Shown: positions 1-64,000 of the stretch, piece by piece
Position numbering within the stretch: the first letter of the stretch is position 1
How the letters are laid out: every line of letters begins with the position of its first letter
Origin: Mytilisepta virgata
Taxonomy: Eukaryota; Mollusca; Bivalvia; Mytilida; Mytilidae
Reading direction: 5' to 3'
DNA length: 64,000 bases
NCBI GenBank assembly: GCA_028015205.1
Contig: CM051516.1
Location: 30,332,230 to 30,396,229, forward strand
Notes under the pieces: model-generated
What the model saw: only the letters and a program-made list of their open reading frames with translations
Told to the model about the DNA's origin: nothing
The model's database searches: none
Translations under genes and position numbers: made by a program

Positions 1-423
1 TTCCTCTATTGTTCCATATACACTGTCCATTTTATCAATGATCTGAACTATATCTGCACTCTCTCCTAATCGCATAACAACTCTTCCTGCTTCGCCCTTC
101 AGTGATCTTCTAATCGCTTGCGTAATAGCTGCCTTTGAATGTGTACTCTCATTTAATAAACACCGTACCTCATATCTCCATAGATCATATGTAGTATAGT
201 CACTTTTCGATACAGTTCCTGAAAAGTTGCTTAATCTAGGAACATATGGTGTATGCACTACTTGGGTAGCCATTCCTGGTTCTTTCTTAATCTCCATTCC
301 TTGTTGTTGAACAAAATTTTTCATCCATTCCTTTAATTCTGCTGGATTTGTTGCTTTTGGAGTAATGTTCATTTCCTCCAATGTTTTTAATAAATCCTTG
401 TATTGTTCTGGAACTTCAGCCAT
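1..423 (-). CDS. PNMA-like Gag, N-terminal part (element 1)
   Basis: The frame is open for 141 codons from an ATG at 423-421 to the window edge. It carries an MAEVPEQYKDLLKTLEEM start, then about residues 80-135 resemble the PNMA/Gag capsid N-domain: a P-R-L-S-N-F-S-G stretch, a YDLWRYEVRCLL core, and an AIRRSLKGEAGRVVMRLGE helix pair. Gag would form the capsid of the element. This type differs clearly from the gag of element 2, which has a classical Ty3 capsid with zinc knuckles. The C-terminus and any zinc knuckle are outside the window. The gap to the upstream SGNH-like ORF is about 150 nt. I am sure this is a retroelement gag; the PNMA-like label is by recognition, not by search. Confidence 0.75.
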   Translation of the reverse strand, partial: MAEVPEQYKDLLKTLEEMNITPKATNPAELKEWMKNFVQQQGMEIKKEPGMATQVVHTPYVPRLSNFSGTVSKSDYTTYDLWRYEVRCLLNESTHSKAAITQAIRRSLKGEAGRVVMRLGESADIVQIIDKMDSVYGTIEE

Positions 424-577
424 GTTGATTCAATATTAAATGTAATCCAATCCTATATGTTAATTGTAACAATAATTTCTCCTGAAGTATTCGGTATAGT
501 ATAGCGTAGCGAAACCCACACTGACTATTATACTTCAAGAAAAATTATATTCGATTTCTTGTCCAGAATTATTATTC

Positions 578-1330
578 CTACGGTATCACAGTCTCATGCC
601 AACAGTCGTCTATGATTTGTTCCGTTATTTTCCTCACAGCAGCTAAAATTTTAGTTGGGTGTATTCCGTCCTTATAAAGTTGATAATTGTGGTGCACTCT
701 ACGTTGTAATTTATCCCTTTTTGCTCCTTTACGACATTTTGAGACAACAGTCAAATCCGAAGAAAATTTTGGAGAATAGCTATTCAGTTCAGAATTGATG
801 TCCTTTATTTTTCTATTTAGTGTAAAAATTTGTTCCTCCAATTCCTGTTGTTGTTCTTGAAATTGTTCCAATTCCGGATGACGTCGTCGTCTTTCGTTCC
901 AAGCAATAATTGAATAAATAGGCACTTCCAATACTGTTAATTTCGAATATGGATATTGGCTTATAATATTCCTTATTTGTTGAATTTCTTGTATAATTTC
1001 ATTAATCGAATCTGATGAAAATGTTGTTAATGATAAGCAACCTCCTTTGAATTTAGATGTCAAGTTGCAAGTTCCAAACCAAATGTAAAAAGAAATATTT
1101 CCGTATTGTTTATGAAGATATTCTATGTTTTCCTCAAGCCAAATTCTTCCTTCCTTAATTGTTGATCCTCGACTGTATTTCCAAATAATTTGACTTTCCT
1201 GGGTTGTCAATACTTCATCTTTTAAATATGATGCTTTACTGTCGGAAAGTACAATCGGTGTTAAATATTGAAAACCGCGCGTTTGTTTCAACGGACGACG
1301 CAAAAACTTTGTAAGTTTACGGACTGACAT
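578..1330 (-). CDS. SGNH/GDSL-hydrolase-like ORF upstream of gag (element 1)
   Basis: The ORF has 250 codons from the ATG at 1330. The frame stays open back to 1453 (41 more codons, hydrophobic), but no ATG lies there, and the homologue in element 2 starts at the equivalent of 1330. SGNH-type blocks are visible in order: block I TPIVLSDSKASYL (Ser in SDS as nucleophile candidate), a block III-like YIWFGTCNLT, and block V DGIHP with the usual Asp/His pair. The middle is a Gln/Glu-rich predicted coiled stretch (ELEQFQEQQQELEEQIF). It sits between leader and gag, so it is part of the retroelement. It would be a small esterase-like or carbohydrate/lipid-binding protein; enzymatic activity is inference. 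The protein is about a third identical by eye to the one at 29540-30274. Confidence 0.7.
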   Translation of the reverse strand: MSVRKLTKFLRRPLKQTRGFQYLTPIVLSDSKASYLKDEVLTTQESQIIWKYSRGSTIKEGRIWLEENIEYLHKQYGNISFYIWFGTCNLTSKFKGGCLSLTTFSSDSINEIIQEIQQIRNIISQYPYSKLTVLEVPIYSIIAWNERRRRHPELEQFQEQQQELEEQIFTLNRKIKDINSELNSYSPKFSSDLTVVSKCRKGAKRDKLQRRVHHNYQLYKDGIHPTKILAAVRKITEQIIDDCWHETVIP

Positions 1331-1453
1331 AAATGAATAAACAAAATAAATATGCAAATAAATCAATATGGCTATAAATAAATATCCAATATCAATGGGA
1401 AGGCAATAGCACAACAACTGGGTGGGGTGGAGTAGGGGTGTGAGTAAGATCAA

Positions 1454-2365
1454 CTACACATACTCTAAGTACAATACCAATAGGGATGCTCAAAGATGAA
1501 TAACAGCAATAAACTCAAGTCCAACTGGTGATCAAGTCATTCACAATACATCAATATCACGTGCAAGATGTGCGTAAAAGTATAGAATAGGAGTACGACT
1601 AAGAAAAAATAAAGAATTCACATACTATATCTTTCACTCACTGATGCATAATTCCAATAAAAAATTTAAAAAAAAAATAATCAAAAAAAATACTACCTAT
1701 ACTTCTATGTATTAAATAACCTTAGTACACATGTACTAAAGAACTAAGGTCAAGGTCATCTACAAGAGTACCAATAATATTCTAACTAAATCTCAGTATT
1801 TCTCAAAATAAATACTAAAGTTCAATATCACACACCAGCACTATACAAATCAACCTTTTAAATATAACCGGTTTGAGTTAAACTAAGTGTATATTTAACC
1901 GCAAAGTATGAACAACTAAATTGCACATAATAAGAAGTTAAACAAATATCAAACACAAAAATCAATCAAAATGCATGTAAATGCTAGCTAGACTTGGCAA
2001 TAATACTTCAATGATTGTAGATTTAGACAATGTCCGCACAATACAACCAAAGAAAAATTATTACTAACTGTAAATATCCCTATTTTACAATACCATAATA
2101 CACATTTTCAATTTTTGGCCAAAATAATCTAAGTGTTTTACTACTCATAATGTTACTGTAACTTCAAAATAATTACAAATAGCTATGTATGTAGTTGCAT
2201 AAATGTATATTCTCACCAATAACACCGTCTATAACACTGCTGTACAGCTGTATATTACGGATAATCACAGAATTCAAAAACTGTGCACAGAAATTGTTCA
2301 TGTTTCACTTAATTCGTAACCTCCTCCAGCTGATCTAATGTGGGGTTCACCGCAGGTTCAATCCA
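1454..2365. other. Leader region of element 1, no gene seen
   Basis: This AT-rich stretch lies between the primer-binding site and the SGNH-like ORF. No ORF of note, no repeat array and no copy of the palindrome seen in element 2 was found. It is long for a Ty3 leader, about 1 kb, and may hold packaging signals or an intron in the genomic RNA. Confidence 0.4.
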
Positions 2366-2383
2366 ACATCTACGTGGGCGCCA
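2366..2383 (-). promoter_or_regulatory. Primer-binding site of element 1
   Basis: The minus strand reads TGGCGCCCACGTAGATGT directly after the LTR end and a 2-nt spacer. The TGG start pairs with a tRNA CCA end, and TGGCGCC is a common Ty3/retroviral PBS opening. I did not identify the primer tRNA. Confidence 0.6.
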
Positions 2384-2386
2384 TTT

Positions 2387-3756
2387 GTAGCCGGGTCTAT
2401 TTTTGGCAATAACAACAAACTCAGCATAGGGTTCTAATTGGATTATATTGATTGTAAATAAACCCTACAATAATAAAACACAGTTATAACAAAACAATAC
2501 ATGTATCACATAGACATTACAACACATAAGACAGAATACTGTTCAAAGGGCAATAACTCAAATTGATTCTGAATAAAGTTTTGAAACAGTTACCGAAAAT
2601 ATCTAACATGTATAAATAAATACGGATTCACTTTAGGCTTTCTAATATTCATTAATTATGAAATAATTAATAATTAACCTATATGAAACTTTGCAATAAT
2701 ATTTCCGAACAAATCATATCTCTTACGAAATGCTACTTATCTAATAAATACTTTATATTAAAAATATACGCAACATCATTCAATTAAGACACATATAGAC
2801 ACACAGAACACAGAAACAAACACTGCTTACCCTATATGTGGTACAAGGGTCCACAACAATTAGGCAGTGCCCCTTATTGTATAAACGTCACTATTGCTCC
2901 TAAATATAATAAAAATAAATATTAAGTACAATGCCCAACTTAATATTTCATTATCTAAATGAAGCAATGCATTTACTATAAAAATATCTTTAAACCATTC
3001 ATTCCAAAATGATTCATTCTATCTCTCAAAACTTTTACTCTGAAATTACCACTTTCATTCAAAGAATAAGATTAAAGGAAAGGATAAGAAAATGTGAATT
3101 GATATACTGTAAATAACTGACCTTCTGATAAACTAAACTATAAGTCTCGGAAGAGATACAAAAAAACTTCTGATCATTTCAAAATCTATCTGAAGTATAT
3201 CCAAGACAAAGGGAATTTAAACCAACCAATAGAAAGTTAAAGAAAAGTATTCACTAAACCAGTCAACCATGAAAGTACATGTATATCAGTAAATCAAAGC
3301 ACTGAAGTACTGTCTACAATTAGTAAATATGGACCAGTAATAAAATAATATAAAGTCAAATATTATCAAATAAATATATCATATTTATTATTCAATAATC
3401 ATACCAGATAAAATTACACACTACTACATACATGTATAACAAAAAGACACAATCACACATCCATTCACTCTACATTTATACATCATGATTTATTAAACAA
3501 AACAGCACTCTTCTCTTGTGGGATTCTCACATTGGACCAAAATGGCTACCATTACCCCCAAAAATATTTTAAAATCTAAATTACAATTTTAATTTTCAAA
3601 TATATTGATTCCCAAGTGCACATCATATTCTTAAATGCAGACAAATGTGTTACAAATTCCATATAATTGTAGTCTCCCAGCACGCTCTTTCTTTGAATGA
3701 ACCCATCTTTCTAATTTAAACATTGAAGAAAAATAGATTTTTTTTAAATATTTCAG
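2387..3756. other. Outer LTR of element 1 and upstream flank of the RNF213-like gene
   Basis: This AT-rich DNA has no ORF. It holds the unmapped remainder of the element 1 LTR. Its right end is probably intron of the RNF213-like gene, because a strong splice acceptor (pyrimidine run, then TTTCAG) ends at 3756. The promoter of the gene is therefore not located. Confidence 0.4.
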
Positions 3757-3800
3757 ATATTATGTTGAAGATGTAGAAATATGAACATCACAGTTTGAGA
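3757..3800 (+). promoter_or_regulatory. Candidate 5' UTR with two mini-uORFs
   Basis: After the acceptor at 3756 come 44 nt before the chosen ATG at 3801. They hold two short upstream frames: ATG at 3762 closing with TAG at 3774-3776 (4 codons), and ATG at 3781 closing with TGA at 3796-3798 (5 codons). The main ATG has A at -3. Exon use is inferred from the splice signal only. Confidence 0.35.
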
Positions 3801-4122
3801 ATGAAGTGTAAAAATATCTCAGAAGGACAAACCTGTGGAGCTGAGATTCCACCAAATTCGAAGTTCTGTGGATCTTGTGGTTGCCAAGTTCAAAGTGGAG
3901 AGGATAGCCTGTCAAAAGAATGTCCTAAATGTAAAACTGTTGTCACCAGGAGACAGAAATTTTGTTTTGGTTGTGGATGGAAAATAGATCCAAGCATTTT
4001 TGAATCTAAGAAGGTTTTTTGTATTGGATTGAATGAAGAGGGAAAACCCTGTGGTGAAGAAATACTCTTTGATGTCAGATTTTGTTCAGTCTGTGGCACA
4101 GACCAAAGTAAGCCACTACCTC
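3801..4122 (+). CDS. RNF213: RNF213-like exon 1: three zinc ribbons
   Basis: The exon begins MKCKNISEGQTC and carries three consecutive zinc-ribbon-like units, each ending in an FCxxCG knuckle: FCGSCG, FCFGCG and FCSVCG, with upstream Cys partners (C-x8-C, CPKC, C-x8-C). Human RNF213 has one such ribbon at its N-terminus, from memory. I chose the ATG at 3801 because an upstream TTG-initiated extension of two codons lacks an ATG. The donor is CCTC|GTAAGT, phase 1. The 520-nt intron that follows shows nothing but short chance frames. Confidence 0.85.
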
Positions 4123-4643
4123 GTAAGTTAACCCAATGGCTATAATTTTAAACTATCAAAAGTTAAAGTGACATCCTCATATAACTGTTGTTTAGTAAAT
4201 ATAAAACTAAATGCCTTATACATGTATAACTTCCAGAAAGAACACATACTTACATGTACTTTTTCAATCAAATTCACATCTTTACTTTAGTAATAAAATA
4301 TTCTGCCTTCTTTCTATTTTAGCACAAATGTTTAGGCCATATTATAATATGTGTGTTAAGGGTTTGTCTACTGACTCTAATCTTTTTGCCCGCCCTAAAG
4401 TTTTTATTGAAAGTTTTGTTAAGGTACCATTAAAATCCAATCTTTCCTTCTGTAGGAACAGGCAAAAAAATTTACTGTATATAAAAAATATATCTTCGTG
4501 CCAACCCTAATTTTCATAAGAAAGAATTTTTTTTTTGATTGGCCTTAATGTCATGAAAAAACTGGCCAAACAAGAAAACATATATACACAGATTGTGATA
4601 TGTCCTTCAATTTTTCTAACTTTGTTTTTGATTTTTATTAAAG

Positions 4644-4943
4644 TGCCAGAAATTTCACAAAGAAAGGAAAATGAAAGAGGAGATTTTGTGAAAGATGTAC
4701 AACAAAGACATTCCCCACATACAAGTGAAACATCTGGCTCGTCAAGTAGGTCGGACAGTCCAGAAACATGGAAACCTCCTGGAATAACAACATCAACCAA
4801 AGAAAATGTTGAAATAATGGACATTGACATACAAAAACATGTGGATGCAGAGCAGAGTGGAATTAACCAATCAGATATTTTGAAAGGTGAACCAGAATCA
4901 AAAATTTCTGGTGAAAAAGAGCAGATTGTTATGGAACCAAAAG
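4644..4943 (+). CDS. RNF213: RNF213-like exon 2: Ser/Glu-rich linker
   Basis: The acceptor is TTAAAG at 4643, entering in phase 1; the donor is CAAAAG|GTAAAA, phase 1. The exon encodes a disordered hydrophilic stretch (SETSGSSSRSDSPETWKPPG, then acidic residues) with no domain. The reading frame and phases join exons 1 and 3 cleanly. The following 424-nt intron is AT-rich and otherwise featureless. Confidence 0.8.
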
Positions 4944-5367
4944 GTAAAATTGTATAGAATTTTTGATTGATTGACAGTTACCAGTATTGTATTTTTTTTG
5001 CTGATCAGTCTTTTTCTCTTTTTTTGTGTGAAATATAAATAGCAGGTTTACAGTATATACTCTAAGGGTACATATTTTTGAAACAGGTTTACTTTTACTG
5101 AAAAGTATGGGTACCAGTAAAGTTTATATTTTGAAATAATGTATTTATTTTATTTTTGATCTTGTATTGTAAAATGTTATCAGTTATAATAAAAAGATAC
5201 ACAAATTTGAGAATCGGATGACAAAGTTTTTTTTCAGTACATATTAAGGTAAATTATGATGAGAACCAAAACACAATATACAACAGTTACAGGCAGTTTT
5301 ATTTGCCGCTATAAGGAACATATTTTTTTTTGCAAATGCAATTTCCTTTCTTACCATTTATTTATAG

Positions 5368-6011
5368 ATTCGACAAGTCATACAGACTCTCAGCAGTCAA
5401 CCTATTTAGAAACACAAACAGAACCCCCTAGTGCAGAAACTATAAATGAGGGTGAAAATCCCAATTTACAACCTGAATCAATGGACACGGAAGATATCAA
5501 AAGTCAGAAAGGTTGGAAAACAGAAAATAAAGGATCAGGAACAAGTGGTCAAACAGTTTCAAAATTGGACACATCAGTTGCTTCACCTGAAACTGATACT
5601 GGTGATGAAAAGACTCCAGGATCAGAACATGATGGAAATAAGAAAGAAAATGCAGAAATGTCTCAGGATGACAGTTCTGATAGTTCCAGTAGTGATGAAA
5701 ATGAGGGAGGGGAGACAAAATCAGATCCTACACCAAAGTCAGCAGGCAGAAAGAGACCAAAGCAGAAAAAAAATGGTGAGCAAAAGAAAAAAGACAGGAA
5801 AAGACGTAGACAGGACAGAGATAAAGAAGATGAAGATGTAACACCTAAACAAAGTAAAAAATACAAGAAAAAATCCCAGCAAACTTTGACAAGTGATGGT
5901 GATGAAACAGAAAATACTGGAAAAAGACCAAGAAATGGAACTGTCACCAGATCTGGTGACAAGGATCAGAAAGACAAATCCAATAGTGCTGTAGTGACAA
6001 GAAGTGTTGAG
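5368..6011 (+). CDS. RNF213: RNF213-like exon 3: acidic/basic low-complexity region with NLS-like tract
   Basis: This is a 644-nt exon with acceptor TTTATAG and donor GTTGAG|GTATGG (phase 0 out). It encodes a long disordered region: Gln/Ser/Thr-rich, then DDSSDSSSSDENEGG, then a strongly basic run (GRKRPKQKKNGEQKKKDRKR), then mixed charge. Vertebrate RNF213 also has a poorly conserved charged N-terminal region. The basic run could act as a nuclear-localisation or RNA/anion-binding patch; that is inference. Confidence 0.8.
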
Positions 6012-7067
6012 GTATGGCAAATTCTTAAGTAGATTTAAACAAAACCAAGCAGTGATGCAGACCTTTATTGAAATAAGAAATATTTTCAGTTGAGGGAAGA
6101 AATTATTTCAGTTTCAAAATTGGTACTTTTTCTCAGATTATATATTCTTAAATTTTAGGTTTTTAGCAGTACTAAGAATTGAACCACTGTACTAACGCTT
6201 ATCTTTTGACACTTAAAAACACCTATTCCCCATTTTTGATACATGTAAGTTGTCTCCCATTGATGGAGTTATCTGCTCTTTGGTGTCTTCCATAGATATA
6301 AATGTCGTATTTCTGCAAAATATTTTTTCTTGGATATATTTTCCCAAATTTTTCAATGTTTGATGAGGCTCTTCCTGAATTCAATGTTTTTATAAAAAAA
6401 TCAAATTATTTTTCGCCCTTCATGATTAATACAAGACACCTTCTAGCAGGAAAGATAACCCGTGCATATGGGAGACAACTCCAATATTCTTAAGGTCTTG
6501 TTATACACTTCAAGGTCAAGTGGCCACTGAGCACCATAGTTCTTTAAAAAGTTGAACTTTGAAGTAAATTTCTTTGAGTAAATTAATACAATACCATTAT
6601 GGTAAAAGTAACATTTAAGGGCTTAAATTAAAGCTCAGAGAATATTTGTTTTAAAGAAGTAACTGCCAATTTCCACCCACAGTAGGAATTTATGGTACAG
6701 GAAGTAATAACATGACTAATGTCCATCCCTTTTCTCAGTTTGTCTCCAAAATTAAACACATGGTGATTAGAGAAACTTTGCCTTCAGACTCATTTTGCGA
6801 AAAAAGTAAACGATGAACGTACCATATTTGTAGCAGTTTTAAAATCTGCTATTCATTTGCTTTGCAGTGAGGTATGTCTCATTCAGAAGTTTACAGCTAT
6901 ATGTTCAGGCTGACAGTTTGAAATTTGGCCAAAACTTGCAGGAATATGTTAATGACGTCATAGGGTATACGAGACCACCAGTAGGAAATTTTTTAGGAAA
7001 ATTAGAAATTTTTTCTTACTGTCAGCCACAGAGCAATTTGGATTTTTTGTATTGATTTTGTTTTTAG
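6012..7067. other. Intron 3, left part; no gene seen
   Basis: There are only short chance frames (for example 6302-6493 and 6867-7055) without acceptor/donor support or recognisable sequence. Confidence 0.5.
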
Positions 7068-7215
7068 GAATTCACCATTTTGTTCCTTAAAATATATGTT
7101 TTAAAATTGAAGATGAAAACAAAGATGTGACACATGATCTGGATCTTGCTCCAGTTTTGGAGTGCCTCACAAAGGATTTTTACAACACATGTTCAAACTT
7201 TTTTCTCTGGTTAAG
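7068..7215 (+). pseudogene. Possible decayed exon between exons 3 and 4
   Basis: A strong acceptor (TGTTTTTAG) opens at 7068, in phase with exon 3, and starts EFTILFLKIY, but the frame hits TGA at about 7128. From 7109 another frame reads coding-like residues (DVTHDLDLAPVLECLTKDFY) to a donor at TTAAG|GTGAAT. The two frames are one base out of register and the exit phase does not fit exon 4. It may be a real exon broken by an indel, an exon with unrecognised borders, or chance. Exon 3 joins exon 4 in phase without it. Confidence 0.3.
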
Positions 7216-7329
7216 GTGAATTCATAAGTCTATACTGAACTTGTTTGATGAGAAATTTCACATGCAGCAATGATGATAACATAGTATATTGTGATTCAGC
7301 TGAGAAAAAAAATAAGAAATTAATTATAG

Positions 7330-7464
7330 TTTTTAACTTTTTATGTCATTTGTACATTGGTTACAAAATCTTGCATTGACGATGAGTTAGTAAAGATCTA
7401 TTTACTACATATAGAAGAATTTGAGAGTGTTGTTCAGGCCATCTTAAGTGAGGTTGCTCTTAAG
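7330..7464 (+). CDS. RNF213: RNF213-like exon 4 (probable)
   Basis: This is a 135-nt phase 0/0 exon: acceptor ATTATAG at 7329, donor CTTAAG|GTAAAT. The second part (KIYLLHIEEFESVVQAILSE) looks like RNF213 stalk helix; the first 15 residues are hydrophobic and less convincing, and a later acceptor at 7386 is possible. The phase fits exon 3 before and exon 5 after. Confidence 0.55.
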
Positions 7465-8203
7465 GTAAATCTTATTTTACTTTTTGTAGAAGTCAGAAAA
7501 TGAATGGTAATGACACTTTGTCATGTTTATATAAGGTTGTAAGATATGATACCAGATTTTTCACTGGAAAATCTGGTTATTAGTTTAGTGAAGTATGGCG
7601 AGCAGGTGGATGGAGAGGGTTGTTGACTCCAAACAGTGATGAATGAAATCTGGTTTTTAATCATGCAGACATCTTGTTTTTTGCATAGATGATATATTTT
7701 TGAATAAAGATTTGTTAAATTAAGAGAACTTTGAATGCTTTAGACTTTAATTAGTGCAATTGATAATTGAAATTAAATATCATATTCTGCAGCATTTAAC
7801 TTTCATTTAGGTGACCAAGTTGGAGTTATCATGAAGCTTTATTATGTCTTTGTAATTTATTACAGTTTGAATGTTTGAAAGCCAGGGTGTAATTATTTTC
7901 TCCAAGAGTTCATAGTGAAATGTCTACCATAATTACTGAATTGGTGAACTGACATTTTAATGATTGACCGAATGAAAGATTATTACATGTGAAATAAATT
8001 CTTTATATAGGTTCAATCAGCTTTACATGAGATTATATACAGGTCTGTGAACTCCTACTTTATGCTCTTCATCAAAATCTTGAAGTAACACGGCCAGTGC
8101 AATCCCCAGACATCCCTCCCTTTACCCCCACAACCACCTCCAAACCCTTGAGTGAACCTGTATAACTTATTCTCAAATGTTATGACTATATTTCCATTTA
8201 TAG

Positions 8204-8357
8204 GCTATCAATGAATGCAGAAATTTTGACATGGAATTTATGAATGATAACAGAGTTAGGATGCGCTATGATGATCTAATAAATGTTCTAGAGAGGAACT
8301 TGGACCAAAGTCAGCACAGAACTCCACACCAGATATTGTCTTTTATTGAAATGTATT
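8204..8357 (+). CDS. RNF213: RNF213-like exon 5
   Basis: The acceptor is ATTTATAG, the donor TATT|GTATGT, phases 0 in and 1 out. It encodes about 51 residues (NECRNFDMEFMNDNRVRMRY onward), helical and without a motif. It connects in phase across a 9.45-kb intron to exon 6, which supports both. Confidence 0.7.
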
Positions 8358-9026
8358 GTATGTAATCCCATTAATTATGTATATTATAATATGAAAATAA
8401 TTTCATTTATTAAAAAAAAAATATACTGCAAAATTGTATATTCAAAGATTTTGAGGGACAGTATTGATAATACATATATGATTAGGTAAAAGCTACATGT
8501 GTCTTATTGTTAACAGGAAAATCTGGTTATACGTGAGGTGATGAATTAGGCAGATGGGTGGGCAGGCAGTTGGCTTAAAAAGCTTTCGTGCAATAACTTG
8601 AGATGCATTTAACAGATCTTTTTTTTCCAGATTTTGTTATATTTTATTAGTGACATACTAGAAGTGTCTGTCACCCTTATTGATTACCACAGTTGTTGTT
8701 CCAGGGAAACCTTGATTGAGAGAAAAAAGAAATGTTCAATGTATCATTTTCAAATTTAATATGTTGTTTGTAGTGACAAAATTGCAGTTGAAGTTTAATT
8801 GTGTTCATTCCAGAGTTCTGTCCCTTTATCAAGAGGCAAAAATTGACCTTTAATCTTTGTCAAACTCAGATAAAATGTTGTTGCTAGCTATTGTGATGAC
8901 CATCCATTTTATTTTTAGAGTTATGTTACTTAATTGAAAAAAAAATTGTACTTTGAGTGGTTTCCTTTTATTAAATTGAGAATCATCAATGGATCTTTTC
9001 ACATTTAAATATTTGCAGGGAAAAAA
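8358..9026. other. Intron 5, left part; no feature seen
   Basis: AT-rich intron. A short GGAAAATCTGGTTAT phrase at about 8516 also occurs at about 7573 and marks a dispersed repeat fragment. There is nothing else. Confidence 0.4.
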
Positions 9027-11090
9027 CAATAAGGTTAAGGAGAGAGCACAGGGATTATTAATAATACACATGTATTATTTTTATAATTATTAACTAACCC
9101 AATTTTTTTTGTCGATTCCATACTGGATCCATCTAATTTGACTCACGAAGATCGTTCGGCTATTTTCGACAATTAGTAGAGCATATAAATTCTTTGAATA
9201 TCGATAATCTTGCAGCACGGGTAATTCTTATGGAGCAACCATTTGACTAGAACGGGTGATTTTGGATGACGATATATATATATCCAAGAACAAGACTTAA
9301 AAATCTTTTTTGAAATTATTATTTGTTATTGAACGTTTTTGGAATGAAGTTACATTTATCAAATTTCGTTCTCATTTATCCTCGGCAATAACAAAAAAAA
9401 ATAGTTTGCCATAATATTTGATGAAACTACACGTATTGATTGAAGATTTGATCATACCTTCGTATATTTTCCCACCAGTTTTTGCATGAGATTTTTGTGA
9501 TCTGGTCACAGATACATACTTTGACACCTGTCACCATATTACACAACCAAGTTCATAATACCCTGACCTGTTACTTCAAACAATATACTGCGGTCAAGAT
9601 TATTGCCAATCATTCTCTGGTCTGACACCGATTTTGGACAAATCTGTTATTACGAACGTAAAAAAAACCCCTCCCGACTGTATATGAAATTATAAAATTA
9701 TGAAAGGGGTTGGAATTAAATTAATAACTCTGGAATTAAAGAAACCATAACGTAAATTTTTAACCGTTTTATTATATCGATCTGCTGACCATCCACTGTG
9801 TTTTTCCGCAGTCAAAACGAAATTTACCAGATAAAGGATGCCCATGTTCAATAAAGTTAATAACCATCCGACGTGGATAGGATGTATGTGCAATTGTCAA
9901 AAAACGGGGGCATTGATTGAAACGAAACATAGCATGAATGTTCCTTATGACGAAGTGACCAAGTGTTGTTACTTTGGTTCCGATCTGTCATCCATGATGA
10001 CCTTCAGCAAAAGACTTTGTTTAACATATGACCCTATGAAAAGTACATACAGACGGCTTCTTGAAAATTACGGATTGAAACCAAACATGGCATGGATGTT
10101 AATCTCAAGGTCCCTCGTCGATGAACAAATGGAAATATCAGGTGAGCGATACAGCCTTCTTGGAGCCTCTGGTTTATTTACTTGCACATGGTCATTTTAA
10201 TGATTTTGAATTGCTCTTCAACCTTTTGCATTATTGTATTGGATTTCAACATTTTAGACCTTGAATATAACTGATGAGATTGAAATCGATGAAATGTGCA
10301 CATCTTTGTATCAAAGAATTGTATTTTTACCATTGGAGTCGATATGCCACTTTGATGGACTCCCAAGTACTCGGAAGTTATCCCCAGCTCAGTTGCTAGT
10401 ATTTTGGTACTTACCCAAAACTGATACCGTTCAGTGCATATTGATGAAACTTAATATGAAGGTTGGTCATCATATGTAGATGTGCATGAAGCAAGATAAT
10501 TATTGCTGGGTGCTTGCAAAGGGAGATAATCAAACTTAAGTGTTTTACAAATTTAAAGCTTGTCAGCGCAACTCCTCCTTAATCGTTCAGTGCATATTGA
10601 TGAAACTTTATATGAAGGTTTGGCATCATATGTAGATATACATGAACCAAGATGATTATCACCAGATGCTTGCAAAGGGAGATAATCCAACTTGTGGGTT
10701 TAAAGCTTGTAAGTGCAACTCTTAGTATTGCAAGCCGGGTATCACTCATTGAGGTCACTCTCAGTTCTAGTTATTCATGGATTGTGATTGTCTTTAATTA
10801 ACCATTAAGCTTATCCATTAGTTGAATTTCGAGTTAAAGATATCCATTCAACATAATTTCTAAATGGAATAGTATTAATGTCTCCATATTTGTTCAATGA
10901 TCAATTATTCTATTGCACAATGGTAGATTTGTAGTAAATTTATTATATGGCAGTGCAATATCAGCATGAAGATGGAACCAGTGTTTAATTATTAAGATCA
11001 GAAACCCTGCTAAGACTAAGGCATAATAAAATGAGGTTAGTGCAAAACATTTAGCAGCAGTGCAGCAGATCAGCACTTCAGTGCTATGTT
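9027..11090. repeat. Repeat tract copy A (paired with 14122-17803)
   Basis: Several blocks occur here and again, in the same order and orientation, at 14.1-17.8 kb: GTTAAGGAGAGAGCAC, GGATCCAT(C/T)TAATTTGACT, the segment around 9830-10190 (frame starting MPMFNKVNNHPTWIG), the CATATGTAGAT motif, and the 360 bp ending AGATCAGCACTTCAGTGCTATG. Copy B carries extra insertions. The ORF at 9838-10200 lies in this repeat and is decayed in copy B, so I do not call it a gene. The CAGGTGAGCGATACAGCCTTC segment near 10138 resembles the end of the repeat at 40650. Confidence 0.7.
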
Positions 11091-11489
11091 TTCAAAGTAG
11101 AAAGGGCTGTAAAATACCTGATTGATCATCACTGATGAATGACCTCGATTGAACTTTTGGAAATTGTTGACAGGTGTACATTAATTATAATCAAGTGTCA
11201 TAAAAACACAGACACCTTTGTAAATTACTGTGTTGACAGTAGTAATTGCTGTAAAAACAGTTTGAAAAGATCGGTCAACAATCAAGAGGAAATGACCTGA
11301 ATGAGGTAACTGTTCTGCCGAACTTCAAAATTTTTGTGTTGCAACTTTTCAGTACATTTTTTTTTATAAAAAAATAGAAATTTTGGACGTCCGTTTGAAC
11401 CTTTTTATGAACGGACAAAAAAAATTTCTCCGGTCATGTTCGGAAAATAGAAGTCTTTCTTGATAGAAGGATCCTTGCTACAGATCATT

Positions 11490-12660
11490 TTTTATACGAC
11501 CGCAAAATTTTTGCGGTCGTATATTGGTAAGACGTTGGCGTCGTCGTCCGAAGACATTAGGTTTTTCGCAATATAACTTTAGTATAAGTTAATAGAAATC
11601 TATGAAATTTAAACACAAGGTTTATGACCACAAAAGGAAGGTTGGGATTGATTTTGGGAGTTTTGGTCCCAACAGTTTAAGAATTAGGGGCCAAAAAAGG
11701 GCCCAATAAGCATTTTCGTGGTTTTCGCACAAAAACTCTAGTATAAGTAAATAGAAATCTATGAAATTTTAATGCAAGGTTTATGACCATTTTTGGGAGT
11801 TTTGATCCAAACAGTTTAGGAATTAGGGGCTAAAAAAGGGCCCAAATAAGCATTTTTCTTGGTTTTTGCACAATAACTTTAGTATAAGTAAATAGAAATC
11901 TATGAGATTATCTTGGTGTAAGGGAGGAAATCCAAACACATTTAAGGTAAAATATTGTGTATGATTCAATTATGTATAAAGAAATGTAGATTGTCTTGGG
12001 GTGATTTATAGCAGTCAATTTATTTTTAGAAGTTACTATTAATTAATATTAATTTTAGCCATATGTCATTTTCTATTTTAAGACTTCAATGATGTATTTA
12101 AATGGGTAATTATGTTTGCAGACTCCATGAGAAATTTGAATAGGGATTATGACCTTATCTCCTTATCTTGAGGGAAAGAATTTTTTTTTTGGAAAAAGGG
12201 AAAGGAGGGGGGGGGATTTAGGGGGTAAATAAGAAAGTGGGGGGGGGGGATTTTTTCTCATTTCAGATTTCAGAAATTAAAAAGAAAATTCCTTCAAACA
12301 TTTTTTTTTTGTAAAAAAAGGGCTGGGGGGGGGTACAATAAGTTTTTTTTGGGGGGTCACAAAAAGCAAAAAAAGCAAAAAAAGCGGTAAAATTTAATTT
12401 ATTTTTTGGGAGAGGGGGTTCAATTTGCAACAGCATATTGTATTGCACATAAAGCAAAAAATTGAATATAAATTCAAATCATATGACCAATTCTAAGTTC
12501 TTTGACTACAGTTATTCTGTGTCAGAAACCTATTATGTGTCAAATATTTAATTACAATCCAATTTCAGACCTGTATCAAGCGCAAATATTGTGTCCATTT
12601 TTGCCCCAACTGTTCAGGGTTGGACCTCTGCGGTCGTATCCAGCTGCGCTCAGCGAAGTA
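11490..12660. mobile_element. Non-autonomous repeat with TACGACCGCAAAA hairpin end
   Basis: The repeat opens with a near-perfect 27-nt hairpin (TACGACCGCAAAA / TTTTGCGGTCGTA) at about 11494-11521 and continues with an array of the phrase TAAATAGAAATCTATGA. It ends with GGTTGGACCTCTGCGGTCGTATCCAGCTGCGCT near 12610-12650, echoing the opening motif. The same opening, 90% or more alike by eye, lies at 63616-64000. A G-run/A-run low-complexity stretch (12170-12430) interrupts it. No coding capacity; the mobilising enzyme is unknown. Confidence 0.6.
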
Positions 12661-14121
12661 ATTTATTTATTAAAGATTCAAAGGATTTGTTGGTTGTTTG
12701 TTGTAACAAGGTGGCATGAGATTCATAAGATAATTGCTATTTTTACTCCAGAGTTATGCCACTGATTGAGAGAGAAATGAGATTTTGAATACATTGCTTA
12801 AGTGACAAATAGAAGGATATTTGGTTTACTGTCAGTTAATGACAGCTCATTTATTGTTTTCACATTCATGTGAACAGTCGATATCAGTTGTTGTTTTTCA
12901 TCACAGTTATTACCTTTTTATATTATGATCAACTCACTGGATCAATTAGAACCAAAGTTTGGTAGAATGGTCCTAATTAAATAATCCCATTTTAAAAGTA
13001 TGTCTGACAGACTCCGTCTTTGACTAAAATACTGATACTTGAAGTTTATTTTTTTAAACTTTTTATATGTTTTTGCATTTATTGTGCTTAAATATTATTC
13101 CTTAAATTTAAAAAAAGTATGTACTAAAAGCTAAATATTTTTACCATGGGTCATGCCATTTAGCAGTTTCTGTAAAGGTATTTTATCATGATCCTATAGA
13201 TTTATATACATTGTAGTTATGAAACTACTGATAGATTTTTTCTGCAGCGCTGCTGCAGCGAAGATAAGCTTTAGCTTATCTAGCTGACGCTGTGCGTAAG
13301 ATTGTTAGCACGCTGGCAATAAGTTTGTACTGAGCCATCTAACCTCTTTCCTGTTTGCGTATTGATACAATGAAAGTAGTGCAGTCTCCATTATCAGAGC
13401 CCCGTTCAACCTGAACCAGTCTCAGTTGTAGACATGTGCAATACCTGGGGACATTTTGATCTCTTTCTTTTTAAATAGATTTAATTACATAATTCTTGTA
13501 CAATGCGACCCGTTATAAGCCTTTAATTTCGATGTTTATACAATCCAGAAAGCGTGTCTCAAAGATAGGTCACGTCTATCACCTAATAATCTATTAAAAC
13601 GATACGATGCTACGTCACATCGACCAGTTGAAAATTTAAACAAGTTCATTGTCAATATCGGTCGTCACATAACAGATATGAATTCCCACGCTCAGGTGTG
13701 CTGTTGGAGTTATTGATACCATAATATTTTCATGAATATTTTTGCGTATGTCCAAAAAATAAATAATTGTTGTTTCGCCAAACCGGGCGGTATCAATTTA
13801 TCAGTTTCGTACACATCTTTCTAGACTATTTAGTGTTTTTCGGAGAGGGCTTATATAGGTTTAGCCTTAATGATAACTTTTATGAATAAGATTTTGTTTA
13901 ATATTAAATAATTATAAACAAATTAGCCTTTAAGACGGAGTTTGCAGGTATGCATTTTAATCAGATCGCGGACAATTCATCGCGCATGCTCAGAAATTTT
14001 AAGTACACAGTTCACGGAGAATGTCTAAATATAAATTCTCATTATATGAAGGAAAAAAAATATGCGAAGTGTGCAGTACATTCTTATTTTAGAAAGGTAC
14101 ACGGAATGGAATAAAAGAAAC
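12661..14121. other. Intron 5 middle; no gene seen
   Basis: There are only short inverted motifs, for example GCAGCGCTGCTGC at about 13246 followed by AGATAAGCTTTAGCTTATCT at about 13262-13281. No coding exon with splice support was found. Confidence 0.4.
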
Positions 14122-17100
14122 AACAATTAAAGTTAAGGAGAGAGCACTAGGATTATTAATAAAACGCATGTATTATTTTTATAATTATTAATTGACCCAA
14201 TTTATTTTTGTTGATTCCATACAGGATCCATTTAATTTGACTCTCACGAAGATCGTTCGGCTATTTTCGACAATTAGTGGAGCATATAAATTATCTGAAT
14301 AGTGTTTGGTCGTAATATCGACAATCTGGCAACACGGGAAATTCCTCAGTATGGCCCGATAAACGCGATGGGGTGGTTTTGGATGATGATATATATTCCA
14401 AGAACAAGACTTATCAATCGTTTTTGAAAATATTATTTTTGGAATGACGTTACATCAGAGACATATAAAACATGTCTCTGGTTACATTTATCAAATTTCG
14501 TTCTCACTTTTCCTCGGCAAAAATAAAATAGGCTATATTGTCAATTTTCCCCGTCCAGTCACAATACGGGGATATTTCAAAAATGCTTTCGGAATCTTTA
14601 GAAATATTAAAATGTCTTATATACTTTTCCTTAAATATTCGCGTGTATCTCTGAAACACTGTCTTATATATTGTTCCTCAAATTTCCCCGTGTATCTCTG
14701 AAACACTGTCTTGTATATTGTTCCTCAAATTTCCCCGTTTAACTCTTTAACGCTGTCTTTTATTTCTTCAAATTGGATTACAATTTATAACGAAATAAAT
14801 GTCAATTGATATTTATTTATTTATTTATTTTTTTTTATCTGTAGTACTTTTTTTAATGCATATAGTCAAATTGCACGTACATGTATTTGGTTCTTAAAAA
14901 ATGTTATCTTTTGACAAAATGTAATGATAACATTTTATATGCTTCCTATACTATATACATTTTGTACATAACGGAATAAATGTCATTAACCTTTATTTCG
15001 TTTTAAGATGAAATCCAAATTTCGCCGTCTGTTTAAAAAATGTAACGTTTCCTGTGCTGGGAATTTTCCTAAAATACAAATGCAACAAAACTATTGACAA
15101 TCTATCTTTTATCCATTTCATTCGTTCTTGGTCGGTCTGCAATAGGTCATATTAAATTTCCCCGTTGACGATATTACCAAATTCAATGTTTGTTCTGAAC
15201 ATCAATAAGTCTGCCTTTTTATGGCATACGTACGTTATTATCCCAAATTGTATTGATTGAAGATTTTATCATACCGTCGTATATTTCCCCGCCAGTTTTT
15301 GCACGAGATTTTTGAGGTCTTGTCAAAGATACAATACTTTGACACCCGTCAATTCATGTTACATGTTCATGTTCATGTTACACAACCAAGTTCATAATTG
15401 ATGCACTGTATGGCCATTTCGTTGACTGACAACTCAACAGCAGTACTCGAGATCAAAATATTGGAAAACCGGTTAAAGATATAATGATGTATCAATAAGC
15501 ACAACCATAAAAAATCAAAACAATTAAAACAAACAGGTATCCAAACTCAACTAAGAGTTACCTCTGCATCAAAAGGAAGAATTATAAAATTATGAAAAGC
15601 ATTGGAATTAAATTAAGAAACCATAACGTTAATTTTTAACCGTTTTATTATATCCATCTGCTGACCACCCGCCGTGTTTTTCCACAGTCAAAACGAAGTT
15701 TCACCAGATAAAGGATGCCCACGTTCAACGAGGTCAATAACCATCCGACGTGGATAGGATAGTTTGTGGGCAATTCTAAAAAAACTTGGGCATTGCGCGG
15801 TCCTTTATACTTATTCCGATTGCTCCTACGGGAAATTTCATACAAAGATCTTCATCTAGAGAACCACTGAATGGATTGAAACGAGACATAGCATGAATGT
15901 TCCTTATGACGTTCTGGCAAATTGTTGTTACTTTGGTGCCGATCTGTTGTCCATAATGACCTTCTGCGGAAGACTTAGTTTAACATAGGACCTTATGAAA
16001 AGTACATACAGACGGCTTCTTCTTGAAAATATTTGAATGGATTGAAACCAAACATGGCATGGATGTTAATCTCAAGGTCCCTTATCGATGAACAAATGGA
16101 AATATCAGGTAAGCGATACAGGCTCCTATGAGCGTCTGGTTTATTTACTTGCACATGCGATGTTTTGGATGCCACTTTCTGCTACTATCTTTAACTTTAG
16201 TTTTGTAAGCACAGAACAAATATACAACTGTGATTTTTTTTAATCAATTTAATTATCTATGTTAATTCTTTGTTTTACATGAACTCTTTTCATTAGAGTA
16301 TCTCCCTTGTGCAGTGATCTGTCCTTTGGTGGTTTTGGCGTAACCCTTTTTGGTCATTTCGGTGATTTTGAATTGCTCTTCAACCTTTTGTATTATTGTA
16401 TTGGATTTCAACATTTTAAGCCTTGAATACAACTGATGTGATTTAAATCGATGAAATGTGCTCAAAGAATTGTATTTTTACCATTGGAGTCGATATGCCA
16501 CTGCTGGTGGACTCCAAGTCTCCGAGGATATCCCAAGCTCAGTTGCTGGTATTTTGATACTAACCCGAAACTGATACATAGAATATACTGTTACAAAAAT
16601 GTAAAACTTTGCAAAACCTAAGGAGTATCTCCCTCATGCGGGGCTATGCCATTAAAGTGTTTTGGCATAACACTTTTTGGTAATTTTGGAAATTTTAATT
16701 GCTCTTCAACCTTTTGGATTATTGTATTGGATTTCAACATTTTAGGCCTTGAGCACAACTGATGAGTCGTAAATCACATCTTGTGCATCAAAACTGGTAT
16801 CAAAGAATTGTATCTCTTATGATTCATAATTCAGAAAGTGACTGTCACTGTTACACTGTAGAATATGTTATGTTGTACGATAGTTTAACTGTTGTTAGCC
16901 TTTTGTTTTAACTGTTTTAGAACAAAATATTGAACTTTGTTACTTGTTCTGACTTAACAGTTACACGAGTTATTTTAGTGAATTACTGAATAAGTGAAAA
17001 TTGTCAGAATGGACCATTTATTATACCTCCTGCAAACAGTTTTTTTGGGGGTGTTTTGGGGGGGGTATGTAGGAATTGTCTGTCCGTCTGTCTGTCTGTC

Positions 17101-17803
17101 TGTCCATGTACATTGTAAACGCAAGCATCCTAAACAGTTCAATGGATTTTGATGAAACTATGTATGAAGGTTGGGCATCATATGTAGATGTGTATGAAGC
17201 AAGATTATTATCGCTGGATGCTTGCAAAGGCAGAAAATCAAACTTAAGGGTTTTACAAATTTAAAGCATATCGGCGTAACTCCTCCTTAACCGTTCAATG
17301 AATTTTGATCAAACGTTATATGAAGGTTGGGCAGCATATGTAGATATACATGAAAGAAGACAATTATTGGCAGATGCTTGCAAAGGGAGATAATCCAACT
17401 TATGCGTTTGAAGTCTGTAAGCGTAAACTCCTAGTATTGCAAATGGGTTATCACTCAGTGAGGTCACTCACAGTTCTAGTTATTGATGAATTGTGATGGT
17501 CTTGAATCAACCATTCAGCTTATCCATTAGTTGAATTTCTGGTTAAAGATATCCGTTCAACATAATTTCTAAATGGAATAGTATAAATGTCTCCAAATTT
17601 GTTCAATGATCAATTATTCTATTGCACAATGGTAGATTTGAAGTAAATGTATTATATGTTAGTGAAGTATCAGCGTGTCGGTTAATGCAGTATCAGAAAC
17701 CCTGTCAAGACTCAACACAACAATAAGGCATAGGAAAATGAGGTTAGTAAGAACAATTTAGCAGCCGCGCTGCAGATCAGCACTTCAGTGCTATGTTTTT
17801 CTT
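14122..17803. repeat. Repeat tract copy B (paired with 9027-11090)
   Basis: The blocks of copy A recur here with added sequence. There is a 55-57-bp tandem unit at about 14625-14745 (CTCTGAAACACTGTCTT). A segment at 15399-15570 also occurs at 20954-21122. A (TGTC)n run sits near 17080-17104. The tract ends exactly at the splice acceptor of exon 6. Confidence 0.7.
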
Positions 17804-17809
17804 TTTTAG

Positions 17810-18097
17810 ATAAATTCTCCAATCACTTGAAAGGTGACTGTAAAAAATTATTGGACAACTCTGTCAGGACACTTAAGGAAATAATTGATCGGTTGACGAA
17901 TGGGAATATAATGGTGATGGATTTACAGAAGATCTTAGAGAAACGAGACAACTTTCAGAAAGTTGTCAATTCCATAAAAGATCTCGATATCAGAGCCACT
18001 ATGTTAACATTAAATCTTAGAGAGAAGGAACTTCAATCTTACATGGATACTCTAAAGACTGTACAAGAATTTATGTATTACTGTGCACATTGTAAAG
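17810..18097 (+). CDS. RNF213: RNF213-like exon 6: stalk helix
   Basis: The acceptor has a long pyrimidine run (CTTTTTTAG), the donor is GTAAAG|GTAATT, phases 1 in and 1 out. It encodes 96 residues, strongly helical and charged (SVRTLKEIIDRLTNGNIMVM, then KILEKRDNF), typical of the RNF213 N-terminal arm. A copy of the upstream intron DNA occurs at 10.7-11.09 kb but stops short of this exon. Confidence 0.85.
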
Positions 18098-19067
18098 GTA
18101 ATTCAAATTTTTATTTTCAATAGTTATGTAATTATCAGAAAATCTCACCTTTTCACATGAATATGGTTTCTATCTACAAGGTGAATTAATTGAACTAATA
18201 CGTCCCCCACCGATTGTTTGATGTAGCCGTTATGACGTTTACTCCAGAGGGGCAGTTGCATCAGCTCAAGGTAGAAATAATGGTGTGGTAATCGTACCGT
18301 TATTACGCACAATGCAAATCCTTTTCGAAACGTTTCAAAACGTAGCATTGTGCGTTCACACGTCTCTACATTATCAAAACGCATTCGAAAACATTTAGTC
18401 GTGTAAACGCATATTTAGACTAATTTGTTTCAGTATTACAAGTTTTTATCTGCACAGTAAATACTATGCAAGTATTTTGGTTTAAATTAGGTAATTTTGT
18501 AATGTACAGTGTACTACGCCGTAAGCCACCTTTTAAAAAAATATCAAGCAAGTGAAGACGGTCTTCATTATCCTTTTTAAGAATTATTGTTACTAGCTTT
18601 TCTTTTTGATTATATGTGTTGGCAATATCACCATTCTCAAGAATTTGTCTTGTAATAATTTGTACCGATTCCACAATTGGTATTTTTTCGGTATTTGAAT
18701 ACTACGTTTTAAACTGAATCGATTGAAATTATGACGGAGGTTAGCTTTATTTTATGATATCATGGGATGCATTTCATTTTGGGTGGATTTTTAAATTTTC
18801 AGTTTTTTCATTTTGGCGGATTTTCATATTTCAATTGTTTAACAGGTAAATGTATAATTGTGCAACTAAACTGATCAAAAAGTTCCTAGTAATATATATT
18901 GTTAGAAATAAGAACAAATAAAAAATTAAAACAAATAAAAATACAATTAAAAACCAATTGTTCAGAGAACAATTGAAGGTCTTTCAACCTCAATTGCACG
19001 TATGTTGATAAAAAAATTGAGGTTTAAAATGTAATTGTTGGTTTTAGAACATAGTTCAGCTTTTTAT
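18098..19067. other. Intron 6, left part; no feature seen
   Basis: Only frames without splice support are seen. A short near-palindrome lies around 18958-18976 (CAATTGTTCAGAGAACAATTG). Confidence 0.4.
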
Positions 19068-20310
19068 ACGCCCGTCAAAATTTTGATGGGATGTATTATG
19101 GTATACAAATGTCCGACGTCTGTCTGTCCGTCTGTCGCGCCGTCTGTCCGTCGTAAACATGTCGCGCCGTAACTTGAGAACGACTCATCTAAATTTCACG
19201 AAACTTAACATAGTTGTTTCTTATGATGGTCAAACGATCTGTATACTTTGGTGAAAATAAGATTAAAACTTTTTGAGTTACGGGACTTTGTAACTAAAAC
19301 AGAAATGTGTTTTTTTTCACATGTCGTGCCGTATCTCAAAAACGATTTATGATTATTGCATAAAACTTTACACACTTCTTAGTTATATTAATCTAAAGAT
19401 CTGTATACTTATATGGATTTTTGGTTTGGTTATGATTCAAAATTTAATTTTAGAGTTTTTTGAGTTTTTTGTAAAAAAAAAGGGGGGTTTTCACATGTCG
19501 CGCCCTATCTCAAAAACGATTTATGATTATTGCTTAAAACTTTACACACTTTTTAGTTATATGAATCTAAAGATCTGTATACTTTTTGGTGATGATTCAA
19601 AATTTTATTTTAGAGGTTGATTTTTTTGTAAAAAAACAAGGGAGGGCTTTCACATGTCGCGCCGTATCTCAAAAACGATTTATGATTATTGTTTAAAACT
19701 TTACACACTTCTTAGTTATATTAATCTAAAGATCTGTATACTTTTTGGTGATGATTCAAAATTTTATTTTAGAGTGAGTTTTTTGTATAAAAAAAGGGAG
19801 GGTTCACATGTCGCGCCGTATCTCAAAAACGATTTATGATTATTGCATAAAACTTTACACACTTCTTAGTTATTTTTAATCTAAAGATCTATATACTTTT
19901 TGGTGATGACTCAAAATTTTATTTTAGAGTTATTGAGTTTTTTGTAAAAAAAAAAAAGGGGGGGTTTACATGTCCTGGCGTATCTCAAAAAAGATTTATG
20001 ATTATTGCATAAAACTTTACACACTTCTTAGTTATATTAATCTGAAGATCTGTATACTTTTTCGTGATGATTCTTTATTTTATTTTTGAGTTATTGAATT
20101 TTAATATAGCTTTTTGGTAAAAAAGGTAGTCTTTTTTGGTCACATTTCGCGCCGTATCTCTATGCTTAAAAGTTGACACGGTTATGTTTTGCCTGGTTTC
20201 CATATACATCCCACCAGCAGCTCCACTAAATAAACGAGGATTCCAAAAACATTTATTATGTTTTTTTCACAAGACGACGGGCGTATCATGCACTTGTGGC
20301 GCAGCTGTTT
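19068..20310. mobile_element. Non-autonomous repeat with ATACGCCCGTC ends and 155-175-bp tandem array
   Basis: The repeat starts TTTATACGCCCGTCAAAATTT and ends ACGACGGGCGTATCATGCAC, giving imperfect inverted ends. Inside are five or six tandem units, each opening with CATGTCGCGCCGTATCTC, at about 19319, 19493, 19652, 19806, 19966 and a fragment at 20140. Open frames across the array (19321-19620, 19654-19839) are by-products of the repeat. A shorter relative lies at 56738-57310. Confidence 0.65.
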
Positions 20311-21605
20311 ATTCACAAGGTTCAAACCATGTGCTCCATTATACGGAGAAATTTAATTTTAAATATTATTGGATCTAGTTCCCCACTAATCAATGTCTCG
20401 ACTCGTCATAAATGTCACATGATATGTATCACTTTAAAAATTTTTCGTACCAAAACGACAAAGTGCTTCAAATACTGGCTTCAAATATGTTTGCCACTTC
20501 AATTCATGGGTGGGAGGGGGTCTAATCTAATTCCCACAAAAAATGGTCTAATTATGAATTCACATCGTTATAAATACTAAATCACAATTTCATCGATCCT
20601 GATTTTCTGAGCTTACAACCACCCAATTCAGACGTCCTGAAAACGGTCCTGTCGCCCCTCATTATTCTCAATTACTAAAAAGCCCCACATGACTTTGTTG
20701 CAGAAAAAGGTGAGCCCTGTAATCGATACATTACCTATATTTATTTTTACTGACGCTGATTTTTCCCTCAATTTCTTTCTAATTTTAAAAGGCATATATA
20801 AGGGGAAAGTATTAAAATAAATTGGAATGAAATAATGATCAGACATCAGCATGTAAAAAAAATCAAATGCCAGTACTTTCAAAGGGTTTCGATCCTCTGG
20901 TCCCCAAACCCCTCGTTTATATAATAAAACGTATCACAAAATACCAAAATAAATTTGATGCACTGTATGGCCATTTCGTTGACTGCAGTGCTCGAGATCA
21001 AAATATTGGAAAACTGCTTAAAGATAAAATGATGAAATTATAAGCACAACCATCAAAAATCAAAACAATTAAAACAAATAGGTATCCAAACTCAGCTTAG
21101 GGTTACCTCTGCATCAAAAGAAAGAGCCTTAGAAATTTCTGGTTATTTTTGTCAAATTTTAAATGGAAAATTTAAAGGTATTTGAGTAATGAATATATAC
21201 ACTTCCCACACAAGGCTGCTTCAGCCCAGGATCTGCCCTGTGAATTTCCCTTACTAGTAATATATTTTCACTCAAATGCAACATTTTATTTTTTTAATTT
21301 AGTCTACAAAGAAAGTTGCAAAACAATTTCAGCATGCACTTTAAAATTCTGTTTCTGCCAGCAGATAGTCCAAATAATTATGCCTCTGAGTAGGTTATTT
21401 ATAATTTTTATGCAACGTCTTTGATGGTCTAAAAAAAGTCCAAATGATAAATGGCCTCAGGATTATCTGGACTAGCTAGCAAGATGTGTATTCTCTTGGT
21501 TGGTTGGTAGTTTGTGCCTGCAGCATCACCAGCATGTAGATGTACTAACCATACAGCTCTGTCAGCTTTATACACTCGGTATGCACCTCCTCATATTGGC
21601 TATCC
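20311..21605. other. Intron 6 before element 2; dispersed repeat fragment
   Basis: The segment 20954-21122 (TTGATGCACTGTATGGCCA onward) is a near copy of 15399-15570. Nothing else is recognised up to the LTR. Confidence 0.5.
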
Positions 21606-21819
21606 TGTTATGTCTATGTGGGCTTCATTACATTCTGGATTTGGGAATTAGCGTTAGAAACAATCACAAAGTTACATCAGCCATAAACACGTTTTTATTT
21701 AAGAGCCAACTAATAATTGATACAATTCTGGACATCACTGAAGTAATTACGGAACACCGTATAAGTAACAAAACAGTAACATAAACTGAATTACACATAT
21801 ATAACCGTATATTATAACA
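21606..21819 (-). repeat. 3' LTR of element 2 (214 bp)
   Basis: The LTR has 6-bp inverted ends TGTTAT/ATAACA. It is identical by eye to the copy at 30501-30714. It carries (minus strand) a TATATATG-like stretch near its U3 start that could serve as a TATA element. Confidence 0.93.
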
Positions 21820-21834
21820 TCCCCCCGCCAGAAA
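21820..21834 (-). other. Polypurine tract of element 2
   Basis: On the minus strand a G-rich run (GGCGGGGGGA) directly precedes the 3' LTR, the expected plus-strand primer of reverse transcription. Confidence 0.6.
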
Positions 21835-22870
21835 AAAAAATTCACAATGAATTTTTACCATATGTGGAATTCAGTGTAACCATCTAAATTAATCAGTCAT
21901 GTATGTTACAACTCTCTTATATCTCATGAGCATCTATATTAAACTCACTCTACCTCTCGAGAAAAATTCAAAATTTCTCGAACATGGAACATTTTTGGAA
22001 AATATGGCGGAATTAGCATTTTGTAACACATTACAGAGTATAACATGAATGAAAAATCTTGTTTGTCATGAACGTGGCATTTTATATAAAACAATTATGA
22101 AATCACCAGAGGCCTTACTCTTATTTTGTAGATAATTGCTAAAAGTGATGAAAAACAAATTCGCACAACCACTCTCACACAGAACTATACAATTGGAGAC
22201 CAGCTCACAACACACTCACTCACACTAGTTTTCAAAGTAACCACTGACAGCAATACTACCAAGGTTATTTGTGATTAACATAAATAAACCACTGACAGAA
22301 ATTCATACAACCTCATTGTGTACGATATGCATCAATATTCCTATAATCCAATTTTCAGGGGGAAACCATACTATCTTTCAAAGTACAAGTTAACAGCTTA
22401 TGTAGTTTTCAAACAAATCACTTAACATGAAAAAAAAAAAATGAACCGTCACGGGCTTAAATGCAAAGTTCTTAGCATGTAACTATATAAACTAAAACAA
22501 AAGCAAAAACAAAAAAATATAATGTGCTTCCTTGGCAACATTAGCTTGCTTTTAAACTATGTCTTTTAGAAAAATCATATTACCTATAGTTTATCTTTCA
22601 TTTCTCATCAAACAAAACTTAATTCTCAAATCATCGCTTATGCATGAAAATCAGTTTTACATTAAAATTTTCAAAGACGACTTAAGCGAATTGCGAATTA
22701 CTATATGTACAATATCATACAAATATGGAAAAAAAATGATAAGTAATGCCGGAATAAGATGCATAATAAAAAAAACAGTATGAAAATTGAGTAAAGTACA
22801 AATACTATATCTTTGTCATTCGCGTTTCTAGACGCTTCACTTGTACAGACTAGCATGTCGATGTAGTACC
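21835..22870. other. 3' untranslated region of element 2
   Basis: This is about 1.0 kb between the second palindrome cluster and the polypurine tract. No conserved ORF was found; frames such as 22559-22783 and 22701-22886 look like chance. Unusually long for a Ty3 element, so an eroded extra gene is possible. Confidence 0.5.
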
Positions 22871-22871
22871 A

Positions 22872-23046
22872 TGAGATTAATCTCACAGATAAGCCGGTTT
22901 ATAAGGAATGCATTATACTGTGGTTTCACTCTGACAAGTAAACGCATCTTCAAAGATATAATTTCTAAAATATAGATCACAACTATGCCATGAGATAAAT
23001 CTCACAGGCTAGATTCTACGGTATAACATCATGAGATAAATTCTCA
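22872..23046. repeat. 3' cluster of the TGAGAT-nn-ATCTCA palindrome (3 copies)
   Basis: Copies at 22872-22885 (TGAGATTAATCTCA), 22991-23004 (TGAGATAAATCTCA) and 23032-23046 (one extra T). The same motif occurs six times at 29204-29473. Confidence 0.85.
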
Positions 23047-23117
23047 CAGAATATTTTCGAACGTTACTGACAATAAGAACGAATTTTCATAAAAGTTGCA
23101 TAATATTCATGAAATAA

Positions 23118-23483
23118 TTAATTAATAGTTGGTGGAGATCGTGATTGTAATTTGGCCTTTGCTTTTGGTCCTAATTGATGACTCTCGAGCCAGACGGCAT
23201 GTTGTGCTGGTTCATCGACGATATGTGCTAGATACGACGTTTTACCATTCACCGTTTTCTGTGCTAAAAATCTTTTAACTTTTGGTTTAGTGGAAGGATC
23301 ATCCGAAATATCAAGTTCACTGTGAAAAACAAAGTTATCATCACGAAATCGTGCAGGCAATTGTCTCGTACGTTTAGGACGTTGTATATTTGCGAGGTCA
23401 TTGTCCTTGTTTGCAGTATTCGTGTCGTTATATATAATTAATTCCAGATACGGTATTATCCGAAACGATTTCTTTCTGGTCAT
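23118..23483 (-). CDS. Chromodomain-like C-terminal ORF of element 2
   Basis: This 121-codon ORF overlaps the last 56 nt of pol in the +1 frame. It has an RPKRTRQLPARFRD segment, typical of the end of retroelement polyproteins. Then comes a chromodomain-like fold signature: VKRFLAQKTVNGKTSYLAHI followed by a Trp in HAVWLES, compared with the usual R-I-L-x-K-R...G-x-x-x-Y-L-V-K-W-K...W-E-P. The aromatic cage looks incomplete. In chromoviruses such a domain targets integration to marked chromatin. Whether it is made by a second frameshift, by reinitiation at the ATG at 23483, or is cut off by a 1-nt indel cannot be told. Confidence 0.6.
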   Translation of the reverse strand: MTRKKSFRIIPYLELIIYNDTNTANKDNDLANIQRPKRTRQLPARFRDDNFVFHSELDISDDPSTKPKVKRFLAQKTVNGKTSYLAHIVDEPAQHAVWLESHQLGPKAKAKLQSRSPPTIN

Positions 23484-26400
23484 TTTCTGTCAAAGCATTA
23501 TTTTCATTCGGACTACTCGTATCTTCTTCTGGTAGATCTTGTTCGTTTATGGATGCACTGTCATCTATTTCTTGCGTGCGCACGGAGTCCAAAAAATATC
23601 TCGAAGGATGCGGAATTCTAACATAAGCAGCCTTTAGTCTGTTAACATGAACTGGTTGTGTTAATAATTTGTTTGTTTTGGGGTCCTTCAAATAATACAT
23701 GTGTGGGCTGTTAACTTTTGAAATGACATAAGGACCTGCAAATTTGTTCTTAAATTTTTGTCCCGGTCCTGTGGGATCTTTCGACAGATAGACATAGTCA
23801 CTTTCTTGAAATGAAATGTTTGGTATTTTGTCTTTGTTGACTCTTTCTAACATCCTAAGTTTCGAATTCAGAGAAGTTTTTTCGACTTCCTTACGTATTA
23901 TGTCTAATTTCTCCACATGTTGTTTCAAATACGCGTGACAGTCTTTAGGCACAGAAGAAAAGTCAGTATCTTTAATATGGAAGGACAACGGAAATTTCGG
24001 TCTTGTTCCGAATACTATTTCAAACGGCGAAAATTTCAAACTTGCATTTGGTGTGTTGTTTATTGAAAAAATAATTGCAGGTAAAATATCTTCCCAACGT
24101 TTACCTTTCTCAATAAATGGAGTAATTCTCTCTGCTAGAGTTCTATGGGGTCTCTCACACGCACCGAGACAGTGGTGTGTGAAACTAGGAGTGTATTCTT
24201 GTTGAATGGCTAATAAGCGACACACCTCACGAATGCATTTTCCAACAAATTCCGAACCTTGGTCACTGATGAGCGTTTTGCATACTCCAAATTGTGTAAT
24301 AAGTTTAAATAAGACTTGTGCTACTGTCATATTATCGGAATTAGGAATAGGTTCTGCGAATAGATATTTGCTAAATAAATCTACTGCTGTGAATATATAA
24401 GTATTCCCTGTGCGTGAGACTAGAATTGGTCCATAAAGGTCCATTTCCCAAACTTCAAATGGAGCAGCTGGGGTAGGAAATGAAACAATTCCCGCTTTCG
24501 TTTTCAAAGTCGTATTCTTTCGACTCTGACATTCATGACATGAGCGTATGTAGTCAGAAATTTTGTGAGACAACTGCGGAAAAAAATACTGTTCTTGAAT
24601 TAAATCTATTGTAGTTTGTATTCCGCTATGTCCTCCTAATGGCGAATCATGATAAAGTTTGATAATTTCTTTCACAGCGACTTCTGGGACAACTAACTGA
24701 TACGAACTCATAAGTTTTGTTCTTGTCGATTTAGCTTTCCTCACGTGAAATAGCAAGTTATTTATCATCATGAATTCTGGAGATAAGAGAAGTAGTTTTC
24801 TAGAGTCTTTTTGTAATTTTGGAAATATATCGTGTTCTAGGTACTGAATTAATACTTTACAATAAGAGTCTTTTCTCTGCATATCATGAATACTTTCGAC
24901 ACTGAAATCCGATTGACGAAATAGTTCGATAGATTCCATAAATTCAGCATTAGAATCAACATCGGCTGTACTTTCTGCTTCAACCGATAACTCACTTCTC
25001 AAATTACTTACAGATTCGTCTACAGTTTCTATATTCGAAGCTGTATGAATAGTGCGCATAGAACTGTCATCCAAATTTACATTTATTTCCACTTGTGTAC
25101 TAGAGTCATTTTTCTCACTTATGTGGTTTTCCACTTTTGACTTTGAATCACTTTTATCATATCGAGTAAGTCGATTTTTGTCACAACGTCGTTCTCTCGG
25201 TAATTCAGAAAGTAGCTTCTTTCCAAATTTCTGCGGTCGTCGTCTGCGTTTTGTGTCCTCGACTAAATCCTCGGTATCTGCATCATATACGTCATTTTCA
25301 TTTAAATGTAATTGTTTATGCACAGATAAGTCACCAATTTGAAAATTTGGAATAGCCGTCGGAATGCAAATATTATTTACTTGTAAATTTCCCTCATTGT
25401 TAGAATCTGAATGACATAACAAACTTGAAAACTTTTTTCCGTTCGGCAAAATTATATTTCCTACATTTTCATTTTCATACGGGAAGTATGGATCGTCTTC
25501 CTCTGGACTTTGAAACTGATTGTCTTGATTTATGATACATCTAGACAGAGCGTCTGGTACTTGCATTTCTTTTGCTGGTTTGTATTTGAGTTCGAAATTA
25601 TGTTGTTGTAAAATTGCAATCCAGCGTTCATAAATGGCCCCTTTCAGTTGGTTTGCAAATAACGGTTTCAGAGCTTGGTGATCACATTCCACGATGAACG
25701 GTTTGGTGCGTAAATAAGATGAGCATTCTAAAATTGCAGTGACCATCCCAAGAAGCTCTAATTTTGTGGGACCGTAAGATTTCTGCCATTTGCTGAGTGC
25801 TTTCGATCCAAATCGGATAACTCTAACGGTTTCAATATCGTCAGATTTGACAAATTGGTAAAGCATGTAGCCAATTCCTTTTGATGAAGTATCAACTGAT
25901 AAATGGAATGGTAGATTGTAATCGGGAAAAGCCAGTACTGGAGAATTAATCAACAAGTGTTTAATTCGGTCAAATGCGGTTTGTTGCTCAGATGTCCATG
26001 TAAATCGAACAAATTTCTTGAGAAGCTTAGTTAACGGTGCAATTTCTGCACTAAAATTCGGTATATATTTCCGAAACCAGTTTAGTAGGCCGATTAAACG
26101 GCGCAATTCCTTCACGGAAGTTGGTGCAGGATATTCTTCGATGGCTTTGATGCGATCTGGAGGCGGTTCAATCCCTTTGTTAGATATCTTATGTCCCAAA
26201 TAAATACAAGAAGTCTGTGCAAACGAACACTTTTTCGGACCTAATTTTAAGCCTGCTGTTTTCAGACGTGTAAATACCTCGGTTAGATCTTGAATATGCT
26301 GATCGAAGGTTTCTGAAGCTATGAGAATGTCGTCAAGGTAGCATAAACATGATTTAAAGGTAAGACCGTTTAAAACTTTATCCATCAAAAGTTGAAATGA

Positions 26401-27936
26401 TGCAGGGGATGAACTGAGTCCCATAGGTAAACGTAAGAATTTGAATGTTCCAAAACATGTATTGAAGGCTGTATAACGCTGACTATCTTTTGAAATTGGC
26501 AACTGGAAAAATCCCGAGCTCAAGTCTATAGATGTTAAGAAATTTGGCTTTTTAGTTGAAAAAGATTCTGTCAGATCTTGCAAATCAGGAATAGCATAAC
26601 TAAACTGTTGCGTTTGGGAGTTTAGATAACGAAAATCACAACAGAAACGAAATTTCGACAAGCTATTCTCCTGTGACGTAGTGTCATTTGTATTAGTTTT
26701 ATGTACTCTTTTAGAGACAAGCACAATCGGGCTTGTAATAGGGACATCTTCTGTTTCTTCCACTGGAGATATGACACCTTGACGTAAAAGTTCATCTAAG
26801 TGATGTCTCAAAATTTCCTTCTTCTCAGGAGTTAGCCGGTACGATCTTTGATTTTTCGGTTTAAAATCTGGTTTCATCGATATTTTATGCTGTACTACTT
26901 CCGTATATCCTAATTCGGGGTTTTCCGCTGTAACAAACAAAGCTTTGTGAGAATGCAAAAAATTAAGCAAAGTCGATCGTTGTTTTTCTGTCAGATGATC
27001 AGGAATATTGAAATAAGACGTAAACTTAGGGTCGTGTGTATCTCTATCACACATATTATCCGACAACTGAACGTTCTGTACATAATGAGTGTCCGTATTT
27101 TCACAAATAGGTACAAATACGTGATCTGCAGTAAAAGGTTCAAAATCTGCAAAAATCTGTCCTTTATTCAAAACAACATCATCGTTGGTAAAATTCAAAA
27201 TTTTAACTGGTATTAATTTATCGCGGTTGACTGTAACCACCACTTTTGCCATCAAAAGTCCGTATTTTTCAATATTTCTACTGCAACATATTCCTTGCAT
27301 TCCGTATTGGGCATTTCCATTTATTTTCCCCCAAATTAACATTTCAGTATTTGGTGGAATTGATACAGGTTTTGACGTACTAACTTTAAAAGTTTTAGAA
27401 CGAACACTTTGACTATTAAAATCTAGAACTATTTTCTTAGAAAATAAGTAAGCTGTTCCTAAAATCAATGGATGTGATGTCTGAGCTAAAATATACACAC
27501 GTATCCAGTGTTTTCCTTGCGGAACAGTAATCTTAATATCTGATGTGCCATACACATGAATTGACTGATTATTCGCCAAAGTAATTTTGTCTGTAACAGG
27601 ACTAAATTTTGATTTATAGGAGTCAGGTATTGTATTGTAAAACTGCTGTGATATAACGTTTATTGAACTTCCTGTATCGATTAATGCGGAAATTTCCAAA
27701 TTCGCTATTTTCAAGGGCATATAAAGAAATTTAGAAAAATTCTCAGTTTCATCATTGCTTGAATCATCTGTTGGTAAAACATTTGTGTTTGCTAGAAGTT
27801 TATTTTGGGAACGTTCAAAAGATTCGCAGTTCATGTCGGCATGTTGATATTGAGGCTCTTGATTTATTGACCATCCCGGGGTTCTTGCCTTGTGAGCCCC
27901 GGGCTCTTGCGGTTTCCCGGAATATATTTTGTACAT
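23428..27936 (-). CDS. pol: Pol polyprotein: protease, RT, RNase H, integrase (element 2)
   Basis: The ORF has 1,502 codons from the first ATG, but it is probably entered by -1 frameshifting from gag. Domains in order: aspartic protease with LIDTGSS at about 85-91; reverse transcriptase with YLDD near 532; Ty3-type RNase H with VDTSSKGIGYML near 678 and a later EL-E/CDHQAL set; a 250-residue charged spacer; integrase zinc finger (H..H near 1094-1101, CHEC near 1133); the catalytic core with MDLYG, SDQGSEF and ACERPHR, where D and E are separated by exactly 35 residues; and a GPY/F module (FAGPYVIS) near 1400. All catalytic residues I looked for are present and there are no internal stops. Confidence 0.95.
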   Translation of the reverse strand: MYKIYSGKPQEPGAHKARTPGWSINQEPQYQHADMNCESFERSQNKLLANTNVLPTDDSSNDETENFSKFLYMPLKIANLEISALIDTGSSINVISQQFYNTIPDSYKSKFSPVTDKITLANNQSIHVYGTSDIKITVPQGKHWIRVYILAQTSHPLILGTAYLFSKKIVLDFNSQSVRSKTFKVSTSKPVSIPPNTEMLIWGKINGNAQYGMQGICCSRNIEKYGLLMAKVVVTVNRDKLIPVKILNFTNDDVVLNKGQIFADFEPFTADHVFVPICENTDTHYVQNVQLSDNMCDRDTHDPKFTSYFNIPDHLTEKQRSTLLNFLHSHKALFVTAENPELGYTEVVQHKISMKPDFKPKNQRSYRLTPEKKEILRHHLDELLRQGVISPVEETEDVPITSPIVLVSKRVHKTNTNDTTSQENSLSKFRFCCDFRYLNSQTQQFSYAIPDLQDLTESFSTKKPNFLTSIDLSSGFFQLPISKDSQRYTAFNTCFGTFKFLRLPMGLSSSPASFQLLMDKVLNGLTFKSCLCYLDDILIASETFDQHIQDLTEVFTRLKTAGLKLGPKKCSFAQTSCIYLGHKISNKGIEPPPDRIKAIEEYPAPTSVKELRRLIGLLNWFRKYIPNFSAEIAPLTKLLKKFVRFTWTSEQQTAFDRIKHLLINSPVLAFPDYNLPFHLSVDTSSKGIGYMLYQFVKSDDIETVRVIRFGSKALSKWQKSYGPTKLELLGMVTAILECSSYLRTKPFIVECDHQALKPLFANQLKGAIYERWIAILQQHNFELKYKPAKEMQVPDALSRCIINQDNQFQSPEEDDPYFPYENENVGNIILPNGKKFSSLLCHSDSNNEGNLQVNNICIPTAIPNFQIGDLSVHKQLHLNENDVYDADTEDLVEDTKRRRRPQKFGKKLLSELPRERRCDKNRLTRYDKSDSKSKVENHISEKNDSSTQVEINVNLDDSSMRTIHTASNIETVDESVSNLRSELSVEAESTADVDSNAEFMESIELFRQSDFSVESIHDMQRKDSYCKVLIQYLEHDIFPKLQKDSRKLLLLSPEFMMINNLLFHVRKAKSTRTKLMSSYQLVVPEVAVKEIIKLYHDSPLGGHSGIQTTIDLIQEQYFFPQLSHKISDYIRSCHECQSRKNTTLKTKAGIVSFPTPAAPFEVWEMDLYGPILVSRTGNTYIFTAVDLFSKYLFAEPIPNSDNMTVAQVLFKLITQFGVCKTLISDQGSEFVGKCIREVCRLLAIQQEYTPSFTHHCLGACERPHRTLAERITPFIEKGKRWEDILPAIIFSINNTPNASLKFSPFEIVFGTRPKFPLSFHIKDTDFSSVPKDCHAYLKQHVEKLDIIRKEVEKTSLNSKLRMLERVNKDKIPNISFQESDYVYLSKDPTGPGQKFKNKFAGPYVISKVNSPHMYYLKDPKTNKLLTQPVHVNRLKAAYVRIPHPSRYFLDSVRTQEIDDSASINEQDLPEEDTSSPNENNALTENDQKEIVSDNTVSGINYI

Positions 27937-29153
27937 TGGGTAACATTATGTCCGGTCTGTCCACAAATACGACACTGAAGTGATGAATCTATATTTCCCT
28001 GTTCATTCCAATTACAGGCACGAGCAAAATGACCTGGTGCCCGACATTTTCGACATAAACCTCGGTCAGAAGCGGTAACTTGAGGAGGGTCTCGATGTTG
28101 GGTACGTGAAAATCGACTGTGAGATATATCAGTAATTTCTCGCTTCTGTTTAAAATCAGTAGCGAGTTGTGCTACAGTTTCGGTGAGTGAATTTATCTGT
28201 CCTTGCAAGTCGGTAACAAATGATGGTTTATCCATATCTTTTTCTCCAAACAAACCAACAGATTTATCCTTTGGCTTAACGGCAGCTACTAAATGTTTAT
28301 CGTCTATCCTATACCCGTAAGCTTCACCCATTTTGGCGGCAGTTAAAGCACTAGCGCTATCGGCATGATTACCTGCCCTAACAAAAAATGCTAGCTGATC
28401 TGGTAGGCCTTTAATAAATTTTATCAATATTTCGTGATCATGTTTACGCAAAATGGTAGCCTTTTCCAGGAGTTGTGCATAATAACCATCAATCGACTGT
28501 CCCTTTGACAGCGTCAAAGTTTCAAAAACCTCGCTTTCAAGCAGAACAGTTGGGCTACGATAGTCCACATCAATATATTGTTTGTTAAATATTTCTACAA
28601 AATCAGGCCAATACCTTTTATGATCAGACGTAAGTTTATTGAACCACGTTAAAGCTGGTCCGCAAAGATGGAGATGAAAAGCAGCTATTTTTCGAGCGTG
28701 TTCCTCGGGCAATATATTGTGCAAAATCGCATAAGATTCAAATTCGGCTAGAAATTGCGACGAATTTTCATGAGGGTATCCTCCGTATTTTCTACAGGTT
28801 GCTAATTTTTCCATGTTTTTATTTACAACTCTATGTTGTATACTAGTAGAAATATTTGGCTGATTGGTGCTAGAAAAATTTTGTGAATGCAGATTTTTGG
28901 AGGAATCTGTGCAATTAAAGTGTAGTGTTGTAGCTAATAACGGGCCATCAGGCGTTTTGGGACTTTGGACGCAAGGTATATCAAATGAAGCATCACAATT
29001 ACGATTTGGAGTTGATTCTAGCAAATGTCTAATATCAGGTTCTAATTCCTTTGAAACATTGTTATATAGAGAAAAATCATGGTCAAATATTTGGTTGTTT
29101 TCTAAAAAATAATCGGTAAGTATTGAATCTGTTTCACTCTCAGATGACGACAT
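27864..29153 (-). CDS. gag: Gag of element 2 with two zinc knuckles
   Basis: The ORF has 429 codons from an ATG at 29153. The middle (about 130-260) is a Ty3-type capsid: YGGYPHENSSQFLAEFESYA, then LHLCGPALTWFNKL, then the GQSIDGYY region. Two CCHC knuckles follow near 366 and 386 (CRKCRAPGHFARAC and CRICGQTGHNVTQC, both C-x2-C-x4-H-x4-C). It overlaps pol by 73 nt. A short acidic N-terminal region precedes the capsid. It forms the virus-like particle and binds the RNA genome. It is not the PNMA-like type of element 1. Confidence 0.95.
   Translation of the reverse strand: MSSSESETDSILTDYFLENNQIFDHDFSLYNNVSKELEPDIRHLLESTPNRNCDASFDIPCVQSPKTPDGPLLATTLHFNCTDSSKNLHSQNFSSTNQPNISTSIQHRVVNKNMEKLATCRKYGGYPHENSSQFLAEFESYAILHNILPEEHARKIAAFHLHLCGPALTWFNKLTSDHKRYWPDFVEIFNKQYIDVDYRSPTVLLESEVFETLTLSKGQSIDGYYAQLLEKATILRKHDHEILIKFIKGLPDQLAFFVRAGNHADSASALTAAKMGEAYGYRIDDKHLVAAVKPKDKSVGLFGEKDMDKPSFVTDLQGQINSLTETVAQLATDFKQKREITDISHSRFSRTQHRDPPQVTASDRGLCRKCRAPGHFARACNWNEQGNIDSSLQCRICGQTGHNVTQCTKYIPGNRKSPGLTRQEPRDGQ
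27875..27918 (-). promoter_or_regulatory. -1 ribosomal frameshift signal at the gag-pol junction
   Basis: On the minus strand GGGAAAC (27918-27912) fits the X-XXY-YYZ slippery rule, with GGA AAC as the in-frame gag codons. After an 8-nt spacer comes a 7-bp all-GC stem, CCCGGGG (27903-27897) with CCCCGGG (27881-27875), around a 15-nt loop. pol lies in the -1 frame and is open across this point. GGGAAAC is a known retroviral slippery heptamer. Confidence 0.88.
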
Positions 29154-29203
29154 TAATTCAATAAATCAGTAAGGATTGTTCGTACTTATTTATAACATAG
29201 TAA

Positions 29204-29473
29204 TGAGATGAATCTCACATACATGTACAATTTCCGGTTTATATCATAGTAATGAGATGAATCTCACATACAATTGTAAATTCACACAGACAGAAACACG
29301 GGTAGAAATGAGATAAATCTCACATCCTACTCACTGAACAATAGAAATTCAATATGAGATGAATCTCACATACGTGTACAGTTTCTGGTTTATATCATAG
29401 TAATGAGATGAATCTCACATACAATTTTAAATTCACACAGACAGAAACACGGGTAGAAATGAGATAAATCTCA
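29204..29473. repeat. 5' cluster of the TGAGAT-nn-ATCTCA palindrome (6 copies)
   Basis: Copies start at 29204, 29253, 29309, 29355, 29404 and 29460; the centre is GA or AA. The cluster lies between the SGNH-like ORF stop and the gag start and includes a tandem duplication of period 151 bp (about 29224-29374 and 29375-29505). Each copy can form a 6-bp hairpin in RNA or bind a dimeric protein in DNA. Confidence 0.9.
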
Positions 29474-29539
29474 CATCCTACTCACTAAACAATAGAAATT
29501 TCAATATGTTAAATGTTTAACCTAACTTTATTTTTCTTT

Positions 29540-30274
29540 TCACTGACAATCTTCAATTATTGTTAAACAAAGACGAATTAGCCATAAAAGTGCCAAATCC
29601 GGATGGGGATGCACTCCATCTAAATAAAGACCATAATTGTAGGAATAAACAGGTTGTTTATTTCGATGTTTTCGAACTTTCTCTAAATCTAGTCCGAAAT
29701 CTGAAGAATGTCCTCTAAGTACAAGATTGGTTTCTCTAATAAATTTGTTTACTTCATGTATTTGAGCTTCCAAAAGTTTATCGTGAGCTCGAAACTGATC
29801 TGGTTCAAGGTGTCCTTTGTACAAGTTCCATAAATATACGGAGAAGTAAGGTAACTCGAGAAAAACAAGCTTAATTGTAGGAAAATTTGCAATAAATTTG
29901 TACAGTTTTGTGTAAATTTCACAAACGTGTTGAACCCTCTCGTTGTTTTCGGAACGCAACCTTATAAATTTGCCTGTCTTTTTCGTCAGATCACACGTTC
30001 CGAGCCATACGTATAACGTAAAATGTCTGGACGCAAGTTCAACAAATTTTTGTTCCAAGTTCGATTGTAACCAATTAAATTGTCTTTCGGTGTCCGCCCC
30101 TTTTTCCCACCACCAAAATATTTTATTTTCTGGATGTCTAGACCATTTAACAGCTTGTTCCAAATATTTTGCTTTACTGTCAGATAACACGATTGGTATC
30201 GTACGCAAAAGGGGGGCTTGCTGCAGTCTTTCGTCTAAATTTCGAATTTGTTTTCCTACTCGAGAAAGGCTCAT
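29540..30274 (-). CDS. SGNH/GDSL-hydrolase-like ORF upstream of gag (element 2)
   Basis: This 244-codon ORF opens MSLSRVGKQIRNLDERLQQ. Blocks: IPIVLSDSKAKYL (nucleophile Ser candidate in SDS, block I), YVWLGTCDLT (block III-like; the usual Asn of GxND is Cys here), and GLYLDGVHPHPDL (block V Asp/His). The middle region has LVFLELPYFSVYLW and a helical stretch. It shares block order and about a third of residues with the ORF at 578-1330, including SDSKA-YL, W-GTC-LT and DG-HP. It lies 226 nt inside the 5' LTR and 386 nt before gag. No signal peptide or membrane segment. It may be an esterase, or a binding protein keeping the fold; activity is inference. Confidence 0.75.
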   Translation of the reverse strand: MSLSRVGKQIRNLDERLQQAPLLRTIPIVLSDSKAKYLEQAVKWSRHPENKIFWWWEKGADTERQFNWLQSNLEQKFVELASRHFTLYVWLGTCDLTKKTGKFIRLRSENNERVQHVCEIYTKLYKFIANFPTIKLVFLELPYFSVYLWNLYKGHLEPDQFRAHDKLLEAQIHEVNKFIRETNLVLRGHSSDFGLDLEKVRKHRNKQPVYSYNYGLYLDGVHPHPDLALLWLIRLCLTIIEDCQ

Positions 30275-30482
30275 TTATTCGGAATAGCTGTTCATTCAGG
30301 TAAACAAATGTCTAAATTTGGAAAAATAATAACAGTTCCTTGAAATATTTGACGAAAAAGTAAACCACGTGGTGATGCAATAGGTTGTCTTTATGCACTT
30401 CCACGGCGCTATCGCTTCATATTGTGGCTCAATACATCAAATTACTCGGTACAAAAAGTTTATCGTATATCCAATAATCTGT

Positions 30483-30500
30483 TTTTAGGGTTCTCCACCA
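30483..30500 (-). promoter_or_regulatory. Primer-binding site of element 2
   Basis: The minus strand continues TGGTGGAGAACCC straight from the LTR end with no spacer. It would pair with a tRNA ending GGGTTCTCCACCA. I could not assign this to a common tRNA. Confidence 0.55.
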
Positions 30501-30714
30501 TGTTATGTCTATGTGGGCTTCATTACATTCTGGATTTGGGAATTAGCGTTAGAAACAATCACAAAGTTACATCAGCCATAAACACGTTTTTATTTAAGAG
30601 CCAACTAATAATTGATACAATTCTGGACATCACTGAAGTAATTACGGAACACCGTATAAGTAACAAAACAGTAACATAAACTGAATTACACATATATAAC
30701 CGTATATTATAACA
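30501..30714 (-). repeat. 5' LTR of element 2 (214 bp)
   Basis: Identical by eye over 214 bp to 21606-21819. It is followed on the + strand by the ATCC target duplicate at 30715-30718. Confidence 0.93.
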
Positions 30715-30718
30715 ATCC

Positions 30719-32104
30719 TCTAATTTGCCTGAGTGTTTACTGAGGAATATGTTGGTGACATTATTCATGTCATTATCAAATATCTTTATTTTCAATGATT
30801 TTGTTGTGTACATGTATTAGAAACATTTATCACATCAGCTCTCCCATGATTACCATTGAAATTGAAAGCGGTTTAAATCCCCACCCAATAGATATCTGCT
30901 CGAGTGGGTGAAAAAAACCATTAAAGAAGAAGACACTTATAACATTGAAATTATCAATACACAAACAATGTTGCACAGAATATTAAAGAGTTGATACACA
31001 AGTCAAAATTTAGAATGTGACCTTAACCTTTGACCTTGACCTCATTTTACTTGTTAGGGGTTATCTCAACTCTAAATAACAATTTGTATGATAACCAAAA
31101 GTGAAAATCGTTTAAAGGGAAATAACTCCTATGAAATACTGACCAAATGGAACAAAGTTGCGCACAGCTAAACTGAAGACATTGCAAAAGATTTTAGTTC
31201 GATATCTTTTACGGTTACAGAGAAATAAAGATAACAAGAAAAAAAGGGGGCTGGGAGATAACTTCTATAGGAAAAGGTGTTCGGTTACACATGATCAATA
31301 GTGAAATCGTAATCACTGTGCGATATCATGGACCTTAATTCCTTTTGATATGTCAAGTAACAAAAATAACAGACGGCAATAGAAAAAAAAAAAATCAGAA
31401 CAAAGGCAAAAGGTCTTTTCACGTAAAGTGGAAAGACCTAATAAAACAATTAATTGCGAACTGACGCAAGTGAGGTAAGTATTATTTTGTAAGCAGTGAG
31501 AATATACATTAATATTTTTCTTATTTTGGTTAATAATCAGGCCACACAAAATTGAGTTTTAGTTCTTTGTTTTTTTTTATGATAAATATAGTTGCGAGTG
31601 AGCAAAAATGGGTTTTTTTCTAACGGACTAGTTTTTTTCAAACTTAAGTGTGACACACCTTTTTATTTTTAATTTCTTGAAAAATGAAGAATTAGAGGAG
31701 AATTTTGATATCTAATATTTAAATGTCAGTTTGGTTTGGGCTAATTTGTAAGGAATTTAACGGTGAATATTTCAGCCAAAATGAGGCATTATGAGTTCCA
31801 AATGTGTGAAAAATGTTTCCGTCGTCAGTTATCCTTACGGATCTATACACTCCTGCTTATCTCTCTAATGAAAGAATTTTTTAGAAGTTTTAATTTTGTG
31901 ATAACGACAATACTCTCTAAATTTGACGCACTTTGAAATAAAAATGTTGTTTCAAATAACGTGGAGTTGGTCCATTTGTAGCATGCATTTGAATTTTTCT
32001 TTAATATTTTACGGGACTATAAGGATACAGTTGCAATACAAATCATCCATCGACAATATGAAAATCAAAAATTGTCATTCAACAAATAATAAATAAAATC
32101 TACC
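30719..32104. other. Intron 6 after element 2; no gene seen
   Basis: AT-rich, with short frames only. A TGACCTTGACCTCA phrase near 31033 resembles the unit of the array at 32.5-33.6 kb. Confidence 0.4.
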
Positions 32105-32284
32105 ACTCTTCAAAGAAAGCAAAAATAAATAAATAAATAAACAGATAAATAAATAAATATAAACAGATAAATAAATAAATAGATAAATAAATAAATAAAA
32201 TAAATAATTAAACAGATAAATAAATAAATAAATAGATAAATAGATAAATAAATAAATAAACAGATAAGTAAATAAATAGATAGA

Positions 32285-32323
<39 letters not shown>

Positions 32324-32395
32324 ATTAAATAAATAATTAAACAGATAAATAAATATTTAAATAAATAAATGAATAAATAAATAAATGAAAGAAAA
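32105..32395. repeat. Microsatellite (AAAT/AGAT)n
   Basis: About 290 bp of interrupted AAAT, AGAT and ACAGAT units. Confidence 0.9.
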
Positions 32396-32454
32396 AAACA
32401 TTAACTTAAAAAAAGTGTTGATCAGATGATAGAAAAAATTTGTTGTTCGACCTA

Positions 32455-33650
32455 TAATTGTCTCACCTGCGATGAAAAGGCGAGATATAGGTATTACTTT
32501 CTGGAGGTGACGGCGTAAACTTTTCTAAAACTTTAATAACTTTGCTCATATAATATTTATAATTGAGGTTTATGGTCCACAGATAGTTTATCGTATAAGG
32601 TTTGCCGCAGTTTACTTGTCTTGTGACCCTGACCTCATTTTCATGGTTCACTGACTTCATAAACATAAATGTAAAATCTGCATCCAGTGGTTAAATTTTC
32701 TCAGCAACTGTAATACCTAGGCCAACCATATTTGGTCTATAGATAGTTCTTAGTGGGTACATGCCAGCTGATACCTGGCTTGGGACCTTGACCTCAATTT
32801 CATGCTTGAGTGACTTTGTCACATTTTCGTGGTTAAGTCCATTTCTCAGCAACTATAATACCTAGACCCACCATATTTGGTCAATAGATAATTCTTGGTG
32901 GGTACATGTTAGTCTGACACCTGTATTTTGACCTTGACCTCAATTTCATGCTTGAGTGACCTGCATCACATTTTCCTAGTTAAGTCCAATTCTCAGCAAC
33001 TGTAATGCCTAGACCCACCGCCAGTCTGACACTTGTCTCTGGACCTTGACCTCAATTTCATGGTTGAATGACCTGCCCATTTTTCAGCAACTGTAATACC
33101 TAGACCCACCGTATTTGGTATATTGATAGTTCTCGTTGGGTACATTGTTGACACTTGTCCATGGACCTTGACCTCAATTTCATGGATGGGTGACTTTCAT
33201 CCCAGTTTTTTTATTAAGTCCATATTTTAGCAACTGTCATACCTAGACCCACTATATTTGGTCAATAGATAGTTCTTAGTGGGTACATGTCGGTATAACA
33301 CCTGCCATTTGACCTTGACCTTAATTTCATGGGTCACATTTTCGTGATTAAGTCCATTTCTTAGCAACTGTAATACCTAAACCAACCATATCTGGTCAAT
33401 AGATAGTTCTTAGTGGGTACATGCCAGTCTGACACCTGTCTCTGGACCTTGACCTCAATTTCTTGCCTTAGTGACTTGTGTTTAGGCTTGAATGACATGC
33501 ATGAGGTTTTTCAGACACATTATCACCTGACCATTACTATTTCTTTTAACGCATTTTTCCTTTGACTTGCAATGTGGGGTATCAGATAATCATTATTCTT
33601 TGTCCATGTGCATACTCAGGCAAGACATTTAGTGTGTCCATTCTTGTTTT
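32455..33650. mobile_element. Non-autonomous repeat with about 140-bp tandem units
   Basis: Seven or so imperfect units carry CTCAGCAACTGTAATACCTA, a CCACCATATTTGGTC core, GATAGTTCTTAGTGGGTACATG and TTGACCTCAATTTCATG. It ends near a TGTGTCCATTCTTGTTTT phrase that also ends the repeat at 42955-43590, so the two are related. No coding capacity. Confidence 0.65.
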
Positions 33651-34193
33651 AACTGCAATACATAAACGTTATCAAATGCCGGCGTCATGACGTTGCCTGA
33701 AGAAAAAATCACCAAAATTTGTACCTTGATATTATCTTCAGCAGCAGATACCACGAAATCAAGCATGGGGACCCGCAAATATTTTTATGTCACCAGAAAG
33801 CTTGTGGATGAGGCAATATAATATTAGTTTTTCACAAAACTGTCTGATTAACATCAATGAGCAAAACTGTTGAAAAATTGACGTTTTCCCTATATCCTAT
33901 GTTAAAAGTTCATTTCAGAATGCATTTTGAAAGGGTTATAGAAAAAAAATAAGCATGGGTACCCCCAATTTTTATTTCATATTCCAATGTATTTTGATTA
34001 GCTTTACATACTGACAAAAAATTAGAAAACTGTAGGATACTTTCAATTACTTTGCCTTGACCTTAACATGAGTTTTTAAATCCATATGGGAAAAGACGTT
34101 CAATAGAAATAGAGTATTAAAAGTCCTGAAATAGCAGGCTATCACTTGGTCTGTAAGTTCATTTAGGTTTGAGAGATAGCTCAAAATGATCAA
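33651..34193. other. Intron 6; no feature seen
   Basis: No splice-supported coding sequence or repeat was recognised. Confidence 0.4.
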
Positions 34194-34457
34194 GGGGCCT
34201 CAGTAGCCGAGTGGTCTAGGTAGTTCGTCATGACTACTAATGATCACTAGCCTGTCAACACTGAGGTTGAGTTCGATTCTCACCTGTGGGTGTGTTGGAC
34301 TCCGATCTAAATTGACAAGGATTGCCAATTTTCCTACCAAAGGTCGGTGGTTCTCTGAGGGTACTCCGGCCTCCTCCAACAATAAAAACTGGCCGCCGCG
34401 ATAGTAGCCAAATGTGCTGAAAACGGCATAAAAACCCCAACTAAACAAACAAACAAA
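34194..34457 (+). mobile_element. tRNA-derived SINE, + orientation
   Basis: The tRNA-like head holds an A box (TAGCCGAGTGGTCTA, from 34204) and a B box (GGTTGAGTTCGATTC, to 34279). It is followed by a non-tRNA body and an (AAAC)n tail. The same body, reversed, lies at 60209-60454. The serine/leucine-type A box suggests the head came from such a tRNA. Confidence 0.85.
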
Positions 34458-34813
34458 ATGATCAAAATACACTGCCATATGTCGGCTTTCATTTTTGGGG
34501 TGCGTTATGACAATTTCAAAACCATAAGGCTGTTGAAATTTTCCTTATATCAAGTAAAATGTCCCAGTTTAAAACTCTCCATCAAGAATAAAAAATTGCT
34601 GGGTATTTTCAATTAGCCCATTGGAACTTTGTATGGAAAATTTCTGAATTGTATACAGTTTTAAACCATCTCTAGTTGTTCAGTTATCATGAGCTGTTTT
34701 GTAACAGCAGGTTTAATCACACAGAGCAGCAATAGTTTTATTACGGACTTGTGAAGTTCAAGAATTCGGTTGATAAAAACTCATTATAACCTGCATCGTT
34801 TCTTTTTTAATAG
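34458..34813. other. Intron 6, right end
   Basis: There is nothing of note before the acceptor of exon 7. Confidence 0.4.
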
Positions 34814-35402
34814 CTGATACAGGAAATCTAGAAGAAAAACTAAGAGTCTTGAGTTATAAAGAGACCTTATTCCCTCTTCGTGATCTGGTAAAGGTTGTCC
34901 AATCAGAAGATGTTGCTGACATAGAGAAACACAGACCATTATATTAGTAACAGTCTTTGAATTGACAAGAGACCAGTTAGATATTTTGCCAGACATTGTG
35001 GAATGTAGTAACGGACTTCTGTTTACTAAACTTTGGGAAGCGAAAGGAATTGAACTAAAGAAAGATAAGGGTAGAAAAATAAACATTCAGGAGGTTTTGA
35101 CCGAGTTATGGGAACCTGTAGCTAATCAGTGGAAAACAATCTGTGATAAACTTAAGAAAGGTGAATTGTTCTTTTCTGAATTTGAAAAATTCTTTGCTAA
35201 AACTGATATAAAGAGTCTCAGAAATGAATTGTTGTTATTGGAACATGGAGGAAACACTCGATGGATTGATGAACGACTGGATCAGATAGAAAAGTACAGA
35301 GATCTTAGAAGCTGTGAATTTGGTGCAGAGGCTATATTAGAAGTTGTTGAAGCATTTGATTTGAAAGGCGATTTCAGTCAAATTATTGAGATTTGTAAAT
35401 AT
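34814..35402 (+). CDS. RNF213: RNF213-like exon 7, with a 1-nt frame break
   Basis: The acceptor is TTTTTTAATAG (phase 1), the donor AAATAT|GTAAGT (phase 0). The first part reads ADTGNLEEKLRVLSYKETLF onward and meets TAG at 34945. The second part is open from 34920 in the frame one base out (ELTRDQLDILPDIVECSNG onward) and runs to the donor. The break lies in 34920-34944, next to a TTATATTAG run, and fits loss of one base. No intron with matching phases explains it. It may be a sequencing error, a real null allele or a pseudogenising change; later exons show no decay. Confidence 0.8.
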
Positions 35403-35703
35403 GTAAGTATGCATGTATAATTTTTACCATAAAATTTTGTTTTGGCTTTTGTGATATCAAGCAATATAAATACATTGTACAAGAAATAATGTATTTAAAT
35501 GTGAAAACCAATGGATATCTAGAAGATCTGAATCATATTAATGTTTAAAATTCATTTGATGGAACATTGAGTAATCAGGTAATACTTATGTAAAATTTTT
35601 ATATAAATTGTATCAGTAATTGACTATTGTCATCTTACACCATACAGAAAACTGTATTTTAACAATACAAGTAATTTGAAGTGTTGTTTTCTTTCTTTTT
35701 TAG

Positions 35704-35857
35704 ACAAAAGGTGCAGACACCAGTATGAACAAACTTGACAAATCATTATTGAAGACATGTTTCATTCTTAGAGAGGTTACAAAAGAGAGGGCTGAGTGTC
35801 TTAAAACATTTATAAGATGTAAACAGCTTGTTGATTGGCTTAGAAAATCAATGCCAT
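35704..35857 (+). CDS. RNF213: RNF213-like exon 8
   Basis: The acceptor is TTCTTTTTTAG, the donor CCAT|GTAAGT, phases 0 in and 1 out. It encodes TKGADTSMNKLDKSLLKTCF then REVTKERAECLKTF, helical stalk. The following 640-nt intron shows nothing. Confidence 0.85.
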
Positions 35858-36497
35858 GTAAGTTCATTTCTTATTTTTATCACAAGTTACTAAAAGCTTT
35901 GTCATTTGCTGAGCATTTGTTGCCAATGGTTCTTTTGTCCTTCTATAACATTTTGGATTTTTATCCTCTCTGAAACTAAAAAAATCAGTAATCTGGTATA
36001 AAGCATTCATGAAAAGGTGTAATTAAAAGTTCATCACAAACTTGTACTAACAAATGATTTAAGTATGTTCCGACCAAATATGATGGCACAACTCTTAATA
36101 TCTGTGGTGGCTATTGCCTCTGTTTACCTGCAAAATGCTAAGAACATAAATTTTTGTATTCATTAATTGCCATAATTTGACCTGAACTGAAATTACCACT
36201 CAAAAAGCCACCTGCACCTCTGAGTACTTACAGATTATGAATGTAACATTTAAATTCAACTCTCCTTTTAGTATTGGCCCAGACTAAGTTTGAAGGTCCT
36301 GATGTACCCAAAGTGCGTTGATAAAAACCACCACTCAGTAGATCATTTTGACCTGTATTTTATAATTCAGTGACATTTTTTCATATTTGCATATCTCAGT
36401 ATCATTACCACAATTATCAACATGTCAATAATATTAAGGAAAAACTATGGCAATACACTATTATTATAGATTTGAAAAAAGTAAAATATTATTTTAG

Positions 36498-36718
36498 CTG
36501 GACTGAAAGAGTTGAAGGTATTTGTTGACCTCGCCAGCATAAAAGCAGGAGAAGGAGATATGGAGATAGATAAAGTCACCTGTTTACACTCAGCCACTAC
36601 TGGATACGCTCCACTGATTTTTAATTTAGAGAAGAAATGTGGAACCAAAATGTTTCTTGAAAAATGTCAAGAAGTCTGGAAAGAATTGATGGCAAACCCT
36701 GGACTCCCTAAAAAACTG
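36498..36718 (+). CDS. RNF213: RNF213-like exon 9: KELKVFVDLAS segment
   Basis: Phases are 1 in and 0 out. It holds LKELKVFVDLASIKAGEGD, one of the best conserved N-terminal stretches of RNF213, then the LHSATTGYAPLIFNL region. This exon alone identifies the family. Donor AAACTG|GTATAG. Confidence 0.93.
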
Positions 36719-36904
36719 GTATAGTCATTGTATTGTATTTTGAAATACTGTTGAATATTGTTAATTCAAGCTTAAAGTTTTGAGAATAGTTATAATGCAA
36801 AGGTAAGGGATGGATAGAATACCAGGAAAAAGGAGTGAGTGGGCAGGAGAAAGGATTTAAAAACATGCGTTGATTTCAGTGAAACATGGTAAAAAAAATC
36901 CTTT

Positions 36905-39900
36905 TTAGCTCACCTGGCCGTCATCCGTAAACTTTCACATATTGATCATCTCCTCTAAAACCAATGGAGCAAATTTAACGAAACTTTACAGGAATGATGT
37001 ATGGAAGGTCCGTTACTAAGATTGCGGAAATTTTTCCGATCCGCCAAAAAACATGGCTGCCAGAGCAGGACAGTTTAACATTGGACCCTATGGGAAAACA
37101 GGTTAAAGTTTATTTCCTCTGAAACCACATGGGCAAATTTAACCAAACTTTACAGGAATGATGTATGAAAGGTCCTTTACTAAGAGTGCCGAAATTTTAC
37201 CGATCAGCCATAAAACATGGCTGCCAGTGCAGGACATAGTTTAACGTTGGACCCTATGGGAAAACATGTTAAAGTTCATCTTTTCTAAAACTACTTTAGC
37301 AAATTTAACCAAACTTTACAGGAATGTTGTATGGAAGGTCCTTTACTAAGATTGCCGAAATTTTTCTGATCCGCCAAAAAACATGGCTGCCAGAGCAGGA
37401 CATAGTTTAACATTGGACACTATGGGAAAACATGTTAAAGTTCATCTCCTCTGAAACTACTTGAGCAAATTTAACCAAACTTTACAGGATTGATGTATGG
37501 AAGGTCCTTTACTAAGATTGCCAAAGTTTTTCCGATCCGCCATAAAACATGGCTACCAGCGCAGGACATAGTTTAACATTGGACCCTATGGGAAAACATG
37601 TTAAAGTTCATCTCCTCTGAAACTACTTGAGCAAATTTAACCAAACTTTACAGGAATGATGTATGTTAGGTCCTTTACTAAGTTTGCCAAAATTTGTCCG
37701 ATCCGCAGTAAAACATGGCTGCCAGCGCAGGACATAGTTTAACATTGGACCCTATGGGAAAACATGTTAAAGTTCATCTTCTCTGAAACTACTTGAGCAA
37801 ATTTAACCAAACTTTACAGGAATGATGTATGGAAGAACCTTTACAAAGATTGCAGAAATTTTTCCGATCTGCCAAAAAACATGGCTGCAAGCACAGGACA
37901 TAGTTTAACATTGGACCCTATGGGAAAATATGTTAAGGATCATCTTCTCTGAACCTACTAAATAAAATTAAACCAAACTTTACAGGAATGATGCATGGAA
38001 TCTCCCTCACAAAGATTAATAAATTTTTTTGCGATCTGTTTAAAAACATGGCCGCCAGTGCAGGACATAGTTTAACATTGGACCCTATTTCAGATGATAT
38101 GTTTTAGAATGTTTTAATGTTTTAGCATGCCCTAAGTCACATATTATCATATTAATAAATATTTTACATCCAATAAATCTTCATAAATATTTTTAGAAGC
38201 ACCATATTTAAATTTGTGAAGATTTAATTTTGTCGGAGTCGAGGCTGTTGTCTTTAATTTAGTACATGAGAATTTGCCGTTTAATTTTCACAACTTCCTG
38301 TAACTGAGGTAGGAGTAACAGCTGCAATTAACTTGTTTAAAAAAATATTACATTTAAGACACCAAATATAGCAAAACAATATGATTTAGTCCTTTTCATG
38401 TTCTTTAGCATTACAAACTATGTTTATGGTGCCTGTCAGTCAGAGATCCCACTTGTACAAGTAAATCGATTTTTACTCATTTGGGTAAAAAAAAATTTAC
38501 GCGATTGCGTAAATGGTTGATCGAAGAGTTTTCCCGAGATCGACAATTTTTTTGAAATTGCCGCTTATTGACGTATCAGAGCTCTCCCTAAATGCATTGG
38601 AGAGAATCAGAACATCACAGCCATCGAAGATATCACTTGGAGTTTTGAAAGGTAAATATGAAAGTGTTTTTATTGAAAGATTTTAATCGTAATTTGTGTT
38701 TTTTGGGCTAGTTTTCAAGAGATTGGTTTGTTGAAGAAAACTTTTATCTGGAAATACGGAGAGTTTTCTGATAAAACAGAATGGCTAAGCAGTCTATTTT
38801 ATTATATAACGAAGAAGCGCACTGCGGTTATGGGTTGACGCACGTCATTTTAAGTTGACCACTGTTCCTTAATATTTACGCATGCAAGTAAAAAAAAATT
38901 TCTTTTCATTTTTAAGACATTTTGGGGAGACAACTCATGCGTCCTTGTATCTTGTTTCGTGAAGCTACCGTTATCGACATTTATTGGGGACAACAATCAG
39001 GATGGGAACATGTCTCCGAACTGTCGGGACAGGGGCTCCAATCATGAGTTTTATATTTTTATGGATAGAAAAATGGTTTCATACCTAAAGCATCTAAAGT
39101 GTTCATATTAAAAGTAATCAAAAAATGGGGAGGGGGATAGGGGGGGGGCACATGGGCTTGTACTAAAAATGGGGACTTTTTGAGGTAGAAAAGCTTGTAA
39201 GGTAAGAAAAAAAACAAAAAAACAAAAAAAAACAAAACAAAACAAAAAAAAAACAAGCAACAAGCACCTTCGTGTGGGGGAGTAGGGGATATATTTAAAA
39301 AAAAAATGGTTAGTCTGTTAGTTGAAAAAGCCTGTTAGGGAAATTTTAATCTTTCATTTCTTTTCAATATGGAGCCTAGAATTTTTTGTGCACCAAAAAA
39401 TTTCTCAAAGATGCCTGAAACACATACATTGACATACATATAAAGGTATGGAACGTTTATCTTTCAGCCAATTCTTGATTATCAAATTATTCTAACACTG
39501 GTTGAGAGATGTGAAAAATGCACGTAAAATTAGAGAAATAAAAAAATAATGCCTAACGTTGGGGTACCCAAATCGCCCATGGTTAAATATCAGCCCCATT
39601 GACAAAACTCAGGAAAAACAATTACATTTTGTTAAAGAAGGTTATTTTTAATAAATTTCTGTAAAATGAGTTCATACATTTTATGCTGCGTTAAAAAATA
39701 AAGTACCACGTGTGATTTGGGTACCTGTGGTCGATTTGGATACCCCGACGTTATACCTTACAACTCTGACTTATTTAGGCATTTCAGCAGAAACACAAGT
39801 ATTTTTTTTGGCTGAGAAGTAAATTTATTTGAGATTCTACTATTGTCAAAATTGTGCAAGGATTTCATGAACTGTCAAACAATCATTTGTATAAAGAGTG

Positions 39901-40685
39901 AAAAATAAAACTTATACAAGTAAATTTCACCAGGCAATGTTCTATTTAGTATTTCAATTAATTTTTTAAATCAAGTTACTTTATTGTCCTTAAACATAGT
40001 TTGTGACAACAACACAAAATAGATTAACAAATACACAATACTGAACATTTTAAACACAAAGAACAAGAAAAAAGTGACTAGTCCCCTAAAGATTGACTTT
40101 AAGGAGTAAAAAAAAATGAAACTTGTATAAGTAAATTTCATTTGACGTGTAAGATTTCATATGACGTGTAAGACAAATTATGTTTTTCACAGTAAACAAT
40201 TACTTCAGGGAGTAAAAAAAATAAACTTTTGTTAGTAAATTTAATAAAGGCCTAATAAAAAAAATACCTGCGTTTCCGCTATCATGCCAAAAAAGGGTAG
40301 ATAGGTAGGCATTACATTTTATTTGTTTTATATATGTTACCTTAAGTTGTACTATGAAAACATTCGAACTTAAATAGTGCTTGTTTAGGCGTCGGTGTAA
40401 AGGATAACTTGATATATATATATATCAGAATGCTTTATTTTGTTAGTTTGTACACTATCTAAAATATTTTTTTTTATACATGTACATTTTAGGACAATTT
40501 TTTGAAGTTATAAGGGCTATACACTATATGTATATGATCACTGATAGATCTAATATGCATTATTGAATTATGATTCCCAATGGCCATATTTTATACATAT
40601 TTACAATAAAGAAATTCACAGGCATGCCTGTGTAGAAGCATTTTGTCAGGTGAGCGATACAGGCTCAGCCCACTGAGCCTCTAGT
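36905..40685. mobile_element. Repeat region bounded by TTTAGCTCACCTG and CAGGTGAGC-GATACAGGCTC
   Basis: It begins TTTTTAGCTCACCTGGCC, continues with about eight imperfect tandem units of about 155 bp (36960-38100; core ATGGCTGCCAG-GCAGGACATAGTTTAAC), and ends CAGGTGAGCGATACAGGCTC at about 40650. The outer parts are inverted relative to each other. The central 38.1-40.6 kb holds only AT-rich DNA and an array of a AGTAAATTT phrase at 39.9-40.25 kb. Parts of the right end also occur at 10138 and 16106. No ORF of note, so it is non-autonomous or nested. Confidence 0.55.
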
Positions 40686-41125
40686 TTAATCTAAAATCAC
40701 AGATATGGAAATTTATTGTTTATCAAATTGAAATCATGAAAAAGAGAAGGGAGAGAGAGGGTGGAAGATGGAGAAAGATACCCCCTGTCCACCTGATATT
40801 GTGTTTGGACCAAATAGTTACATTGACATATCCAGATTTTTTTATTAAAATGATTTTAGGGCTACAAATTTCAATCTATTCAGCCTATTTGATATAAAAA
40901 AAAATTGAATAGTACAATATGTTGATAGAAATAGTTATATTCATTGAGGTTGTATTTTCTGTACTGTGTACAGTAGAATCACCTGATGAAACCAACATAA
41001 CAGCTACTAGATTTCAGGCAACCAGTATTGAATATTAATTTGTCTCAAAAATTGATAACAAATTTCTTGCTAGTCAGCCATAAAGATGGAAATATTACAA
41101 TATGTGTTTTATCATTTAATTGCAG

Positions 41126-41278
41126 ATTGACACAAACAGACAGTTAGCATGGTTACAAACAGTGAAGAAATCACATGGATCTATTGAAGTTCGCTCTCTT
41201 CAGCAAGCTGAGGCTATAAATACCAAGGGAATTTACCTAGTTGGAAATCTGACTAAAAATGGGAATGTCAGGAAAACT
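41126..41278 (+). CDS. RNF213: RNF213-like exon 10
   Basis: A 153-nt exon, phase 0/0: acceptor TTAATTGCAG, donor AAAACT|GTAATT. It encodes WLQTVKKSHGSIEVRSLQQA then NTKGIYLVGN, closely matching the RNF213 family. Confidence 0.93.
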
Positions 41279-41996
41279 GTAATTTTTTCTTCATTATTCT
41301 TAAATAACTATACTAGATAGGGAATATTAATCAGTTTTAAACAAGTGTATATTTGACAGTATCATAGTCATGTGTTGTCAAAAGTCGATGCAAAAAACCT
41401 TACAGAAAATGAACTTTTAATCATTTTTCAGTTTTATATGACTTCAGATGATATATCACCAGAATTTTCAGAATTTTTCTGTCGTATTTCTTTCATATTT
41501 TGTATAGATCAGACAGATAACATTGACACCATGAACAATTCCTTATTTCTGATTAGTCAAATTTTAAAATTAGTCTTTGAAAAAATTTCATTTTTGTTCC
41601 AATTTGATAACTTCAGCATCTGTTGAAATATTTGGCCTATTGATCTTAAACTTGGTATGAGATTTCTGAATGGTTGTCTTCAAGTTAATTTTCAAAAATC
41701 TACTTTAAAATGACTGAACTATAACTTTATATGATTGTAAATGGGTAGATTGTTTTGAATGCCTGGTGAGCAACTCAGACTGATAATTTGGAAAAATTAA
41801 ATATCATTAATTTCAATTAAATATATTAGTTGATGTTTTTTATTCAATACAAAAATATTTTCTCATGTATGCAAAATTTTTAATAAATGTGACAAAACAT
41901 AATGTGGTTCTCTTGTAGTATCATGAAAAATAAAAAATAAATTTATTATTTTCTGTGATTTATTAATAGTGATAAGTAAGCATTGTATATTTTTAG

Positions 41997-42164
41997 ACAC
42001 TCTCAGAAGTTTTGGAATTGCGAGTAGCAGAAGATGAACAGGAAGGAAATGTTGCTCAGAGAAAACAGTACAAGTATGAACAACTCCATGATTTACAGTC
42101 CAGACTGATGTTGGTAGCTGGTAAAGCAGAGAAAGGGAAGGATGAAGTGGACAGATTTATGCTG
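41997..42164 (+). CDS. RNF213: RNF213-like exon 11
   Basis: A 168-nt exon, phase 0/0: acceptor ATTTTTAG, donor ATGCTG|GTAAAT. It encodes TLSEVLELRVAEDEQ and the basic helix RKQYKYEQLHDLQSRLML. Confidence 0.9.
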
Positions 42165-42520
42165 GTAAATATTAACAATTATTAACCAATGTGTTCAAAT
42201 ACAGTAAAAACTGTCTAGTTGATACAAAACTGGAACTGGTCATTAATACAGGTCTAATACAGGAATGTTTTGATATTTGGCCAGTAGCTTTATGACCATG
42301 AGTTGTATCGTCTCTCCTATTTTCAGGTCTGGAAAGGAACCACTTCCTGTTTGCGGATACTTACAAATTTTACAATACCTTATGTTTACATGAAATTTTT
42401 CATCAAACTTTTCAAGTCTGTTTTTCCAATTTTCAAAATTAAAAAGAGTGGGGGTATACTTTGCACGATAACACGTGCAAGCTCATGTTCTTTTTAATTT
42501 TTTTAAATATGTGATAAATA

Positions 42521-42657
42521 GATCATTACATGGCATTTTCCATATCAGCCCTGGTATCATCCCTCGACCCATATCGGACCTCGGGCTACAGCCCTCAGTC
42601 CTATATAGGAGTCTCGGGATGATACCAGGGCCGATATGGAAAATGCCATGTAATAAT
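42521..42657. repeat. Long foldback palindrome 1
   Basis: Arms of about 43 bp (42521-42563 and 42615-42657), both reading TACATGGCATTTTCCATAT, with two or three mismatches. The loop holds GGGCTACAGCCC. MITE-like; frames on both strands (42475-42663 and 42483-42677) are a result of the symmetry. Confidence 0.85.
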
Positions 42658-42817
42658 CTATAATTATTGACTAACAATAGAATATAAGCCTAAAAATTAT
42701 AAAACCTGTCAATACAATACAAAATATCAAAGTACGCCAATACGACACATACCCCTCCAATATGCCGTATTGGCTAGTCAATATGACATATTGGACTGGT
42801 TAGTCAATAAAGGTATA

Positions 42818-42944
42818 ATTGCGGAAGGTTTTCCATATTTGCTTAGTTATTGGTCCTTTGCTACCCATATTGGCTTCGCCTCAGTCCAATATGGCTTGCC
42901 TGGGACCAATAACAAAGCCAATATGGAAAACCTTACGCAATAAT
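42818..42944. repeat. Long foldback palindrome 2
   Basis: Arms of about 40 bp (42818-42857 and 42902-42944), sharing AAGGTTTTCCATATT and TTATTGGTCC. The loop holds CATATTGGCTTCGCCTCAGT. Confidence 0.8.
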
Positions 42945-42954
42945 ACTGTAGTTC

Positions 42955-43590
42955 TGGTTTTTGTCGAGCCTGCGACGTAAGACGCAGAAAGCTCGACATA
43001 GGGATAGTGATCCGGCGGCGGCGGCGTTAACTAAATTCTTAAAAGCTTTATATTTTAGAAGATGGAAGACCTGGATGCTTTATACTTTGTATATAGATGC
43101 CATATAATAAGAAGTTTCTGTCTGTCATATGTACATTGTCCTTGACCTCATTTTCATGGTTCATTGGTTATAGTGAAGTTTTTGTGTTTTGGCCTGTTTT
43201 TTTAATACTGTATGCAAAAGGTCTACTATATTTGGTGTATGGAAGGATTGTAAGGTGTACATGTCCAACTGGCAGGTGTCATCTGACCTTGACCTCATTT
43301 TCATGGTTCAGTGGTTATAGTTAAGTTTTTTGTTTTGGCCTGTTTTTTCGAATACTGTATGCAATAGGTCTACTATATTTGGTGTATGGAAGGATTGTAG
43401 GGTGTACATGTCCAGCTGGCAGGTGTCATCTGACCTTGACCTCATTTTCATGGTTCAGTGGTTATAGTTAAGTTTTTGTGTGTTGGCCTGTTTTTCGAAT
43501 ACTGTATGCAATATGTCCGATAGCATTTACTTTTATTAGAAATACACGACAGGTGAGACATTTTTGTGTGTCCACTCTTGTTCTGTATAA
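42955..43590. mobile_element. Non-autonomous repeat with about 145-bp tandem units
   Basis: It starts with a hairpin (GTCGAGCCTGCGAC ... AAGCTCGAC) and a GGCGGCGGCGG run. Three units follow, each with CTTGACCTCATTTTCATGGTTCA and TGTATGCAATAGGTCTACTA. It ends TGTGTGTCCACTCTTGTTCT, as in the repeat at 32455-33650. Confidence 0.7.
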
Positions 43591-44629
43591 AACCTGTATT
43601 AATGACCCGTTCTCAGACACATGGAATTGTATTAAATAGACAATTTATAATGTACATGTTTTTAAGTCATAATACAGGATCAATATCAAAACATCCATTT
43701 AATAATACTATATTATCTATCTTGTTACTTTTGAGATATTTTAGCATAAGAGTATTTTGTTAAACCAATGGGTGTCATTATCTGTGTTTGTCCATACAAG
43801 ATGGTTTCTGTTCATTATTGCAATGAGCAAGTAAAATATGGAATATAATGACATTTGAGTTGTAAGATTCAAATATAGTTTGAATTTCGGTTTTGATGTT
43901 TTTTAAATCATGAGATATGACCATTGATTTTTTTTAAAAAAAGTTTGCCTCCTGCTGCAAAACAGAGTAGGGCATATAATGATGCTGATGTCTGCCCAGG
44001 TCTGACTTTAGCAGTGCTCCTACCTCTAAATCTCTCAATTGATTTTGATAATTTATGTGAAAGGTATATAGGTTAGGAATGTTTTGGACAAGTTCAAGAT
44101 CAGCACCAACTGATTAATTTTCTTATAGTTGTTCCCCTTTGAACAGTAATATGGGAAATTGATATTGTAAGCCTTCTTGGGTTTCATGTCTCAACAGATT
44201 TTAATAAAATTTGTCAAAGGTTTATATCAGCATTGGCTTGGACAAGTTAAAAAATCAGCACAGACATTAATTTTCTAATAGTCATTCTGTTGAAACAGTA
44301 AAAAATTTTGAAAATTGACTTGGTCAAGATTATGACTTTTGATGGCATTCATTTTTCTGTGAACAATGCAGCATAGTTATCTGGATAAATATCGCTGTTT
44401 TTATAGGCTAAAATTTGAACTAATTTTGTAAACTTCTACAAAAATTTGATGGAATTATGAGTAATAAATGTTTCTTTATGGAATTCATCAGTGTGTAATC
44501 TAAATAAACTCGCTCACAAACTATACATGAATTTGGATCATTCATTGAGTTGGTATCATTGACACACTTAGTTTTTTTTTATCCATAAAACTAAAAGCTC
44601 ATGTATAGTGTAATATTGCATGAATTTGT
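43591..44629. other. Intron 11; no feature seen
   Basis: No splice-supported coding sequence or named repeat was recognised. Confidence 0.4.
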
Positions 44630-45020
44630 TTATGCCCCAGGCCGGGCATATAGTTGTTCGGTCTGTCCATCGTGCCGTCCGTCCATCCATCAGTATGAGG
44701 TTAAGGTTCAGGTTTAAGGTAGTTTTTCATGAAGGAGTTATGGTATCATCATGAAACTTTTTACTTCGATAGCTTGTGATATGAACAGCAGCATTTTGAT
44801 GCGAAACGGATGCTGTGACCTTGAAGTGATGGGTCATCGACTTTGAATTTCTTTATAAAATTTCAATATTAGAATCCAGGTTAAGGTTCAGTATGAAGGT
44901 AGTTTTTCATGAAGTAATTAGAGATAATATTTCATCTACCCTGTCAGTTGGGACTTCAAAGTCAACAAAGTACACATTCTATTTACAAAATACTTACATC
45001 ATTGGCGGGACATGTAGTGT
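44630..45020. mobile_element. Short non-autonomous repeat (TATGCCCCAGGCCGGGCATATAG type)
   Basis: It opens with a small hairpin around GCCCCAGGCCGGGC, then a GTCCGTCCATCCATC run, two copies of GGTTAAGGTTCAG (44699 and 44880), and a GGCGGGACATGTAGTGTC end near 45004-45021. No coding. Confidence 0.55.
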
Positions 45021-45092
45021 CCATTGGACAGATATATACTTGTTTCCATAGTATTAATTTGTGTAATATATTGTGGTCTTTTGACATTTCAG

Positions 45093-45735
45093 ATCTTAGA
45101 TTCAGTTGTTAGACTTGGAAATATCTATACAAAGTTAGTAGAAGAGGGTTGCGTTTTATTTTCACAATGGCATGTGAAATTTCTGTGTGACAGTCATAGA
45201 AAAGCCTGCGCATTCATATACTTTGGTCAAGGAGAAGACCGACATATGCTGAAAGGAAGAGCTGATGAGGACCATGAAGATGTTAGTGCCATCATACCAA
45301 AGTTAGCCAAATTTCTTGAACATTGTCATGAAAAATGGCTGACGTACATTGATCAGAAAAGAGAGAAGTATTATTATTTGAACTTCTTCACAATTGATCA
45401 GATGGTCATTTTGCAGCAAGAGCTTGTTAAAATTGGATTCAATCAAGAGCCGTCTGCTTTAATTTTCCCTTTGTTATCTGCTGTAAAACATGGATGTACT
45501 CAAGAGGATTTAGTAAAAGCAATGTCAGAGGCAAAAGCTGATGTTGACAGACTTGATAACGAAAGACAGACTGAGATGGAAACAAGAGACAGCGAAGAAG
45601 ACAATATGGTAGTTGAAGAGGAACCAGATAATTTAAAAGTCGGTAGATTTTTAGATGAGATGATTAGAGCTGGATATTCCTTAGACGTGGCAAAGGAAGC
45701 ATTGAAGCATGTCGAACCTGACGATATTGATGAAG
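45093..45735 (+). CDS. RNF213: RNF213-like exon 12 (643 nt)
   Basis: This is the longest stalk exon: acceptor TTTGACATTTCAG (phase 0), donor GATGAAG|GTAATT (phase 1). Recognisable RNF213 segments are SVVRLGNIYTKLVEEGCVLF, KREKYYYLNFFTIDQMVILQ and LLSAVKHGCTQEDLVKAM. An acidic stretch (ETRDSEEDNMVVEEEPDN) and a UBA-like helix set (DEMIRAGYSLDVAKEALKHV) close it. The UBA-like part is suggestive only; if real it would bind ubiquitin. Confidence 0.93.
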
Positions 45736-46184
45736 GTAATTTGTGTAATCAAAATAAATAGTATTGAACAATAGTATGTAAATGGGAAAGGGAATTTGGG
45801 TCATCTGACAATAAGAAAAATGTCTTTAATTTGTCACAATAGGTTAAAACCACATTGGCATATTTTTATGCTATAGCAGACATCACATTATAAACATTAT
45901 ATGGTCTTTTCAACATTTTATTGATTTTTGCATCATGTATGACATCGCCGCAAGCAAATGTGATGTTGCAGAATATGTGTTCTGTTTCTAAAAGTTTAAT
46001 CCATGTTGACTTTTGAGACTTACTGAATTATTATTTTGAAAGTACAGAATAGTAATGGAAGCCTCGGACTTTGTGGGACACATGGCAGATTTTTAATCAC
46101 TAAGGTCAGTCATGTTGAAATTGCATATGAATGAGAGAAACCCAATTTACATCCATACACTTATAAATGAAATGTTTTACACAG

Positions 46185-46353
46185 GAATAGTTTGGTGTAT
46201 GGACAATGAAGACAATTTTGTACCAATGGATGAAGACCAGCCTGCACAGCCTGAGATACAAGAAGAAGTCAGATTTGCTGGGTGGACTCAGACAATCCAA
46301 TCATTGGCGTCGGTAACAGGAAATCTTGTAGATCAACTTGGAGTTGGAACAAG
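46185..46353 (+). CDS. RNF213: RNF213-like exon 13
   Basis: The acceptor is TTTTACACAG (phase 1), the donor ACAAG|GTTTGT (phase 2). It encodes an acidic linker (NEDNFVPMDEDQPAQPEIQ) and a helix (WTQTIQSLASVTGNLVDQL). Confidence 0.85.
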
Positions 46354-46705
46354 GTTTGTATAATGCAGAAATGACTTGAGATCGTGTTAAATGTTGATGA
46401 AATAACAACCTTGTAACAGAATGCAAAAGGGATTTTTCTTAATCCTTTAATATGGTGCATGTGTCCACAGTCTTAATGGCAGCATATAAAAATATTCAGA
46501 AATTCAATTGAAACCTCAGAATGTCTTTCTTAAGAACTATATTCCTAATTGTAATGCAATACTGATTGTAACGTCGTTTCTGATTGAACAAGGTTGAAAA
46601 TCTCATGGCATCAAATGCACAATTGATGCCATGAAATTATTTCGCATGCGCAGACGTTACTTCCGACGTTTTAAAGTGATATTTTGACATCTGCATTACA
46701 ATGGA

Positions 46706-46844
46706 GATAACAGTATTGTATTTTATTATTTGACGGCATCAGTTGATGATTTGATGGTGGGAAATATCCGTTTACTGGCTCCGCTAACGTGTCGCCAGTG
46801 AACTCAATTTCTGACCGTCAAATAATAAAATACAATACAGTAAT
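46706..46844. repeat. Long foldback palindrome 3
   Basis: Arms of about 33 bp (46706-46739, 46812-46844) share CAGTATTGTATTTTATTATT. The loop holds ACTGGCTCCGCTAACGTGTC. A smaller inverted pair (TGGCATCAAATG / ATTGATGCCAT) lies just before it at 46603-46632. Confidence 0.85.
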
Positions 46845-47256
46845 CACCTAAATATAATACAACTGATGTAGTCTTCTTACTTGGGACAGGCACAGAAAAG
46901 TATGTTAAGCTTTTCTGCAGATGGATACCTGCTCTGCATTTTATTTAGGATAGGAAACCTGTACACTTTATTGAAGAGAAGTTAATATGGGATGAAGTTC
47001 TCATTACATTTTCAATAGTAAGAATTGTTCTGTTGAAATTACTATTGGGAAGAAGGTCATCTCAAACTCTTATTTTCATGCTGGTCATGTGTTTTATTTT
47101 ATAAAAGATCTAAGATAACCCGGCCTGTTTTCCACAGAACCTTTACATGAAAACAACTGAACAGTAAAAAGAAAACACAAACCAAATACAGTGTATACTT
47201 TAAGATTGAAGATATTTTAAAACTAAGGTACATTATAAGTCTATTTGTACTTACAG

Positions 47257-47393
47257 TGGGAATGCTGTTGAAAAACTTATAAAAGCATTGGAGGAATTAT
47301 GGGAAACTTTTCTGAAATCAATCTCATCCAGTGTGTCTGATTATCTAAGTGTTGAACATCTTGGTATGATATTGACCAGACTTGCAGAAAAAG
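47257..47393 (+). CDS. RNF213: RNF213-like exon 14
   Basis: The acceptor is GTACTTACAG (phase 2), the donor GAAAAAG|GTAGGT (phase 1). It encodes NAVEKLIKALEELWETFLKS then VEHLGMILTRLAEK. Its last about 70 nt and donor are repeated downstream in the intron. Confidence 0.88.
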
Positions 47394-47399
47394 GTAGGT

Positions 47400-47702
47400 T
47401 TAACAATAAACTAACATTCATAGTGTAGAACATCTTGTTATGATATTGACCAGACTGGAAGAACAAGGTAAGTTTGACATCATACAGTAACAAACAGTGT
47501 GTTTGACTATCTCAGTGTTGAACATCTTGGTATGGTATTGACCAGACTGGAAGAACAAAGTAAATTTGACATCATACAGTAACATCCAGTGTGTTTGACT
47601 ATCTCAGTTTTGAACATCTTACTATGATATTGACCAGACAGGAAGAATATGGTAAGTTTGACATCATACAGTAACAACCAGTGTGTTTGACTATCTGACT
47701 TT
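47400..47702. repeat. Intronic tandem array of the exon 14 3' end
   Basis: Three full and one partial imperfect copies, period about 92 bp, of the exon 14 end (AGTGTGTTTGACTATCTCAG, then GAACATCTT, then ATATTGACCAGACT) plus its donor (GGTAAGTTT in two copies, AGTAAATTT in one). Confidence 0.9.
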
Positions 47703-48089
47703 CTAATATTCATACATATACTTTAATTTGAGGTATTAGGATTGAAGTATAACAAGTTGAAATATTGAAGTAAGTGACTTCAAATTATTGTTGGTCATCG
47801 TATAACACAATAATTTCCAAATTTACATTATTAAAAAAACTATTTTTGACTCTCAAACTATGAAACACATTCGATAATAAATTAAAAAAAATTATTAAGA
47901 AGATGTAATTATCTCTGGCAATTTGGAATAAATTGACTGATTGGAAATTTGTTTTGAACTTCTCAAAACCTTACCTTATACATTCTTTGTACAGACATTT
48001 TATACATTTATACAATGAAATGGTTTTTAAACCTTTATTTCTTTTATGTACACTGTACATTGTGTTTTCAATACTATATTTTATTTCAG

Positions 48090-48164
48090 AGACCTTTATA
48101 GTAAACAGAACATTTTTACCATGCTTCACTGCAGGAGAACCAAACTTAATCATCTGTCAACAAA
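48090..48164 (+). CDS. RNF213: RNF213-like exon 15 (75 nt)
   Basis: The acceptor is TTTTATTTCAG, the donor CAACAAA|GTAAGT, phases 1 and 1. It encodes NRTFLPCFTAGEPNLIICQQ. Confidence 0.87.
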
Positions 48165-48667
48165 GTAAGTATTATTGATTATAATAACATAAAATTTAAG
48201 AGAAAGATTCAAAAAGTAGTATACATCAACTGTTTAATGCTAAAAAAAAATTCAGTCGAAACAGTAATCCAAAAATTTAGGTCAGATTTAAATTAAAAAA
48301 TGTCTTAAAACACAAAACTGAAATAGTCATAGTAAATTTTGAAGTATCAGTTTATGCCAATATCAAAATTATAATAGTTAAACTGTTGATACCTTTAGGT
48401 CTTTTGTGTCCAAAAATCAAATACTGTAAATAGAATATAAAACATTGTACATGAGAACATTCATATTACATGCTGTATGAACTAGAGTAACTAATATTAC
48501 CCAGAGGACTGATATTGTGGGTTGATGTTTATATTTGGTTCTGGTATTGTTTAGAAAAGGTTATTTGTATAGACACTATGATTAAGGGAAAAGTGATATG
48601 CATGTTTGAACTGCACCGATGTACTTTGTTCAAATTGGAGAAAATATATAATTTGTTTTTATTTTAG

Positions 48668-48774
48668 GCGAGATTTACAACACAGTACTATCAGTATACA
48701 GCCATGAAGATGATCGACCCTTACCACAGTCTGATGAGGTTTTACTGTGTACACCACACACAACATTAGACATG
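48668..48774 (+). CDS. RNF213: RNF213-like exon 16
   Basis: The acceptor is TTTTATTTTAG, the donor GACATG|GTAAAT, phases 1 in and 0 out. It encodes TVLSVYSHEDDRPLPQSDEV then LLCTPHTT, well conserved in the family. Confidence 0.92.
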
Positions 48775-49133
48775 GTAAATGATTTTTTCAGTAAACAGCA
48801 CTTGTCATACCTCTAGAAATGGTAGTATCAAATCTTTAAGAGAAAACCGCTTATTATTGACTAGAAATTAAAAAACATCATATTTAGCCTCCAATGATCT
48901 GCATTCACTTTACCTGTGTATGATTGAGGTGACTAAAAATTGAAGTTCAATATTCTATGATGTTTCAGAATTTTTTGCTAATACTACATTTTATGGTTTC
49001 CTTTTTTCAGGAATTTTTCCTTTCAGAGTTTGGTTGTTCCACTTTTGTTTTTACGCAATTTATTATTTCATGTGATAATCTTTTTTTTTAATCTTTAGAT
49101 AAATGATGCTTATTTTACTGTCTTATTTTTCAG

Positions 49134-49275
49134 CTTGAAATATTCTGGAGGAGAGCACTATTTGCAGACAACAATAAAGTGTACTGTTTAGTAAATGCTG
49201 ACCTGTTGGACTATGATGTTAGTGACAAGGGAGAGAAATCTTTAGAGAGACATATGAAGCAAGCTGAAAGTGAAG
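49134..49275 (+). CDS. RNF213: RNF213-like exon 17
   Basis: The acceptor is TTATTTTTCAG, the donor AGTGAAG|GTATTA, phases 0 in and 1 out. It encodes LEIFWRRALFADNNKVYCLV then NADLLDYDV, a conserved RNF213 block ahead of the first AAA units. Confidence 0.93.
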
Positions 49276-49796
49276 GTATTATCAGGCCTTTCATTATCTA
49301 TACTTGAAAGCACAAGCTTTTGCTCTATTACAGTACTGTTACCCTGTCTTCTTTTATCCATGTGTTATTAGTCAACTGTTCACAACAACACAAGACGCTC
49401 CTAATAGACAAAGTTGATCTAGACCACACTTTGGTGGGATGATTTATTTTTATTCCTTTGTTAGTTATTCCAGAGCTCCTGGCCTTGGATCAACCAGTCA
49501 TTAAAATAAAAAAATCATCAACAAATTGTCCAGAATCTAGAACTACTAGGTCAATGAAACTTAATACAATGATAAAAAAATTGTTCATTTTCAAAATTGT
49601 ACTTACTGTTATAAGAGGTACTCAAGTATTACTTCTATCATATAAATGCTTCAATCTCTGAAAACACTAGATGAAAATAAAATTTATTTTCAATCTCACA
49701 AATTATACCTGCATGAAGCAGACTTAAACAAACTTAATTTGTATATTTTTGACGAAACTTGAAATGACTTATTGATAATTTCTCTGATTATGACAG

Positions 49797-49992
49797 GCAA
49801 GAAATACAAACTGGTTGTGATCTGTAGTAGTGAAAATGAGTACAAGTCGAGGATTGTTGCTGCTTTAGACAAATATCACAGACCACAGTTACCAATTGAT
49901 GTCGCCACTGTTAGAAAGTACTTATTGACAAAATTAAACGTTGACAAATCACCAACAGGAATCAGACCAGCATCAGCTGTAGATTATGAGAA
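49797..49992 (+). CDS. RNF213: RNF213-like exon 18
   Basis: The acceptor is GATTATGACAG, the donor GAGAA|GTAGGT, phases 1 in and 2 out. It encodes YKLVVICSSENEYKSRIVAA and a basic helix; the segment leads into the P-loop of exon 19. Confidence 0.9.
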
Positions 49993-50437
49993 GTAGGTCA
50001 CCAGAATTCTAATCAGAAAATTTAAATGTATATTAAATCATTTGTGGCAACAGATAGGTATTGTCAGATTTGACATTGGGCTGGAATACTATGGATTTAA
50101 TACTATAAAGAAGTTTTTCTAGTGAACAATAATAAAATACCAATATTGGTATAAGACAACCCTATTAAGTTGTGTTTTTTTATTAAAAGGTAATTTTTTT
50201 TAATATTTTCAAATTATTGAAAAAAAAACCAGATGTTTTTGACATATTAATGCATTCATCAAGAAACAGCAAAAATAGATTTCTTGTGTCTTAAAATATT
50301 AGTGGATTTCATAAGACATGGAAAGTGTGCCTTGATTAGGCATGTTCTTTACATGATAGTTTTCATTCTGAAATATCTTTTTGGTAAGATTAAAAGTTTT
50401 TGAAAAAAAAAATCAATCTTGAGATTTGTAATTTTAG

Positions 50438-50681
50438 ATGTAGTGTAAGAGTGGTGAAGTCGTGGAGAGCAGGAATAGGGAAAACTCTTTACAAGAGACG
50501 AATGGTAGCAGATTTATACAAACTAGTACATAACATTACCAGGAGAAAGAGGAGTAGTGTCACCATTCCTTTACATGAAAAGGTCATAAATATAGATAAT
50601 ATTATGGACATTTTCCTGGAAGAAACGCTGCCACCTAGATGTCATGAACCAAGGATATTCCATATAGACATATCACATGAG
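50438..50681 (+). CDS. RNF213: RNF213-like exon 19: first P-loop (AAA2-type)
   Basis: The acceptor is TGTAATTTTAG, phase 2 in; donor CATGAG|GTTTGT, phase 0. VRVVKSWRAGIGKTLYKRRM carries a P-loop RAGIGKT, matching the RAGVGKS of vertebrate RNF213, where this unit (AAA2 in the structural numbering, as I recall) holds ATP as a structural cofactor. EPRIFHIDIS is a sensor/Walker-B-like beta strand without the catalytic Glu. Confidence 0.92.
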
Positions 50682-52036
50682 GTTTGTTTTAAATTGTAAA
50701 TTTTTATTTGCCATTAAAGCTGAATATAAAATATTATCATCCTTCCCTGTGATTCTATCAGCTTGTTGAGCAGCTCCGAAAAATTCGTATCAAGAAGCGT
50801 GTGCGCTGAGCAGGAGTTATCAACAGTCAGCAGGACTTATCAACAAATTCTCCCAACGTTTGACAGCTTAGAACTTATTAAATAACTTTCAGAATTGCAA
50901 AATATTAATAAATATATAAAGATTTGGTGTTCCCTTTTTATATTATGGCGTTTTATTTAAATGAATGATGAAGAAATTTCTAAAAGTGACATCAACAAAA
51001 TGTGTCTTTCCTCGATGCTGATAATGTCTGCTGGGACTTCTTTCAGCTCTTTCCATTGCATTTCGTTATTTGCGATTAAATCAATTTTGTAAACGTACGC
51101 TTTATTTTCATATGTCCATATTTTCGCCTGAATTAGTACAAAAACGACTAAATGTTGTTTAAATATGTTATCTCCTTTGTTAAATTTGAGTGATTATTTT
51201 ACGTTGCGAATATTATATTCAGAAGTTGATTTGCAAATTAATACGGACTATGATGTCAACGACGTTGCAAGTTGGAAAGCGGGTGCTTAAGTTTCCTGGA
51301 AAATCATGAACAAAGATTTCCAGACTGATTTTGTTTTTTAAAACATGAAAATACAGCTTAATGTCGATTTTTATATCATTTATAAGATATTTTACATGAA
51401 CATTCGGGAAATATATACGTATTGGTATGGTAAACAACGTAATGGAAAACTTGTCGTTGCGATGAAGAATCCATACTTTTCCCGTGAAAATTTGGGAGAA
51501 TTCAGAACGTTAACAAATATTTACGTCTCAGATAAGCAATCAAGATGATAAAAATATTATCTGCATTTTGACAGCTAGATATCGTAAAATATCGCCCCGC
51601 TTGACAGAATATGAAGATTTGGGACTCGTTCGTTACGCTCACTCTTCCCAAGCTTCATATCCTGGCTCACGGGATGATATTTTACGATATTTAGCTGTCA
51701 AAATGCAGATAATATATACTTGAACTGTTGCCTGTCTGCGCATTATCTGTGTGTCTGAGGTACTATGATGAAATCACTTTAGACATAGTTTGTACAATTC
51801 TTATTTTAGTGAGGACAAAAACCTGTCAGATTTTTATTCATCTTTAACAGATATGAATATTTTTAATGCTGTAACGGAAGTATTATTGTTTGTCTAAATT
51901 TTGAGTTTTTACGTGAAAATGTTGATATGATGAATTTATGCGATTAAATGTAAAATATGAATATTGATCAATTTTTTGGAAAAAATAAAATAAAAAAAAT
52001 AAAACTACATTATCTTTACTATTCTGTACATTTTAG
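50682..52036. other. Intron 19; foldback palindrome inside
   Basis: Apart from the palindrome at 51555-51715 nothing is recognised. The frame at 51345-51548 has no splice support. Confidence 0.45.
51555..51715. repeat. Long foldback palindrome 4
   Basis: Arms of about 38 bp (51555-51592, 51676-51715): ATTATCTGCATTTTGACAGC and GATATTTTACGATATTTAGC. The loop holds GGACTCGTTCGTTACGCTCA, similar in style to the loops at 42.6, 42.9 and 46.8 kb. Confidence 0.87.
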
Positions 52037-52183
52037 GTACAAGAAGGAGTTGATGCTTTGCTGTTCCAGTTGTTGATTTTAGGATGTCTTAGTCACAGGT
52101 CAGGAAATGTATGGAGAAGATCAGAACTGGACTATTATATCATTGAGTCCATGCCACTTCTAGCCAGGGAAACAGATACACAG
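52037..52183 (+). CDS. RNF213: RNF213-like exon 20
   Basis: 147 nt, phase 0/0: acceptor GTACATTTTAG, donor ACACAG|GTACTC. It encodes GVDALLFQLLILGCLSHRSG then NVWRRSELDYYIIE, the remainder of the first P-loop AAA unit. Confidence 0.92.
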
Positions 52184-52564
52184 GTACTCTAATTCTAAAA
52201 ATAGAGTTACATTTTAAAATTCCAAAATAAACTACATGCATGATGTCATATGTTTGACATCATAGTCCTGCCATGAATGTGATGTTATGTGTTAGTACAG
52301 GGAAATATAATAATCAGAGGGTGATGAATCATTGTTCGAGAAGGCGATAGAATTTAAAGAAAAATGATTTTATTGTTTTATGTTACCTTGGATTCTTAAA
52401 GGGCCTTGTTCAATTGTAAAAATTCTAAATTAGAATAAAAAAATTTGTCTTACATGTAAGTTTGTTGGAAATTTTAACACCTCTTTGTCACTATGTTTTT
52501 AAAACTAACTCATTTTTGTTCTAATAATGTTACCTGTGTTAAAATCTACAACAAAGAAATTGAA

Positions 52565-52741
52565 TAATAACTAATTTTTGTCATATTTCTTCAGTTTTCA
52601 ATTATAAATGCACACACACACATATTGGTTAATCCTCTATTTCAGCCTATTAAACAATAACTAATTTTTGTCATATTTCTTCAGTTTTCAATTATAAATG
52701 CACACACACACATATTGGTCAATCCTCTATTTCAGCCTATA
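52565..52741. repeat. Two-copy 90-bp tandem repeat
   Basis: AATAACTAATTTTTGTCATA starts each unit (52566 and 52656). Each unit carries an (AC)n run and a TTTCAG-like site. Nearly identical. Confidence 0.9.
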
Positions 52742-52869
52742 TAAAAGTTTTGTTCTTTGCTTATTTTATAATTTAGTTAGACAAGAAAATACTTCATGAC
52801 ACTCTTAGCGTACACAAAGCAGGTTAGACATCAGTTGTACATATGAATTTTGATGTGAATTCTTTTCAG

Positions 52870-53144
52870 GGAGGAAAGTTGAAATGCCTACATCATTGCC
52901 TTAACATTTTACCACATGTGACATGTAGATCTCCACAAGAAAGTCTAGAGATTTTAAGTGATCTTCGACGACCTCCAGATTATACGGACCATGATAGACT
53001 GTTTGATATGATAGAATTTAAGAGTACAACTTTTCAGAGACCATTCCAGTATTTGAAGAGACTCGACACAAACTGTAGACTGAATGATGTCAATGCACAT
53101 GTTCCTGAAGGAGATAAAAAGCAGTGCTTAACAACATTACTTAG
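52870..53144 (+). CDS. RNF213: RNF213-like exon 21
   Basis: The acceptor is TTCTTTTCAG, the donor CTTAG|GTTTGT, phases 0 in and 2 out. It encodes CLHHCLNILPHVTCRSPQES then YLKRLDTNCRLND, matching the RNF213 family. Confidence 0.92.
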
Positions 53145-53450
53145 GTTTGTCAGTTGTAACACTGTTTTTCAATATTCAGATAATTTTTTTTACTAATATT
53201 GGTTGTTTTCAGGATTATTATTATAAAATTTGATCAGATTACTATAAAGTCTTTGGATCCAGACTTCTAGTTTAAAGTAGTTAGAACTTTGCACATTTCA
53301 GGAAGTAAAGTTCCATACCAATTATACTGAGATTAATTTGTAAACAATAACATGTACAATGTGTTGGAATAAATGAACTATATTCAAATCATTAAGATCT
53401 TTTTAGAGACCATGATCTGTTATTATATATTTTTTTGGTCTAAATTCCAG

Positions 53451-53619
53451 ACATTGTGGTATAAGAGATCCATCTTGGTCAGAGTTGCACCACTTTGTCA
53501 GCTTCCTAAACAAACAATTACAGGACTTTGAAGTGTCAGCTTTTTGTAGTTTAGCAGCCAATGAAGATTTGCCAGGATTTGCAAAATTCGTTCTGAAATT
53601 CCTAATACAGATGTCAAGG
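53451..53619 (+). CDS. RNF213: RNF213-like exon 22: DPSWSELHHFVSFLN
   Basis: The acceptor is CTAAATTCCAG, the donor TCAAGG|GTGAGT, phases 2 in and 0 out. HCGIRDPSWSELHHFVSFLN then FAKFVLKFLIQMSR is one of the most conserved RNF213 stretches. Confidence 0.95.
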
Positions 53620-54096
53620 GTGAGTACTCAGACATTTTAAGCTAGAATCAATATAATACAGAATTATCAAAAGTATTTTACAATACAACTGATTACAACA
53701 ACCATCAATAACATTATGGCAGATGGTAGAGCACTAAAAGGACCAACTGAAACAGTACCAGTTATAGGACAGTTCATTTAATCGTATTTATGTACAATGC
53801 AAATACCTATAAGGTGACACGAAAATTCATGGTAGTTTGAGTGACTGAAATAATGTTTTTATTCTGCATTGAAGAAATTTCATTGACCATTGCTTGGAGT
53901 TTTGTCAAGATAGTTAGGGGTAGAATTGACAGGTTTTTACTTACATTTTTCATAATTAAACATCGTGTCTTGTAAAAATAACTGAAATGGAATATCCAAT
54001 AACATGGATAAACATGATCATCATGTATTTTTCATAAAGTTATGTTTACCATGTGTTTCACAAACATTGTACACATGCACAATAAATATTTTGTAG

Positions 54097-54236
54097 GATT
54101 TTTCCACCAGATCTCTTGTTGTTAGTGAAGAGTCTCCTATGCACATGTTACAGAGAAAAGTGAGTGAGGAGACAGAGAAAGGAGAAGGAGAAGATGTCAT
54201 TCAGCTTTATCAGATGAGAAGGACATGGGAAACGAG
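54097..54236 (+). CDS. RNF213: RNF213-like exon 23
   Basis: The acceptor is ATATTTTGTAG, the donor AACGAG|GTCAGT, phases 0 in and 2 out. It encodes DFSTRSLVVSEESPM, then a charged helix ending RRTWETR. Confidence 0.93.
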
Positions 54237-54561
54237 GTCAGTGCAACAAAGTTAACACAGGAAATCCTGAGGCAAACTTATTCCAGTTAATATTTTTGGA
54301 GCCCACTTTTTCCACTTTATAGATCATCTGGCTTCCTTATCCAATGAAACTACCCATCATGCTTATAGTGGCATTTAACACTAACAAAATGAACCATTTA
54401 CCCCAGGACAGTACTGGTTAATAGAATAGAGACCTATTTCCTTACAAATTTTTGAGCATTTTTCTTTCAAAATAGTAGCACATTATGTTTTGTTATATCA
54501 TATAATGGATTATAAAACTGAGGAGAAATTGTCCATAATATATTCATGTTTTTTTTTTCAG

Positions 54562-54897
54562 TCCACATCCTTACCTTTTTTTCAACCCAGATCAAAACAG
54601 TATGACTTTCCTTGGATTTAACATTGACAGAAGAACAGGCAGTCTTGTTGATGTTCAAACAAAGACAGTTTTAGAGACTGGAATCATGCAACAAAATTTA
54701 TTTGATGCTTTGGTCAGAAACACAGTGAATTTAGTTGAAGATTTTACTGGAATCATGCAACAAAATTTATTTGATGCTTTGGTCAGAAACACAGTGAATT
54801 TAGCTGAAGATTTGACTGGAATCATGCAACAAAATTTACTTGATGCTTTGGACAGAAACACAGTGAATTTAACTGAAGATTTTGACAATCTCCCTAG
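54562..54897 (+). CDS. RNF213: RNF213-like exon 24 with 23-aa triplication
   Basis: The acceptor is a long T run then CAG (phase 2), the donor CCTAG|GTAAAT (phase 2). HPYLFFNPDQNSMTFLGFNI matches the family, then three tandem 69-bp units (54677-54745, 54746-54814, 54815-54883) each encode TGIMQQNLFDALVRNTVNL plus four residues. The vertebrate protein has a single such segment before the DKLPR-like end. Frame and splice sites are unaffected. Confidence 0.93.
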
Positions 54898-55282
54898 GTA
54901 AATAACTGTTTGAATATCATTGAGTATAAATTATTCTCAATGATTTAAAATTAAAATAGTTTTAAAAAAGGTGAGTATGCTTTTTATTAGTTCTTAGTTT
55001 ACATAGACAACTTTTGTCATCACTTGTTGTCTTTCCTTCATGAAACTTTATATTATAAACTTTTTTTCTTAAAAACAATTCATAAAATTTTGACATCTGA
55101 AATTTTTGCTTAAATTCACCCCCTTCCTGGAAAAAAAGCAAATGATTAAGAGAAACATGTATAGTACTGTCATGGAAAATTAGTTTTCAATGATGAATCC
55201 ATGGAACTTCTGAAAGGTTCTGTATAAATTTATTAATCTACTCATTCATGTCATTAAGCCAACTCCGTTTATCTTATTTCAG

Positions 55283-55405
55283 ACATGAGAAGATACTGAA
55301 GCTATGCAATGTTATGGGATTAGATATGGCACATGACCCTGATGAAACTTATGAGCTGACTACAGATAATGTCAAAAAGATACTGGCTATCTATATGAGA
55401 TTTAG
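55283..55405 (+). CDS. RNF213: RNF213-like exon 25
   Basis: The acceptor is ATCTTATTTCAG, the donor TTTAG|GTACAG, phases 2 and 2. It encodes DPDETYELTTDNVKKILAIY then MRFR, immediately before the AAA3 P-loop. Confidence 0.95.
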
Positions 55406-56029
55406 GTACAGAGGTTATCTGACAGAAAATGGATTTTTTTTTAACATTTACAAATGAGATTATCTTTATGTACAGTTATAGTGCTTTCTCTTCCTTTTAA
55501 TTTTTAAAACATAATAATTTTGTATTGAGAAGATTTATTTTCCTATATGCAGCAAAAAAGTTTATTATTTTAGTAAAAGGTTTTATCCACAAGATAACAA
55601 TGTTTTTGTATTACAAAAATATTTATGAGCATGCAATATTAACCTCAATAAAACCAGAAGTCTTTTTCATTGAAACTCGTGCTATTAAGCGCATTGTGAT
55701 ATTACAATTTTCCTTTTAAAAAATATGCAGAGTTTATCATTCATGAAAAGATATAAATTCATTTTAAAGTATGTCAAGGAAAATGTGAGGGAATCTTGAT
55801 TGTTTGGTTTTTTTTTTGTATGGTGTAGTGCACGTTTAGCCAGCCATGATTTGCATTCAGAAAATATGTTTGAAAAACAGACTCTTTTTAATTTTTATCT
55901 ATTAGAGGTAATAAAACTTGAAAATTTAAGAATTTAAAATTTAGCTTTAAAGCTGCATGTATATGTGGTTCTTTTCAGTTGGCTTAATCATTGATTTGTC
56001 CTTTTATATCTTAAATGTTTTGATTTTAG

Positions 56030-56150
56030 ATGTGAGATACCTGTTATTATAATGGGGGAGACCGGATGTGGTAAAACACGGCTGATTAAATTTATGTGTA
56101 GTCTGCAACAACCACCAGGGGTCACCGTGGAGAACATGATTCTCATGAAG
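56030..56150 (+). CDS. RNF213: RNF213-like exon 26: AAA3 Walker A
   Basis: The acceptor is TTTGATTTTAG (phase 2), the donor ATGAAG|GTACAA (phase 0). CEIPVIIMGETGCGKTRLIK contains the canonical Walker A GETGCGKT with the catalytic Lys intact. This unit is ATP-hydrolysing in vertebrate RNF213. Confidence 0.97.
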
Positions 56151-56413
56151 GTACAATACTTATGTTTATTGCGATAACAGGATTTCAGGGTAAGGCAAGT
56201 AAGGGCTTAGAAAGTGCTAACTCAAATTGGCAATAAAATCTGGTATTAAAGGCTTTTTATATGTCTTTTTTTATCTTTAAAAATTAGCAATAATAAAAAG
56301 GACTGAATTCAGTAAATCAAGTATTAGATTTTAATCAGTAAGAAAAATTAAAGTCAGGACATTCCTGTATAATTAGGATTTGCAAAGTGGTAATTTTTAA
56401 AAGAAAATTTAAG

Positions 56414-56652
56414 GTACATGGTGGGACAAGAGCTTCTGACATCATTAGAAAAGTGAGAAAAGCCGAGGAAATAGCTGCAAAAAATTCGGCAAATTATAGA
56501 AACATTGACACTGTATTATTTTTTGATGAAGCTAATACAACAGAGGCTATAGGTGTTATAAAGGAGATTATGTGTGACAAATCGCTGGGAGGAAAACCTA
56601 TTCAGTTACATGAAAGGTTAAAGATAGTAGCTGCTTGTAATCCTTATAGGAA
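56414..56652 (+). CDS. RNF213: RNF213-like exon 27: AAA3 Walker B
   Basis: The acceptor AAATTTAAG has a weak pyrimidine tract; donor AGGAA|GTAAGT, phases 0 in and 2 out. VHGGTRASDIIRKV, then TVLFFDEANTTEAI (Walker B, Asp-Glu intact), then a sensor-1-like IVAACNPYR. The order and spacing match human RNF213. Confidence 0.97.
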
Positions 56653-56737
56653 GTAAGTGATGCTTAGATAAGATAAACATACTGTCTTTGGATCAGGTTG
56701 TTATGGTCGAATATCGTTTTCTGTGAAATTAAAGGAG

Positions 56738-57310
56738 ACCTTTATACGCCCGTCATAGACGGGACGTATTATGGTAAACCAATGTTTGTCCTTTGAGCCA
56801 TCCATCCATCCGTCAACACTTCGTACCAGAACTCAAATTTACTTCAATCTATTCTCATTAAATTTTAACACAACATCAGGATTGACAGAAGAAAGCTCCT
56901 TTTCAATTTTGACAATTTTCGATTTTGTGGTTCTGGAGTTATGGGACTAAGATTGTCCAAATAAAAGCAATTTTTTACATGTTAACTCTATATTACCCCT
57001 AGACTGATTTTCTTCAAACTTTAACACATTATTACAAATGATGGTCTGAGGGTCTGTATACCTTTTGACGATTTTCACTTTTGTCGTTTCAGAGTTATGG
57101 AACTTAGTTTGTCCAAATATAAGCAATTTGCCTTGACCAATTTTTTTCAAACTGCTTACACAATGATGATATTTAGTTTATTGTTACAGTGTTATAATTT
57201 AGATATGTTAAGCTGTTTTAAAAGTAACATTACACTTTAATTTGGTAAAAAAAATTCAATAACTTCATAGGGACAGGCATATCATGCGCATATAAGGCGC
57301 AGCAGTTACT
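56738..57310. mobile_element. Short relative of the ATACGCCCGTC repeat
   Basis: It opens TTTATACGCCCGTCATAGACGGGACGTATTATGG, has a CCATCCATCCGTC run and two units around TTTCTTCAAACTTTAACACA-type phrases. It ends near GGCATATCATGCGCATATAAGGCGCAGCAG (57274-57304), as does 20270-20300. Non-coding. Confidence 0.6.
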
Positions 57311-57646
57311 TTTCGTAGTCTGATAATCTTCCATAAATATCTTGATCATAGGGTACATTTGATTATTATATTAATGCTTATCTGAGGGCTTGTTTACTCA
57401 CTGTCTTTGTAATTAAAGTGAATTCGAAGTATGGAATCGAAAACTTCGAATGAGCAATTTTCAGAAAGAGCTTATGCTAATTTCATAAATTAAAGCAGTC
57501 TGCTATATATTAGTGGAATTTTTGTGAAAAATAACAGATGTCACTAGGAATGGTTGAAGCATATTGTAATTACATGTCTGTTATGCAATAAAAAGACATT
57601 ATCTATTGCCATGTAAATTAGATCGAGTTCTGGCCTTTTATTCCAG

Positions 57647-57729
57647 ACATTCTGAAGCACTTATAAAAAGACTAGAGCAGGCTGGACTTGGTTATCATGT
57701 GGATGCAGACAAAACAAGTGATAAATTAG
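57647..57729 (+). CDS. RNF213: RNF213-like exon 28 (83 nt)
   Basis: The acceptor is TTTTATTCCAG, the donor AATTAG|GTATAT, phases 2 in and 1 out. It encodes HSEALIKRLEQAGLGYHVDA, the AAA3 lid. Confidence 0.95.
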
Positions 57730-58109
57730 GTATATAGAACTCCCTTCTTTGCCTTGATGTTTGTTAAGTATTTCAGTTTTTGATAATTTATTTCAGATTC
57801 GTTACACTGTATTGAATTCTTATAAACTATTTTCAAAGTAAACATTTTGAGCTCATATGGACCAAAAATCAAAGTCAGCAATTACCATTATTTGATCTCA
57901 GAAACTAATGGGCCAATTTTAAACAAAACCAGTAACTATCAGAACCAAACTTATTTTTAATATTGAATTTTATTAGAATATTAACTGAAAGAACCACAAA
58001 GACTTTGGAAACAAAATTTGCAAAAATTATCATTAGATGTCCAAAATGGCTGCTCCAGCCAAACTTTTTAAGTCCAGATTTATGGCAGTGTCATTAGCAA
58101 ATCAAGTTG

Positions 58110-58292
58110 TATAAAGGTCAAGTACCACTGAGAGGCCTTGAATAAGGAGTCCAACTTTACCATTGGTCTTGAACTTTTGAGTGCCAATTAGACTTCTTTT
58201 AGCATTCTTATAGGCATTTAGTTCAAAATTTACCACAAAGTATATTGCAAAGGGTCTGAGACTTGGGCAATTTGAGGCTGTTTATTTTCCAG
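58110..58292. repeat. Decayed partial copies of exon 29 in the intron before it
   Basis: The stretch 58117-58180 (GGTCAAGTACCACTGAGAGG ... GAGTCCAACTTTACC ... CCATTGGTCTTGAAC) mirrors exon 29 with gaps. A second fragment at about 58228-58270 (TTTACCACAAAGTATATTGC ... GGTCTGAGACTTGG) mirrors its middle. Both carry frame-destroying changes. Confidence 0.75.
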
Positions 58293-58426
58293 GTCGAGTA
58301 CCAATGAGGCGTTTGGTATACAGAGTCCAACCTTTACCACAGAGTATGTTACCATTGGTCTGGGACTTTGGACAACTCAACACAGAAGTAGAGGAAATGT
58401 ACATCAGACAGATGGTCCTGAGATAT
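58293..58426 (+). CDS. RNF213: RNF213-like exon 29
   Basis: The acceptor is TTATTTTCCAG, the donor AGATAT|GTATGT, phases 1 in and 0 out. It encodes MRRLVYRVQPLPQSMLPLVW then DFGQLN, hallmark of the AAA3-AAA4 linker. Confidence 0.96.
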
Positions 58427-58731
58427 GTATGTTATATTTTAAAATGATTTGTGTTTTAGAATATGAAGACAAGAAAGTAAAATCTATTAACTAACCAATA
58501 TATTATATGTTGTAGAAAGTAACAATGATTAGTGAAAGGATCCGAGATTCTTCCAACTCAAACATTTTTTTTCTTCAGAATTTAATATCATATTTGTTGT
58601 AGTTTTACCAATAAAATTTCATGGTATCATGGGTGTTGAAAATATCAGCATTTGATGCTTAGCTATTAGGGAAATGAACAATTTGGAGAGATTCAAGTTT
58701 AGCGATACTCAATTTTTCTGCTTTTTTTCAG

Positions 58732-58824
58732 ATAAAGAACAAGCAACTACCAGCTGTACCTGGATTAGATACAACTGTCAGTAAAATACTGACAGAATCA
58801 CAAGACTTCATGAGAGAACAGAAG
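58732..58824 (+). CDS. RNF213: RNF213-like exon 30 (93 nt)
   Basis: Phase 0/0, acceptor CTTTTTTTCAG, donor CAGAAG|GTAGGT. It encodes VPGLDTTVSKILTESQDFMR. Its 3' end is repeated in the following intron. Confidence 0.93.
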
Positions 58825-59130
58825 GTAGGTTATAGGTAAAATACTGACAGAATCACAAGACATCATGAGAGAACAAAAGGTAGTTATAAGTTAAAAGCTG
58901 ACAGTCACAAGACATTATGAGAGATCAGAGTGTAGAGTATAAGTACAAAGCTGATAATCACAAAAATGAGAGACAACAAGAGAAGGTACATTATAAGTAA
59001 AATACCACTAGTGAGAGATCATGATGTAAGTTATAAGTTAATAACCGACAGTCAGAAGATTTCCTTGAGAGAAGATGAGGGAAGGTTTATTATGAATAAA
59101 TTGCTTTCATAGTCAAAAGATTTCATGAGA
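58825..59130. repeat. Intronic tandem array of the exon 30 3' end
   Basis: Four to five decaying copies of AAAATACTGACAGAATCACAAGAC ... ATGAGAGAACA(G/A)AAGGTA, each with a donor-like AGGTA or close variant, at about 58838, 58893, 58950, 58996 and 59045. Confidence 0.85.
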
Positions 59131-59572
59131 GAACAGAAAAATAAACTGAGATACCAAAATATCTTGTATACAGTGAGCATTTCTCTATTAACCATCAGAT
59201 ATGCTTGCAACAAAAAATTTGGAAAGCCAGAAAAAAAAAAACGATGAAATGGGCCTATACAGTTTAACCAAAATCCAGGTAAGGTCAACTTGATTATATT
59301 GAAACTTAAAAATTTATCAACTGAAAATTTTGCACTAAGTATCTAACAATCATGTCATAGCCATGTGGTGTCTACCCAGGGGGATGAAACTCTCATGAAT
59401 TAACAGTCCGCCAGCAGTGGTACTGCCTTAGTTATAGTAAAACTCAGATACAATTATTCCTTGTATTTCTGATTGACGTTCATCAGACAGGCTAGTGACC
59501 AAAACTTTTGGAAAGCCAAAGTTTATATTACTAGGTATGATAATTCATTTTAACATATATTTTTTACTTCAG

Positions 59573-59743
59573 GATGAATGTAGTTTTGTAAGTTTACGGG
59601 ATGTAGAGAGAGTTTTACAAGTGATGAGCTGGTTCTACCAACAGAGTGAGGATAATGACCTTTTATTCAGAAAGATGAGGGATGAATCAGAATTTTCAGA
59701 CACCAAATCGGAGGAGGAAGATGAGGTTCCACAAAACCATCAG
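59573..59743 (+). CDS. RNF213: RNF213-like exon 31: ECSFVSLRDVERV
   Basis: 171 nt, phase 0/0: acceptor TTTTTACTTCAG, donor CATCAG|GTATAT. DECSFVSLRDVERVLQVMSW is a strict RNF213 signature; an acidic loop (DTKSEEEDEVPQ) follows. Confidence 0.96.
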
Positions 59744-60208
59744 GTATATTACACATTGATATATCCCCCCAATTAGTGAAGTGGGGGAATTATTGTGATG
59801 GGGGATTCTGTCGGGGCTTCATATATGAGGTCCAATTTGGTCAGATCAGCTATGCAAAAAAGCACTTATCAGATCAAAATATGTGATAAATTTGGGTCAA
59901 TGTTGGGTCAAACATTATGATATATATTTACCTATAGTCAATGCTAATACAACATTATTGCATAAAATATAGATGACTCATTATTTCAGACCCTTTTTTA
60001 TTTGAAATACCTTATATGTCAAAATCATTTGTTGATGCTAATACAATACTTTAGTTAATATGTACTTTCAAATTTATTCTTATCTAAATTTATTTTGACT
60101 ACTTTTTAACTTCTAGATAAAAAGTATCAGTTATGAGTGATATTTGATGAAAATGTATCAAAATATAAATACATATATATGCTTTAAAAAATATTTTCCC
60201 TAAAATAG
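59744..60208. other. Intron 31; no feature seen
   Basis: AT-rich and without repeats recognised, up to the SINE. Confidence 0.4.
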
Positions 60209-60454
60209 TTTGTTTGTTTAGTTGGGGTTTTTCACTGTGGCCAGTTTTTATTGGTGGAGGAAGCCGGAGTACCCAGAGAGAACCCGGCGGTTCACCGACC
60301 TTCTGTAGGAAAATTGGCAATCCTTGTCAATAAAGATCGGAGTCGAACACACCACACCACAGGTGAGATTCGAACTCACAACCTCAGTGTTGACAGGCTA
60401 ATAATCATTAGTAGTCTTGATGAACTATAAGGCCATCTCGGCCACCAAGGCCCC
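60209..60454 (-). mobile_element. tRNA-derived SINE, - orientation
   Basis: Reverse copy of the SINE at 34194: tail TTTGTTTGTTTAGTTGGGG at 60209, B-box complement GAATCTCACC-type sequence near 60365-60375, and head GGGGCCTTGGTGGCCGAGAT read on the minus strand. It diverges by roughly 10-15% by eye from the other copy. Confidence 0.85.
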
Positions 60455-60570
60455 TTTTAAAATAGTAGATTAAATCAAACACTTAAGTATTTACAAATGC
60501 TACTGTAAGAACTTTCTATCAACATATAAAAAAAAGTTGAAATAAAACATTTTTTTTCCAAATTTTACAG

Positions 60571-60731
60571 GAAATGGATGATGTAACAAGATCACTTGTT
60601 CTTGCCCTGGGTGTTTGTTATCATGCTTGCCTAAAGAACAGAGATCAATATAGAGCAAGAGTTGCCCAATATTTTACTCAGCCATTACAGTTGCCTGGAG
60701 GAGCAGATCAGATTAAGGAAGAAATTTTCAA
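60571..60731 (+). CDS. RNF213: RNF213-like exon 32
   Basis: The acceptor is AAATTTTACAG, the donor TTCAA|GTAAAT, phases 0 in and 2 out. It encodes RSLVLALGVCYHACLKNRDQ then YRARVAQYF, leading into AAA4. Confidence 0.95.
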
Positions 60732-61345
60732 GTAAATTTGTGGAATATTTATACTATTCTTTTTGTCCTATAGAAAAATAGTTTTTTTTTTGTAATAAAT
60801 GGCAAAGAGGCAGTTGGAGAGACATTAGGCAGTAGGGCAGCTTCAAAGGAAAAGGTGGAATGCTTTCAATTTGATATGTTGTTTCTTGTTAATACCTATA
60901 GTTATGTCAATATTAACTGCATTAAAAGTTATTTCATTTTGGACAAATAACTCAGAAGTATCAAATTCATGATCAAAGATGAATTGAAATAGTTTTTTTA
61001 AACATGAAATGAATTATTCATTCCAATTGGCTTTGTAATTTTAAATGGGAATTTTATATTGTTAGAAATCTTTACTGTATTTTGTGCAGTAGTTTAATAT
61101 GACAATTTAGGATTTTAAAACAAACAGCCCATGATGACCTCTTATGCTTTTCAGTTTCTGTCTCATTTAAATTTAACCCAGTTCTCCTTTTATTTAAATA
61201 TGATAAGATCGGGTCTTCATGTAAGATGTATTATGTGAAATGCATAGTTTTGAAGTTGAAATATTAAAACCAGAAAGGAGTTTCTAGTACTGCTATTGTA
61301 TAATTATTGGTAATTAGATGCAGAAATTTTACTATCTACTTGTAG

Positions 61346-61568
61346 ATGTCAGTCAGTGTTTATGGACAGTGTAGAGCTAGCTCCAAACATAGCTAAAAAC
61401 CAGGCACTGAAAGAGAATGTATTTATGATGATTGTCTGTATAGAACTTAGGATCCCTATGTTCCTAGTAGGAAAACCAGGCAGTTCTAAATCTCTGGCTA
61501 AAACCATTGTAGCTGATGCCATGCAGGGAAATGCTGCTCATAATGATCTCTTCAAAAAGTACAAACAG
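61346..61568 (+). CDS. RNF213: RNF213-like exon 33: AAA4 Walker A
   Basis: The acceptor is CTACTTGTAG (phase 2), the donor AAACAG|GTGAGT (phase 0). IAKNQALKENVFMMIVCIEL, then MFLVGKPGSSKSLAKTIVAD with the Walker A GKPGSSKS, then DAMQG. In vertebrates ATP hydrolysis at AAA3 and AAA4 drives the motor-like core. Confidence 0.97.
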
Positions 61569-61877
61569 GTGAGTATTTTGACATTCTTTTCACTTTACTA
61601 AGAAGAAATCTTTTTTAAGTTGTATTCTGTATATTTTATATTTAGTATTTCGAAGAGGGTGTTGCAACATGATAAAATCTCTTATATCCAAATCAAACAT
61701 GTAATCAAATTTACTACAAGGTCGTAACTACCATTGAGGCATGTGAGGCAATTGTCTCACTAAAATTCCAGTCCCATGTATAGGGGTGAAGATGAGTTCA
61801 GTTTATTCATTGCCAGGGGTTATCTTAATTACTGAAACAACTGCTCTAATTTCATGTATAAGATCAATCATTCCTTA

Positions 61878-62332
61878 AATTTCCCAAACAGCAGAAGCTA
61901 CAGGGCTATTAACCCTCCATCCTTTCACCAACACTCTATACTGTTGTTAACCTTGGGAGTCCTCACGGAATATTTAACCTTATATTGATTCGAAAATTCC
62001 CATATTAAGGATATGTGATTAAAAGGAATTTCCCCAACAGCAGAAGCTACAGGGCTATTTACCCTCCATCCTTTCACCAACACTGTGTACTGTTGTTAAC
62101 CTTGGGAGTCCTCACTGAATATTTAACCTTATATTGTTTCGAAAATTCCCATATTAAAGATATGTGATTAAAAGGAATTTCCCCAACAGCAGAAGCTACA
62201 GGGCTATTTACCCTCCATCCTTTCACCAACACTCTGTACTGTTGTTAACCTTGGGAGTCCTCATGGAATATTTAACCTTACATTATATTGTTTCGAAAAT
62301 TCCCATATTAAAGATATATGATTAAAAGAATT
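61878..62332. repeat. Three-copy tandem repeat, period about 150 bp
   Basis: Each unit reads TTTCCC(C)AACAGCAGAAGCTAC ... ACTGTTGTTAACCTTGGGAG ... TTTCGAAAATTCCCATATTA. Units start near 61878, 62028 and 62178 and are nearly identical. Confidence 0.9.
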
Positions 62333-62648
62333 CTGTAGTTAATTCCCTTTTTTTGTTATGAGCCAGTCTTATTTATGTAAATAATTTCCTTTGGTTCAGC
62401 ACCATAGTAAATCTATAAGAATAGCAAAGAATTAAGATAATATTAAGAGTCCACAAGGCAAGATGATTGGTTAAAACACACACTACAAAAATATAACCAG
62501 AAGAAAAAAAAAACATCTAAAAACCAAAGAGAATTTGAAGAATATGAACATAAACATAAGTAATGCATTTTATTTACAAAGTTTATTATACAGATATGCA
62601 TTGTTGTATTGATATGAACATTTAAAAAAATCTTTGCCTTTTTTACAG

Positions 62649-62819
62649 GTTCAGATGGTATCATTTCAATGTAGTCCTTTATCAGTACCAGAAGGTATTG
62701 TAGATACATTCAGACTGTGTGGTGCCTATCAGAAAGATAAAGACTTAAACAGATTTGTATCTATCGTGGTACTGGATGAAATAGGACTTGCTGAAGACTC
62801 TCCCAAGATGCCCTTAAAG
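62649..62819 (+). CDS. RNF213: RNF213-like exon 34: AAA4 Walker B
   Basis: 171 nt, phase 0/0: acceptor CTTTTTTACAG, donor TTAAAG|GTAATT. MVSFQCSPLSVPEGIVDTFR, then SIVVLDEIGLAEDSPKMPLK with the Walker B Asp-Glu intact. Confidence 0.97.
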
Positions 62820-63462
62820 GTAATTTTAACAATCAAGACCCAGATTAATTCATTGTTTTGTAAAATTGAAAAAAATAACCAAATAAACTTGGTAGCCTTG
62901 AGCTGTTTCCTGCTCTTTGGTCGATTGTCTGTTTGACACATTCCCCGTTTCCATTCTCTATTCTGTGGATATGGTAAGAAAAAACTTTATCTATTTCCAT
63001 TACTAAATTTGTATCTAACTTTCGTTGAATATCAAACCATGACTTTCTATAAGGAGAGTTGTGTTCTGTTATGTTTTTTATGAAGTTTATTCCTGTGGAT
63101 TCATTTATATTTGGTGGTACCACCTTTAATAATGAAGTGAAAATTCATTTCTTTGAGGATACAAAATTTCTTTGTTTTGAAATTTTCTAGTCATACAATA
63201 TGAAAGATTTATTTTGTTTAAGATCTGTTGTCACAATATATGTGTCCTTGCTATAAAAAAAAAATGGTCTCCAAAGAAATATAGTAAATCTACAATGCTC
63301 ATTTTGGCAAACATTTTATAATAGTTTGAAATTATTGGATATATTCAGCAATGGGTCATACTTTTGTTAAATAGAGGAGACTTGAAGTATTTAATATATA
63401 GCCTTTTCTACTGGTATATTAAATACTTTCACAATAATATTTCTTTCGAATTATATTGACAG
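62820..63462. other. Intron 34; no feature seen
   Basis: A short minus-strand frame (62845-63123) reads like the end of a reverse-transcriptase-less retroelement fragment at best; unsupported. Confidence 0.35.
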
Positions 63463-63525
63463 ACATTGCATCCTTTTTTGGAAGATGGCTGCCCTGATGA
63501 TGAAGAACCAGAAAGATACAAAAAG
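63463..63525 (+). CDS. RNF213: RNF213-like exon 35 (63 nt, last in window)
   Basis: Phase 0/0: acceptor TATATTGACAG, donor AAAAAG|GTTAGT. It encodes LHPFLEDGCPDDEEPERYKK, the AAA4 segment after Walker B. The gene continues past 64000. Confidence 0.95.
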
Positions 63526-63615
63526 GTTAGTTTTTAGCTCTCCTGTACTAGAAGTCAAGTGTGAGCATTGCCATCACTTGGAATCAATAGTTGGTCATCA
63601 ACAGGGGCATTAACT

Positions 63616-64000
63616 TTTTATACGACCGCAAAATTTTTGCGGTCGTATATTGGTATGACGTTGGCGGCGTCGTCGTCGTCTGCGTCGTCCTCCGTCGTCA
63701 GCGTCATCTTCCGAAGACATTTGGTTTTCGCACTATAACTTTAGTATAAGTTAATAGAAATCTATGAAATTTAAACACAAGGTTTATGACCACAAAAGGA
63801 AGGTTGGGATTAATTTTGGGAGTTTTGGTCCCAACAGTTTAAGAGTTGGGGGCCAAAAAAGGGCCCAATAAGCATTTTTCTTGGTTTTCGCACAATAACT
63901 CTAGTATAAGTAAATAGAAATCTATGAAATTTTAACACAAGGTTTATGACCACAAATGGAAGGTTGGGATTGTTTTTGGGAGTTTTGGTCCCAACAGTTT
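63616..64000. mobile_element. Second copy of the TACGACCGCAAAA hairpin repeat (runs off edge)
   Basis: TTTTTATACGACCGCAAAATTTTTGCGGTCGTATATTGG opens it, a GGCGTCGTCGTCGTC run follows, then the same TTAATAGAAATCTATGAAAT units as at 11490. Confidence 0.75.

Follow-up and report, generated by a model that had tools for sequence, protein, structure and literature searches.

The DNA studied here is a stretch of 64,000 nucleotides of Mytilisepta virgata (the window, to which all positions refer unless another locus is named). It harbors a complete Ty3 retrotransposon of 9,109 bp on the minus strand (21606-30714). The first ORF of this element, located between the primer binding site (PBS) and gag, runs for 244 codons from ATG to stop (29540-30274, minus strand). 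The parts of the element are:

30715..30718, unstranded: target site duplication (TSD) ATCC beside the 5' LTR; the other copy is at 21602-21605
30501..30714, minus strand: 5' LTR, 214 bp, identical to 21606-21819
30488..30500, minus strand: PBS TGGTGGAGAACCC, abutting the 5' LTR
29540..30274, minus strand: SGNH-like accessory ORF, 244 aa, recognised by its homologs and motif conservation
29203..29508, unstranded: leader between the accessory ORF and gag, with two 151-bp tandem units and six palindromes TGAGATNNATCTCA
27864..29153, minus strand: gag, 429 aa, with Retrotrans_gag and two CCHC motifs
23428..27936, minus strand: pol, 1502 aa, PR-RT-RNase H-IN, in another frame and overlapping gag
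21820..21829, minus strand: G-rich polypurine tract, abutting the 3' LTR
21606..21819, minus strand: 3' LTR, 214 bp, identical to 30501-30714

The LTRs, TSD, PBS, polypurine tract, CCHC-containing gag and PR-RT-RH-IN order are those of Ty3 elements (Metaviridae). In Pfam, gag is matched by Retrotrans_gag (E 9e-8) and CCHC families, and pol by RVT_1, RNase H and integrase families, the protease matches being below the cut-off. Since the two LTRs are identical, the insertion is recent. The first-pass annotation had described an intact 244-codon ORF inside a complete, TSD-flanked Ty3 element, and this description is correct. The ORF product contains LSDSK at residues 30-34, GTCDLT at 92-97 and DGVHP at 219-223.

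The palindrome TGAGATNNATCTCA is present at eight sites in the window, all of them within the Ty3 element (21606-30714): six in the 151-bp tandem units (29204-29474) and two 3' of pol (22872-23005). With up to one mismatch, the window contains 16 two-strand matches, while none of 100 shuffles contained more than two. This cluster could be regulatory or insulator-like, or it could be an RNA dimerisation signal. A 123-codon open frame (23121-23489, minus strand), read in a frame different from that of pol, overlaps the 3' end of pol and extends past it; it has no Pfam match. Outside the Ty3 element, tandem or diverged repeat arrays are located at 36946-38088, 19157-20160 and 32613-33478.

The sole other match to the ORF in the window (tblastn, 33% identity, E 1e-26) is found at 1330-578 and belongs to a second element, whose parts are:

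2386..3428, minus strand: 5' LTR, about 1,043 bp by its edges
2370..2383, minus strand: PBS-like site TGGCGCCCACG
578..1330, minus strand: second homolog of the ORF (250 aa, 33% identity), part of a different Ty3 element
1..423, minus strand: start of a PNMA-like gag; the flanking locus L112 contains its continuation, CCHC, a protease and an interrupted pol

The second homolog is therefore also situated between a PBS-like site and gag. The gag of this element contains a zinc knuckle and is matched below the cut-off by a PNMA family (PF14893, E 5e-4); a protease is present as well. Of its 3' LTR, 82 bp are known; they lie at the inner edge of this LTR in L112 and match the outer edge of the 5' LTR at 98.8%. 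The pol is interrupted by the RT of another element, an open frame on the opposite strand outside the window (L112:3503-4420, plus strand; RVT_1 E 3e-4, below the cut-off) that is presumably Penelope-like. The RT-RNase H regions of the two window elements are 36% identical. A chance ORF can be ruled out: the longest ATG-ORF in 40 first-order Markov sequences of 64 kb reached 160 aa against the 244 aa observed, and the second homolog aligns with a score of 302, the highest score in 2,000 shuffles being 65. Mismatches between the two window ORFs amount to 0.53, 0.41 and 0.63 at codon positions one, two and three, and the codons of 80 identical residues carry 46 changes at position three versus eight at positions one and two (pN 0.46, pS 0.76).

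At least 151 matches to the ORF exist in the 1.03-Gb host genome, a lower bound obtained with 150 of 287 candidates scored. From these, 51 copies were sampled, namely the best 30, another 20 hand-picked from the remainder to cover its diversity, and the one in the second window element. The next gene 3' of the ORF is a Ty3 gag in 30 copies, a PNMA-like gag in four, a LINE in six and a BEL/Pao gag in one. Thus, in 41 of the 51 copies a co-oriented retroelement gene can be recognised after the ORF; the ten unrecognised neighbors may still have a partner further on, seven of the 51 copies having been read beyond 1.5 kb. The LINE calls are based on endonuclease and RT domains (L133-L135), RT (L137), PHD (L134 and L138) or one ORF1 match (L121). 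The BEL/Pao call is based on DUF1759, integrase and DUF5641; we take DUF1759 and DUF5641, as well as the gag-like ORF of L127, to be of BEL/Pao type. The distance between the stop codon of the ORF and the start codon that follows ranges from 131 to 524 bp (six loci measured), and a PBS like TGGTGGAGAACCC lies 120-396 bp 5' of the ORF in 27 of 30 loci (L082-L111). Several families comprise many equal-scoring copies, for instance eight of the L117 kind, indicating that the ORF moves with its element.

A search of the genome with the gag of the window element gave 103 matches. Thirteen of them were dropped, 11 as second pieces of a locus and two as short separate matches (C10:76068075 and C12:54707623), both of which also have an ORF match upstream. 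Among the remaining 90 gag loci, 59 carry the accessory ORF on the same strand no more than 3 kb upstream, a count that drew on 115 of the 150 listed ORF matches and may be too low. For gag matches longer than 800 bp the figure is 43 of 58, and the gap between ORF and gag match varies from 176 to 1,421 bp. The ORF accompanies three of seven loci with gag identity of at least 60%, 18 of 25 at 45-60%, 34 of 38 at 40-45%, and four of 20 at 30-40%. The proposal that this could be a general accessory gene ahead of gag is thus borne out in this genome, where the gene is also under selection. The idea that it belongs to Ty3 elements alone has to be abandoned, since the ORF also heads LINEs and one BEL/Pao element.

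With respect to selection, pN ranges from 0.22 to 0.37 and pS from 0.73 to 0.90 between families (12 chosen within-group pairs): synonymous sites are saturated and amino acids are constrained. Constraint is weaker in nine recent pairs (omega 0.22-0.56), as expected if some copies are decaying, and four pairs involving L117 (dS >1.3) show omega values of 0.58-0.62. ORF and gag identities at 11 Ty3 loci are correlated (Mantel r 0.42; 18 of 5,000 permutations were as high), indicating that both genes have mostly travelled together. After removal of near-copies, the 45 ORFs that reach 215 aa were represented in a tree by 27 sequences; the long branches of this tree include L114, L127 and L113. The ORFs next to Ty3 gag genes fall near one another, and their forming a single clade is not rejected (p-AU 0.44). 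The ORF of the second window element is placed among LINE ORFs (97/92), apart from the other PNMA-gag ORFs, and a single PNMA-gag clade is rejected (p-AU 1.7e-62); a single LINE clade is weakly rejected (p-AU 0.03). The simplest reading is that the ORF has been transferred at least once between an LTR element and a LINE.

The kinship of the ORF product with SGNH hydrolases was evaluated by residue counts in all 45 ORFs that reach 215 aa, near-copies included. The D-x-x-H of block V is present throughout (Asp219 and His222, 45/45). The GDS-like motif of block I is nearly so (Asp32 in 44 and Ser33 in 43 of 45), its first residue being S in 31 ORFs, T in ten, G in two, A in one and a gap in one. 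Gly59, found in 40 of 45, aligns with the block II oxyanion Gly of TesA, and Gly92 is conserved in all 45. The block III oxyanion Asn (GxND) is missing: Cys is found in 43 of 45 ORFs, Tyr in one, and Asn only in L107. In an alignment of 25 diverse members the invariant residues are Asp32, Ser33, Gly92, Thr93, Asp219, Gly220 and His222.

The comparison of this 25-row alignment with a TesA alignment, which is narrow (Neff 1.4), gave an hhalign score of 28.5 (probability 15.7%). Five control alignments (reversed TesA, two other E. coli families and the reversals of those two) scored 9.2-13.5, and 60 column shuffles scored at most 22.8. At default settings the match covers 64 columns without block V; with loosened settings it spans 187 columns, with GDS, the block II Gly, GGND/GTCD and DGIHP in register with TesA. 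An 11-row alignment matched TesA over nine columns, block V only, and no match was obtained in global mode. In Pfam, PF13472 and PF00657 are each matched by two of the 25 members, with best E values of 0.0074 and 0.013 (below the cut-off), and no other family is matched by more than one. The ORF product probably adopts an SGNH fold. Most likely it is a divergent member of this superfamily in which the Ser-Asp-His triad and the block II Gly are intact and the oxyanion Asn is replaced by Cys. The first-pass annotation had read LSDS, GTCDLT and DGVHP as SGNH blocks in their proper order, which agrees with both the motif order and the loose alignment with TesA. Its suggestion of an esterase is not established: because the defining block III Asn is Cys, the protein is not filed as a canonical SGNH hydrolase.

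L107 (G000:C37:4882374-4883063) is the only one of the 45 members with a canonical GTND. In Pfam it is matched by GDSL families alone (E 0.013 and 0.029, both below the cut-off), and no gene of a retroelement could be recognised in the roughly 6.5 kb that follow it (L107, L139). This locus could represent either a gene of the host or a relic not far from the ancestral state.

The foremost alternative, to which we grant a minor share of the probability, is a protein that has the SGNH fold but has lost catalysis and that, like Oskar, would bind other molecules or serve as a scaffold for them, the candidates being RNA, lipid and Gag. The exchange of the oxyanion Asn for Cys in 43 of 45 ORFs agrees with it, as does the complete conservation (45/45) of Ser145, Asn150 and Asn176, which lie outside the classical blocks and suggest another conserved surface. 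There are also precedents, Oskar and insect PAF-AH homologs being SGNH proteins that lack hydrolytic activity, as described in the consulted sections of PMC3905857. However, Asp and His are kept in 45 and Ser in 43 of 45 ORFs across families whose synonymous sites are saturated, and this counts against a pure binder, since a binder need not keep the triad.

It is improbable that the ORF product belongs to another alpha/beta family with look-alike motifs, despite several searches that would fit such a case. None of the 25 members passes a Pfam cut-off, the window ORF has no SGNH or GDSL match in Pfam, NCBIfam or PHROGs, and sequence searches of solved structures in the PDB found no SGNH chain. 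AlphaFold models built without the 25-row alignment are poor (mean pLDDT 44.4 and 45.6), and the best structure matches of the first of these low-confidence models are Rag GTPases and AAA proteins. With a low-confidence single-sequence model Foldseek gave no match at E up to 0.001, and in a structural second look at the low-confidence model no SGNH enzyme stands out. Relatives of the ORF were found neither in phages or plasmids nor in bacterial and archaeal genomes, and viral contigs contained no relatives of the ORF or of the RT-RNase H piece.

Copies of the element lacking the ORF are also present in the genome. The region upstream of gag was inspected at eight of the 31 gag loci without an ORF match. 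Three of these copies belong to the same family as the window element (gag identities of 94, 94 and 88%; LTR and leader pieces 87-97% identical). In them, leader position 421 is joined to 1184-1187, which cleanly removes the ORF (441-1172), and two of the three carry an extra segment of about 1.4 kb of other sequence within the leader. Splicing was considered as their origin; no GT...AG pair is apparent at the junctions, and the absence is therefore read as a deletion. The common breakpoint points to one loss, and a single deletion is favored because more distant families retain the ORF; one shared deletion is thus the simplest reading. More distant, related Ty3 gag lineages (L143-L145) have the same PBS, TGGTGGAGA, and no accessory ORF between PBS and gag. 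At L146 neither PBS nor ORF was found, and L147 has a truncated ORF (residues 147-239).

Same-family copies without the ORF had been named as the finding that would reveal a chance passenger. Such copies do exist, but distant families keep the ORF under constraint, so that it is dispensable in places and not a chance passenger. Therefore, the accessory gene is common and old, yet not indispensable, and its product is perhaps supplied in trans where it is missing. A host gene captured once by the window element would be compatible with the three ORF-less copies and with the PBS-bearing lineages L143-L145, but it is scarcely credible given that the ORF precedes gag in families sharing 38-62% ORF identity, occurs in other kinds of retroelements, is under long-term constraint, and is missing from the ORF-less copies through a breakpoint (leader 421 and 1184-1187) that points to one loss. 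From sequence and gene order, we hold with high confidence that the ORF is a bona fide retroelement accessory gene of a mobile family, found in LTR elements and LINEs and exchanged between them at least once.

SGNH/GDSL ORFs are already known from bdelloid LTR elements, Ngaro and Penelope-like elements, and CR1/L2/RTEX LINEs. In bdelloid rotifers, the consulted part of PMC5408684 describes a GDSL/SGNH ORF3 in Vesta LTR retrotransposons and in Athena Penelope-like Terminons, with the invariant residues reported intact in the LTR-element ORFs. The family described here resembles it in being an SGNH-type accessory ORF of retrovirus-like LTR elements and an ORF type common to different retroelement classes. 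Unlike the bdelloid ORF3, which has a 3' position, the window ORF precedes gag; moreover, its Asn is replaced by Cys, and its partners are Ty3, BEL/Pao and LINE elements. The expectation that an SGNH ORF would be new to LTR retrotransposons is thus set aside by Vesta ORF3, whereas the place ahead of gag appears to be new. In Ngaro elements the SGNH ORF comes after the tyrosine recombinase gene, according to the relevant passage of PMC9210276; the likeness is an SGNH ORF in a retroelement and the difference, again, its place ahead of gag here.

CR1, L2 and RTEX LINEs, such as ZfL2-1, encode an esterase in a type IV ORF1 (PMC3905857, PMC4120745, both in the parts consulted); within the Jockey superfamily, the excerpted text of PMC4120745 places the esterase ORF1 only in the vertebrate L2 and CR1 groups. 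As in these LINEs, the SGNH-type protein is the first ORF of the retroelement. The LINEs found here also carry PHD fingers; unlike in CR1/L2/RTEX, the ORF is separate, ahead of a PHD-type ORF, and also occurs in LTR elements. The part of PMC3905857 dealing with ZfL2-1 gives Asn195 in the oxyanion hole and H191 and S228 as transposon-specific residues. The spacing is close to that of ZfL2-1 (26 versus 22 residues from Ser to Gly, and 61 versus 52 from Ser to Cys/Asn, the second figure being that of ZfL2-1), and the segment before Asp-His is longer here. In the loosened alignment, blocks I, II, III and V of the SGNH hydrolase TesA (TAP) of E. coli are in register with those of the family; TesA differs in having Asn instead of Cys in block III and a shorter segment from that block to block V.

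Drosophila elements of the MDG1 group possess sORF1 and sORF2, of about 110 and 70 aa, upstream of gag and conserved by selection, sORF2 being a FAST-like transmembrane protein (PMC11952523, in the sections consulted). These are likewise Ty3 accessory genes under selection upstream of gag; the ORF described here differs in size (244 aa versus about 110 and 70) and in being enzyme-like. The main text, as available, of a paper on bivalve transposons (PMC10294476) contains neither "esterase" nor "SGNH". As far as searches of open-licence papers tell, three features appear to be new: the place of an SGNH-like gene ahead of gag, the replacement of Asn by Cys in nearly the whole family, and the occurrence of this family in Ty3, BEL/Pao and LINE elements of a single genome.

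The best overall explanation, which we favor with some reserve, is that of a mobile accessory gene whose Cys-variant SGNH product would act at a membrane step. The accessory ORF would be translated first, from the 5' end of the full-length genomic RNA. The product may hydrolyse acyl esters or thioesters slowly, or it may be a protein that binds acyl groups. With its help, the RNP or particle of the element could make contact with cell membranes, leave them or cross them while it is assembled, transported or released; such a step might be common to LTR elements and LINEs. This mechanism follows proposals made for ZfL2-1 and for bdelloid elements, in the parts consulted of PMC3905857 and PMC5408684, respectively. 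The near fixation of Cys argues against simple decay. A bolder and rather speculative version is that the Cys-variant SGNH clade ("SGCH") would be a freely exchanged first-gene module of Ty3 elements (with two gag types), BEL/Pao elements and PHD-type LINEs, in which Cys would represent a new active-site chemistry and not decay, for example acyl transfer or the deacylation of lipid-modified proteins, for a common membrane step.

The reason why unrelated retroelements keep SGNH-type proteins has been a standing question since the CR1 esterase was described. In this bivalve, Ty3, BEL/Pao and LINE elements of a single genome offer versions of one gene family for comparison, along with copies that naturally lack the ORF and an active-site change that is close to fixation. 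This makes it testable what such elements have in common and what role the enzyme-like protein plays. Retroelements of different orders share, and at least once appear to have swapped, an accessory gene within one host.
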